Below, in pieces: positions 1 to 64,000 of a stretch of DNA of 64,000 bases (its first letter is position 1; the number at the start of each line of letters is the position of its first letter). The notes below the pieces were generated by a model. It ran no database searches. It was given only the letters and a program-made list of their open reading frames with translations, and had not been told where the DNA came from. The translations under genes and the position numbers were made by a program. The stretch is from Umbilicaria muhlenbergii (lineage: Eukaryota; Ascomycota; Lecanoromycetes; Umbilicariales; Umbilicariaceae): assembly GCA_000611775.1 (NCBI GenBank), contig KK106981.1:8541431-8605430 (forward strand), in the 5' to 3' direction.

Positions 1-1507
1 CAGCACAACACTCGCCCCCTTAGGAATCTTATACCCCATATACTCATCATCGCGAGTAGCCGCATGCGGAATCCCCAACGGCACAGTCGGCATCCAACGC
101 AAGCTCTCCGTGATACAAGCGCGAATATACGGCAAATTCTGTTCATCGTCCATAGTGGGCAGACGGTCGGGACCGACGACGCGGTCGAGTTCTTCTTGGG
201 CACGCGCCTGCACGTCGGGGAAGACGAGCATGGCTTGCACGAAGCCGACGAGGACGTTGGCTGTGGTCTCGGAGCCGGCTTCGAGCATGCTGCCGCTGAC
301 GTAGGCGGCTAGGCTGTCGGAAATGGGGGAGATTTCTTGCGCTTTGATGAGGTCGACGCAGAAGCAGGGCTGGAAGGGGAACCGGGTTAGAAGGGTTGGT
401 GGGGTGGTGGTGAAGGGGATGGGTGCGGGCTTACCTTGGCGGTGCCGTTCTTGATGGCGGTTTTGACGTTCATCCAGTGGTGCATGTAGAGCTCTTGTTC
501 GTTCTCGTGGAGGCTTTTGGCGTAAGGGCGGAGGGGGACGCAGATGTCGGGGAGATGTCTCAGAATGGGATAGATGTCCAAGAGAGCGGCGCTGGCCAAG
601 CTGCTGGCTTGGGACCACTTTTCTATACCCTGTTGTCAATTTCAGCACGCTTGAACAAGCCATTTCACATATATATAGGTGTAAATCACAGACATCAAAC
701 AACTGTAATAGTCTCGGATCATCGACATGGGTCGTACGGAAACCATAGATCATTTGCGTGGTCAGCGAATGTGTGTAGCGGCGGATGTGGTCTACGAATC
801 GGTCTGGCGTGTCGAGGAGATCGACGAGCATGCGCTTGGTTTCGAGGATTTGGTACGGGACGTAGGATTTGGCCGCGTTGACATGGAGGATATTGTGCAC
901 CAACTTTCGGATCATGCGCCACGTGGGGCCGTATTTCTGGTGCGTGTTAGTTCACGGAGCGAGGCAGGCAATGACTGCGTTTCTAGAGGGCAGCTTTGTG
1001 GAAGATAACCACAGTTTGGTCCTCTGCCGACGTACCATGAGAACCATCCTCATTCCAGTGCTGATCAAGTCCTGTGATACATACGCGTCAGGTCGGTCAG
1101 AGTAGATGTCGCTGCGCTTGTCTAATAGATCCTTGACAGCTGTTTCTGACGAAAGGACGATGACTGTTTTGGTTCCCAGCATGAGCGAGTAAACCGGGCT
1201 ACGAGCTGTAAGCATTGAACCACACGGCGAACCGGACCGGGGAAGATATGGTTAAGGCATACCCGTATTCCTGAGCCCATTTCTGGAACTGGAGATGGCC
1301 ATCTCGTGAAGGCATCTATATGACGACGTCAGTAAGGTCCGAGCATGCTACATCGTTGACACAGACCTGGTGAAGATTTCCTAGAATTGGCAGCGTCGGA
1401 GGGCCTGGGGGATAACCCGCAGGCCTCCGCCCAACCCGTAGAAGTTTGACGGCCCCAACGACAAGCACCAGCACAACCGTGACAACAGCAAGTGGAGGCA
1501 GAGCCAT
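1..1507 (-). CDS. Cytochrome P450 monooxygenase, 3' part outside window
   Basis: Microsomal haem monooxygenase of unknown substrate. Six exons fit: 1507-1367, 1315-1263, 1198-1036, 936-694, 629-435 and 369 to beyond base 1, joined by introns of 51, 64, 99, 64 and 65 bp with GT..AG ends and consistent phase, giving about 388 residues so far. The N-terminus is a hydrophobic anchor (about residues 4-22) followed by the proline-rich hinge YPPGPPTLPILGNLHQ. The I-helix oxygen-activation motif AGSETT is at about 296-301 and the K-helix ExxR (ESLR) at 353-356. The haem-binding cysteine loop would lie outside the window, so integrity cannot be judged. Style resembles fungal secondary-metabolism P450s of the O-methylsterigmatocystin oxidoreductase-like group, but no neighbouring biosynthetic genes are visible. 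Start chosen at the first ATG before the anchor. Confidence 0.9.
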
Positions 1508-2343
1508 CTTTTGTTCTGACTATTGGAACGCAAACCGAAGAACGAGACAGGTGAATAAATGGAGGAGGGATTAATCAACAGCCCAGCCGATGAAGAGACA
1601 AGAGCGCAGTAGTTGAGAGGAAACAATTCCATCATTGGCATTATATATATCGCGCACCCGTCTCTGTAATAATGTCTCCATCTGCCAATGGAGGTGGCAT
1701 GAATAATACACCCTACTCCCAAACGCACTCTACGGCCAACCATATTGCCTCCTCGAGGTGCGCTCTGCACAGTCAGCCGGAATGACCAAACGCCGTGGAG
1801 GATTCTTCTCCACAAAATCCCAGTGTGGATTGCGGGGTGGCAGGCAGGGTCTCAGATGCAGCAGAGCGAGGAAGGGTCGAGATCAACGGCGGTTTCGCCT
1901 ATCAAAAACCCGCGAGTAATCTGTGCAACGCGCCACAGGCCTCGCCAAGGAAGAATCATGTACAGTCAGCCTCTAGGGTTGTATGAGATCTGCATTGTAT
2001 GATCATGTAAATCTCTAGGTCTCGTATCACATGGGTGAGTCAGGTGGCTCAACCGCTTTGGCAACTTCTCTATTTACATCAAGAGATGAGGTTCCCTAGT
2101 GGTCGATGAGACTCGGAGAATCATTTGAGATTCTCTCGTCGTACAGAAATATGTGACCGAGAATATATCTTGCAGGAAGTGGTCCATCGCTGAGTTCAAA
2201 GCCCCAGATACAGCCCCAAAGGCACCATATATTAGATCCGCTACATATCTCAATGCACCGCCTAGCTTCCTGCTTCCCGCTGTAAATGCAACAAACGCGC
2301 CCAACTCCCCAACCCCAAACGCCGACCCGTATGAAGACCCCTT
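1508..2343. other. Intergenic region, P450 promoter and 3' end of class VII chitin synthase
   Basis: About 840 bp between the P450 start and the chitin synthase stop, both on the minus strand. No credible coding frame, tRNA or repeat was seen apart from the TATA-like run; it should hold the P450 promoter and the upstream gene's terminator. Confidence 0.6.
1636..1652 (-). promoter_or_regulatory. TATA-like element upstream of the P450 gene
   Basis: An alternating TA run (TATATATAAT on the minus strand) lies about 135 bp upstream of the P450 start codon, a plausible distance for a fungal TATA box. Assignment rests on sequence and position only. Confidence 0.35.
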
Positions 2344-5300
2344 TTACATATTCGCCAGTTCCGTATCAATCTGTCTGTCCAAGAATGCCCTCCTCTCGCC
2401 AACCAATTCGGTCTGTAACCGCTGCTCCACCAGTGCGCGTACTAAACAAACGTCAGCATTAAAAAACCCCTAACCACGCCATAATGTAAGACAAACCTTG
2501 CTTCTTCGTAACATTATCCAAATCCACCTCCGCCAAACACGCACGAATCGCCTCCGCCACCGTGAAGTCATCCGGCCCCGCATTCATATTCTGGAAGTCC
2601 ACTGTACTGACCGGCCTACTTCCGCCATACCCGAGCGGACTGCGACTCTGCTGTCCCAGTGGAGGTGAGTAGAGGGGCATCAGATTCTCCGCGCTTTGCA
2701 TGTACGGCATGCTTTGTCTTTGGTTGAACGGGTTGGGACTGTCGCGGTATTGCTCGCCGCCCATCGACATGAGGGGCTGATTCGGTTGCGGCGTTGTGGG
2801 TTGGTCGGCGTAGGGGGTGAAGCTGGAGTAAGTGGATTGGCGACGCATGGCCGCCGGGGAGCGTGGAGGCATGTACTGAGGGCCCTGGGTTGGGAAGCCG
2901 GTCAGGATTGTGGACGCGGGTTTGACCGACGAGTACATGGAGCGTATATCGTCCATTTCGTAGCCATTCTCGCCGTAGCCGTCTTGATAGACCTTTTCCA
3001 TGCTGGTAGGGTTACCGCGACGACCCGGTAGGTTATTCGCAGCGGCATAGTCGTCCCAGCGCTGGAGTGGAATGCTTCGAGGATCGAAACCGTTGTCTTC
3101 TAGGGCCACGACTTGCTTGCCTTCCTTTTCTCCGAGGACGATGCGCGTGTTACCCCAGGTGAAGTTGTCCTGGTTCCAGAAAGAGAAGATGGGTAGGACG
3201 AAGGAGTAGATGGGGAAAGCAATGATATAAATAATCATCCAGCCTACATGTTGCCACTGCCTCTTAATGATGAAGATGAGCGCCTGCAGACCGTAGACCG
3301 CAGCAATCATGATGATCGATATCAACGGAAATTGCCCAGAGTGAGTTGCGACACGGTAGATGAGGTATCCAAGATAGACGCAAGTAGCGGGAAGGATAAT
3401 AGTACCGAAAAGATCAATAAACACCACGAAGCGCATGCTGAAACAGCAGAATCCACACAGGTCCTTGAGGAAAACCAATTCGGCCAAGTTGTGGATGGTC
3501 GAGTTGATCCAACGACGCCTTTGGGAGAGTAGCACGCCCCAAGTCTCAGGTGCGGCGGTGAGGGCATATGCGCCAGAATCAAATTTGTAAGACATGGCGG
3601 GGAAGTGCTTCGTCATTAACGTAGTGAGGTACCGATCTTCTCCAAGTGATAGGAGGTTCTTCTTGTGCAGCGTGTCTACTTCACAGTCGCTATACTCGTT
3701 GATAATCTTGTCGGATATAATCAGGGGTCGACCCTTGTCCGCTGTTCGGATCCGATACATACAGAAGCTGCACACTTGTTAACAGGAAGTAAGGGAGATG
3801 GTGTCTTGAGGGTTACATACCAACCGGGCAAACATGTAACCGATCCAAAGAGGGATTCGAAGGCTTTTGCAAGGTGATGGGAGATGAAGTATTCGTATAC
3901 TTGAATCATCGTCCACCAAGTCCTATCTTCATTCTCCAGACTGGTCTCGCCGCATATACCTGCGATTTTAGCATCGTTGGCACAGCTAGCGACGAGGCGA
4001 TTCAGAGAATCTTCTCTAACACTAGTGTCCGCATCAACCATCAGAAGGTATTCATAAAGCTCAGGATCCACACCAATGATGTTATTGATTTGATGGAACA
4101 TCTCAAGCTCAAGCGGCGACATCGGTGAGCGGTGGTGCACCCGGTTGAGGAAGCTCATGAGAAGGATTTGCGAGTCACGTTTGCCCCGGTTGCCAGGCTT
4201 GGGCTTCGTTTGCTCGGACTCTTTGCCCACTTTCACGACGACAATGTAGGGGACAACATTTCCCTCATACTCGTAGAGACCTGAGTACACTTTTCCATAA
4301 TTTAGCTGCTCGTTGCTTTGTCCGACAGATTTGAACGGTAATGCGGGAGGATCGATCTTAGGATCTACTCCGAGAATATCGAGTACGATTTTAGGTGTAG
4401 GTCTATCGTTACCGCCACCGACAATCATGCCGTCGCAGATCACGCAGATGAGCTTTCTCTTGTTGTCATATTGAAGGGCCGTCAGGGAGTCGAGACCCTT
4501 CCTTAGATGATCTTCTCCTTCGGTATAAGCTGGAACTTGGCAGATCACAAATTTGTCCTGGGCCGCCGGCCGTCGCTTGGATCCCAACTGGAGAGCAGCT
4601 AGAAACTTGACAAGAATGACGGTGCAGAGGACGACCGTGAAAGCCAACAGGATATAGTTGTTGACTTGACATCTCGGGGCGTCTCTGAAATCCGTCTTTC
4701 CCACATAGAAAACGTTGTTCATACAGTTCAAGCTGTTGGAGAAATTCGCCGTATTCTGCCACTGGCTTGTTATGTCGAGGCCTGCGTTGCTCTGTATGAG
4801 CGCTGTTACTTCGGGAGGGAAAAACTCATAAAGTGGGTAGCCGTTCTTTATCGTCAAAGTATTAAAGTAGTCTGTCAAATCATAAATCTTGCCGTTGATT
4901 ATCACCCACTGGCGGCCTTCGTCCTGCCCTTGTGAATTCACTGAAGCCTTGGTCGTAACCAGATCGCCTTTGTAAAATTCTTGAATCTTCGGCAGGAACG
5001 AGTTGGTATACCAATTAATGTCATGCAGTTTAGTCGTAGTCGTCGGTTGGTAGGTGGGCCCGGACGTATGGAGACCCTCGGGGTATATCGGTGTGTTATT
5101 AGCAATCAGCTGAACTATAGGATCCTTGACCAAACCAGGGCAAGCTATGGTAAGAGGTGGCTGAAAATACTCATCCAAATTCATGCCTGCAAAAGGGAGC
5201 ATATTCTGTTGAGTAGTCTGGATGGAGGTATCGCTATGCTGTACCTTCCAGAATTTGGAGATATCATAGACCTTCCCGTGGATACTGACGTAGAAATCGT

Positions 5301-7845
5301 TGGTCCCTTGGTGCTCGCCCACCTCTTTCTCATTCCAGGCTTTGTCGAAGTTCGGGCACAAGAGTCTGCCAAACGCCACAATGTAAAAAACCACGGTGGC
5401 GTTGAGCAGAAAGATAAGCAGCATGAGGACAATCTTTTCTCGCCAGGCCATGCGCACGTCGGGTCTTTTCATACGGCCAACGTAGCGCAGAAGGAAAGAT
5501 GGTATCCAGAAAGTGAGGGCCCAAACGAATGCGACCCATATGCGTCGAGACTTGGTTGTTGGCTGGGACGTTATATGCTTAGGCTGTCCTATTTCTGCAT
5601 CAAGTTCACCAGCAATCTTTTCAATCTCCGGATCGTTGTAGTCATACTTGGTTTCATCCCCTTTGGCACCAAGACCGTAGTCACCCGGCATAGTGTTGAG
5701 GGTACGTGCCATTGTCGGCGCGATTGAACGAGCACCGCCCATGGCGCTTTTGGCCAAGGTGGCAGAACTTTGGTGCCTTTGCAAGAGATCCTCTCGACTA
5801 ACATGGGGTGTCGACTCCTCGCTTACGGAAGGGAAAAATGGGTTGGTGCTGAGGCCTGGTACTGTAGATGAGTAGCCCGTAGGAACCGTCTCTCCCATCA
5901 TGCCGTAATCTGGAGGGCCCCACGTCGTATTTTCGAGAGGTTTGAGGTCGAGCATGCTCTCAGCCTCCCACCACGCTCCTTCTCGCATCCAAACGCGCTC
6001 GTGTCCAACGACAACCTCCCCATTGCTCCAGCCACGTTCCAAGATCCAGCTTTCGACACCATCCTTGCCTTCTTTGCAGCCCAAGCGAGCGTATCTAGTG
6101 CAGAACTCTTCAACATCAAAGTCTGCGGTGAAATCAAGATTCTTGTTGCGTCGATTGGCCCATTCTGGCAGTCTCCAAGCCCGCAGCTGTCGCGACACAG
6201 TACCTGCAGACCATGCCGAGGTCGTAGAGGCCAAGGTCGCGAGACTCGCGGGAGACTCGTCCGTAGGATGTAGAGAGAGGTGATACCAAACCCTGCTACT
6301 ACCGAGTGTTGCCGGGAGATCAAACCGGGGGTGTTTGCCAACGTTGACGCCTTCGCCTTGAACCGGATACAAGATCTTTCGCAGAAATCCGCCGTCCTCA
6401 GCTTCTGCGCCAACCTTCTCTAGCACACCCTCCCTACGGTCTCTCTCGTGCTCTCTCTCTCTACTTGTCGGGCCCCCTATGATTCCTAGATCTGCTGCCA
6501 CGTCCGAGACGGCATTGGTCATCTCCTTGATCACCGACAAACCCGCCCCGACAACTTCCACGCCGTCGTCTTTCATTTCTGCGTTGATGCCTATGGAGTC
6601 ATCGAAGACGCCACGAAGGGCTACTGCCTTGCCAAGTTCCGATCCTGGTATCTCTACGACTGTAAGGCTGACATTATCTCCATTTTCCTCGTCAGTCCTT
6701 GGAGTTCTTGCGCCAAAACGGCCATTGCCACTCTCACTCGACGAATCCGCATCCTTGGCTGTCTGAATTTCGGCAGCGATCGTTTGATTGGCTTTCAAAA
6801 GTACCCAGTCAACTAGAGCTTCGTAAATGCCGGCAACCAGGACTTCGCGCTCATGGGTACTGCACTTCTGCACCAGGACTTCAGGATCCAGACCCAAGAG
6901 GCCCCCGACATCTTCGCAAACGTCTTCGAGAGCCTCCTCATCAACCAAGAAGCCCAGAGTTTCTCCCAGTTTGAGTAAACCCGCAAGGACTGAAAGCAGG
7001 CTTCGATGTGCGGAGCCCTTGATGCCGATTGCTTTGAGCCCAGCCCGGAAGTCCTCTGCAGAAGCAGCATCATCGGCTGTCGGAAGGTATGATGGTGGGT
7101 CGAAGGTGTTGGACCTATTCAAAAGGGAGTACGCCGAGGGAGGCTTGAGGCCGAGAAACTCTCTCTCCGCAGGGGTCGACGCAGAGGTCAAGAGATAGTA
7201 GAACACATCAAATCCACGGTACCCTGCCTCCGATGGGATGTTGAGGAGGCCTCCAGATGTGTCGATACCCGAAGTGGAGATTGCCAAGGATGCAGCAGTG
7301 AGGCTGCCGGCGAGTGTCAGCGTGAAAGATGCGGCAAGAGCAGAATGCCTGGGAGCTGAAGGATTGAACGGCGTGATGGTATGCGTAAATGGTCGTAATA
7401 CTGCTAGTGCAGTGTGGAATGTTGATGGAACGGAAAGTGGCAAGGCTGAGATGAACGGTGACAATAACGAAGGGGTTGAATGATGCAGTGACCTAGATCA
7501 GACGACGTTAGTAAGGCAATGAGGAGCTTCAGACTCGATGTCGACCGACCCTAAGACTATGCAGCCGTCCTCCGCTCGTCGTCTCGCATGCTCCCACGCC
7601 TGCCGCGCCAGGTCTGTGTCCACCACGCCTCCCTGCCCACCGTCGCCGCCTGCCGTAAGCCAAGTGCTGACGACCAGACTGGTGCTCGCATCCAGACGAT
7701 ACGGCTGAGCGGAAGTGTAGATTGTGTGCAAAGTGTTGAGAAGAGTGGTGGTGGAGACCTGGGTGGCATGTTGTGCAGCGGAACGGAGGGCGGTAGGAGT
7801 CGAGGGGTTGGAAAACATGGACATGCGATTTGCGGTGCCGACCAT
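2344..7845 (-). CDS. csmB: Class VII chitin synthase with degenerate myosin motor-like domain
   Basis: Membrane glycosyltransferase that polymerises GlcNAc from UDP-GlcNAc into cell-wall chitin. Exons 7845-7550, 7492-3821, 3767-2497 and 2441-2344 give 1778 residues; the first intron has a perfect CTAAC branch site. The N-terminal myosin-like part has no GESGSGKT P-loop; the aligned stretch reads [16 protein letters not shown], as known for the CsmB group. Then follow a membrane segment, a cytochrome b5-like fold, the chitin synthase core with LPGCFCMYR and the catalytic QRRRW near residues 1405-1409, C-terminal membrane helices, and a DEK_C-like tail ending in TELANM. The start is the ATG at 7845; the frame opens slightly upstream only with TTG. 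It lies head-to-head with the class V gene, an arrangement known from Aspergillus and Fusarium. Confidence 0.95.
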
Positions 7846-9456
7846 GGTCAAGGAGCTTTTGCCCAGATCTTCCTTCTAATGGTTGTGGTTCGCAGAAGGT
7901 AGAAAGGCTACGAGTATGGCATGCTGTGAAGCAGGGGCCCGGAAGAAAGTCGCTTCGCAGCCTTGTCGTATTTCGTCGCGTGGTTTTCTCGAAGAAGTGG
8001 TAGAACAGAGAGCGGCTAGGTTCCAACGAAGGTGGAGAAGGTGGTAACGAGTGTGATTGATGGTTGTATGCTGTTCAGCGTCGAAGGGGTGAAGTGTTCG
8101 GTGTGAAAGCAGGTTGATGTTGATGTCGTTCTTCGGAGCACAACAGGCACACGGCCAATGCACATGCACATGCACATGGTTGGAGGGGCCCCTGGTCCCT
8201 ATCCGCGGTGGTAGGAGTACAGGCTCCAGGCTCCGTACTCCTTACTCCTTCCAGCAAAGGTTTCGGGGCTTCAGGCCACTCGCTCGTCGCACCCGGGTGG
8301 CGGCACGAATTGGAAGCGTGTTTATTTTCAGACGCTTTCAGCGGCGGGAGCTAGTCTAGTGCATTGGAATGTCTGGGGCAAAAAACTCTTCCTTCGTCCG
8401 TCGTCCCTCTTCCTCTGGCTCGAGCTCGTGTATGCACTATGCAGACGCGTATGCGCCGGAGATCTTGCTCATCCTTCCAACATCATTGTGTTGACATGAT
8501 TGACTAAATGGAGTCGTGTCGAAGCACTTTGCAATTCCCTCTTATTCTCACGGAAGCAACTTGATTATTACTTCCCGACGATTCGGTTTCGCGATGGCAT
8601 ACTCTAACTCCGAAACAGTGCTTATGACGGCGCATTGATGAGCCTCGCCAAAATGCAAAATGGAGGAATGTGCCAAGAAGGAGGGCGACCCCACGGTAGC
8701 CGCCATCGGCTTGATTGGGACGGAGGGACAAGCATGGGATGACAACCATGACAACAATGCACAGCCCTGTGGCATGGGGCTTCTTGTATTACGGACGGAC
8801 ATCTGAAAATCTTTGGCCCGATAGAAGTGTGAGCATCGACACAAGTAGTCAGGTAGATACCGGTACAAGCTGACGAGAAAGAAAACTTTTTCGCGCCGTT
8901 GGATCCTTTTCAATAGTGGTAGCTGTCCGAGTAGTGCTCCGTTAGTGCCCCTGGATGGATTTTGTAGTGGGGACCTCCAGGTGCCCCCTCCGGCCTGGAG
9001 CGCTAAGTTTAGTAACAGCTGAACCAGGTGGTCGATTGCACGTCTCCTGGATGATGCCATCGACGCAGAATGCTTTCAATATCTTGAAGCACTTCACTTC
9101 ACCTCGCTTTGTACCACCTCGCCATTGTTTCGTGCGGTTCGATCTCTTTGCTCGGAAATTCGCCGTCGTTTTACCCTGTCTCCGCGTGCCTCCACGCTCG
9201 CTTTCCATGTTGATCATCCTGGTTTGTTACTAGGCTGAGGCGTGTTTTGCCGCAACCCCCAGAACATCCCACCGTATCCTCTCTTTACGAAGCACGGCTA
9301 CTTGACGAACGATGTTATAGGGAATCCTGAACACAAAGCCACTCGATAATTTAGTTGGTATACTGAGGATTGGTGTTATACTTTGGGGCTTTCTTCGAGC
9401 GCCGAGCGGTCTCCACCCGCGAGCCCTCAAGGCTGAAAAACAATCACTGAACCATC
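7846..9456. promoter_or_regulatory. Shared divergent promoter of the two chitin synthase genes
   Basis: A 1.6-kb gap separates the two divergent start codons. No coding frame in it shows family similarity. Given the known co-occurrence of csmA and csmB type genes, it is likely a bidirectional control region. No specific binding site could be named with confidence. Confidence 0.7.
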
Positions 9457-12400
9457 ATGGCCCTTCATTCCATGGCTGGGAATAGCCCAGCTCACTCACA
9501 GCCTTCGTTACCGGCCTTGCCAAATCATCTACAGTCAGACACACATCTGACCGCTCATCTAGCCAGTCGGTAGGCTATCGCCTTTAGGGCCCACGCTTTA
9601 CACCCAAGTGCTGACAGAACCAATAGCTTCCACGTCTCTCTTCCTACCGCTCGTTTGTCCTCCCAAGCGCTGGTCTCGTTGAATACCTATGCATCGTCTG
9701 CGAAAGGTCCCAATGGCGGGAAGGAGGGAAGTGCAATGGGAGAGGTTGAGCTCTTGGCCGAAAGGGCTTGGGCGAGGCTAGGTGGCCGAGGTGAAAACCA
9801 GGCGGTTGTGTTTCTGTAAGCCCGGAGATAGCGACAAGGCAATCTTTAGCTACATGGAGACTGACACGGTGTGATTCATAGCGGGGAGTCGGGGTCTGGC
9901 AAGACAACTCTACGCTCTCACCTTCTTTCATCCTTCCTTTCCTTTTCCGCCACGCCTCTATCGACGAAGCTATCGCTTGCTACCTTCGTTTTCGATACCC
10001 TGACGACGACCAAGTCTGTCACTACGCCAACAGCATCAAAAGCAGGCCTCTTCTTCGAACTACAATATGACGCTTCATCGACGATGAACCCAACACTGAT
10101 CGGAGGCAAACTCCTTGATCATAGGCTAGAGCGTAGCAGGATAGCAACCGTGCCGACGGGCGAGCGAAGTTTCCACGTCCTATACTATTTGTTGGCGGGG
10201 ACGAGCGCTGCAGAGAAGGAACATCTGGGTCTGAGTGCTCCAAGTTTGATCTCAGAGCGTGGTATATCAACCGCCAACAGGGCGTCCGAAACCATCGGTC
10301 ATAAGAGATGGCGGTATTTAGGACACCCAACACAGCTGAAAGTTGGCATCAACGATAGTGAAGGATTTCAGCACTTCAAGACAGCATTACGAAAGCTCGA
10401 ATTTCCAAGGGAAGAGATAGCGGAGATCTGCCAGATCCTGGCTTGCATATTGCACATTGGACAACTGGAGTTCACGACCAGTGAGTCGACGACACCTGCT
10501 GCCGACGAAAGCGGCGGCTACTCCCATGAAGGTGGCGAAACGGTGACCGTAGTCCGGAATAAGGAAGTCCTCGGCATCGTTGCGGCTTTCCTAGGCTTGA
10601 GCACACAAGACCTTGAGACGAACCTTGGGTACAGGACCAAGACACTTCACCGTGAACGTGTCACAGTGTTGCTGGATCCAAAGGGCGCTCGTGAGAACGC
10701 CGACGAGCTAGCACGCACGTTATACTCTCTACTTGTGGCATATGTCATTGAGCAGATCAATCAAAGAACATGTGCTTTGGAGGACTCTGTTGCGAACACC
10801 ATCTCGATTGTTGACTTTCCGGGATTTGCGCAGTCTGCTTCGACTGGGTCTACGCTCGACCAGTTGCTTAACAACGCAGCTACCGAATCTCTCTACAACT
10901 TCTCCCTGCAAAGCTTCTTCGAGCGGAAAGCCGACTTATTGGAGAGTGAAGAAGTTAGCGTTGCGGCCACCAGCTATTTCGACAACACTGATGCTGTCCG
11001 TGGTTTGCTCAAGCATGGCAACGGACTTTTGAGTATCTTGGATGATCAAACTCGACGCGGCAGGACTGACTACCAGTTTTTGGAGAGTATCCGCAAGCGT
11101 TTCGAGAACAAGAATCCTGCTATAATAGCTGGCAGCGCTACACTTATACCACCTGGCAGCAATTTCCCTACACGTAATACCGCGGCGTCTTTCACTGTGA
11201 AGCACTTTGCTGGTGAGGTTGAATATCCAGTGAACGGCTTGGTCGAAGAGAACGGAGAGGTCATTGCAGGCGACCTGATGAATATGATCAATTCTACCAG
11301 GAGCGACTTTGTCCGAGAGCTCTTTGGGCAAGAGGCCCTCCAGACCATCGTGCATCCGAAGGAGAAGACTGCGATAATACAGGCCCAAGTCAGCTCGAAA
11401 CCTCTTCGCATGCCCAGTATGGCTCGGCGGCGAGGCCAGAGGCCGGCGAGACTCGCCGCACGCGCGGGAAGCGACGAGCACTCGGCAGAAGACGATATGG
11501 ATGACTTCAACGGTTCGACTGGCCGGGATCGGAAGGAACCTAGCGAAAGAAAGAAGACTGGTTCTCGTCCGGGTGGCCTTGATCAAGGCGCGTCAGGCCA
11601 ATTCTTGGTATCGCTTGACAACATCACCAAGTCGCTTTCTTTGCCGAACACAAACCCCTACTTCGTATTCTGCCTCAAGCCCAATGATCGTCGTATCGCC
11701 AATCAATTTGACAGCAAATGCGTCCGGACGCAAATCCAAACTTTCGGAATTGCGGAAATTAGCCAGCGTTTGCGGAATGCCGACTTCAGTCTCTTTCTTC
11801 CATTCGGGGAGTTCTTAGGCCTTGCTGAAGCCGAGGCGGTCCTTGTAGGTAGTGAACGGGAGAAGGCCGAGATGGTCCTTGACGAGAGAGGATGGCCAGG
11901 TAACGAAGCTCGGGTCGGCAGTACCGGGGTGTTCCTAAGTGAACGATGCTGGGCTGAAGTCGCCAAGCTCGGCGACAAAGGCTTCGTAACTGGAGGTTAT
12001 CCAGGCGGGGAAACAGAGGGCCGTGATGAGATATTCCGAGGTGATCGTGGAGTTTACGGGGACTCGAAGGTCAACCTGATATCGTCACAGGATGACTTCT
12101 TGTCTCCAGCGTACCGCGATGATGTCAAACAAGGCAGTCACTTCGGCAGCCGTGAAATGGATGCACGCTCAGATGCGGGAGCATCCGCGTTTCACTCTGG
12201 TGATATGTTTCACAACCTCGAAACGAGGGAGCATATGGCCGAAAAGGGGAACGAGAAGAAAATGGAGGAGGTAGATGACGTTGTAACTTCGGGTAGCCGA
12301 AAGCGATGGCTGGCTGTTGTATGGCTGTTGACGTTCTACGTCCCAGACTTCCTTATCAAGTGGATTGGGCGGATGAAGCGCCCAGACATTCGGACAGCTT

Positions 12401-15254
12401 GGCGGGAGAAGTTTGCCATCAACCTGCTGATCTGGTTTTCCTGTGGTCTCGTTATATTCTTCATCGTCATATTCCCTCAGGTCATCTGTCCGAAGCAGCA
12501 CGTCTATTCTGCAGCCGAACTCACATCGTACGATGGCAAGAAAGGACACGACTCCTTCCTTGCTATACGTGGTGAGGTCTTTGATCTGGGGGCCTTTATC
12601 CCCAGCCATTATCCTTCAATCGTTCCTCAGTCAGCGCTGCAGAAATACGCAGGCATAGACGCTACCGATCTCTTCCCAGTGCAGGTGTCGGCGCTTTGCC
12701 AAGGCACGACGGGATCAATCGACCCTACCGTGCAGCTCAGCTATACTCCTTCGAACATATCAGGGTCTGCAAGCGTCATTAGCAGCACCGATTTGAACGC
12801 GCGATATCACGACTTTAGATACTTTACCAATGACTCCAGGCCTGATTGGTACTGGGAGCAGATGATTATGCTCAGAGCGAACTACAAGAAGGGCGATGTC
12901 GGATATACTCCAAAGTACGTAAGCCAACTAGCAACCAAACAGAATTCAATCGCCATCTTGAACGGACGAGTATACGACTTCACCAGCTATGTAAAAGGCG
13001 GTCGTCGAACTGAGGCACCCCCAGGTCAAGAGGTGCCGTCCTCTGCCGATACCAACTTCATGAACCCTCTTGTGGTTAATCTCTTCCAGCAACGTGCTGG
13101 GCAAGATGTGACCAAATATTGGGAGACTCTGAACATCGACTCTGAGAAGCGGTCCCGTATGCAGAAGTGTCTTGATAACCTCTTCTTCGTTGGGGTGACG
13201 GATACAAGAAATTCGCCTAAGTGTCTATTTGCCCGATATATACTGCTCGCAGTTTCGATCTTTCTGTGCAGCGTCATTGGATTCAAATTCTTTGCAGCGC
13301 TACAATTTGGTGAACGGAACCTACCTGAGAACTTGGACAAGTTCATCATATGTCAAGTCCCCGCATACACAGAAGATGAGGAGTCTCTACGCCGTGCCAT
13401 CGATTCCGCCGCACGGATGAAGTATGACGACAAGCGCAAATTGCTCGTCATCGTCTGCGATGGAATGATCATTGGTCAAGGGAATGACAGGCCAACACCG
13501 AGGATCGTTCTAGATATCTTGGGTGTTTCGGAGACAGTCGATCCGGAGCCATTAAGCTTTGAGAGCTTGGGCGAGGGTATGAAGCAACACAACATGGGGA
13601 AGGTCTACTCCGGGCTGTACGAGGTGCAGGGCCACATCGTGCCATTCTTGGTGGTGGTGAAGATCGGGAAGCCTTCTGAAGTCTCGAGACCCGGTAACCG
13701 TGGCAAACGTGATTCTCAGATGATCATCATGCGATTTCTGAACCGCGTCCACTACAATCACCCAATGACGCCACTCGAATTGGAAATGCATCATCAGATA
13801 CGGAACATTATCGGAGTCAATCCGACCTTCTACGAGTTCATGCTACAAATCGACGCCGATACTGTTGTGGCTCCCGACTCAGCCACGCGTATGGTAGCAG
13901 CATTCTTGCACGACACCAGACTAATCGGCATATGTGGGGAAACCGCACTCACCAATGCCAAATCCTCCTTCATCACTATGATTCAGGTTTATGAGTACTA
14001 CATATCCCATAACCTTACGAAAGCTTTCGAGAGCTTGTTTGGATCCGTTACGTGTCTTCCAGGTTGCTTCAGTATGTATCGCATACGCGCTGCAGAAACA
14101 GGAAAGCCACTTTTCGTCAGTAAGGAGATTATTGAATCGTATTCCCAAGTCCGGGTCGACACTCTCCACATGAAGAACCTGCTACATCTGGGAGAGGATC
14201 GATACTTGACTACCCTGCTACTGAAGCATCACTCGAAGTACAAGACTAAGTATATCTTCAATGCACATGCCTGGACCGTCGCACCCGAGAGTTGGAAGAT
14301 TTTCTTGTCACAACGCCGAAGATGGATCAACTCGACTGTACACAACCTTATTGAGCTTATTCCGCTCCAACAGCTGTGCGGTTTCTGTTGTTTCAGTATG
14401 CGATTTGTCGTCTTCCTCGACCTACTCAGCACGATTGTTGCACCGGTGACCGTGGCCTACATTGCCTATCTGATCGTCTTAATCGCCATGAACTCAACCG
14501 TCATACCTTTGACAGCTTTCATTCTCCTTGGTGCGATTTATGGTCTCCAAGCGATCATCTTTATCTTGCGACGAAAGTGGGAGATGATTGGATGGATGAT
14601 CATCTATATCCTAGCCATGCCCGTTTTCTCTCTTGGCCTGCCACTATACGCGTTCTGGCACATGGACGACTTTTCATGGGGTAGCACCCGTGTCGTCACC
14701 GGCGAGAAAGGCAGGAAAGTCGTCATATCGGACGAAGGAAAATTCGACCCAGCGTCCATTCCAAAAAAGAGATGGGAAGACTGGCAAGCCGAGCTCTGGG
14801 AAGACGCCAAGACTCAACGAGACGATCGCTCGGAGGTGTCCGGGTTTTCGTACGGCACAAAATCCTACCATCCCGCGCAATCCGAATACGCCTTCCCGCA
14901 CGCGACCAACATGTCGCACATGGAGTTGCCGAGATACGGATCCCGCATGTCTCTCGTGCCCTCGGATGTCATGTCGCGGGGCTACCCCGAGAACGTGGAG
15001 ATGGCGGATCTTTCGGGTCTGCCGACCGATGATGCGATATTAGCGGAGATACGAGATATTCTCAAGACGGCGGATTTGATGACGGTGACGAAGAAGAGTA
15101 TCAAGATGGAGTTGGAGAGGCGGTTTGGTGTTAGTTTGGAGGCCAGGAAGAGTTATATTGGATCTGGTAAGTGACTTGTTTTGCGTAGTCGGTTTAGGGG
15201 TTGGTACTGATTTATGTTATAGCTACGGAAGCGATCTTGTCCGGACAGCTTTGA
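9457..15254 (+). CDS. csmA: Class V chitin synthase with myosin motor-like domain
   Basis: Makes hyphal-wall chitin at growing tips; the fused myosin-like domain is known to bind actin and hold the enzyme at the apex. Exons 9457-9569, 9627-9815, 9882-15166 and 15223-15254 (introns 57, 66 and 56 bp) give 1872 residues, the usual length. Residues 1-100 carry the family start ([13 protein letters not shown], then [15 protein letters not shown]). The P-loop GESGSGKT is at 102-109. Membrane segments lie near 905-970, a cytochrome b5-like region near 985-1010, another segment near 1216-1240, the catalytic core with LPGCFSMYR and QRRRW at about 1578-1582, C-terminal helices from about 1598, and DEK_C near 1816-1860. 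The last intron replaces an unspliced SGK ending with the conserved [10 protein letters not shown] tail, which supports it. Confidence 0.96.
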
Positions 15255-17133
15255 GCGCGTTGGTATGGAGATGTATATTCCTTGGAGTGAGTGGCATTAG
15301 CGGTGGTGGCATTGAGATGGAGTCAAGGGACGGGGTGTAATGATGGGATTTCTGGGCTCATTGGAGAAGGATAGGAAAAGAGTTGTCCGGAGTTAGGGTG
15401 CTGGAAATGTTTCTTTTGGCACGCACCGGGGTTCCTGTAGCATCTATTTAGGAGCCGTTTTGCATTTGAATGTCACATAGCTTGTTACTAATTGACGTCT
15501 ATATTTCATTCCTTTTCCTTTTCACAGACCCATACATGTACTAGTTGAAGAGGGCCTCCAGTGCACAATGGACCACCATCGCGATCATTATGATCCTCCG
15601 CTTCGAGTTTTGGTGGTACTACCATCCATCGCACCCACCCATGCACCCATCTACTCGCCATGGGCCTCCAGCGCACATGATCGAAGATCGTCGATTAGGT
15701 TATACCCCTTCGCCACTACAGCACCAAGGAACCCTCCGCGGAACCCTCTGACGCCCTGTGGAACCTGACACAGACGGACCTGGCAGCCCTTGCTCGGATA
15801 TGGAGATACACAATCTCTTTTCAAGACTGAATATGTAGGACGAGCCCTTCTTTATATAAAAAGGTGGTGCGTGGAGGTTCTTCAATGATTATGGATAGCG
15901 CAAGGGGCACACGGTCGAGGAAGCTAAGAAACTATACAGCAAAGCTAGTATACCTGGATGAGATTAGACAGAGGGGCCAGCGAGAGAATGCTCAACCATC
16001 AGAATATGAGTGCGGGAAGCGAACGAAAGAACAGGGGAACCGCCGGAGGAGGAATGAGAACTTGGGTCTTGCTCTCAAATTAAGACAATCTCAAAACCCA
16101 CCAATAAAGCTAAGGCTGACGCGAGCACTTCCATGGCAAAGTATCCGCCATAAGGATGCAACGTGAGGAAAGAGTAAGTACATACAGAAGATCAAAAATA
16201 AAAGAGCACGGGGAACAGAAGCACAACAATTCAGCAACTAGAGCAACAACCCTACAACCGCTACCCACAACCCCCCCAACAAACCACCTTCCCCCCTAAA
16301 GCCAAACCCAAGCACAGCGCACAATCACAGCGACAACACCCAACTCCATCAAAGCCACTAAAGCAAGAAGAATCACATCCCACCCCACCTCAACGCCCTA
16401 CGTCACAACCCTCGCTCGACAAATCTCCCCAGCGCTAAGCCTGCGCACACAAAACATGTACAGAATAGCAGCGAAGCGCCTCAAAGCTCTACAACACGGT
16501 CACGCCTCGAACATCTGCAAGAACCACACAACAACTAGATCTCCGGCTGGGCTAGGCAACGGTCCAGAGTAAACCGTGTCGAGTCTCGTGGTAGACAAGC
16601 GGCGTGCACAATCGTGTTGCACGTTACCAGCACCCGCTTGCAAAGTGCTACCCGCAGAACTCAAGCATATCAACAAGTGGAGGAAAAGAAACCAACGGGA
16701 ATTGCCTCGGTAACAGTGAGTGAAGCGGGAACAGCGCAAACTTGAAATCTGCCCCCCCCTCCCAGGGTCTGAGTTGTAATTTGTAGAGGATGCTTCGGGT
16801 GCGGCGTCGGTCTGGGTTCCTTGGAACAGGATGTCATAGAGGGTGAGAATCCTGTATGAGACTGGCAATCTAGCCCGTGTGAAGCTCCTTCAACGAGTTG
16901 AGTTGATTGAGAATGCAGCTCTAAATGGGTGGTGAATTTCATCGCCCACTACATGATGATTGAGAGGTAAGAAATGTTAGTCGTAAAAGTGTCAGTAGCA
17001 GATTGCGCATTTGCAAAATATCAGTGGCGGATCGTAACGAGCTGGGAAGCACAGGAAGGCCCTTCAACTTGATCCCAAGCAACCCCAGTCTTTGACTGCA
17101 ATAAAACAAACAGATACCAGAGCCCTCGGGGGC
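15255..17133. other. Intergenic region with no recognised gene
   Basis: About 1.9 kb between the class V chitin synthase and the tRNA gene. It contains a C/A-rich stretch near 16230-16400 and several short frames without family features. Nothing else was recognised. Confidence 0.5.
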
Positions 17134-17139
17134 AAAAAA
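17134..17139 (-). terminator. RNA polymerase III T-run terminator of tRNA-Leu
   Basis: A run of six T on the minus strand starts three bases after the tRNA discriminator base, the position expected of a polymerase III terminator. Confidence 0.85.
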
Positions 17140-17141
17140 GA

Positions 17142-17306
17142 TGATGAGAGTGGGACTCGAACCCACGCCACTTTCGTGACCAGGAATCAGATGATTGTAT
17201 TAAGGTGTGACCTTAACCTGGCGCCATCTGTGTGGACTGTTAATATTGGAGACTTCTTGGAAATTGGCTGTTGAGGATAACTTACAACCAACTCGGCCAT
17301 CTCACC
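17142..17306 (-). tRNA. tRNA-Leu(AAG) with two interruptions
   Basis: Acceptor halves GGTGAGA and TCTCATC pair fully (one G:T), with discriminator A. The A box TGGCCGAGTTGG and B box GGTTCGAGTCC match consensus. The T arm is GTGGG-TTCGAGT-CCCAC, the variable arm TCAC-GAAA-GTGG is long as required for leucine, and the anticodon stem CCAGG/CCTGG encloses a loop reading TTAAGG, giving anticodon AAG. An intron of about 25 nt follows position 37, and its CCTTAA pairs with the anticodon loop, as usual for nuclear tRNA introns. A second, 58-bp insert (17228-17285) splits the D-loop after GGTT. Without both inserts the product is 82 nt with a normal D arm (GCC/GGC). Either a working gene with an exotic second intron or an insertion-killed copy. 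Confidence 0.9.
17228..17285 (-). other. 58-bp spliceosomal-intron-like insert in the tRNA D-loop
   Basis: On the minus strand the insert starts GTAAGTTATCC and ends CCACACAG, with ATTAACA about 14 nt before the end as a branch-like site. Length, 5' splice consensus and branch spacing match the protein-gene introns in this window (46-66 bp). Precise removal restores a standard leucine D-loop. It lies just 3' of an uninterrupted A box, so polymerase III recognition need not be lost. No bulge-helix-bulge at its ends was evident by eye. Confidence 0.75.
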
Positions 17307-19890
17307 GCTTGTTGTCGAAAAGTGAGGCTCTATTTTACTTATGATTCTATACGGAAAGTGCCGAGGGATCCACTTTGCTACTGCCGCAAGTGGAGAGTTT
17401 ACTCCGAGTAAATCACCTACTTCCGCCGAGCCGATATGTGCTTGATAATAATGAATTGTGTGTGTTCTACAGAAATGACGCTAACTACATTCAGAACAGC
17501 GCTGGAACCACAGATACACGATACGGGGAGACCCCCCAAGATCTCAACAGCGTTAGCAGGTTTCGAGTTGCGCAAATGCTATAAGAGAGCCTTTCCACCT
17601 GCAGTCTAGGTTTACTTAATAAGAAGGTGTCTTTTCATTATCAACTTGCTGCTGAGGATCCCCTAGACTTCTCAGTTTGAGACTGCCCGGTGGTCAGACC
17701 CTCTGTCATTCATGATGTGTTTTTCTCCGTGAGATGCGGAAGGACTCCCAGTGGACATATTAAACAAGTCGGTACCGCGCTGCAGAATAGCCTTGCAAGG
17801 GGCTTCAAGGAACACTGTGTTGAGGTTACAGCTACTGTTATAACCATTTTTAGACTCTACGGCTTCGGAGATAATGCTTCAAGGTATTTTGGTGAACTAT
17901 ATCGTTATATAGCTGCACTACCGCCAAGCCCTAACGCTAATTCGCGGGCCTCTTTGCTAATCGTCTTGTACAGCCATACTGGGCTCATGTGGGATTGGAT
18001 TACGATACACACACAGCGCTATCAGAGACAAAGTCTTCAGGCCATACCGACGTTAGTATACCTCGTGCATATGCCGGGAGGCCCTCAGCTGGCAGGCTTA
18101 AGGTTTGCCGAGGGAAGAGGATGCGTGCTCATGTTTGCGTTAATCGAAGTACATACAAATCATCTTGGTTGACATTTTCAACCTTTGCCAGTCCATGCCT
18201 CACAGGCGTCGGGTCAAACAAATGGCAGTTTCCAAGCAAAACGACGCTAGCGGGCCCCAGCAATAAATCAACAAGGACTGCATATTTGATATCTTGTTAC
18301 CGCGGATCACAGAGCATTTGCAGAGCTCAATGGCATCCAAAATTCCACAGACCTCGTATCCTTAAGCCGGAAGTCGGTGCCTTGTTAGCTAGGGGATCCC
18401 CATGTTGCGGCTGCCATGATCTCGATCCTACACCTGCTCCTCGTCTTGTCTTACTTGCAGGGACATGAGTGATCGTACTCCATTCCGTATCCACTAACAG
18501 CATTTAGCCGAATGTGGCAGAACCCTACCTCGCCTACCAAGCGATGCTTGGAAGAAAAGTTCCCACATTGACAAGAGTATTCTCACCTGCAAGCGGTGCA
18601 GCACGGTCAAACAAATTGAGAAATCTCAAGAACAGCAGATAATCTAAAGGAGTATATGAACTAGGTACGCTTAAATTCTCAGACAAATTGAGCTTGTTGT
18701 TGATGAGAAATCATTTTTCTTGGTACACCTGTCCTATTATATTGATGAATTTTGTGTGAGGAGTTGGGAACCTTTTTTCGCTTCGCGTGCCTACCTCAGC
18801 CCTAGGACGGCCGACATCCGAGTCGTGCCATGGTCTACCGCAATCGCTGTAGGACCCAGACCAGCACGCTCCAACCGCCTCGCTCCGGCTTAGAATAATG
18901 CATTCTGCAATATCTCTGAAAACAGTCGACCAGCATCCTTCAAATTGGCCCGAGTGTTCTCTACCGTGTTTGTGCACTAATGAGTACCAAGACACGATCT
19001 GCAGCAGACATTAGACGCTTTACTCTTTCCAGAAGTCATATTAACCGTGGACATCGCATCCAGTGTTATCATTGATATCATATGCGAGTGCGAGGAAGTA
19101 ACAAAAAGAACAGGCTTATCAACTGGTGGCGATGACGGTTGTTGCCACCTCAAGTTTGTGTTTCAATGTTGTTTCTGCACACTCAAAGTCCTTTTTTGGA
19201 ATGGCCGCTTTTGTCCCGCTTTTGTCCAGCATGATTCGAAATTCCATGGCCAGCATTCCAGAATTGTGAACGAGCTTACATGGTTACTCTTTCTTCTAAT
19301 CAAGACTTGTTCGCCGGCTTAGGGGGTCCATGTCTGGTACAGGTAGTAGGAACAATGGTTTAACATCTCAAAAACCGAGTCTGAGCCTAATTTCTCTCTT
19401 TTTTGTGTTGCGATGTTGTATTGGACAGAAGAATCCCGTTATTTTCGAGACCTGTGCTCATTTCGTTACATCTTCTAAGGTATGATTTATCCAGTTGGGT
19501 CGTCTGGCAGCGGGCTTGCTGATAACCTTGAGTGGAACTTAATAACTTATACCGCTCTGTATCTCACAAGATACACCGGGTACTTTATAGCCTCATGGTC
19601 TACAAGTATTTCAATAACACGACCAAGTGCGCTAGGAACATGCTTTAAGGGTGGCCATTTCCGGTAACAAAGACAGAACTTCCTCATCTATGTTCTTGTT
19701 GCTACATGGTAAGATCAAACCACCATGTTGAACAAAGCGTCCGCATGCGGTCAGCTACTGGACTTACACTAATTATACTCCCTCTTTCGGCACGACCTCA
19801 ATATTGAAACACTGAAAGACCATAGATGAAGCTGTCGGAGATACTGGATACCGCTGTACCCCTCGAATTTGCTTGAGGAAGTACAGACTG
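17307..19890. other. Gene-poor stretch with only short unsupported frames
   Basis: About 2.6 kb upstream of the tRNA and of the HExxH gene. The longest frames (160 residues at 17690-18172 and 159 residues at 17989-18468) overlap each other and show no domain or compositional support. Near 18530-18650 a short frame ending in RVFSPASGAARSNKL is vaguely like a hAT transposase tail, too weak to call. Confidence 0.5.
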
Positions 19891-21375
19891 ATGGCTATAA
19901 CCAGATCTATGGGTCTGAACAAGGCTCCTACACAGCAAAGTAAACAAACTTCTAATACGAGGAGAACTGTTCAACCTACACCCACGCCCCCGGCAGCCCC
20001 AGAGCCTGCGAGGAATGACTTGAGTGGCTGGACTGCGAAGGCTCTCAAGGATTTGAGAGCTCTCGACATCCCAGAGCGAGACTGTACATGGGGCGATCTC
20101 CAGCGGGTACACCCACTGTTCAGCGACGCCAATTTCCTGATGTCTGGTGGCGACTACGCGCGTATCGTTCCCGCGCTGTGCCTAGCCTCCGCTTTCCTTT
20201 ACGAACCTCAAGCTAGCGTCTTTTGGTATTCCCTTGTGTTTGGACGTCACCAACGTGTTCCACACCTTGTCAAAGATGGCCAGGGCGGAAAGCGTGATGC
20301 TACAGAGGAGCCATGGAAGCGGTTTTCAGCAGTGCCTGTCGGAGCCAATGAATGGCAAAGGCTCGAAAGGTTCTGGCAACAGATGCGGCGAGCTCTCACT
20401 ATCAGGTTCAAGGACTTGACCGCTTCAGGTGCCACTGGAGAAACAGATAACATAAACTGGGGAAGGACCTATCCTCCGGGGCGGTTGTTGCGCCACGGCC
20501 GTGAAGCAGTAATTTCATTGTCGAACAGCTTCCGAACCTCTTTGAGAGAATTTGCCACCCCAACACCGGTGGAGTCTTTACCACACTGGTTGCGACAACA
20601 CCATCTACTTGCAGTGACGCTCTTACACGAGGTATGCCATGCGATTCACGTAGTGCGATCCAGAGACGCTGCGGAACCTTTCTTTGAGGATCACGCGCAA
20701 GCGGAACTTGGATTTGCCTGGGAGCAATCTGTGCTTAACGGGCAAATACATCCAGTTGCACATAGAAGGCTTGGCGACGAAACCACCAGATGGGGTCTCC
20801 ACTTCAGCAGATGGCCTGATGAATGGAACAGTCGGGATGCTCATATGTTGTATAGATGGCCGACGAGTCAATACGATCACCCAATCACGAAGGTCAGCAG
20901 GAGACATTGGTTGACGTCATATCTTGTGACAATGGATTATATTCAATCCCTGGCTATGAAACTCGAGTGGGAGGAGATAGCAAAGTACGGCCCGGAGAGG
21001 TTGAAGGTGGTTAAAAAATATGGACTTCGTTCTGGGGTGACGGGTTGGGATGCTTGGCAGCACGCGCAGAGTAGTGGAGCTTCCAGCCAGTTTGAGGCAG
21101 AGGACTATGCATTATGGTCGCAGGATAGCCATGAAAAGTATAGTCTGGTTCGCAGGTACGGTAGCGACAGCGACAGCGATAGCGATAGCGAAAGCGAAAA
21201 GAAGGATGAAGCAAAAATGGAGGATGATCCTATGGACATAGACGACCCTGAAGATGATACAAACAAGAATAAGAGAAGGAGGAGTCCAAGCGATGCTGGT
21301 GACAGTGCACCCGAAGCTGGCAAAGATCCGAAGCGGCCTCGACTATCAACCGGAGGCGACTGCGTGGTATGTTAG
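19891..21375 (+). CDS. HExxH zinc-protease-like protein with basic tail and CaaX-like end
   Basis: Uncharacterised single-exon protein of 494 residues. The ATG at 19891 is used because the six codons before it open only with TTG. Residues 1-50 are Thr/Pro/Ala-rich. The folded part (about 50-400) contains LLHEVCHAIHV, with HEVCH at 246-250, a zinc-metallopeptidase signature; E272, in AELG, is 22 residues after the second histidine and is a candidate third ligand of gluzincin type. After about residue 420 come an Asp/Ser/Glu run, then NKRRRSP and PKRPR, which read like nuclear localisation signals, and finally CVVC, which fits a CaaX prenylation box. Activity and target are unknown; a non-peptidase zinc-binding role is equally possible. 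Neighbours give no hint. Confidence 0.8.
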   Translation: MAITRSMGLNKAPTQQSKQTSNTRRTVQPTPTPPAAPEPARNDLSGWTAKALKDLRALDIPERDCTWGDLQRVHPLFSDANFLMSGGDYARIVPALCLASAFLYEPQASVFWYSLVFGRHQRVPHLVKDGQGGKRDATEEPWKRFSAVPVGANEWQRLERFWQQMRRALTIRFKDLTASGATGETDNINWGRTYPPGRLLRHGREAVISLSNSFRTSLREFATPTPVESLPHWLRQHHLLAVTLLHEVCHAIHVVRSRDAAEPFFEDHAQAELGFAWEQSVLNGQIHPVAHRRLGDETTRWGLHFSRWPDEWNSRDAHMLYRWPTSQYDHPITKVSRRHWLTSYLVTMDYIQSLAMKLEWEEIAKYGPERLKVVKKYGLRSGVTGWDAWQHAQSSGASSQFEAEDYALWSQDSHEKYSLVRRYGSDSDSDSDSESEKKDEAKMEDDPMDIDDPEDDTNKNKRRRSPSDAGDSAPEAGKDPKRPRLSTGGDCVVC

Positions 21376-22123
21376 CACCGGCTCCAGAACAGGCTTGTCG
21401 AGAGAGAGAATGTGTCAAAGTTTGTAGAGGTTTTCGTCGAGTGCGAATGGCAATAGGCTCCAAGCATTACTGGAACTCGCTCACAGGGTTTGGAAGGAGA
21501 TGGGAGTATGATGGGGTTATTAGTCATTCGAGAAACGTGTGAGTGATTGACAGAGATACTTGTATGGTACCGTTGCAAGCAGGCAAATCCTCGAGGAAGC
21601 CCAGAGATTGGTGCATGTGTTGTTAATCGCACCAGGAACATGGCGTGAGAATGATATGGGTTGTACGACGGATTACTAAGGGTTTCAGCGCTAATCATAA
21701 ATGACATCTCCTATTGGCCATCCATACACTCATGCCGAAGACTCTCCTGGAGACATTGAAGAGTATTCATCTATCCAATGACATTTATGCATGTATAGAT
21801 TGGATGATGCGTCTCGTCGTAAGACGGTTACCGTATCGAAGTGGGACTGTTTACGATGACGTACATCTTTCCGCCCTTCACGGCAGCATTCCGCGCCATT
21901 GACCGATGCTAGCCGTTGGAGGGGAGGTTAACAATGTTGTTAGTCGCCCTTTGCAAGTCCATTGACAAGGCCATTCATTACCTTTGTATCTCAAGAATAT
22001 GTAGCAAGCCATCTGGCGTCTGTACATCAGCATCACAATCAATAACAAAACTCCAATCAATATGTAAGCTTGCCTTGCATGCACTGCCTCAGCCTTGGTG
22101 TCTCCCCCACTCCCCCACGCTGC
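21376..22123. other. Intergenic region upstream of the TPP enzyme
   Basis: About 750 bp between two plus-strand genes. No recognisable gene; it should contain the terminator of the HExxH gene and the promoter of the TPP enzyme. Confidence 0.55.
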
Positions 22124-24411
22124 ATGCAAGCGGCCACCGTACTAATCCCGCACACCAGGTACACGGCTTCATTTGCTTTCTTCGAGGCGTTGTGGGAGGT
22201 GCGCTTGAAATGATCGTTGTGTGACCGTTGCCAACGTTGACTTCTTTGCTTCCAGGCCGGCATTACCTTATGTTTCGTCAACTTGGGATCAGATCATCCG
22301 AGTATCATCGAAGCTATCGTCAAAGGGCAAAATGAGAAGAAAGGCCAGTTCCCACGTATCATTACGTGCCCGAACGAGGTGCGTCTCTTCCATACTGGTC
22401 TGAAGGGATCATACAGACATATTTATGCTGATTGGGTTCATCTCTCCGTCTTCAGATGGTTGCTCTCTCCATGGCCGACGGGTACGCCCGCCTGACCGGA
22501 AAGCCTCAATGCGTAATCGTCCACGTCGACGTCGGAACCCAAGGCCTAGGTGCCGCAATCCATAACGCTTCCTGCGGACGGACTCCTGTGCTTATCTTCG
22601 CTGGCCTCTCTCCCTACACCATCGAAGGCGAGACCCGCGGCTCCCGCACTGAATACATCCACTGGATCCAAGATGTGCCCGATCAAAAACAGATTGTGGC
22701 TCAGTACTGCCGATACACCGGAGAGATCAAAACGGGTAAAAACGTAAAGCAGATGGTCAATCGCGCATTACAGTTCGCAACTTCGGCGCCACAAGGGCCC
22801 GTGTATTTAGTGGGCGCGAGGGAGCCGATGGAGGAGGAGATTGAACCATATCAGCTAGAGCAGAGTCAATGGGAGGCGGTGGAGGCAGCAGCCTTGACCG
22901 AGTCGCAACTCGAGAGGATAGCAGAGGCGTTGGTGGGCGCCAATGAGCCCTTGCTTGTGACAGGGTATAGTGGAAGAAATCATGCTGCAGTTGCCGAGTT
23001 AGTGAAGTTGACAGAGACAATCAAGGGATTGAGAGTGTTGGACACTGGAGGAAGCGATATGTGTTTTCCTGCGGACCATAGAGCATGGTTAGGGCTCAGA
23101 TATGGGGTCGACGACAGCATCAAGACCGCGGATGTGATCTTGGTGGTGGATTGTGACGTCCCGTGGCTCCCCGCGATTTGCAACCCAAAAAAAGATGCCA
23201 AGGTTTTCCATGTCGATATCGATCCTTTGAAGCAGCAGATGCCGGTTTTCTACTTGCCTGCCATAGCAAGGTACAGGGCAGACAGCTACACGGCTTTCAA
23301 ACAATTACATACATACATCAATGGCAACAAACAGCTCTCTCAGAAAATCACTGAAAAGGTATTTGAGGAGAGATGGGAGGCGTTGAAAGAGAAGCATGAG
23401 AAGCGCCTCAGCAGTATTGCTGAGCTGGCCAAGCCGAGCGAAGAAGGATATTACAACTGCTCTTACCTGACTGCTGCATTACGCAAGGCAGTCCCCAAAG
23501 ATACGATATTCGCCATCGAAGCAGTCACGAACACTGCTTTCGTCGCAGACCAGATACAAGCGACCATCCCAGGCAGTTGGATCAACTGCGGCGGAGGCGG
23601 CCTAGGTTGGTCTGGCGGTGCAGCCCTGGGCATCAAGCTTGCCACTGATGCTGAGGGTGGTAAGAAGTTCGTCTGCCAAATCGTGGGTGACGGGACGTTT
23701 CTGTTTACCGTGCCGGGGAGTGTGTACTGGATTTGTCAGAGGTACAAGATTCCGATCTTGACGATTGTGTTGAACAATGAAGGTTTGATATTTCCTTTCC
23801 CTTGTCTCCTATCATTCTTCCAGGCTTGAAGTCACAAGAGATGGCAGTACGCACTGTGAAGAGCCCTTTGCTATTGCAAGAACGGAGATTTCGAAAAGCA
23901 CCCGGTGTCTACGTTTCAGTGTCACTAGGGCTACGTTTCGTACTCTAAGGCTCTCGCACATTGCCTTTCTTATCGAGCCGAGGACTCCCTAGCTGCAGAC
24001 CGCTACTTGCTGTGACCCCAAGCCTGCTTCTCTCACTCCTCTCACCAACATCGTGCCTTTGATACTAACAACTACCCAGGCTGGAATGCCCCCCGCCGCT
24101 CCCTCCTCCTCGTCCACCCCGACGGCGCCGGCTCCAAAGTCAGCAACGAAGAACTCAACATCTCCTTTGCGCCCACACCCGACTACGCTGGTATCGCCAA
24201 AGCCGCTGCGGGCCACAACCTGTGGGCCGGACACGCCAGTACCGTAGAAGAACTGGAAAGATTGTTACCGCAGGCGGTCGAGTCCGTTAAAAATGGGGTG
24301 GCGGCTGTGCTGGATGCGCATCTGGATGGGCCGAAGGGGAAGTATGGGGGTGGCGGTGGGAGTAGTTTGGAGAAGCCGCCGGGGCATGATGATGATGTTG
24401 CTATGGGGTAG
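22124..24411 (+). CDS. Thiamine-diphosphate enzyme, acetolactate-synthase-like
   Basis: ThDP-dependent carboligase or decarboxylase of the acetolactate synthase/pyruvate decarboxylase superfamily; the substrate cannot be read from sequence. Exons 22124-22198, 22256-22378, 22456-23782 and 24080-24411 give 618 residues. The N-terminal pyrimidine-binding domain carries the activating Glu at residue 66 (CPNE, then MVALSMADGYARLTG). A central Rossmann-like domain follows (about 190-330). The C-terminal diphosphate-binding domain has GDG at about 476 with NN about 27 residues later. The third intron is long (297 bp) but has a perfect TACTAAC branch site and consistent phase. The C-terminus ends Gly-rich then Asp-rich. 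Not the ILV2-type biosynthetic enzyme by general appearance; related fungal proteins are usually annotated only as TPP enzymes. Confidence 0.88.
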
Positions 24412-24664
24412 GTGGAGCTTCGTGGAGAGGTAAGGTAGGTATGGCTGAAGTTGTTGAGTCTGGAGAATAGGCGAGGGAAGAGAGAATGTGTGGCGGTTGT
24501 CTGGGCATTTCGCATTGGGCGGTGGTAGGCTGCTGAGAGGCTAGCGATGAGCATGAGCATGAGCACGAGCACAAGCATATGATTTGAGGTAATGAAAGAA
24601 CGAGATAACGCCAAGGCGAGCTCCAGTCTGAAAGTAGTCTTCACTTGGCTGGATGGGTGCTCCA
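24412..24664. other. 3' flank of the TPP enzyme gene
   Basis: Non-coding flank with a short ATGAGC/ACGAGC-type run near 24546-24575; nothing else recognised. Confidence 0.4.
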
Positions 24665-25185
24665 GGCCCGATTCACAGATGGTCTTCACTACGTTGAGAT
24701 GGGGAGAGCGATTTCCTACGACCTACCTTTGGGGGCCACCTGTGGTATTCACCCACCTTCGATTGTCCACGTCTGAGAGTACGTATGCTCTGGCCCCAGT
24801 TCACAGATTGTCTTCGCCATGTTGGCCCCGTGAGGTGCACGCCCGGTAAGACCGCGGTCTGGGAGCTGCATGTGCCGGGAGGGCCTCTGCTGCGTTCATC
24901 CCCATCTGCTCGTCTACATGTGGGCGAATGCGTACGCAGACTCTAATTCACAGCTGGCCTTCACCACGTTTTGCCCGGTGGGAACGGGGTGCGATGAGTG
25001 AGGCCTGCAAGCTATGTCAAGAGCCCCACTGGATTCACCTGCTCTTGCTGATCATTAACTGGATGATATGCGTGCGTCGGCCCTAATTCACGGTTGGTTT
25101 CATTACATTCAGTCCATTAAGCCCAAGGTCTGCTGGCTACGTTGGCTGCATTCACCTGTCCCTGCTCATCTATATAATCTTCTAT
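24665..25185 (+). repeat. Diverged tandem array, about 4 copies of 128-147 bp
   Basis: A conserved core of the form ATTCACAGATGGTCTTCACTA recurs at 24671, 24799, 24946 and 25086 (offsets 128, 147 and 140), each followed by a CACGTT/CATTC-like box and preceded by a CACCTGT/CATCTGCTC-like box. Copies differ by many substitutions and small indels, so the array is old. No coding frame runs through it. Confidence 0.7.
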
Positions 25186-25849
25186 ATCTCGTGTTCTATC
25201 TCTTCCACTTTCATATCATCCTAATACCGCAAATTCTCTCCTCTCCGGTCACAGGCTTCGTTCTGGTTTCTCCTTTCCTTTCTCATATATAGAGCATGCT
25301 CGCAGCGTGCCTCGTTGTTTTCCTTTGTCAATTTTACTTTGAGATATGTCCAGGGATTTCCTCCCTATGTTTCTCTCATACGAGTGATGCATGACTGGAC
25401 GAATAAGGGGGATAGGAGCTACAACATCAACGCTAGCTGCGGGATTGAGCGCTAGCATGCACTGGCGCAAAGGCGACAGCTTTCCGCCACCACAGGGCCA
25501 TTGTGATGTCTAACGCTTAGTAGCGCCTCTGTCCTCCTGGATCGATTTGACCACACCTTGCGACAATCCAATCTCAACCCGATAGTGGAGGGCACGAACA
25601 GGTCCTGCGCCAGGTCAATCAACGCGCATCACTTTATCAACATAGCTAAATGAGATGAAGATCCCGACACTGACGCTGAGGTTGAGATACTACGATTTAT
25701 ATCGTATAGATTGCCAAACCTATGATACTTTCTATAGCATTTACACACATCTGTTCTACCACAGATCAATGCAAAGGAGACCTGAAAACTTCTGATCATA
25801 GAGGACATTTCGCCGCTGGCCTGGTTCTGGAAGATCGTATACAGATTTA
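25186..25849. other. Non-coding stretch between array and helicase relic
   Basis: About 660 bp without a recognisable gene. The right part leads into the SNF2 relic and may hold more decayed sequence of the same gene. Confidence 0.45.
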
Positions 25850-26275
25850 TATGTCTTGATGCAGAGGTGCTACATACTGGTCTGTCCAACCATGAACGCA
25901 AAGATCTCCTCAGACAGTTCAATGATCCCAAGGATTCATTGCTCATACTGATAATCATGTATCAAATATCTGCACAAGGAGTCAAATTTGATATTTCCTG
26001 CAGCCGTTCCCAACATCTGCAATTAACACACCCATGGAGATACAGGCATGGGGACGAGTCATAAGGGTAGGTTTTTTCAATTCAGCTGGCGTATAGTTTC
26101 ATATCGTCATAAAGACTAACGAGTATGCTTTCTAGGTCTCACAGACAGAGCTGGTGCTTATCCTTATCCTTACGACAGTCGTGCAGATATCTCATGATCA
26201 GTACTGCAACTCAAAACAAGCGGACAAGGCGGTGATAGACCAGGCACCTCGCTCATTATGGACTTGACGACGCAA
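25850..26275 (+). pseudogene. Relic of an SNF2-family helicase, C-terminal helicase lobe
   Basis: Translated plus-strand pieces match the second helicase lobe of SNF2-type ATPases: LHTGLSNHERKDLLRQFND, then SAQGVKFDISCSR, then, after a frame change, PMEIQAWGRVIR. The motif VI-like AWGRVIR is followed by a possible 3' exon from about 26136 reading VSQTELVLILILTT. The N-terminal ATPase lobe is missing and the frame is interrupted, so this is a decayed fragment. Source could be a chromosomal paralogue or cargo of a mobile element; no terminal repeats were seen. Confidence 0.65.
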
Positions 26276-27412
26276 GTGTCCAAGTCAAAGAAGCCCATGA
26301 GAGCGTCGTGGGACAGGAGTTGCTTGGACACAAACATGTCCTGCTATGGCAGCACAAAAGGGCAGCAGCCCTCTCAACGTCGAGCTTAACAATGGAACGG
26401 GTGCACTTCTTATGACGGACGACGAATCATGAGTTCAAAGTAAGCCTTAAGAAATCTTCTGGCATCTTGCAGGAGCTGATGCGGGTTTCGCCAAAGAGAC
26501 CAAGGATCTCATGAGACGATCATCCTATTGATAAGTCTTCCACTGAGGGCCAGGCAACCTCGCGCTCGGGTAGCACTGAATAGATTCGCCGTGGAAGCGT
26601 TAAAGGACCCCGTATATTCGAGATACGCCAGGATGGAGGAGGCGAAGGTCAGAAGCAGGTACAGTGAGTTGAAGGTCCCACAGGAGTTCTAGAGTGACGA
26701 GGGGACGGGTATAAAGAGGTGGATGAGAATACTCAGCGGGACGAGCACACCGAGGCTTATAATAAGATGGCTAAGAGGGCGGTCCGAGAAAGATCCCGTG
26801 CTGGAGATGAAGACAACCAAGACTCTCCGCCAGACGTTCATGGAACTGAACAAAAGCCAACAAGAGGTATTTGATAACCAAGATGAAGTGGATTTGTAAC
26901 ACTATAAAGCTTTTCGCCCACACGCACCTTTGCCGCGGCTGATCTGGAAGACCTGATGTCCTGAACCGCGCAATATGCCTCTTTTACGAAGCCCGCTTCA
27001 TGCAAATGAAGCAGAACATGGGAAGCAGGACATGGAAATAGCCCGCATATCAATTATAACAGGCTGCCAGCCGTTGTCCGAGGACATGAAGTCTGAACTT
27101 AAGCCTTGACGCACAAAAGCCGTGTTTCACTTGATGCGACTCAAAATCCTACAGAACAATGCACCAAACCGATAGCAAACACCCTGTTTAATACCGCCTA
27201 CTTGGTTGATTTCTGATGTCTGCAAGGTTCTTGCAAAATCCTGTTGTTTGATCACGTGAAGTTTGCTGCAGTCATGTTTCCTTTGAATTTTTTCTAGAAG
27301 CTTTGTCTTTCGCTATATAAGGGGGCTTAAGCCTCACTGAGTACATCAGAGACTTCTTACTTTATGCCTTTCATACTTGTATAAGGGGAGTGGCTTATCA
27401 AGTCACTCACGT
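26276..27412. other. Decayed sequence without a recognised gene
   Basis: About 1.1 kb. A short plus-strand frame near 26560-26692 reads RFAVEALKDPVYSRYARMEE and ends at a stop; it may be the tail of the helicase relic, but no motif confirms that. A TATATAAGGGGG-like motif lies near 27315. Confidence 0.4.
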
Positions 27413-27528
27413 CGCAGCGATCTGTCACTCTGAGGAGCCCCTGCGGCGACACCAATACAGCCACATACATCGCAGTGATGGGTCACTCTGAGGAACCTCC
27501 GCAGCGATACCTTTTGAGGTACATACTA
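27413..27528 (+). repeat. Two-copy 58-bp direct repeat
   Basis: Copies begin CGCAGCGATCTGTCACTCTG at 27413 and CGCAGTGATGGGTCACTCTG at 27471, both continuing GAGGA..CC.GC.GCGA; the spacing is 58 bp. The copies differ at several positions. Confidence 0.65.
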
Positions 27529-27611
27529 CAAGTGCTACGTTAGTAGGTGGGCCCGCAAGTGCAGCGCTCAACGTCTGAATTACAGTATGTAACGCCGGGG
27601 TAGCAGAGTTC

Positions 27612-27845
27612 ATGGCAGTTAAGATCATACCAAACGCACTTACTCCTTTGCCGAACCGGCCAAACTTTGTAACCGCTCTGACTCCACACATTAAGTCCTA
27701 TCACCTGCGGACCGCAGAATGTTTTACATGGATCAACAAATATCCACGCGGATTTAAGCTAGGCGGCTTTGGTAGAGATTTTGAATGATCTGAGAGGATC
27801 CTGATAGCGAAGCTCCTAGCAAGGATAGCGAAGATCACGTGGAAC
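27612..27845 (+). pseudogene. Truncated copy of the DEDDh-nuclease-like gene downstream
   Basis: A 58-codon frame (27612-27788) encodes KSYHLRTAECFTWINKYPRG and continues KLGGFGRDFE to a stop. This matches, in order, the segment KSYHLRVAEHYRWINKWPRG of the larger gene at 28944-29651. Similarity continues past the stop (ILIAKLLARIAKITWN against VAVRRLVSRMREIMWK). The catalytic ends of the domain are absent, so it is a relic of a local duplication in the same orientation. Confidence 0.7.
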
Positions 27846-27924
27846 GATAATCCAGAAAGAGGAGATGTTTTGGCTGATTCGCCTTGACAAATGAGTATCA
27901 AACCTTGGGGAGCAGAACCCTCTG

Positions 27925-28225
27925 GTGCGGGTGGTTGGGAAGGAGATCTGCGCCCGTACCCCCGCCAGCCGCGCCATGGAGTTCAGCCCAGGCTTCAATA
28001 GCGATTTCGGCATCTGCTTTGTCGCCACGAAAGCCCTCATTCAGAGCGGCACTCTCTTTCTCCTCGCCAACGGGCCAACATCATCTGGGAGCAGATGCAC
28101 ACCTACATTCGTCACCACTTTGACCACCCTCACCTGACCCCGCAGCAGCAGCAGCAGCAGCACCTGCAAGGCACCACGGACTGGCACTGCTTTGGCGTGC
28201 TGATCATTCAGCGCAAAGTGAGTCT
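27925..28225 (+). other. GC-rich coding-like island with CAG repeat, unresolved
   Basis: A G/C-rich patch inside AT-richer DNA. One frame reads MEFSPGFNSDFGICFVATKA and a second, one shift away, reads ANIIWEQMHTYIRHHFDHPH, then six Gln codons (28143-28160), then HLQGTTDWHCFGVLIIQRK before a GTGAGT donor-like site. Each frame alone is short. It looks like a fragment of a real gene, but I do not recognise the protein. Confidence 0.4.
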
Positions 28226-28943
28226 TTCCCCGGCTTGGCTTTGATATCTCATTGGTCAATCACACTATCGACATCCAAACGGTCGGCAGATTGTTACGAA
28301 AGGACAACGCTTACAGAAGCCTCAAATCAGTTGTCAGTAGTACTCTCCTGTTCTGTTCTCCTATCAAGTTTCTATGAGCTAAAGTACAATCCAGGCAGCC
28401 ACTTAAAGTTAATACTATGCCAGCCTTCTCCGCGGGTCTCAGCCCGTCCACCACAACTCTCATGTTTATATTCTTCAAGACCGCCGGAGCGCCTCCGAGA
28501 TGGACAAGTAGTCAAACTCAACATCTCTCAGACAAAGTCCGTTTAAGCCAAAGCGGCCTCGCGTATAGTCATCAAAAGGCCAACAGTGAAGTCTAGCATC
28601 ACTGTCTAGACCCGCCCTTCACTGCATGCTAGGATGAATCCAGGAATGCCTCTGTCCCGGGAAAGGCCGCGGTCTAAGAGACGTGAATGGTTCACATAGG
28701 TGTGCGTGTATACATTTCCGTTGGTCGGAGCGTATAACACTCTGTATAGTGTGATTGTGAATAGCTTCATCAGTCATAACACCGTCACGCATTAACACAC
28801 GCTCAAGGCATCCCACCCTATAAGTATGCTCAATTTCCATACAACAGCACCCACAACTACACATCCCCCAACTGCTCCCGCCAACAAATAGATGATGACT
28901 TACATCAACCTCAACCAGTTGCGACAGTGGATCTCTGCAACAG
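28226..28943. other. Spacer upstream of the DEDDh-like gene
   Basis: About 720 bp with no recognisable gene. It must contain any missing 5' exon of the DEDDh-like gene; no convincing one was found. Confidence 0.4.
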
Positions 28944-29651
28944 ACACGCGATCCCATCGTGTTTGTAAGCATTGACTTTGAGCAGAAATTCACTACCAAG
29001 GTCTTGACAGAGGTCGGACTTTCAATCTTGGATATAGCTGATATAACCACTCCTGCAACTCTGACGAGCTCCTTAGAGTACACGGCTGTTCTCACAAACC
29101 ACATGAAATCATACCACTTGCGCGTTGCCGAACACTACCGATGGATTAACAAATGGCCTCGCGGGTCGAAAGCTGACGGCTTCATTTCAGATTTTGGAAA
29201 GTCTGAAAAGGTCGCAGTAAGACGTTTGGTCTCAAGAATGAGAGAGATTATGTGGAAGGCAGGTCAGAAGAGAGACTATGTACTGGTCGGGTGTGCTCTG
29301 GGGAATGAGCATCAAAATCTAGAGCGTTTAGGGTTCGACCTCTCGAATTTCGCATACGAAATCGACATTCAGAAAGAGGACAGATCGATTCGGGGTGACA
29401 ATCGTAACGGAAGTCTGGAGAAAATATGTGGAAAGCTCTGCCTGCCAGCGCAGAATTTGCACAATGCTGGCAATGATGCGAGATACTCCCTCGAGTGTTT
29501 GCTTCGACTGGTCGTGATGAACCCCATCCAAAAAGCGCAGTATGCAATAAGTCCAACTTCAAGCGTCACCTGGGAAGATGACATTCCTGTGGCTTTCAAT
29601 ATGGAATTGTTGAGCATCTCTGTATGGGATCCATTATACCTCAGCATTTAG
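28944..29651 (+). CDS. DEDDh exonuclease-like protein (Gfd2/YDR514C-like), 5' end unresolved
   Basis: RNase-H-fold 3'-5' exonuclease-like domain as in yeast Gfd2/YDR514C. The frame, read from a possible acceptor (CAACAG then ACACGC) at 28944, encodes DPIVFVSIDFE, giving the first DxE metal ligands. LVGCALGNEHQNL follows, where the usual second Asp appears as Glu. LHNAGNDARYSLECLL then supplies the H..D pair of the DEDDh motif near the end. No ATG precedes this in frame (the frame otherwise opens at GTG 28959), so a 5' exon is missing or lost. A truncated paralogue lies 1.1 kb upstream. Function in fungi is unknown; degenerate catalysis is possible. Confidence 0.65.
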   Translation, partial: TRDPIVFVSIDFEQKFTTKVLTEVGLSILDIADITTPATLTSSLEYTAVLTNHMKSYHLRVAEHYRWINKWPRGSKADGFISDFGKSEKVAVRRLVSRMREIMWKAGQKRDYVLVGCALGNEHQNLERLGFDLSNFAYEIDIQKEDRSIRGDNRNGSLEKICGKLCLPAQNLHNAGNDARYSLECLLRLVVMNPIQKAQYAISPTSSVTWEDDIPVAFNMELLSISVWDPLYLSI

Positions 29652-29700
29652 ACTGGCCAGAAACTGATAGTAACACAGGAAATCCCTATCCATGATTTAG

Positions 29701-30009
29701 CCAACATGTTCAATACCACTGAAATTACTAACCCCCACCGATATCGCCAATGCAACCAACGTCACCAGTACGACCAACAACATCATCATCACGTCCAGTA
29801 AGGACATTAACATAACCAACACCTCAAACACAACCGACAAAACTTCAACCACGACTGACAACACTCCAGCTATGACCAACAACACTTCAGCGATGACCGA
29901 CAACACTAACTCAGCTAACACTACCAACATGAAGATGACCAAGAGGAAGAATCGTCGGCAACGGCAGCGGATGAAAAAGCAGGCAGAGGCTGCTTTGAAC
30001 GTAAAGTGA
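29701..30009 (+). other. Thr/Asn-rich open frame with basic tail
   Basis: An open frame without an early ATG, mostly ACC, AAC and GAC codons (Thr/Asn/Asp repeats such as TNNTSAMTDNTNSANTTN), ends in MTKRKNRRQRQRMKKQAEAA. It starts 50 bp after the stop of the DEDDh-like frame and could be its spliced 3' exon: a TACTAAC-like branch site and CAG acceptors are near 29726-29780. No donor was proven. Confidence 0.35.
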
Positions 30010-32483
30010 TTGATTCCTGGTCTTTGAGCAGTTCACCTACGGTTATAGTTTTCCACCTCGACGGTTGTTTTGCAGGGTGCATGGGCATACACAACGGTAC
30101 ATAGGATGGTTAGATGGGCAGTGGATCAGCAGGTTACCTTGTCCGCGTTCTTGTGCGGAGCAAGGATTCTTAGGAATTCGGGTTCGTTGACAGAGGTCGT
30201 AGAGGAGCATTGTGTGATGGAGCGTCTCCTACGTATGAGCTTGCTTGAGCAGTCGGGAGCCTCGTCAGATGCAAGATGGGACTGCTAGACTTGGCTGTGT
30301 TCTGCTCTCGCCAGTTGAGGTAGGAATGTCAACGAGTCCCGCGAGCCTGTGCGACTTGACATTTGTAGAGGGACAATGAGTGACATACGTCTACTAATAT
30401 ACGCATGAAATGAGGATGGCACAGCTGGAAAGCGACATGTAAAGTTCACTTCTGGCCAGCTAGATATCAATAATAAAAACAGATTCACACAATGCTCTCC
30501 CCCTCTGTTCTTCGAGAGTCGTTCACCGTAGGATATCCCGTATGCCGACCATGAGATAGTGATAAAGAACAAGCCGAAGTCACAGTCCGCAACACATGTG
30601 CCAGTACTTCTCGAACTTCTCGTTTACTCAATGTCATGAGTTTCAGAATAAAGTCTTCTCTGCCTGAACTTCGTTGGCTTCTCATTCCCGAGGGAGAAAA
30701 TACACTATGGTTGACTTGGCGGCATGCCTTTATCGAGTTGCTCGTTTGAGAATTCAAGACCGATGGCTGGCAATCTCGGGTCGATCAACGAAAAGGAACT
30801 TGAGAGTTCGAGCAATTTAAACCAATCCGCAGAGGATTGCCTGTAGACAAATACCCTTTCGGAGATAACAGATGAAAAGGTACTTGAATGTCGCAATGGA
30901 TTTCAAGAAAAAAGGCGTAACGTAGGTACCGTTGATGACTTTTGACTCATGGTTGAATGTACTTCTCAATGAACTTTGTAGACCAACCGGGCTGCAAGGT
31001 GAAGAGAAGGTATTGGCCTATCGCAATTGTGGCTTGTCTTGAGATCATCGCATATCCAAGGTCAAGCACGCATCTAAATGTCCTTCGACAGATTCGGACT
31101 TGGAGAGCGTCGGCGAGGACCCAGCAACGAGAACCAATGTGCCAAGGGCGGCGAGATATGCAGAGGCTCAGTAGCCAGCTGATGCCACCTGCCTTGTTGT
31201 TTGATCGCTGCAGAAGCGAAGTAGGCCAATCCTGCGCCGCTACCGAGTTACCGCGACGGACTTTGTTGCGGAGAAATTTCAAACTTAGATTCGATCTATG
31301 TAATCTTTGTTGAATTTATTCAACGGATTGACTAGAGTTCGATTGCTACGAAAAGTGGTGCGAATATATAGAGGGGGGATGCAAGCCACTAAGCAGGCGA
31401 CAGTGAAAACTCAACAATCTTACGAGTATGCTGGACCGATATCAGACTGAAATTATACCATCTACAACATCATAATGGAACAAATGCCTGGGATTATGAT
31501 TCTTTGTTGCTGTTTCTGTGCTTGAAGTTTCAGAAAGATTTGCCGAATCCTTTCCAACAGATCTAAGGTTTGTTTCTGGGGTTGTACAACATCCTGAGCA
31601 CACCATCGACCTCTACGCCCGTCCCTCCACTTCCCTATCAAACTTCCTTGCCGTCGTGAGGTAAGATGATGACACCTTTGATATATCGTAACGGGGCTGT
31701 TTGATGACCGGAAGCCGAACACATCTTCTTCTAGATCAAGACCGTGCAAACACAGAGATCAAGGGCTCCCCCTTCACTACATCCGGACCGTGCTGCAAGG
31801 TCCAATGCAAAGAACATGCGTCTCATGTGTGTGTGTATGATTGATACAGTTTTGAACCCCGGGGACGTACATTCGTGCCTGCCGCCTGTCGGTATTATTT
31901 GTTGGGTCTTCGGGCACGTGTACTGCAAAGCAGTGTTGGCAGAAGTCTCGACAGACCTATCGCTTCAGTGCAGTCCAAACCATCATCAGTCCAGTCCAAA
32001 GAGTATGAACGGGCCAAATGGACCGGACCGCAGTCAACGCTGCTGCAGATACCACAAGCTGGAATCGGTGATCTCCATTCCACCGGCCTGCCTCCAAAAT
32101 CCTTCTCCCACATTATCTAAGATTTGGAAAATCTTGGGGTGGCTAACAAGGTACGGGTCTTTCAGGGTTGCATGCTATGTGGGAAGCTTTAACGTCATTC
32201 TGTGCTTTTAGGTCAACCCTCCCTGGAGGGGCTTCAGCCACCCCTTCTGCCCATTGTCATGCTATTCGCGGATCTCATTCAGATGCGGAGGCCCTGCTCA
32301 ACGAGCGGCGATGTTTGGCTGAACCATGTTGACAGTTGACCGCTTTCGGCGTTAGGGTCCCACATCTTCGAGGTATGTGAATGGAGTTGATACATATAAA
32401 GCTCGATGATGTGACGGCGAGAAATATGTCTGCTTCAAGGAACTCCTCATCGTGCGCGACTCAGTGCACTGTGCAGAGACAGT
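30010..32483. other. Gene-poor intergenic stretch
   Basis: About 2.5 kb. Frames of 90-155 codons occur on both strands but show no motif, signal peptide or domain. The last few hundred bases should hold the carboxylesterase promoter. Confidence 0.5.
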
Positions 32484-34574
32484 ATGTCTGCCACTCTTCG
32501 CTTTCTTGTACTGGCTTTCGCGGCTTTGAACACAGTCACAGCTCGTCCTCAAGCGCCATCGGCGAAAGTACGCAACGGCACCATCACGGGCGTCTACTCG
32601 TCCCCATACAACCAGGACTTTTTCTTAGGGATCCCATATGCTCAACCGCCAGTTGGGAATCTTCGTTACAGGGTTCCACAGTCCCTGAACACCACCTTTA
32701 GCACGCGTGCGGCAACGGCGTACTCTCCAGAATGCATAGGATACGGAGTAAGCATTAGCTCTGTCTTCTTCTGCTCCTTGGCTGACTTGATTGCAATCCT
32801 AGACTTCATCGTTTGTCTACAATAAATCCGAGGACTGTCTTACTCTTAATGTGGTGCGGCCTTCTGGAAACTACTCGAGGCCGCTCCCTGTGGCTGTATG
32901 GTTCCATGGGGGAGGTAATTATATGGGTGGCAGCGCTGACGAGTAAGTAAATCCAGTCATACTATTTATGTCTCTACAGAGTCCCCAAAATAGGAGCCTG
33001 CCTTGCTGATTGTGCGTTACAATGTAGGCGCTACAACCTCTCCTTCATTGTCCAGAATTCTGTTGCCATCGGAAAGCCTATAATGGGTGTTTCTGCCAAC
33101 TACCGACTCTCTGCGCTGGGCTTCCTTTTCAGCACCGAAGTGGCTGGGAGCGGCAATACCAATCTTGGCCTGCGAGATCAGCGTCTAGCGCTTCACTGGT
33201 TGCAAGAGAACATAGCCGCTTTTGGTGGCGACCCCACCAAGGTAACCATATGGGGGGAGTCAGCAGGTGCGTTCGATGTTGGCATGCATCTAACGGCCTA
33301 CGGCGGCCGCGACGACAAACTCTTCCGTGCTGCCATAATGGAGTCGGGTAATCCAATTGCCTACACCGCCCTCAATGGGACTCAATCGTATCAACCACTT
33401 TATGACCAGATCGTACAACAGGTAGGATGCTACAACGAGATCGATACATTACAATGTCTGCGAACAGTTCCAATTGCGCAGCTTAACGCCGTTATCATGA
33501 ACGCGCCCTACAACACAAGCTTCCAGGCTACCATCGATGGGGACTTCATCGAGAAATTCACATCTATTCAGCTTGCTGATGGGGAGTACGTGCATGTCCC
33601 GATCATCTCAGGCTTCAATACTGATGAGGGCACTCTGTTCGCTGCAATGGGTATCAATGACGACGCAGGCTTCCTCTATTATCTCGAGAGTAAGTTTACG
33701 ACCTACTCCCAGTTGCAAGGTTCGATTAAGGGGCAGTTGTTTACCCTGGCTTCCTCCTCGACTTCTTAGCCACGAGAAGGTTTCTCAGAGCATCCAGGTT
33801 GGGACTTGTAGCAGCGTTCGGACTCTACATTGGTCACTTCCAGGATTTCTGGGTGTCATTTTTTTTGGCTGAGTAGTCTAGGCCTCGAAGGGGAAACCTT
33901 CGTCTTATTTGAACCTGTTCTTGCTTCCTACAGGGTCTGAATTTCGCTGACTTTCTTGTACAGATACAACCCAAGCCACAGGCCTTCCACTCAAACCATT
34001 TTTGGCACAAGAGATTGCCGCAGCGTACCCTAACAACCCGGCCGACGGCATTCCTGCCGAAGTTTCGTCCGTCCCCGCATCTTTTGGTCTCGAGTACCGT
34101 CGGGTGGCCGAGTACACCGGGGACGCCATGTTCATCGCACCTCGAAGGTTGACTTGCGAAACCTGGGCAAAAGATGGGGTAGCGGCTTACTGTTACCGAT
34201 TCAACGCCATTCCCGCCGGGAATCCGTATTTCCTTGGGGTTACGCACGTGACTGAGGTGGCCTTTGTGTTCTACAACCTCAATGGATATGGCTACCCCGT
34301 CCCGCCGTTCCTGGGTAAACCACCGAGCTACGCAGCGCTTGCGCGTCTCATGACGAGCTCGTGGGCTAGCTTCGTGCACGACCTTGATCCCAACAGCTTC
34401 CGTGCCACGAATCTGAACGTGAGCGGAAACACCACGAGATGGCCGGCTTACAACGTGCAGAGTCCGATGAATTATGTTTTTGATGCGAACGTGTCGAGTT
34501 ACAGTGAGCCGGACACGATCAGGGCAACGGGGATCAGCTTGATCAACAGTGCGAATATTGCGTACAGGCGCTGA
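32484..34574 (+). CDS. Secreted type-B carboxylesterase/lipase
   Basis: Alpha/beta-hydrolase that cleaves carboxylic esters outside the cell. Exons 32484-32747, 32803-32942, 33028-33689 and 33964-34574 give 558 residues. A signal peptide ([20 protein letters not shown], likely cut before RPQAP) decides the start. Family landmarks in order: [20 protein letters not shown], the SEDCLTLNV disulphide region, the oxyanion loop WFHGGG, the nucleophile elbow GESAGA, the acid in FNTDEGTLF and the catalytic His in [12 protein letters not shown]. Several NxT/NxS sites suggest glycosylation. The third intron is 274 bp, long for this window, but joins [10 protein letters not shown] to NTTQATGLP in phase. 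The substrate is unknown. Confidence 0.92.
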
Positions 34575-36185
34575 TGCATATGGCTTTACACTGGCTATGG
34601 ATGGATTATGCTCATCATGTTCATACTTGTATTCGAGTATCATTTATGGTGGGAGTGAGGGCGAGGGTAACGGCCTAAATGTGATGTATCTCGTCCCAAA
34701 AGTACAAATTGGCTGCATATTCGTGGTGTCCAGTCTGGCGGGTTTCTGCTGCACTCTGCACCTGAGCGTATCGAGACAGGGATCGGAGACACCAAGTCGT
34801 GATCCCTGCCATGCGCAGGAACGTGGCCGGTTCGCATGATGCATTTGGTTTGTCTGCACTCTTGACATGTCATATCGCGTTCGTTGTAGAGGATCGAGAC
34901 GATGCCCGGCAGTAGAGTGTACCTTACCTTGTCCCTCTGCCAAAGAGGATTCAATTTCCGCTTCCCACCTTGGTCGCACTCGTCGCACTACTCGTTTGGT
35001 CAGATGTCCTCGTGCTAACTTAAGCGTCATGCTGATCCCCACTCCCCCGCACTATGCCGCTTCAACTGGACTGGCTTGGTGGGGCGTGAGTTCGTCCCAC
35101 TCGATCCTCGACGGCTGACCACCGCGCTGGCAGCATCTCGGACGTGCCCCACATTATGGCTTCAATGGTCTGGCGCCGATGGAGTCTTTGCACGATCAGG
35201 AGGCCATCGACGCCTCCTCTCTCCAACACATGGACGACATCTTCGTTCATGCTCGAGGCTCGTGCCAGCAGCTCGGAGGATCACATTCACAGCCCGTGAA
35301 GATTGAAGCTGTCAGCTTATGCACGCATGCAAGTCAGGTGTCATGGCTACGGGGCTTCAGGTTCCAGCTTTCTGGATCTACCGAGCACTCCGTATCGTTC
35401 TCCATCTTCCGTGACATCTCACTCGATTCTATAAGATTACCATTCCAAAGCCCCAGTCAACAGTCCGTATGCTGCCTTCTATGCTTCTTTCGTCTACATG
35501 GCCTTATCGTCCATTCCATGACATTATGTTCTTATCTTTCATGTTGCTATTTCCGTTTCTGTCAGCCTTGCTCTCATTTGCCAATGCCCGCATTTCGGCT
35601 TCTTGCTTGATATATTGCCTGCTGCTGCTGTGCGGCGTGACTCGCTTGCTGTGGCATGCCGTAACAGGATAGCTAGCCCACAGCTTTGCTCATGCACAAC
35701 CATTTTTAAGTCTCTAACGTACAAATCTGTCGATTTTCGGGACCAAGAGAGGTCTCGAATGTTCCAGTTTTCTTTCCTTGCAGATAAGGCTTCCACAGCC
35801 TCGTCCAGGTTGGGTCTGAGCATACCATTCTAGGATGGCCGTACACCGAAATACCATGACTAGGGGTAAGTCTGTCGAGTGAGAAACATTGAGCATAGTA
35901 ACAAGCCATGACATCCGTGCCAAAGCTACCCATCTGCTGTCATCTGTGACACCCGAAGCTACATACTCAGATACGCATTCGCTGTTGAAGGACGATCATT
36001 AAGTTCCAGAACGTGGCCTTTATGCAGCTTGCCTCAATACTTCTCAGCTGTGCTACTGGCTACATAGGAAAACCTAATGCCCACTTTTGTTACTTGAGAT
36101 TCTAAACGTGCTCGTCTTGAGTAACTTTCAAATCTTCCTTCATTACGACTTCATGCACCTCACTCAATTGGTGAATCTAGACACA
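34575..36185. other. Intergenic region between esterase and lectin relic
   Basis: About 1.6 kb with no recognisable gene, RNA or clear repeat. Confidence 0.5.
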
Positions 36186-37829
36186 ATGGCAGAGTTCCAC
36201 GATACCTTCAACCAGAGTCCCCATCAAACGTACAGGGGTGTCAATGTGCATCCGCCCCCCCAAACCTCGGAACAGGTCCCATAGGGGAAATCAGCACCGC
36301 AACACAATACTAACTCATTCTCCCACGCCTACCTACCCCTCTCTTGCTTCGACGTATGTACAACGTGATGGCATGAAGTCGCCTGGATTGTCGTCGATGG
36401 TGGACGCGGGATTCCAGAAAGAAGCTGTAGAGGACCAAGTTTATACAGCGCCCTCCAGCACTGAATTGAGAGCGAGAGAGAGGATAGAAGATAATATGTG
36501 GTATCTGACGAGCGTGGCTTCTCTTGGTCCTTATAGCTGCAACATGCATTGCAATTGCCGTGGGAGTTGCTCTAGGCGTGACCTTTGGGTGGCAATAAAT
36601 CCGGGTAAGAGATGCTCTGGCATCATGAGGCTCCTCCTCCACGAACAGAAGCTTCTATGCAAAGGTTACAGGCTTGGGCTCCAGCACCCGTCGCATCATC
36701 ATATTACTCCGCCACTGGAGCTTTCAATGGCACGGGTGTTACTTCCGCTGGCGAGTCCTATGGAACTGGCGATCATGGTGCCACACACATGTACTTTCAG
36801 CATCGTACGGGTTAGCTTCACGTCATACAGCTGGCTGCCGACGATTCTCGGAAAGGGGCTCGACCTTTGAAGTCGTCGCTACCAATGCTAAAAAAGGCAT
36901 ATCAATTTCTGCTGTGCCATATGCTTTTGAGAGCAAAGCGGCGGTGGGGCCTTTCAAACAACCATAACATCATTTGGTTGTAACTAATCGTTATACAGTG
37001 GTATAAATCTGCGGTTGACATGAACAATAGGACTGCAGAGAGAATCCAAGACAACGTGATCAACGTCTGGTCAGATGGTTCGATTGGCAAGCTGGGTCTG
37101 ATAGCTACAGACGATCCCACCGTAGCTGTGCAAGCCCTTTGGTACGGGAGCTACTATGGGAACGTTATATACTACCAAAAAAGCACCTCGAACCAAACCG
37201 ATCAAAGCGCTGGTATGCATCTGTGGTACGGAAACACCGGCAGCTCAATCCAGGAGCTCTCGTGGCTGGTTGGAGCGGACGAATGACGGCAAAGTACCTA
37301 TTCGAGGAATTCAACGGCTAGGGCGGTATCGGCTGCTACTACTGGGGATATGGCAGTGCCACCTATGTCATTATGGTGAATCTGTACTCGCTAGTTGGGA
37401 TCTGGTGGAAAGACTTGAACACCACCCTCACCAGCACTTCAATCCACCCGATCAACTCTACCGCCCAACAGACTTAATGCTTATTTTACCACTCCAGCCT
37501 CATGTTCGATCTCCGACGTGCAACGAGATACCTCATTGGGCTACATCGACTTCTTCTTCTTCAAGCAACACGCCAACCCCAGCGTCGGTGGCTACAACGT
37601 TAGCCGGGCCGCCGAAAACACCTCCGTAGTTACCTTAGACACTTTCGCCATTAATGGCTCAAAGGGCATGCCCGGCACGCACTTGACCTGCACAGCTCTG
37701 CCGGACAGTTCGGGCGGGGCGTCACTGCTTGTCTTCTTCCAGACCAGCGGGTCGGACGTGACGGAGTATCAACGTGACCTTAGTTTCGGGCAGTGGACGA
37801 CGTTGGAGATTCACATCCCACAAGATTGA
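36186..37829 (+). pseudogene. Broken fungal fucose-specific lectin gene
   Basis: Translated pieces match the fungal fucose-specific lectin family, which forms a beta-propeller that binds fucosylated glycans, here probably behind an N-terminal membrane anchor. Recognisable in order are MAEFHDTFNQSPHQTYRG, a hydrophobic anchor-like piece near 36510-36590, STFEVVATNAKKG, QALWYGSYYGNVIYY, GMHLWYGNTGSSIQEL, GGIGCYYWGYGSATYV and the C-terminal strand SLLVFFQTSGSDVTEYQRD, ending near 37829. The order is complete from end to end, but the reading frame is broken in several places, so it is most likely a fairly young pseudogene. Confidence 0.75.
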
Positions 37830-39571
37830 TGGCATGGAGAGGCTGTTTCCATTTGGCGGTGTTCGTATCGTGCGGGGAGTTTTCCGGGTATGGAAGCCAT
37901 AATGATGGTACGGAAAGTAGTTATGACAACGAAGATACGCTATGATAAGTGACTCTTTTCCCCACCAAGGGCTCTCGACAGCCCAACCGCCAGCACCGAC
38001 TCCGAACATGTAAAAGCCATGGAGCAATCCCCTACTCTCTCTATCCTCCCTCTTCCCCCCACCCAAAAGACCAAACATCAATATCCCTTGCCCCGCTATC
38101 CAGCAGCTCTCCAGCTCGAGACTAAGACCGCCTGGCCCTCACCGTCTTTCCCTGTCTCTCTCTCTCTCTGTCTCCCACCCTTCTCTCCATATAGAAAGCT
38201 AACCCGCCTTTTCTCCTTTCCCCCTCCTCGATCCTACCCCCACGAACTTCATAAACAGCGCGCGCACCTGGCGCTTCTTACCGGGAACCCCTCCCCCAAA
38301 GACCCTCCTTTTCTCCTTTCCCCCTCCTCGATCCTACCCCCACGAACTTCATAAACAGCGCGCGCACCTGGCGCTTCTTACCGGGAACCCCTCCCCCAAA
38401 GACCCCTCCACCGCGGAAGCATCCTAGATGGCCAGCCCAAGTTGCATACGCCCCGGCCGCCTCTAAATGGTAACGAGCGCATCCCATCAACAACAGGTCC
38501 CATTCATATTCGACTGCAGTACCGGCAGCTGAGCAGTCCAGTGGTATGGATCACTCTATTCCCCCAAATTCGCCACGTCCCCCGTCACAGAGAAGCAATC
38601 AGCCGATGACGAAGTACGAGTAGAAACGTCAGTTAAATGCCGCCCGCCGCGTGAAGAATGCGCGCATACCGTCAACACTTTTTTATCCTTTATAGCAGTC
38701 CTCCCAAAGACGGCGGAGTTCGAACCTTTCACATCGCGCAAAGGGAGGACTTCCTTTATCGGAGAAATCAAGCGCGAGGGCGCCGTGTACCATCCATACT
38801 CACTTTCTACGAAAGAACAACGACGAGAGTGCGTCTGACCGGTCGATCTACTGTCGAGGACACCCTAAATATTCTGAACGCATAATCGCCATTCGATCTG
38901 CTGGGTTTATTTCGGGTGGTGCTTGCTTAGGTAGTGTGGGTAGGGGTAGGGGCCAACGACAATCAGTGTGTTGGGTGGAATGTTGGAAGATCGATTGGTG
39001 TGCCATGATAATTGAGAAGACGAATGAGGGTGGGGAGGCGGACCGGGGAGCGGGAAGGAGGCACGGAACAAGGCGTTATTGAAGTGGAGGTGGGCGAGCC
39101 GAGCATAGATCGCCAGGCTGCCACACTCCCAGGACTGTGTGGGGCGTATTTGTAATCTATCTCGATACTGGGCGTCACACATTCACGTGCGCGTCGACTC
39201 TCCAAATGTTCAAGATCGTGAAAAAGGCCTCAAAGCTGGATTGCAATCTATCATGGTATCGAGCAGGAAGACGAAAGATTTGCACGGCTTTTCCATCTGC
39301 TTTTTGTTGCTTGGAAAAAACGAAATGAAAGAAGGGAAAAAGGTAAGCTAGAACAGATCAGGAGGAGAGCGAGTATATTTGCGAAACGCCGGGAGTAAAC
39401 AAATTGGTATATCACGTCCACCGTTACAGCAGCAGTAGTAAGAAAGGAAGAGGGAGATGGAGAGGAAGACGCCGCGCCAGATTGCTAGACCGCAGGCTCT
39501 TTGTTTCCGCAGCAAAACTTCAAGGGGTATTTCTTCGCATCATATCAAGGCATCAGAATCGAAGACAGACA
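37830..39571. other. Intergenic region with a pyrimidine-rich stretch
   Basis: About 1.7 kb. A C/T-rich stretch at 38040-38250 leads into a 100-bp tandem duplication listed separately. No gene was supported; the right end should contain the terminator of the KH-domain gene. Confidence 0.5.
38207..38405 (+). repeat. Near-perfect 100-bp tandem duplication
   Basis: Two adjacent copies (38207-38305 and 38307-38405) are identical over 99 bases, beginning CCTTTTCTCCTTTCCCCCTC and ending CCCCAAAGACCC, with a period of exactly 100 bp. Such identity suggests a very recent event or an assembly artefact. Confidence 0.9.
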
Positions 39572-42500
39572 TCAGGGGGAATCATGGCTGTAACGAGGAG
39601 GCCCAATAGGGGCCGGGTATCCAGAAGTAGAATGGGAGGTGCTCGGTCGCCCGCTGTCGAAGGAGGCGCGAGGGTCGTGTTTGGGCGTGGTGTCACCAGG
39701 AACACCACCGAAAGGAAATTTGTTTTCGTAACGTGCCGGCCAGCCGTTGTGCCCGTCGTCTTCGGGCAGGTTGACTCCACTGTCATTCCATGGGTTGCGG
39801 TAGCCGCTGTCCCGGGATTCCATGGACACGAGAGAGGCTTTGGATGCATTGCTTGATGCATGTTTGAAGAAAGAACCGGGAGATCCGGAATGGTTCTTAC
39901 GGCGATCGAGGAATGAGGATATGGAGGAAATGCTACCGGGCTTCCGCAGCTTTTCGAACAGCGAACCACGCTCGCTGGCGTCGTCCCCAAATGTAGATCT
40001 GGTGGGCGAATCTGTGACGAGAGGAGCTGGTGCGTGTTGTAACAATTTCGAATCAAAGAAAGGGAGTGATTCTTCGAAAGAATCTGATTTGGGTCGAGGA
40101 ATCGCACCTTTGACAGTGGCGGCGTCTAAGCCATGTGCGACTAAGCGTGCAACCAGGAAGTCAATTGCATCTTTGAGTCCACCAGCATTGTTGCGAGTGT
40201 ACGCAAGAAGTAGCCGTTCTTCAGTGATGGGGCCTGCGTCTTCTGCCGGCTTTGAGTCGTTATTGAAAGTGGGTGAGGTACCTGTTGGCCTTTCTATAGG
40301 CCTCTCGACCCGTCTCTCCGCCTGTTTCGCCTCCTCGCGGATATGCAGGTCGACCTCATACTGGGTCTTGAGCTTCTGACGTACTTCGGTCTCGAATTCA
40401 ATGGATTTGAAGAACTCCTTTAACTGCGGTGTCCCGGGCAGGATAATCTCGTGGCTTTCTGGGACCATGCCCTGTAATAATGTAAGCCCTTGCACCACAG
40501 ATAAGGTTTTCGACGGCACAAACAAGAAATTCATCGACCGCTTGCGGTACCTGGTATTCAGGTCCAGATATAGTCACTACATCACTGGCCATTTCGGTAC
40601 TCGGGAAGTCGATCTTGCAATTCCATTTCTTCTCGAGTTCGTCGATCTCGTTCATACGAGCGATGAGTTCTCTATGGTACAGGCGATTGATGACGACGGT
40701 CTCTGAGACGAATTCCGCGTCCTTTACGGCATCACAGACTTGTCAGACGTCTGTAGATGGCTCATAGATAGATGTAGGCGATGCCTCTTCCAGCTCGCCG
40801 GGTTCACGTACCACTTTCTCGACCATGTCCATGATCTCCTGCTTCACCATGTCCAAGCTCTGGGCATTGCGAGCAGGTGTACGGCAAATCACGTTGTCGA
40901 CTTTGATGTCGTCGTCTTCCTTGCCAATGCCACCACGGTCCATGGCATTGGAGAATTTGACGAATACAGAGTACTTCTTCATGATCCGTTGGATGTGTTG
41001 ACCACCGATGCCAATAATGCGCTTGTGGTACTGGTCTGGCACATGGAACGAGATGGAAGCTGGCATCTCCTGCTCTACGAGATCAAGACCGTTCTTGGTG
41101 GCTTCGTACTGTGCCCCGCACACGTCAATGTAGAAATTGTATTCGTTGAACCCATCGAAGATGATCTGAACGTTACCTGTTTAACCATGGTCAGCGGCCG
41201 TTAGTCTCACGTTCTCATATGATAGCACTTACTTTGCCCCATGATCTTGTTAATCTTGCCGTTCTTCTTGCCGCTCACGAACTCCTTGTGCTCGTTGGCG
41301 AGCTCGATCTTGACACGCATTTGATACTGCGCACGCTTCACGAAAGGAATCTGATGGATGACCATCATTGCGGCTTTCACTGCATCGTCTGACCCATTGA
41401 TGGAGAAGGTGAATTTGTCGAAGCTCACATCGGCACCGGAATTCGTGCAAATGTCAGAGAGCATAGTGCGGATGTCAGATGGAGATGGAGCACGCATAGT
41501 ATTTCCCTGGATGGAGTCTGGCGGCAAGATCCACCAGGATGCACTGTAAAACTGGCCAGCCTACGACATCGTGAGCGGACGTGGAACAATGATTGTAGTG
41601 CCTCGAAACATACCAAAGCCATGATCTCCCTCACAGTGCGCTCCACGTGCAGGATTTCGGTGCCTTGCACTCTAATCAAGCCACGCTGGCTTCCCAGTTG
41701 TGGAAAGAGAACGTAAGAGCCATTCATCTCCATGACCTTGCGGACCTTGTCGAGGCGGTCGAGCAGGATGCTGTCGATCTTGTGCGCCGAGACCATAACG
41801 TCCTTAACATAACACTTCGTATTCAAGACCAACTCGTGGAGCTTCTTTTTGGCCTGGTTGATGTTGTCCTGGCTGTCTCCAGTTATGTATACCTCGTCCT
41901 CTCCTCTCCGGTGCGCTCCTGGCGGGGTATAACCGTAAATGCGGGGGAACGGTGGAGGGAAGTAAATGGCGGTGTTCGATGCAGACTCGATCAGCCTGAT
42001 ATTCTTTCTGGTCCGACCACAAATGATGGTATGCAGTGACAATTCGAGCTTCATGACGTCGACAGTACGTTTCAGCTACATCGCCAGTCAGCTACCAATA
42101 TCCACATCTCCGCCGAGGTGACGTACAATCTGATCAATCATGATGAGAATCCTCGTCTTCGCATGTTCTGAGCTTTCGGGATCACCGTATATTGCAATGC
42201 GCAGTCGCTGGTCAAGCCCTTGATCGGTGCTGTTGCCGTAGCTTGCACCCGGCGCCTCTGGATCCGAGGGTTTGGGGTTGAGCAGGAAGATATCAGTGCC
42301 GGTGAACTTTGCAAGAATGTTGATGTGATCAAGGACGTTTGCTCGAATCCCGTTCGACGCTGCATCAAGAACCAGGTTCGTATCAATATCAACGATGGCA
42401 CACCTCTATTTCCATCGTCAGCCGCAAGTCCCTTCACCCGTGACGAGAGTGCGTCTCACCAACGCGATTGGTGTCTCATTCAAAATTTTGGCCCTCATCT

Positions 42501-43002
42501 TCTGCACCGTGTCTGCATCACCCGATACGCACACATTCGTTACCAGCCCTTTCAAAGGTCTTCGCTGCAACGCCGCCGATGATTTCGGCTCCGAAGATGT
42601 CACCGCCGCCTCGAGACGTCCTCCACTTGCTTCGCTCAAGGTGCGACATAATCGTCTCAGATTCTCCACGTTGTTGGCGTGGACTGGTAGCTTGTGCGTG
42701 GGGACCCCATCTTCGGTCCCATCCGGATGTGTCCAGCGTGGGAAGGCTCCCGGACTCGCGTGCAGCACTTCCTCCACGTCCGGCCCCGTCAGGCTTGACG
42801 CGAAAGGCACGTTGAAGGACAGGTTGACGTTGGTCTCGGCGGGTGTGAGCGGTGTCATTGGGGTCGTGCCGTTCAAGGAACGTTTGATGGGCGGTGGTGG
42901 GATTGAGGTGTCCATGTTTGGCCGTGACATGCCAAAGGCCGCGGGGGTCATTTTCTCCCAGCCGTGACGGGCCTGGCCAGTGAAGTTACTCAGCTTCTGC
43001 AT
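39572..43002 (-). CDS. Multi-KH-domain RNA-binding protein
   Basis: Predicted cytoplasmic RNA-binding protein with several K-homology folds, of the type of yeast YLL032C. Exons 43002-42460, 42405-42127, 42075-41614, 41560-41233, 41176-40812, 40721-40524 and 40471-39572 keep phase throughout and give 1024 residues. KH-like signatures are IICGRTRKNI (about 291-300), GKKNGKIN (about 524-531) and IIGIGGQHI (about 591-599, the canonical GxxG loop); further KH-like repeats are diverged. The C-terminal 200 residues are Ser/Gly/Pro-rich and probably disordered. Intron 40722-40811 is the least sure: it has a strong GTACGT donor and CTGAC branch but an AAAG acceptor, and without it an in-frame stop occurs. 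The start ATG gives a basic, Pro-rich lead-in. Confidence 0.85.
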
Positions 43003-44303
43003 GGTTCGGTGACGACCTGGGGCTGCGGTCAGCGGGAAGGAGGGTGTCTGTAGGGTGTGCCTGTGGTCTGCGGTGGCTGAAGTGGATTGGCATCAAGTCT
43101 AAGTGGGTTGTGGACTGGTAGTGGACTGGTGCTGCACTTGGTGCTGCACTGGAGATAGCTTAGCGCTCGAGTGGCCGCTGGCAGAGAGTGGCAGTGTTCC
43201 GGAGCAAGCGTACAAGCGAAGGCAGCAGGAAATCTCCGGGCCAAGCCTACCTTACCTAGTGCTGGCCTCGGTGCGGAGTCCAGTGCGGAATACGTAAGGA
43301 GGCAAGTAATGCGGTCATGCTAAACTATCGCGACCTGATGCACTGCTACAGTGGACCAAGGTGGAATGGGCACCCCGAAAAGATGTTCATCCCGCTGCCT
43401 CGCTTTACTCGCATTACTCGTACTCGTCCTTGTCCCTCACGCGAGCACTGACGGAATCATTGACGGATCGAGATTCTCGAACCAATCACGGCTTTTGGCT
43501 GGGAAGTGTCTCTCCGCTTGTATTGCTGTTCCTGTTCCTGGCGAGGAACCCGTCAAGACGAACGAACCATACAGGATTGGTAATCCTCGGAGTGGCAATC
43601 ATAAGGTAACAACCAAGCATGACGGTGATCATGTATGTGGTGTCTGAGTCGAGGGCGAGGACGAGGGCGAGGACGAGCTATTTTAGATGCGTTGGTGCCA
43701 CCAGTCCGGCCGTCGGAAGATTCGGCATGTGAATCACAAGGTCTTTTCAGCTTTGCAAAGGGAAGGAAGCGTTCACGTTGATAATGATGACTGCCCGCCT
43801 GATCAACTGCGACTGCGGAAGCAGACGCAGAAGATACCGGACCTGACCCTTCTCGGCTCCGAGGCCGAGACCGCGCCGGTCAAGGGATGTGGTCATCGTC
43901 ACTCACCGCTTGCATGCACTGTGAATTGTCTCCCTTGAGTACTCGGAATTGCATGTCGATGTGTTCGTCTACTCCGAGTATGCTGTCACTCGATCCGAAA
44001 AAATCATGTCACGTGATAGAGCGGGCTCTATATCTACAGGAGGCAGGAAATCATTATTGTGCATGCATAGCAGAGCTGTATCCAATTACACGGCAGACTA
44101 GCTAAATAAGGGAGACAAGGACCAGAGATAAGACATGGCTTTCGTCATCCCTGTCCGCTTCATCTCCTTCTTCCCCAATAAAGCACGTAGTAGTACAAGA
44201 CTTACTCAAGCTTGGCCCCATTTGGTTCTTGCAAATATGCCCAACTCGTCCATGATAGCAGCCGCTCGCTCTGACGGGCTATATGCCTGACATGCCATTA
44301 CCA
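43003..44303. other. Promoter region of the KH gene and 3' end of the CCCH gene
   Basis: About 1.3 kb between two minus-strand genes. Imperfect GTGGACTGGT and GTGCTGCACT repeats lie at 43100-43155 near the KH gene start, and a (GAGGGCGAGGAC)2 run near 43652-43675. No coding gene was supported. Confidence 0.5.
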
Positions 44304-47078
44304 TTATAGTCGGTGCAAGGGCTGCCTACCCCCGCTCCGGCCTGCTTCGTATACCACCTCCTCCTCATCTCCGTCTTCAATGTAACGCGCCCCCCGCGCT
44401 TCCGGTTGGTAGTAGTATCTCGCTTTCTCCGCCGGCATGTAGGCGACCGGTCTGCTGTATTCATCCTCTGGACGAATGCTGAGCTGGCGAGTGGTTGGGG
44501 GTGCCATCTCCCGTCGACCTCCCAGGCTGACCACGCGCTCTTGCTCTGGGCGCACGCTCTGCACTCTCATCACGGGTTCGCGAGGGAGCTCGGCTTGGCT
44601 GGCCGACGGTCGAACGCTGTGCATCCTGGCAGTACCCTCATGAGGCCTCACAATCTCTTCGCGATTACTTACTTGACGCTCCTCTGGGTACTCGACAATA
44701 CGCACTCGATCGTGGCCACTCTGATGTGCCTCATCGCCATTCCCGAGCTCTCGAGGCCGCATTGCTAGACGCTCACCTCTGGGAGCTGGGTAATACTCAA
44801 CATAACGTGTTGAAGTGAGTGCAGGCGAAGCTATTCTCTGAACATAGTTGCGATCCTCGAAAGTTTCTGCGTATTGAGGCCCACGAGAAATTGCGCTCCG
44901 GGGTGCTAGACGCTCGTAATACGGATCCGGTTCGACATGACGGACGACCGGTGCAACCGAAGCGCGACGGTCAGCTACAACTGGAGCTTCATAGTATCTG
45001 TTTCCGTACTTGTCAACCACGATCCGCCTTAGTGGAGGCGCCATAGCAAGATCGTCCTTCGCTGGGGGTGAACATCGTGCTTGACGGAGTTCTGGAGAAA
45101 CAGATCGGCCGTGACGAGCATAAGTTGCTGACTGTGGTTGCACAGAGGCCCGGTATTGTCGGGGCCTTTCCAATCCGGGCTGGCAATACAATGCTTGCGA
45201 GGCAGCCCTCACAGAAGGTCGGGGCATCGCAGAATAGGGGACTGGTGATAACTGGCGTCTTATGTGTCTTGTACTGACGACCCGTCGAAGATCAACGTCA
45301 TCATCTTCCTCAACATGATATGCAGCCCTTGAGACAGCGCGCCGAACAACAGGGGTCACTGGTGCTCTTACATCAGTCACATATGCACTGGGTGGCCGCT
45401 CAAGGCTTCTTGGCTCGTAAATAATACGCTCCTGGATTTGTGGCGAGGCCGTATCAACATAGAGGGGTTGCCGAACTTCTCTTGCCCCTCGGCTTCCATA
45501 CAGGCTGGATGATTCGGCGAAAGGGAGAGGGGACACCGGCTCTTCTTTGATGTACGGCTCCGGAGAACCAATAACTCTTCTCGCAGTGACGTTCCGTGCT
45601 CTCTCACTTAGATCTACATCCCGTCTCCGCTTCCTTGGGTTCACCGGCTGCAACAAGACTTCAGGGCTCTGCCGTGCATTTAGTGTTTCTGCGCCAAATC
45701 CATGAGGTGTATAATTGTCAGAAATAACGCGATGACCCTGAGGGACTTGTGGGACTTTTGTAACAGCTAATGGTGAGACACGTGCTGGTTGTGGTGCAAG
45801 TGGAGAAGTGATATGATTTCTGACAACGCGCACACCACTGGGCAGTGGTGAGTCCACGAGTTCCTCCCGTTGTATATACTCACGCTGCGAAGGCTGATTA
45901 TGAGCGACCACGCGTCTTTGGGCATACTGGACCCGAGGATTATTCCCATCCCGATCGGGCTTATCGGCTCGCCCATTTTGCAAAGTAGAAGTGGGCTTCC
46001 GGGCGTCAGGTGGTGAATATGGTGGTTCCTCGAAAACATCTCTGGGCTCTTGGGTGTAGTAGTGGGATCCGTGCTTTGGGGAAGCTGGCTTCTGAGATTG
46101 AAGGCTGTTGTAGGGTTGCTTATCAAGTTCGGCAATACGTCCAGCTTGTGTAGACGGCTGGCCGGGACTACGACCGTTTAGACCGTTCGGTACAGCTTCT
46201 TGTAAACGACCTTGGCCTCGTGGGCTTGTGCGTCTATCAGCAATGTGGCTGTCAACATCCATGGGCTGTGCTCTATCTTCCTCGGCTCTTCGTCGCATGG
46301 CCGGATCATGCGAGAAAGTACATGCATCTCCTTTCCGACACTTCCCTTCAAAGAAATACTTGCACGACTTGAAGGGGCGCCATTTCGGGGATTCGTCTGC
46401 TTCCTCTGTTGTGGAGTCGTTTACCTGACTTGAATAAAAAGTATTCTCGTCGAAGGAATCGCTGGATGAGGCATTGCCGTTAGCAGCAGTAGTCTCAGCT
46501 AAAGTGATGGGCTTAACAATCTCTTGTGCCTTTTCAAGCACTTCAGTTATATCGTATTCAGGCACAGCCTCCTGATCGGATATCCTCTGTCTCGAAACAA
46601 GCCGTCTTTGGTGAACCTGCTCTTCTAGATTACGCTCGATGCGCTGCCTTTGCAATTGTATTTCCGCCCTGACAAGTCCTTCCGACTTTGTTAAGAATAT
46701 TGGATCTATACCAGAAGAAGAGCCGGTGCCAGATGTAGAGGTTCGTTGAGTTTTGGGCGCCTTGTTTAGAAAAGGGGTTGGCTGCGAAACTGAGAGACGT
46801 GGTCTACAGTCATGTAAATGCGTGACCCCATTAGATCTCTGTGCAGCGGAAGCTACACCATTGGGTATCCGGGATGCCAAAGCAGGCGGTATCTCGACAG
46901 AGTGCGATGTACCATTTTCAGCCGATCGCGACGTTATTTTCAGTCGTGGATGAATGCCTGCAAAGACCTCATCGCGCAGCTTTAGTATCTTTTCATACTC
47001 AGCAAGCTCCTTCAGCTCTTGGCTGCTGAGGACGATGGCACTACGCGGCTGGGATACCACCACAGCTCCAGTCGCCAT
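44304..47078 (-). CDS. CCCH zinc-finger protein, largely disordered
   Basis: Single-exon protein of 924 residues. One CCCH finger, CKYFFEGKCRKGDACTFSH (C-x7-C-x5-C-x3-H), sits near residues 238-256; such fingers usually bind RNA, less often DNA. The N-terminus (residues about 18-50) has the helical segment SQELKELAEYEKILKLRDEV, and about 140-165 is a Gln/Arg-rich helix. The rest is Arg/Pro/Ser/Tyr-rich and probably disordered, with a basic patch NPRKRRRD as a candidate nuclear signal and a conserved-looking VVDKYGNRYYEAP motif around residue 690. It diverges from the nucleotidase gene across 464 bp. The role is unknown; nuclear RNA handling is an inference. Confidence 0.88.
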   Translation of the reverse strand: MATGAVVVSQPRSAIVLSSQELKELAEYEKILKLRDEVFAGIHPRLKITSRSAENGTSHSVEIPPALASRIPNGVASAAQRSNGVTHLHDCRPRLSVSQPTPFLNKAPKTQRTSTSGTGSSSGIDPIFLTKSEGLVRAEIQLQRQRIERNLEEQVHQRRLVSRQRISDQEAVPEYDITEVLEKAQEIVKPITLAETTAANGNASSSDSFDENTFYSSQVNDSTTEEADESPKWRPFKSCKYFFEGKCRKGDACTFSHDPAMRRRAEEDRAQPMDVDSHIADRRTSPRGQGRLQEAVPNGLNGRSPGQPSTQAGRIAELDKQPYNSLQSQKPASPKHGSHYYTQEPRDVFEEPPYSPPDARKPTSTLQNGRADKPDRDGNNPRVQYAQRRVVAHNQPSQREYIQREELVDSPLPSGVRVVRNHITSPLAPQPARVSPLAVTKVPQVPQGHRVISDNYTPHGFGAETLNARQSPEVLLQPVNPRKRRRDVDLSERARNVTARRVIGSPEPYIKEEPVSPLPFAESSSLYGSRGAREVRQPLYVDTASPQIQERIIYEPRSLERPPSAYVTDVRAPVTPVVRRAVSRAAYHVEEDDDVDLRRVVSTRHIRRQLSPVPYSAMPRPSVRAASQALYCQPGLERPRQYRASVQPQSATYARHGRSVSPELRQARCSPPAKDDLAMAPPLRRIVVDKYGNRYYEAPVVADRRASVAPVVRHVEPDPYYERLAPRSAISRGPQYAETFEDRNYVQRIASPALTSTRYVEYYPAPRGERLAMRPRELGNGDEAHQSGHDRVRIVEYPEERQVSNREEIVRPHEGTARMHSVRPSASQAELPREPVMRVQSVRPEQERVVSLGGRREMAPPTTRQLSIRPEDEYSRPVAYMPAEKARYYYQPEARGARYIEDGDEEEVVYEAGRSGGRQPLHRL

Positions 47079-47542
47079 GTTCTGTAATCAACAGAAGCGG
47101 AAACACCACTGCCAATGTTATGGCATTTTTCAGAGGTCGTCCCCTGTCCTCGACCTCGCACCGTATCGACAAAAGGTATTAAGACAATAATCCACAGAAA
47201 CACGTCAGACGAGAGGAGGTGATGGAATAAAAGGAAAGGAGTGTAGATCAGGTAGGAAGAGATACAGGAGGAAGAGCAGACGAAGTCGAGCGGAGATGGT
47301 CCGAAATCGAGTCCGAAGTGCAAAGGGAGGCTAGTGGCAATTGCCGAAAGGCCGTTTCCAATGCCGCTTTCCTTCGAGCCCGTCCACGTACTATCGCTGC
47401 AATGAATCATGGACTGCTCCTGCGAAGAGAGCTCATCACGCAACCACCGATGGCAATGCTCTTCAGCTTGGCCGGACAGCCCTGATGATGTATAATATGG
47501 CACCGTGACTTTTCTGTATCTGAGCTCCAATTGGGTGTCAAT
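47079..47542. promoter_or_regulatory. Divergent promoter, CCCH gene and nucleotidase gene
   Basis: A 464-bp gap separates two divergent start codons, short enough that control elements are probably shared. No specific site was identified. Confidence 0.6.
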
Positions 47543-48507
47543 ATGGCGAAGACAAACGCAACCAAGCCCGTCTTTTTCTTTGATATCGACAACTGTGTAA
47601 GTCATACCTTCTACCAAATCTTTCCTATTCTATACTTATGCTCTGCCACAGCTTTATTCTAGAAGTATGCAGCTCCTTACTCTGTATCTACGTTCCCGCG
47701 TCTCGTGCCGGTGTAACTACCTAACCGGTGGTCAATCGAGTAGGTAAGAAGGTGCATGATTTAATGCAAGACCTGATCGGTAAGTCTTATAGCTTGCCTG
47801 CTCGAACTCCTACTAACCGCTCACCAGACGAGTACTTTGTTACCCACCTCTCGCTCTCGAAAGACGACGCCACCATGCTGCACCAAAAGTATTACAAAGA
47901 GTACGGCCTGGCCATCGAGGGCTTAGTACGGTTCCACAAAGTCGATCCGCTAGAATACAATAAGAAAGTGGACGATGCGTTGCCACTCGACGGCATCATC
48001 GTACCAGATCCGCAGCTACGACGTTTTCTCGAAGACATCGACAGGAGCAAGGTTCGGTTATGGTTGTTCACAAACGCCCACATCACACACGGCAAGCGTG
48101 TGATCAAGCTGCTCAACGTGGAAGATATGTTCGAGGGCATCACCTACTGCGACTACACCCAAAAGACACTGATCTGCAAGCCGCACCAGGAGATGTTTGA
48201 CAAGGCCGAAGCCGAAGCGGGCGTGACATCTGTCGAAGACTGTTACTTCGTCGGTGTGTATCCGACCTTCCCAAGTGGCATCCATGTTCCCTATGCTAAC
48301 CTGCTTTCTGCAGATGACTCTCACCTCAACTGCAGACACGCCCAAGCTCGTGGCTGGACCACGGTGCATCTGCTAGAACCCGGGGATCCCGAGCCGGCAT
48401 CCAGAGCGGCAAAGTACCAAATCCGCAGCTTAGAGGAGATTCGAGACATCTTCCCCCAGTTTTTTAGGACTTCTACAAAGGGCCAAGTCATGACATCGCA
48501 GCTATAA
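47543..48507 (+). CDS. SDT1: HAD-family pyrimidine 5'-nucleotidase, Sdt1-like
   Basis: Cytosolic phosphatase expected to dephosphorylate pyrimidine nucleoside monophosphates. Exons 47543-47596, 47652-47664 (13 nt only), 47741-47779, 47828-48253 and 48314-48507 give 241 residues. HAD motif I is FFDIDNC (nucleophile and acid Asp), followed by the family stretch LYSRIGKKVHDLMQ across the small exons. Motif II is LFTNA, motif III the Lys in ICKPHQEMF and motif IV FVDDSHLN, which forms only when intron 48254-48313 is removed. The cap region EGLVRFHKVDPLEYN is typical of Sdt1/Phm8-type enzymes; the two paralogues cannot be separated by eye. It converges with the glycogen phosphorylase gene. Confidence 0.9.
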
Positions 48508-49044
48508 ACCAATCTAGACTTTAGATCTTGCTTCTTGGTAAACTTGAACTACGAGTTCGTTGAGACAGATTACTTTTCCTGGATGGAATACACCTCGTGC
48601 AAGCAGAGCGTCTTTTTGTACAGTGACTTGCGTGGCATTTCCTCAGCGCCTTGTGCATAACGCGCCTCCCAAACAGCGCTTTGGGTTTTTCCATTCCTCC
48701 GCGCGAACCCGCTTTCCAAAAAGGAATGAAAACTAGATTTCCTAATGGGTGTGACTGTGGAACGTCCTACGCAGCCATACTCTCACCTCCTGTGCTTCAT
48801 CATTGACTGGTTCGAATCTTGTCGAACGCGATTTCGAACAGTTTGGTAAATCTCGAAAATCTAGGCTAAATCTTTGTCTATTCGTCTACTCGTGAATCTA
48901 TTCAGGCTAACCTCTAGACTCGAGCGTCCCTCAAGCCCTTATATATATGCATACCACAGCAGCCCCACCTCGCACGTCATGGCCCGCCATCCTTCACCCC
49001 TTTTGCAACTTGTTTCGGGCCATCAGCCCAATAACGGACAGCGT
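48508..49044. other. Convergent 3' ends
   Basis: About 540 bp between two converging genes. It should hold both polyadenylation regions (a TATATATATGC run lies near 48942-48952). No gene was seen. Confidence 0.6.
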
Positions 49045-52000
49045 CTACGCCTTCGGCGGCAACGGTTCAATATTCCAGATGCTCTCCGCATACTCCTGAA
49101 TGCACCTATCGCTACTGAAGAAACCCATCCTTGCCACGCTAGTAATGCATTTGGTGATCCACTCGTCCTGGTTCTTATACGCCTCGTCGACGAGCGCGTG
49201 CGTCTTGATGTAGCTGTTGAAGTCGTCGCTGACGAGGTAATAGTCGCCGTGGTCGCGGATGGAGCTGACGAGGGCGGAGAATTGCTTGGCGTCGCCGAAG
49301 GTGTTGGACTGGATGGCATCGAAGACCTTGACGAGGTCCGGGTCCATGGTATGAGAGCCGTAGTTGTGCGCGTGGCGCAGGTCTTCGACGTCTTCGGCCA
49401 GGTTGCCGAAGAGGAAGATGTGGTGTTCGCCGATTTCGCGGGTGATTTCGATCTTGTCGAGGATTAGCATGTGCGCTCAAGGCTGATGACTGGGGAAATA
49501 CGTACATTTGCACCGTCACAAGTTCCGATGATCAAACCTCCGTTGAGCACGAACTTCATGTTACTCGTGCCACTGGCTTCCGTGCCAGCGGTTGAGATGT
49601 GCTCGCTGATGTCCGAAGCAGGAGTGATGATTTCGGCCTTGCTGACGTTGTAATCCTCAAGGAAGATGACCTTCAACAGATCACCAACATCCTTGTCGGC
49701 GTTGACGACCTTGCCCACGCTGTTGATGAGGTGGATGATGGTCTTTGCCATCCAATACCCTGGAGCTGCCTTCCCACCAAAGATCGATACTCTCGGAGCA
49801 AGCTTCTTACGCCCTTCGGCGCTCATGGCCTTGATCGTAAGGTAGCGATGAATGACACCCAGAATATTCAGCTGCTGTCTTTTGTACTCGTGTATCCGCT
49901 TGACCTGAATGTCAAAAAGAGCCTTCGGATTCACGCTGACGCCAGTGGTGTTCAATATGTGCTGAGCCAACCGAACCTTGTTCGCATATTTGATTTCTTG
50001 CCATTCCTTCTTGAAATCTTTATCGTCCACAAACTCCTCCAGTTTGTTTAGGAGTGTCAAATCCGTTAGGAATTCGTGGCCTCCGAGCTTCGATGCAATC
50101 AACTCGGACAAGCGAGGGTTCGCCTGGTGAAGCCATCGTCGAGGTGTAATACCGTTAGTTACGTTGGTGAACTTGTCCGGTCCATAGATCTTGACAAAGT
50201 CCTTGAAGATCGTGGTCTTGATTAGGTCCGAATGCAGCTCCGCAACACCGTTGACCTTGTGTGATCCAATGATGGCCAGGTAGGCCATGCGAACCATTTT
50301 CGGCTGCGATTCCTCAATGATGGAAACCCTGCCAAGCATCTCGCGATCGTTAGGGAATTTTCGTTCTACGGTGTGCAGGAAGTTCATGTTGATATCGTAG
50401 ATGATTTGAAGGTGCCTCGGAAGTAGATGTTGCACCAAGGGAACACTCCATTTCTCGAGAGCTTCTGGGAGGACGGTGTGATTCGTGTAGCCGAAGGTAT
50501 TGGTGACGATGCTCCATGCTTCGTCCCACTCAAGGCCCTCCAGGTCGATTAGAATGCGCTGTAGTTCAACGATAGCGAGTGTCGGATGAGTGTCATTCAA
50601 TTGGATAGCCACCTGTTCCGGGAAACTCGACCAGGCCTTCTTTGATTTCTTAAAACGACGAACGATATCGAACAACGAAGCAGCGCACCAGAAGTATTGC
50701 TGCTTCAACCTTAACTCTTTACCCCGATCGAGGTTGTCGTTCGGGTAGAGCACGGCAGATATGGTCTCTGCTCTCTGCTGATCCGCAACAGAGCTCTCAT
50801 ATTCGCCAGCATTGAACTTCTGGAAGTCAAACTCTCCGCTTGCTGCTTTGCTTGACCACAGCCGCAGATTGTTGGTGGTGCTAGTCTGGTAGCCAGGAAT
50901 TGGCACATCGTAAGCCACGGCATCAACAATCTCTCCACCTTCCCATACAGCCACCTGCTTCCCATCGTCATCTCTGCCTGAAGTCAGTCCCTGGTTGCAG
51001 CTCATGGGAAACGATAAGGTGAGCCGGCTGGTCTCAGTGGCAATTCTTGCACAGCCGGCTCATCTTTTCACCTTGCAGCAACGGCAGGGGTTGACTTACT
51101 GGTACTTCCTGACGTAGCCATAGAATTGGATATCTACCGTGATATCATGCCGGGGGAACTCCCAGGGGTTGAAGTCTAGACATCGAATCAGTCAACTAGT
51201 GCACCCACATAACATGAGTTACTCTGGAAACTTACCTAGCCAGTAATCCGGGATTTCAACCTGGTATCCATCCACTATTTCTTGCTTGAAGATACCATAT
51301 CTGTAGCGTAAACCGTATCCCCATGCCGGATAGTTCAGTGACGCCAAACTATCAAGGAAGCATGCAGCCAACCGTCCGAGACCGCCGTTACCGAGAGCAG
51401 CGTCATGCTCTTGGGAAATCACGTCCTCGATCCGGAAGCCCAAATCTCTTAGACCCTCTATGAACCAGACCTGAGTATGCTTCCTTGTAAACAAACTAAC
51501 GACATCTCACCTCGTGCCACATCTTTCAATCCCACGTTGAGCATGGCATTGTCTAAAGCACGACCCATCAAGAACTCGAGGGAGAGGTCTGTAGTAGCCA
51601 CGTCAGCCATTGCACCGTTAGGAACAGAACTCTCCAGCTTACAGTAGATGCGCTTGTGGTCGGCAAAGGTTTGTCTCTGTTGGGTTTTATTCCATTCGAT
51701 CACTAATCTGTCGCGGAAGGCCAGAGAGGCCCCGGAATACGCAGCACTGGTGGTGAAGTCAGTAAACAGCTGTAGCTGATGACAATTGCAGGGTCGAAAG
51801 AAATGGCATCTCTCAGCGGAGAAACACCCTCGACATCTCAAAAACTAGATGCGAGTTGGGGAAACGTAGAACTCAATGTGGTCCATGAGTTCAACGGTGC
51901 TTCTTCGACTCTTTTGGTTCTCTATTGGAGGGGCCCCATGCTGAGAAATGCCCATTTGTTCCAACTCCGGGCTCAATGAGAGTAATGACGCAGGGTTGCC

Positions 52001-52456
52001 TACAGCTCATCGCAGTTGAACAAAGACCGAGCGAGGGTGGTCTCGATGTGCCGGACGGTCTCTTTCTATGACCAAAAGTTAACCCCACTGCAACAGCAGC
52101 CAATCTGCAGAACCTACTTCGAAATCCTCTTTTGTCGTGAAGCCTTTAGCTGTCTGGGCGCATTCAAAGCCGTCAGCGCAGTTTAAATCTGAACGCCTCT
52201 AACTGGAGCTTACGTATTTCTTCCATCTGCAACAGTCACGATCAGCTAATGGGGGCGTTCATGGGAGGGGTTGGGTCTCCTACGCTTCTCGCTGTCCCTC
52301 CGGTATGCTTGCCTCGACACTTTTGATCTCTCCGGCGCCGAAACCAGTGACCGTTCTCTTATGTTTTGGACGAGAGAATCCCGGACCAACCGGGCCCTGA
52401 AGCTCCGTGATGGGGGCGCTCGTCGAAGGCTTTCGTTCCCGTACCTTTGTCGTCAT
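49045..52456 (-). CDS. GPH1: Glycogen phosphorylase
   Basis: PLP enzyme that releases glucose-1-phosphate from glycogen in the cytosol. Ten exons keep phase: 52456-52284, 52226-52214 (13 nt), 52153-52118 (36 nt), 52065-52004, 51746-51643, 51588-51511, 51457-51236, 51175-51100, 50973-49506 and 49452-49045, giving 879 residues. Landmarks in order: [10 protein letters not shown] near the N-terminus (the region of the regulatory phosphosite in yeast), [90 protein letters not shown] and the PLP-lysine segment [14 protein letters not shown] with Lys near residue 728. Intron 51747-52003 is 257 bp, the rest 52-126 bp. The intron number is high for this window. Confidence 0.95.
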
Positions 52457-54199
52457 GGCTGTTATCGTGACGGTACAGAGGCTTCTCAGAGTTCAGAGAA
52501 GAGGTGCAATCGAAGGAGAAGGAAAAGATGACGCGGTGCTAATTGGAATGAGCCGGACAAAATCGTTGAGAAAGCCGCTGGCGGACCGAAAAATGGGCTG
52601 GAGAGAGAGCTAGCGGCAACACAACGGGAGAGAGCTTAAGGTAGTCGCAAGTGCTAAAGGTACTGTACCGAGCACGCAGTATTCGTACAGAAACCGCTTT
52701 AGCGGGGTGTGGGCAAGGTGGGTGTGGGAGAAGCTGAACCAACGACTGCTACACGTACGATCGGCTGGCCTTGGGAACACTGGCGTTCGACTACAGCGAT
52801 CTGGATTCTGGATTCTGGGTTGCCTTTGGCGGTCTCTCTCTGCAGGGTCGAGGCGTTCAATCCCCGAAGTGAGCATCATTCTCGGTAGACTCCATTCTTC
52901 TTTGTTGAGGAGCCGCCCCAGTTAATACTGTTCGTTCGAACATCTGCTACAGTGTCGAGACTAGGTGGTACTCCAGTACATATCAAGAGCAGGACGTGCC
53001 ATGTCCGACTGATCCGTTCCATCAATTCCGACGTTCCGACGTTCCGACGTTCCGACGTTCAGACGTTCAGACGTTCAGACGTTCAGACATCCTTCGTCAG
53101 ACGGACTGGAACGAGAGTGCCAGGATGCCCCACTTCGGCGGGGAAGAAAAACCCCGCCTTTTCACAAGGTAACGGTTGGTACTCCGTCAGCTAAGGTGGC
53201 TGCTACCTTACCGGATGCACCTCGATCCAGCGTGCGCGCCTGCAACCTGCGCGCATACAGAAGCGGTGAGTGAGAGTCGCACGTCGGACCAAAAAGGATC
53301 ACGGCCGTCTCCAGGCTGGTCCACAGTGCCGCGCACGAGTTGAGATTCACGCATCCGAAAGGTACACGTGCGCCTTCCAGAGCCCCTGCAGCCACGGCAT
53401 CGGCGCCCTCACTGCATTGCAAAATCCATTCTGCCGGCTGAGATGCCAGCAAGTCCCTCCGACGAGATATCACTGATCTCGTCGACCTGGACGATAGTAT
53501 AGTACCGATGGCCCGATTGATCTCACAGCACAGCCTTTGCGTTGATTCTCCATTTTCCGATCTCGCCATGATACACATGCACACACACAAATGACATGAC
53601 CCCGTCTGCACGTACACACTCTCCATGCTCGCCCCCTCGGAAAGAAGACCATGCCCCCGGTGAGGCCGCACTGGATCCCACAAAGACGAGCTGCCCACCC
53701 TGCTTGCCTCCTCATTGCGTATCCCAACGTCCGCCGCCCACTGCCTGGCCCCAGTCGTGTAGTAGCATCCACTGATGCCTCCGGTCCACATGCCTGCCCT
53801 CGGACGCAAGATAAGTCGTTATGGTGAGATATAAGGATAGCCTGGTAATACCACTCGCTCGAAAGAACAGCAGGACGCCCGGCAATCACCGGTGAGACGC
53901 AAGACCGCCCAAACAAAGAAGCCAACGGGGACGATGCACGCGCTACTTTAGACATTCGTTCGCTCACTTGGCTCCATCAGACTACAGAGCTCTTTCCCGG
54001 CCTATGTCCCATGGCCAACCTAGCTCCACGTTATCGTCCCCACGCTCGTGGCGTGGGCAGGGCCAATTAATAACAAAAATGTCTCCAGATTCGGGAGAGC
54101 ATATACATTTCGAAAATCCAACAACTCCGAACCGAACAACGCCGGATATGCACAGGAGGGTATGCAGTCTTGTGGTCTGGCGGGGCTCGGAACCCATGC
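52457..54199. other. Promoter of glycogen phosphorylase and 3' end of the G-alpha gene
   Basis: About 1.7 kb between two minus-strand genes. It contains an octamer microsatellite at 53030-53085 (listed separately). Overlapping frames of up to 215 codons at 53162-53967 run on opposite strands and in several frames without motifs, so they were not called. Confidence 0.5.
53030..53085 (+). repeat. Octamer microsatellite (GACGTTCC)3(GACGTTCA)4
   Basis: Seven consecutive 8-bp units: three GACGTTCC, then four GACGTTCA. Every unit contains ACGT, and the block lies about 575 bp upstream of the glycogen phosphorylase start. Confidence 0.9.
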
Positions 54200-55539
54200 T
54201 CACAATATCCCCGAGTCCGTAAGGGCGTTGTGCAGAATCGTGTTCTTGACCGCAGCAAAGACCAACCGGATATTGGATGTATCCGTCGCTTGCGTCAAAC
54301 TGAGACGAGTGTCAGTCCCTTGTCCAGTCAACCTAAAATGTACATGCTGCACTCACTGAGGGTATAAGTTAAGACCCCCTCGATTGACCTGATTGAACCG
54401 CCAGAGTAAGTATTTGGCCGCCCGATTTACATCGTTGCCGCCTGAGTAGTCCGGAAAGAAGTTCCCGAGAGGAGATCGTCCCAGCTTTTGCTTGAAAAGA
54501 TCGACCTTGTTAAGGAATAAGATAATACTGGTCCTCATGAACCACCGCGAATTGACCACAGAATCGAACAGGACGAGACTCTCCATCATACGATTCTGCA
54601 GACTGTTAGCCATCGACAAGACACCGTAGGCTTCCGTGTATTCACCTGCTTGCTCTCCTCCAGGAGAACCTGGTCGTATTCACTGAGCGCTACACAAAAG
54701 ATTATGGACGTAACGTTCTCGAAGCAGTGTATCCACTTTTTCCGTTCGCTCCGCTGCCCGCCAACATCGAACATACTATGAGTGTATCAGCACGTTTTGA
54801 TTTCGTATCGAAGAGAAATAGAACGAACTGGATGGCAAGTTGATCCATAGGGAAACGCGTCTCATATATACCAGTTGTCTTTGTTCGAGCTCTGAGGACA
54901 TCGTCTGTGTCAGGTATGTAATCGGGGGCAGAAATCCTTAACGCGTTATCGAAAAAGCTGCCGGAATGTTAGCGGTAGTATAGCGAATGGCCCATAGACT
55001 TACTACGGCGCAGAATCCATCAAATAGAATTCGCTCTGGCGGTCCATGACCAGAGCAATGCTCGGATCCTTCCACACCGACACGATGGCTTCACCGACTT
55101 GTGGATCAAGGGGTGTATGTGGATCAGAAGAGACTTGGTAATCCAATAGAAACTCGCAGTACACCACGTTCTGGGGATCCCCGGGTTCGATGTCGAACTG
55201 CTGCATGGCCCCGATCAAGGCCTTGGCGCAATCTATAATGTTCTTATATACTGTCAACCGGTACAATGCCAGTTCGTCTTTTGTATAGCCCTTCTGATGG
55301 ATGATCTTCATTTGCTTGACGATTGTAGATTTGCCACTTTCCCCAGAACCTATACCATGGTCAGCCAGTAGTTAATGGACCTATTAACAAGCTCGAACAG
55401 ACTTCTTCGTACCTAGGAGTAATATCTTGCATTCCCGTTTTAACCGCTTGTTATCCTCTTCGAGTGTTGCGTCTATTGCCCGGCTCCTCTTTTTCTTCTC
55501 CATCTCCGCGCTATCCTCTTGGCTCAGGCAAGCCCCCAT
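54200..55539 (-). CDS. gna-3: Heterotrimeric G protein alpha subunit, group III
   Basis: GTP-binding signal transducer at the plasma membrane; group III fungal members (GNA-3, GanB, Gpa3) act mainly on cAMP signalling, sensing nutrients. Exons 55539-55413, 55349-55004, 54957-54829, 54775-54646, 54595-54357 and 54299-54200 give 356 residues, the standard length. MGACLS predicts N-myristoylation at Gly2 and palmitoylation at Cys4. The P-loop GSGESGKST is at 43-51, switch I lies around [12 protein letters not shown], switch II is [12 protein letters not shown] from residue 204, FLNKVD is the guanine-specificity motif, and TQATDT replaces the common TCATDT. The C-terminus ALTDSGIL lacks a Cys four from the end, which separates it from Gi-like GNA-1 types. 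Confidence 0.95.
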
Positions 55540-56340
55540 TGCGAAAGAAGCAAGGTGGTAAGGGCAGTCGAGCGTGCTCAGCTTCCAATTACTTAGGAGC
55601 CGTCACAGCTCGCTTGTGTTTTGCGCCAACAGCGCCTTATGGATTCTGGATAACGTTGAACACCTTGTAGGCCCCCGGGTTGCTAGATGCAGGACTGTCA
55701 GGGAGTAGACGCGCACTGTAGTCAGCAGGTTCGGATGAAGCACTCGTGACGAAGCGATGCTGAACTTGGGAACAGCGGCCAGGCCGGTGCAGGTTCGAGG
55801 ACCGGTAGGGTTGGCAAGGCGATGCGGCGGGTTCGTGAGGCTCGGGTTGTGAAGATCGATCGTATACCGAGGCGAAGCGCAAAGAGAGAACGGTGGTATT
55901 GGTGTCGACAATGATCAGGAGCTGCAAGGCGTAAACCGCGCTTGGAAATTGTCGAAGCAGTTTTGATCCCGTGAAGTCATCCCTAAAGGGGCCCTGTGAT
56001 GGTATTACCTCAGCTTGTGGAGCGCGATGGCTCTGAACATGCGATGTGAAAGGTCGGGTTATGCAGGGCTGCGAAGCTTGGTGATGCTGGGTCTGTCGGG
56101 TCGAGGCAGTGCACAAGCCAGAAGAAGTTGTGGAAATTGGCAGATTCACCGAGTTTGGTCAATCACAACGCTCGCGACGGTGCACAGAAGAACGATTCGA
56201 GAAAAGTCGTGTCCGATCGGGTATGCGAGAGTCGAGGCAGGACGTCCTGCAGCGGAGTCGTCGAGGTGTTGCTGTTTCGCAGCGACCAGAAGCGGAGAGT
56301 CGGTGACGAGTGCGGCCTGGGGGACCCTCCAGCAAGCCAG

Positions 56341-56468
56341 TAAGGTAAGGTAATGTAAGGTAATGTAAGGTAAGGTAAGCCAGGAAGGCAGAAGCCAGAG
56401 AGGCAGGAGTCGGCAAGGGAGCCAGGGAGCCTGGGAGCCTGGGAGCCTGTGAGCCTGTGAGCCTGGAC
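56341..56468 (+). repeat. Two adjacent microsatellites, TAAGG/TAATG and GAGCCTGG types
   Basis: TAAGG and TAATG pentamers alternate at 56341-56379, and GAGCCTGG-type octamers run at about 56418-56468. Both are simple repeats in non-coding DNA. Confidence 0.85.
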
Positions 56469-57100
56469 GGTGAGCCTGTACTACTCCGAGTAGAGGTAAG
56501 GTAGACCAGAGCCTGGAGGCCTGTCCTTTGTCGCGTGGAAAGTAAAGTAAATCGTGTCTGTGCTTTGCTGCCCCCCCCTGCAAATGCCAGTCAAAGTCGA
56601 GCGGGTTAAGACTCGGGACTTGGTCTGGCGTCGAACGAAGAGAATTCTTGATCCGAGTGCAGCGATGATACTAGTCGAGGTACTTCGGTACCTCTGGGGA
56701 AGACTGCTGCAATACGATGCCAGAGTAACAATAACAAATCCCCACGATCCGTGACCCGGGACCGTGACCCGTGGGTGTGCCGGTGCTCTGGTACCTCGTC
56801 CAGCCAGAGGACAGTGGACGGACGGGACTCGTGCCAAGAGATCCGGGAGCAGAAAGAAGAGAAGCAGAGATCAAGAATCAGGAATCAGGCGTGCAGGATG
56901 GCGAGAGGCGCGTTATGGAGGACAGCCCGAGGAAGGATGCTGTCGTTGCACCGAGGACGGCGGCGGCGCACGGCGGGACTTTGTACAACAACAGAAGCCG
57001 CCCAGCTGCGTTTGCTGCAGCAGAGGCGCCTTGAGGCTGGACACTACTGCGGAGGGCGGTGATTTGGCACAAGCGGCACAACAACTGGCATAACTAGCAT

Positions 57101-57128
57101 AAATCATCAATCATCAATCATCAATCAT
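57101..57128 (+). repeat. Heptamer repeat (AATCATC)n
   Basis: About four tandem AATCATC units in non-coding DNA. Confidence 0.8.
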
Positions 57129-59618
57129 AACTCATGGAAATGGGGGATCGGGCTAACGTGAAATGGCCATTCGAGCCATTCCGATTTGCGGGCAGCTCGG
57201 CAATTCCCCAAACTTTCGCCTAATCCTACGAGGTCCTCGTATGGTCGAGAGAGCGAGATGCAGCGGCACCACCTTCGACTTCGAGCTATCCCCGACCCCC
57301 TCCCTTACCTTATTCCGCTGCTACCGACCGATCTTGGCTTCGTTGTGACCCTAGCTGCCGAGATAGGAACTGAGATAGGACTCTCGCTCCATACCTACTC
57401 CGACCTGGCCGTACACCGTGGGCTCTATGAGGTCTCATACAGCTCGGCGAGTCAGCGGCCTACTCAGTGAGGTCGAATGAGGGCAATGCGGTTAGTACAG
57501 TAAGGCTGCGTCTGCGTGTCATGGGAAAACGGGCTTCAAGGGTCAGCATGGCAGCCCAGAGATTCAACCTCCACCACACGTCTCGCGCCGAAGCAATGCA
57601 ATGCACGTCAATCTTCACTGCGCCGGGCACGGAGTCCATGTTTGCATTTGTCAGCAGGCGACTCGTACACTATCATCCGATGCACTTCTTCTCCAACACA
57701 CCTGCACCTCAGTGCATGCGAGTCGATGTGTTGGCCCTGCTTCTTATCTCGTCTTGCATGTCCCCATGGCGGTCACAAACAGAGTTCCCCTCCAGACAAC
57801 TGCTACCTTGGTGGCGATATCTTGTTGCGGTTAAAGTCAACGACGGAGGCGCTTCCGTGCAAGACGAACCTGGATGCTCGCCATCGAGACCTTCGACGCA
57901 TTGACGATACAATGTTCGACTTGCCACTCCTGTTCAAGCATTCGCAATATTCGAGCCTTTTCTCCTCTGTGGTCGAGATTGCCACAATTACTGTCTTACG
58001 CCAGGTCACCGCTGAGTGAAGTCGCAAGACATTGAGAACGCTACTTTCTCCATCTGCGCCGGAGAGGGTCCGTGAAAAAAACACGAAGCGTAACGAAGAC
58101 CAATACAGGTGTCCCATGCGTCTCTTCCTTGCTATCTGTATCTGTTACATAGCTTAGGCCTTCCCCTGACCGCTCATCTCACCCCATCATCGAAACTGGG
58201 CAAATTGTCTCATCCGCACAATTGCACCTCATCTCACAGACTCGGGCCCCGCCGGGCACTGTTTCTCCTGTACGCAGGGAGTCGTAAGTCCGGGCACTGT
58301 ATTGCAGTTATAAATATGGATACGGTGTTGGCGCTAGGTTTGACGTTCGCATTGTTGTTCGGATCTTGGTCGTTGTGAGGATGATCAGTCATCGTGAAAG
58401 GTCGCGAACATCGTTCAACACAGCACATTAGCTCTTGTCGGTGACTATTGGGATGAGTCGAGGAATACGGGATTTTAGGCAGTGCTTGAGAGAGTGTACG
58501 AGGGCCGTAGAAGCTAGGGAGGTATCTAGTAGACAGCAATAACAACTGGAATTGTATACTTGGTCATGTCCATAGACTTTGTTTCAGCCCCACTGTGGCC
58601 TGGCGACATCGAGGTCGAGACCACTGTCAGGAATGTACGCACAGAAACGGCGGCCATCGTGTAAGTGCCAATCTTGGACAAGAGCATTCAGAGGACCACC
58701 AGCAGCAATCAAAAATGTAAAGGAATTTCAGCGACAATGTGAGGGCGCAGACTATTCGTCTTGAATACTCCATCCATTTCGCTGTCAAGATATCAAGGGG
58801 TCCCACTCCCCGACCTGACAGCTACCACTTAATTCGATTGCGCGTCCCGCTGGGGACCTCCATAGCAATACCCAGCGGAAGCAATCTCTGCAAATCCATA
58901 GTGTGAAGATCATACAAATCAACTCAGTCATCAAAAGCTTTCTTGTATGTCGAGGACTCGAGGAGACCCCAGGCGGAAGATGGCAGTCACTACTGTTTCG
59001 CTGCTGAGGATACCCCGGATATCTCTGCTCCAAATCCGCTACGTTGTTCGATGGTCCATTTGATGGCCACTCGTTTTGTCTGTCCCGCACCCAATTGGTA
59101 CAGGTGCACACACGTCGCGGTGTTCTTGAGGACGTGCTGCCTGTGCTCCCAACCAACGCACCCATGTAGAGATGACGTGGGGACCGATTGACGAACCACA
59201 GCCCTTCGTGCCTGATTCTGCCCATACTATGCGACTGCGCCAGAGTCCTGAATCATTTGACCTGTCCTGCCGTTGAATGATGCCCGACGCTCCCGAGACC
59301 TCAGACTCGGCCCAGGGAAGCGCGGATAAACCTCGGGGTCGCATCGCCGTACCTGTCCAGGACGTGAGATCAACAAAGGGGATCCAGGTACCCCAGACAC
59401 GGCAATGTGTTGATCAGCCCTGGACGAAGTCGATCATTAAGGTACCTTATCAAATTCTGATCCCCTGCTTTCCGTGTTCCCGCCCACGCCGCGTTCGCAG
59501 GCACGCTTTGGGCATGCTCGGTTTTTCTTGGATTTCGATTTCGGTTCTAGCGCCGACGCCAGCCCGAGATAGACTCCCGCAACCTTGGAAACACCCTCCA
59601 AGGGACCAAAACGAGATT

Positions 59619-59660
59619 GACACGACCGACACGACCGACACGACCGACACGACCGACACG
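59619..59660 (+). repeat. 9-bp tandem repeat GACACGACC in the HOG1 leader
   Basis: Four full GACACGACC units and a partial fifth, ending 110 bp upstream of the HOG1 start codon, hence probably in the 5' untranslated region or core promoter. Confidence 0.9.
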
Positions 59661-59769
59661 CACGAGAGCCGCCTCGACCATCCGTCCTCTTCCCTTCTCA
59701 TCGTGCTGCTGCTTCATCTCTTCTTCTCCTCGCCATCTCTTGCCTGACGACTTCCAGACTCTCGCCAAG

Positions 59770-61294
<1,525 letters not shown>

Positions 61295-61789
61295 CAGGGC
61301 AGACTTCTCAGGAATCTCTGGGGCTGGATCTCCTTGAATTTCCTATGGCGTACAATGATTGCGATGGCTTGGCTTGCGCGTTTTCTCGATACACTACCAT
61401 GGTGCTCTCATGCGCCTGTGGGCAGGCACGACGACATGCTCCTTGCCTGAGTCTCCAGATATCTCAACATGCTCCGGGCAGGTACACGAGGGGGATAGGG
61501 GATAGAGGCAAGGGACCGCAGCGACTTAGGATAGTTGAGCAGTGTCACTAGAAATTCCAAAGGCCTTGTACACTAGCCAAGTACTTATAAATTTCTTCGA
61601 CCGTTTCGCTCGCCGGCATCGTCCAGGGATGTAGCGCATATCGGCTACTTTAACGAGAAGGCATCGTAGGGTTGTGGTTCCACGTCAGTATGCCTATAAA
61701 CCCTACGCCCCCCTTCTGCATGTAATCCCAAATGCAATCCCTTTACGAGGTCGCTCTTCGTTTGCCGCTGTTGTCCCATACAGTCCAGA
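61295..61789. other. Intergenic region, HOG1 terminator and AVL9 promoter
   Basis: About 500 bp between two plus-strand genes. No gene or RNA recognised. Confidence 0.6.
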
Positions 61790-64000
61790 ATGAGCTCTGG
61801 GAGTAGCTTCAAGCCTGTCGTTTGCGTTGTTGGCTTCCATCACGCAAAGTATGTGGAACTCCCCACAAGACCCCAAGGGGCATGTTGCTAAGCGCTTCTG
61901 CTAGGGGCCCTGAAATAGAAAGCTGGTTTGGTGTGAACGATGGCCATGATCCTGCAACAGACAATGACTGGTCTTTCCTGCCCTTCATGGCCCTGTCTGA
62001 TGGCGCTCATACGTACTGTATCCCCCCCATCCCAGATACTACAGGTGCTGACTACGAAAGCAGGACCACCGAAGACTTCTCCTACTTCACCCTCCTCCGT
62101 CGGCAGACCTCGACGCAAGCTGCTACGTCCCTCTTCGGTATATCATGTACGCGGCAAATGGATGCCAACGAGCTGCTGAAGCGTCCGGCGGATGTGACAA
62201 GGAGTACCGTGCAAAAGGCGGTGGTGGTGATTGCAGACAGTCCACAACATTTTGGGCATCTGAGAGAAAAGTTGTCGATGGTCACAGGGGCATGGTTTGC
62301 GCAGAGGTAAAGTCCCTGAGGCAACGTATGGGAAGCGCATCGGAGATGCTGATGCATGGGAAGGGACTTTACGGATGTAGAGATACTTAAGGTCGGTGAG
62401 TGCGATGGGCGAACCACTGCACAAAGTGTCTTACAAGGTGCAGCAATTCCAGGAAAGCCTGTCGAGCAGCTTGCAGGATGCAGAAGACGACCGAGATCAG
62501 TATCTGGGTATGTTTTCAAACGAATGACCAGAGATGCATGGGACTCATTAGAAGCAGGACTCTCTCTTCGAGAACTCATCCACGAGTTCAAACATCAGAC
62601 TTTAGTGCTTTTCAAGTGCTGCTTGCTACAACCTAAGGTTCACAAGATGTACTCCGTCACTTGTGATCTGCTTCTAATACGGGCAGATGCTGTTCTTCGG
62701 GTCTCGATGCGAGCGACTGTGCATGATGCAATTCTCTCTTGTTTCTCTTATACCTGGTCTGATACGCAAGCTCGAAGATTGCGCCGATCCCGATCTGGAC
62801 AACAATGAGAAGAACATGGTCACGCCAACATCGCTAAAATCAAGTGAACGAAGCTCCTGTACTATTCCTACAAACTGATAGCTTGAATTCTGGCTGATCC
62901 TTGACGTAGTGTTATCATATATGGGCCTACCACTGCAGTTATTTGGAAAGGTGGGTGGCTTGTATGCCCTACTATGCACCTATATACTAACGGTGGACAC
63001 TAGGGCAGTCTTTTCGGACCTTACACGCCCCTCCAGCAGCTTGACGTACTCGCCGACTATGGAACCAAGTCATACATAGTCGGCTCAACAAACTCCCTTC
63101 TTCTGCAACAGAAAGACAGGCATAGTGATATACTTATCAATGTACGGAGGGCAATCTCCTTCCCAGCGATCAAGATACTAATTTCTTGAGCATAGCTTGA
63201 CGAGAGCACTATTAACATTACGTCCGCCTCTCTACGCTCCGCTCTAGTCCTCTCCGTCGCCGATCGACGCTGGATCGACTTCCTCACCCAAACAATCGCC
63301 GACACATGGGACGAACAGAACCCCAGCCGGCCCAAATCAATGGGGTACATGGGTTCCGAAGAATTCATTCGCCTCCAATTCGAAGAGTATCTACTCGCCC
63401 TCCTTTCCTCCGTGAAGTATCACCTCTACCTACACAAACCCCCCACCTCCGTTCCCTTCGCTCCCAAAGACACCCTCACGGACGTCGAAGGCGATCCCGC
63501 CCTCGATTTCAACATCGACTGGATTGACGCCTGGCGCGCCACGCCCAACTTCGCCCTCTTTAACAAACACACCGACAGCCACCTGTTCGACATCGTCGAG
63601 CCCAGGCACCCCACCGCCGGCAACCTCACCATCGAAGACGTCCAGCGCCGCCTCGCGCAGCAGGTTGCGGAACTACACCTCGACGAACGCCTCGCCACCA
63701 GCAAGGAAGTCCTGAACAAACACCTCACGACCGGGCAGAAGAAAGTCTCGACGGCGTTCAACAACCTCTGGGCCGACATCGAAGTCATGCGCGAAGCCCA
63801 GCGCAAACGTCACGAGGAGCAGAAAGCCGCCAACCTCGCGGCCGCCGCCGCGGACAACGGCACCGCAGCGTCCGCGTCGGAGAAAACCACCGCCGTCGTG
63901 CCTCGGTTCGCGCGCGCCCCGGATCTGTCGCACGCGCAGGCGGCCGTCGGCGCGGCGGGGCAGAAGGCCGGGGCGTACATTTCGTCGTGGGGCGCGTGGG
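61790..64000 (+). CDS. AVL9: Avl9-family late secretory transport protein, 3' part outside window
   Basis: DENN-related protein needed for late exocytic traffic from the Golgi in yeast. Exons 61790-61848, 61905-62012, 62064-62306, 62364-62391, about 62438-62507, 62558-62637, 62687-62858, 62910-62950, 63004-63141 and 63196 to beyond 64000 keep phase. Landmarks: KPVVCVVGFHHAKGPEIESW at the N-terminus, WSFLPFMALSDGAHTTEDFS, LSLRELIHEFKHQTLVLFK, YMGLPLQLFGKGSLFGPYTP, and LDVLADYGTKSYIVGSTNSL. The region after about residue 420 includes FALFNKHTDSHLF and then an Arg/Glu/Ala-rich helical part. The exon 5 acceptor may be shifted by six bases. The reading frame is open at the window edge, so the C-terminus is unseen. 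Confidence 0.9.

Follow-up and report, generated by a model that had tools for sequence, protein, structure and literature searches.

The tRNA-Leu(AAG) gene described here from the lichen fungus Umbilicaria muehlenbergii is very probably a working nuclear gene, and the only one found for its anticodon, with a U2-type spliceosomal intron in the D-loop in addition to an intron of the tRNA endonuclease type. It lies in a stretch of 64,000 nt, referred to below as the window, and is part of a genome-wide set in which 24 of 41 recognised tRNA genes carry inserts of the same kind. If this reading of the sequences holds, it is likely that the majority of the tRNA genes recognised, including the only initiator tRNA-Met and tRNA-Tyr genes found, need the spliceosome, up to four times per gene. 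Translation would then be directly dependent on the spliceosome, and the tRNA genes would document, in a living genome, how spliceosomal introns have been gained again and again outside protein genes.

A tRNA-Leu(AAG) gene with two kinds of intron

In the raw 64,000-nt window the gene is not called by ARAGORN, and the whole-model Rfam cmscan match to it, which reaches 33.3 bits against a gathering score of 29, includes two large insertions. Once the 58-nt insert is removed, ARAGORN reports a tRNA-Leu(aag) with a 25-nt intron, and removal of both introns leaves an 82-nt type II leucine tRNA with the anticodon AAG and A73. An earlier sequence-only reading had described a tRNA-Leu(AAG) gene with an anticodon intron and a D-loop insert, the exact removal of which restores an 82-nt leucine tRNA, and both statements are borne out by the Rfam match, the ARAGORN call and the reconstruction. 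The features by which a functional nuclear tRNA-Leu(AAG) is recognised at the sequence level (type II cloverleaf, AAG, A73, B box and T-run) are all present, the B box in the T-arm of exon 3 reading GGTTCGAGTCC (Table 1).

The 25-nt intron contains a CCTTAA (17205-17200) complementary to the TTAAGG at 17216-17211. The 58-nt insert was also considered as a canonical position 37/38 tRNA intron, an assignment rejected on account of its location in the D-loop; the separate 25-nt intron does fit that role. The insert begins with a GTAAGT 5' splice site and ends with CAG. The TTAAC branch-like site and the T6 terminator reported earlier are both there, with the corrections that the branch A lies 12 nt from the insert end instead of 14, and that the T-run starts only after two other bases. 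For this gene, 24 different removals tie at the top cloverleaf score, one of which is GT-AG and has no shifted equivalent, so the borders of the insert are left undecided by the structure of this gene alone. The insert is nevertheless beyond chance, because GTAAGT, the branch site and CAG are found there and the same signature recurs in 23 other tRNA genes.

The gene would be transcribed, most likely by RNA polymerase III (Pol III), as the B box and the T-run suggest. The nuclear spliceosome would then remove the 58-nt intron by intron definition, using GTAAGT, TTAAC with its A at 12 nt, and CAG. The restored pre-tRNA would fold, after which the tRNA endonuclease and ligase would excise the 25-nt anticodon intron, giving a tRNA that may be used in translation.

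Table 1. Features of the window: the tRNA-Leu(AAG) gene, its neighbour, and the protein genes and mRNA introns used for comparison
Feature	Position	Strand	Evidence
tRNA-Leu(AAG) gene, unspliced, 165 nt	17142..17306	-	Rfam RF00005, 33.3 bits; cloverleaf once introns removed
Exon 1, 21 nt: acceptor 5' strand, positions 8-9, D-stem 5' strand, most of D-loop; 3' end ...GAGTTGGTT	17286..17306	-	sequence
Spliceosomal-type intron, 58 nt, in D-loop after nt 8 of the 9-nt loop, GTAAGT...ACACAG	17228..17285	-	sequence; single genome copy
5' splice site GTAAGT of 58-nt intron	17280..17285	-	sequence
Branch site TTAAC; branch A = 17240, 12 nt from intron end	17239..17243	-	sequence
3' splice site CAG of 58-nt intron	17228..17230	-	sequence
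Exon 2, 17 nt: remaining D-arm, anticodon stem 5' strand, anticodon AAG, G37	17211..17227	-	sequence
Conventional anticodon intron, 25 nt, after position 37	17186..17210	-	sequence; ARAGORN i(39,25) once 58-nt insert removed
Exon 3, 44 nt: position 38, anticodon stem 3' strand, 13-nt variable arm, T-arm, acceptor 3' strand, A73	17142..17185	-	sequence
T6 run, Pol III-type terminator	17134..17139	-	sequence
Eukaryotic LSU rRNA piece	16651-16981	+	Rfam, 180.4 bits, model 24-358 of 3401
Chitin synthase gene, myosin-head and cytochrome b5-like domains	2462-7464	-	conserved protein
Chitin synthase gene, myosin-head and cytochrome b5-like domains	9871-15222	+	conserved protein
mRNA intron, chitin synthase gene	15167-15222	+	placed by eye
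mRNA intron, chitin synthase gene	3820-3768	-	placed by eye
mRNA intron, glycogen phosphorylase gene	51235-51176	-	placed by eye
mRNA intron, glycogen phosphorylase gene	49505-49453	-	placed by eye

A piece of eukaryotic LSU rRNA adjoins the tRNA gene and is probably an isolated rDNA fragment, since no further rRNA match is listed in the window. A comparison of the locus with a phage collection gave no match.

Spliceosomal-type inserts across the tRNA genes

The genome surveyed comprises 34,788,950 bases (34.79 Mb) in 7 contigs. The search for tRNA genes combined Rfam with B-box patterns, and cloverleafs were scored with and without removal of a GT-AG stretch; some multi-intron loci were worked out by eye. 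A genome-wide Rfam tRNA scan (at least 29 matches, 63 of 1258 candidates scored) missed the window gene. The B-box pattern GGTTCRANYCC occurs at 248 sites, against 200 in a reversed control, and 100 of the 248 places were listed. The patterns GGTTCGANTCC (76 sites, 67 in the reversed control) and GGTTCGANCCC (53 and 48) together give 129 places, 18 of them already covered, 3 representing the second strand of a palindrome and 108 examined. For GGTTCAANTCC, with 75 sites against 41, 73 places were examined and two neighbouring ones omitted; despite this excess, recognised tRNA genes stand at few of the examined sites. In all, 180 sequence pieces around B-box sites, plus two more, were examined, one later batch of 60 yielding a single additional tRNA gene.

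The resulting 41 recognised tRNA genes are a lower bound, as other B-box types, including GGTTCAANCCC, fall outside the survey; genes for Cys, Trp and elongator Met tRNAs are among the isoacceptors not found in this incomplete survey. Spliceosomal-type inserts outside the anticodon site are present in 24 of the 41, one to four in each and 33 in total, and a conventional anticodon intron also occurs in 17 of these 24. One insert is found in the genes for Leu(AAG), Leu(CAG), Phe (two genes), Thr(TGT), Thr(AGT), Arg(ACG), Gln(TTG), Ala(AGC) (two), Ala(CGC), Ser(AGA), Gly(CCC), Asp, Lys(CTT) and Ile(AAT) (two). Two inserts are found in the second Arg(ACG) gene, whose 5' end is outside the fetched piece, and in those for initiator Met, Ser(GCT) (one of them GC-AG), the second Asp, Tyr and Pro(TGG), while the second Lys(CTT) gene has four. 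The 17 genes without an insert outside the anticodon site are those for Gly(TCC), His, Lys(TTT), Arg(TCG), Arg(TCT), Arg(CCG), Arg(CCT), Glu(CTC), Asn (two genes), Ser(TGA), Gly(GCC) (three), Leu(TAG), Val(TAC) and Pro(CGG).

The four-insert tRNA-Lys(CTT) gene (L131, G000:C5:1571922-1572432) also holds a 9-nt anticodon intron; its first two exons measure 4 and 5 nt, and one of its introns contains a T5.

Intron borders and splice signals

In the reconstructed genes the acceptor, D-, anticodon and T-stems pair, the acceptor of L224 being outside the view. When any 46 to 72 nt may be removed and dinucleotides are ignored, a cloverleaf is restored at 20 B-box sites. At 17 of these a GT-AG removal is within 1 point of the best, compared with 7 for the next commonest pairs, and the remaining three are two odd hairpin units (L042 and L092) and the Tyr gene, which needs two removals. 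Border shifts that leave the product unchanged allow 1 to 4 choices, among which there is exactly one GT-AG or GC-AG for each of 26 introns. In 10 of these 26 the chosen removal is outscored, by up to 1 point, by another one, so that not all borders are settled by structure. A reading as a tRNA that has a long anticodon intron, without any GT-AG removal, does nearly as well for two genes: L020 (27.4 versus 29.9) and L225 (27.2 versus 30.1).

The effect of splicing in silico on gene prediction was judged on 21 genes (L131, L224 and L225 left out). From the unspliced sequences ARAGORN calls a tRNA in 12 of the 21, two of them with the assigned anticodon. From the spliced ones it calls a tRNA in all 21, with the assigned anticodon in 15 and a differing one in six (L020, L023, L024, L026, L029 and L151). 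Because most unspliced genes are mislabelled or missed in this way, the totals of tRNA genes for such genomes may be underestimates.

The 33 inserts measure 48 to 69 nt, with a mean of 54.2 nt. Their ends are GT-AG in 32 cases and GC-AG in one, GT-AG having been a search criterion for part of the inserts. The commonest 5' hexamer is GTAAGT (10 inserts), followed by GTGAGT (7) and GTAAGC (4), and the 3' ends are CAG (20), TAG (8) and AAG (5). A YTNA motif with its A 10 to 13 nt from the end is present in all 33, compared with a mean of 6.3 and a maximum of 16 in 5000 shuffles of the interiors. This count takes in 10 introns whose borders were set by eye or with the branch motif already in mind: the two of Ser(GCT), the second of Pro(TGG), and all those of L131, L224 and L225. 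The stricter CTNA is found in 28 of the 33 (shuffles: mean 3.2, maximum 12). Among the 23 introns delimited without regard to the branch motif, all 23 carry YTNA, with a mean of 4.5 and a maximum of 12 in 5000 shuffles.

The sequence-only reading had taken the D-loop insert for a spliceosomal intron that entered a Pol III gene next to an endonuclease intron. The recurrence of such introns, 33 in 24 of 41 tRNA genes, supports this at the level of sequence.

Comparison with mRNA introns of the window

The mRNA introns used for comparison come from a glycogen phosphorylase gene and from two chitin synthase genes, which are divergently placed in the window. These introns are 53 to 60 nt long, start with GTAAGT, GTATGT or GTACGT and have the branch A 11 to 12 nt from their end; the sample consists of four only, positioned by means of reading frames and with an eye to the branch motif. 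At one of the chitin synthase borders eight candidates keep the frame open, and the one chosen is of typical length and has a branch motif. Counting motifs of mRNA introns across the window gives a weak signal, with 10 matches versus 4 in a reversed control. Within this four-intron sample, the tRNA inserts match the mRNA introns of their host in size and signals.

Intron positions, promoter elements and gene pairs

The insert sites are spread over the tRNA between 4/5 (acceptor stem) and 53/54 (T-arm). In 9 of the 24 genes an intron falls inside positions 8-19, the A-box region, and can be expected to make the A box less effective; the genes concerned are those for Tyr, Thr-AGT, initiator Met, Ser-GCT, Ser-AGA, one Ala-AGC, both Lys-CTT and the second Arg-ACG. 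The second Ile and second Arg genes (L225 and L224) have an intron at 53/54, the last G of which keeps the GTTCGA core of the B box. Upstream, a TATAWW motif at -45 to -16 is found in 16 of 38 genes, versus a mean of 5.7 and a maximum of 13 in shuffled sequences, a count in which the starts of L022 and L024 are misplaced and the upstream pieces of these two are not true flanks. Such elements occur at this distance in the Pol III tRNA genes of some organisms. Downstream of the window gene, and of many of the others, there is a T-run.

Among six pairs of genes with the same anticodon, only one, Phe, has an intron site in common. The exons of the Phe pair are identical at 72 of 73 positions and the introns at 42 of 50, and their flanks of 200 nt score 85 and 79 when gaps are subtracted from matches. 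As the other five pairs do not share a site, introns were probably gained repeatedly after tRNA gene duplication.

Genes for which splicing would be indispensable

A concatenated query of 17 mature tRNAs identifies one place each in the genome for initiator Met and Tyr, and the genes at both places carry two spliceosomal-type introns. The second Asp gene (L059), 68/72 identical to the query and split by an intron, escaped the same DNA search, and for this reason "one place each" argues against intact close copies and nothing more. Should the assembly be complete, the initiator Met and Tyr tRNAs could not be made without removal of two spliceosomal-type introns each. The mature tRNA-Leu(AAG), compared with the genome at E values up to 10, matches only itself.

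Alternative explanations

The interrupted genes could be pseudogenes hit by intron-like insertions, with intact copies elsewhere that the assembly may have lost or collapsed. Spare intact copies could be absent from the genome sequence, a short-read draft (PMC3999499), some tRNA-like units are damaged or odd (L007, L019 and L030), and a DNA search can miss split relatives, as the case of L059 illustrates. Against this stand the pairing of the stems in the reconstructed genes, the conservation of the Phe exons far above their flanks, the single places for initiator Met and Tyr, and the normal assembly of intron-free single genes of other isoacceptors. Other intact AAG genes, which the sequence-only reading had named, together with a lack of mature tRNA from this gene, as a sign that the window gene is a dead copy, did not turn up in the genome search, and decay of the whole set is distinctly unlikely. 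A different possibility concerns the polymerase: the tRNAs might be transcribed by Pol II within longer RNAs, in which case the inserts would be ordinary Pol II introns, taken out ahead of tRNA processing. The usual coupling of spliceosomal splicing to Pol II and the introns within positions 8-19 favour this view; the kept B boxes, the T-runs and the upstream TATAWW excess argue for Pol III instead and make Pol II transcription unlikely. This alternative alters the polymerase and not the claim about splicing.

The remaining alternatives concern the nature of the inserts. Ectopic and permuted tRNA introns with a bulge-helix-bulge exist in other organisms, and the enzyme that removes the anticodon intron might also remove the inserts; two of 26 inserts do show three of the four central pairs and at least two outer pairs. 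However, the full motif, a four-pair central helix between two three-base bulges, occurs in none of the 26, where 0.56 would be expected, and after the addition of seven more inserts in none of the 32 testable among 33. Nor does the endonuclease require GT-AG ends or a branch motif at a constant spacing. The finding that was to speak against a spliceosomal origin, a bulge-helix-bulge at the ends of the insert, was thus looked for and not found, and removal by the endonuclease is barely credible. Recent mobile introns resembling introners would account for the many different tRNA sites occupied and for the repeated gain to which the gene pairs point. An introner-like insertion as in Dothideomycetes had been offered as a possibility from the sequence, to be checked by a search for near-identical copies of the 58-bp insert; the search of the whole genome, which covered the window insert, found no second copy of it, and the host is a lichen former, not a Dothideomycete. 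In pairwise comparisons of 26 introns, the scores stay within the shuffle range of 12 to 16 (at most 15) with the exception of the Phe pair, at 34, and recent mobility of this kind is highly improbable. Degenerate group I introns of lichen fungi were considered as well and rejected. Group I introns follow a U and end in G, a rule that the window insert taken alone fits, and only 5 of the 33 inserts have T as the preceding exon base. A U2-type spliceosomal intron in a functional, probably Pol III-transcribed tRNA gene accounts best for the splice signals and their recurrence.

Relation to known introns and implications

Nuclear tRNA introns are described as the task of the tRNA endonuclease and ligase. 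Canonical position-37 introns are represented here by the 25-nt intron of the window gene and by those of 17 of the 24 genes, while the tRNA inserts lie at other places and have splice sites and a branch site. The tRNA genes of archaea and some red algae have ectopic bulge-helix-bulge introns, in the D-arm as well, which resemble the inserts in lying outside the anticodon loop and differ in the full bulge-helix-bulge, absent here. Introners share with the present set the many gains in one genome, but recent copies were not found among the introns compared.

Spliceosomal introns are also present in some U6 snRNA genes. Fungal U3 snoRNA genes carry them too, and U3 is termed a polymerase III gene in PMC5832005. 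Like the tRNA inserts, these are spliceosomal introns in small non-coding RNA genes, Pol III ones included; they concern one RNA each, whereas here many tRNA genes are affected and the single U6 gene found in the genome is intronless. The nuclear rDNA of lichen-forming ascomycetes has ectopic spliceosomal introns, reported to be removed (PMC8527467, citing Bhattacharya et al. 2000). That source gives a 57-bp example from Cladonia grayi and states that yeast can splice one lichen rDNA intron from rRNA. Both sets consist of short spliceosomal introns in genes of lichen fungi that are not transcribed by Pol II, and the difference is that the rDNA introns interrupt Pol I rRNA genes without a tRNA-endonuclease intron, whereas those described here are spread over many different tRNA genes.

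In an open-access subset of the literature, preprints excluded, no paper on spliceosomal introns in tRNA genes was found. By every feature tested on the sequence the introns look spliceosomal, and the host tRNA genes are regarded here as a new context for such introns. Both splicing systems would be needed for one and the same pre-tRNA, and in this respect the core of the sequence-only reading, two systems acting on one transcript, holds on the sequence. This raises the questions of how the spliceosome gains access to such transcripts, how it competes with the folding of the tRNA, how genes with an intron-cut A box are transcribed, and why a lichen fungus keeps these introns. The set is suited to the study of spliceosomal intron gain, since tRNA structure helps to fix the borders without reading frames and same-anticodon copies mostly differ in their sites. 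Umbilicaria muehlenbergii can be transformed (PMC3999499), which makes tests of splicing feasible.

Other tRNA-like units

Left out of the 41 genes are six damaged or unresolved tRNA-like units (L007, L019, L030, L042, L085 and L092) and the weak or repeat-like candidates L120, L145 and L147. Two of the former, L042 and L092, lie on the minus strand and have acceptor, D- and T-arms. Where the anticodon loop should be, both have a long paired hairpin, and no anticodon can be clearly made out. The hairpin stems of the two differ in their letters, and the pairing is kept.
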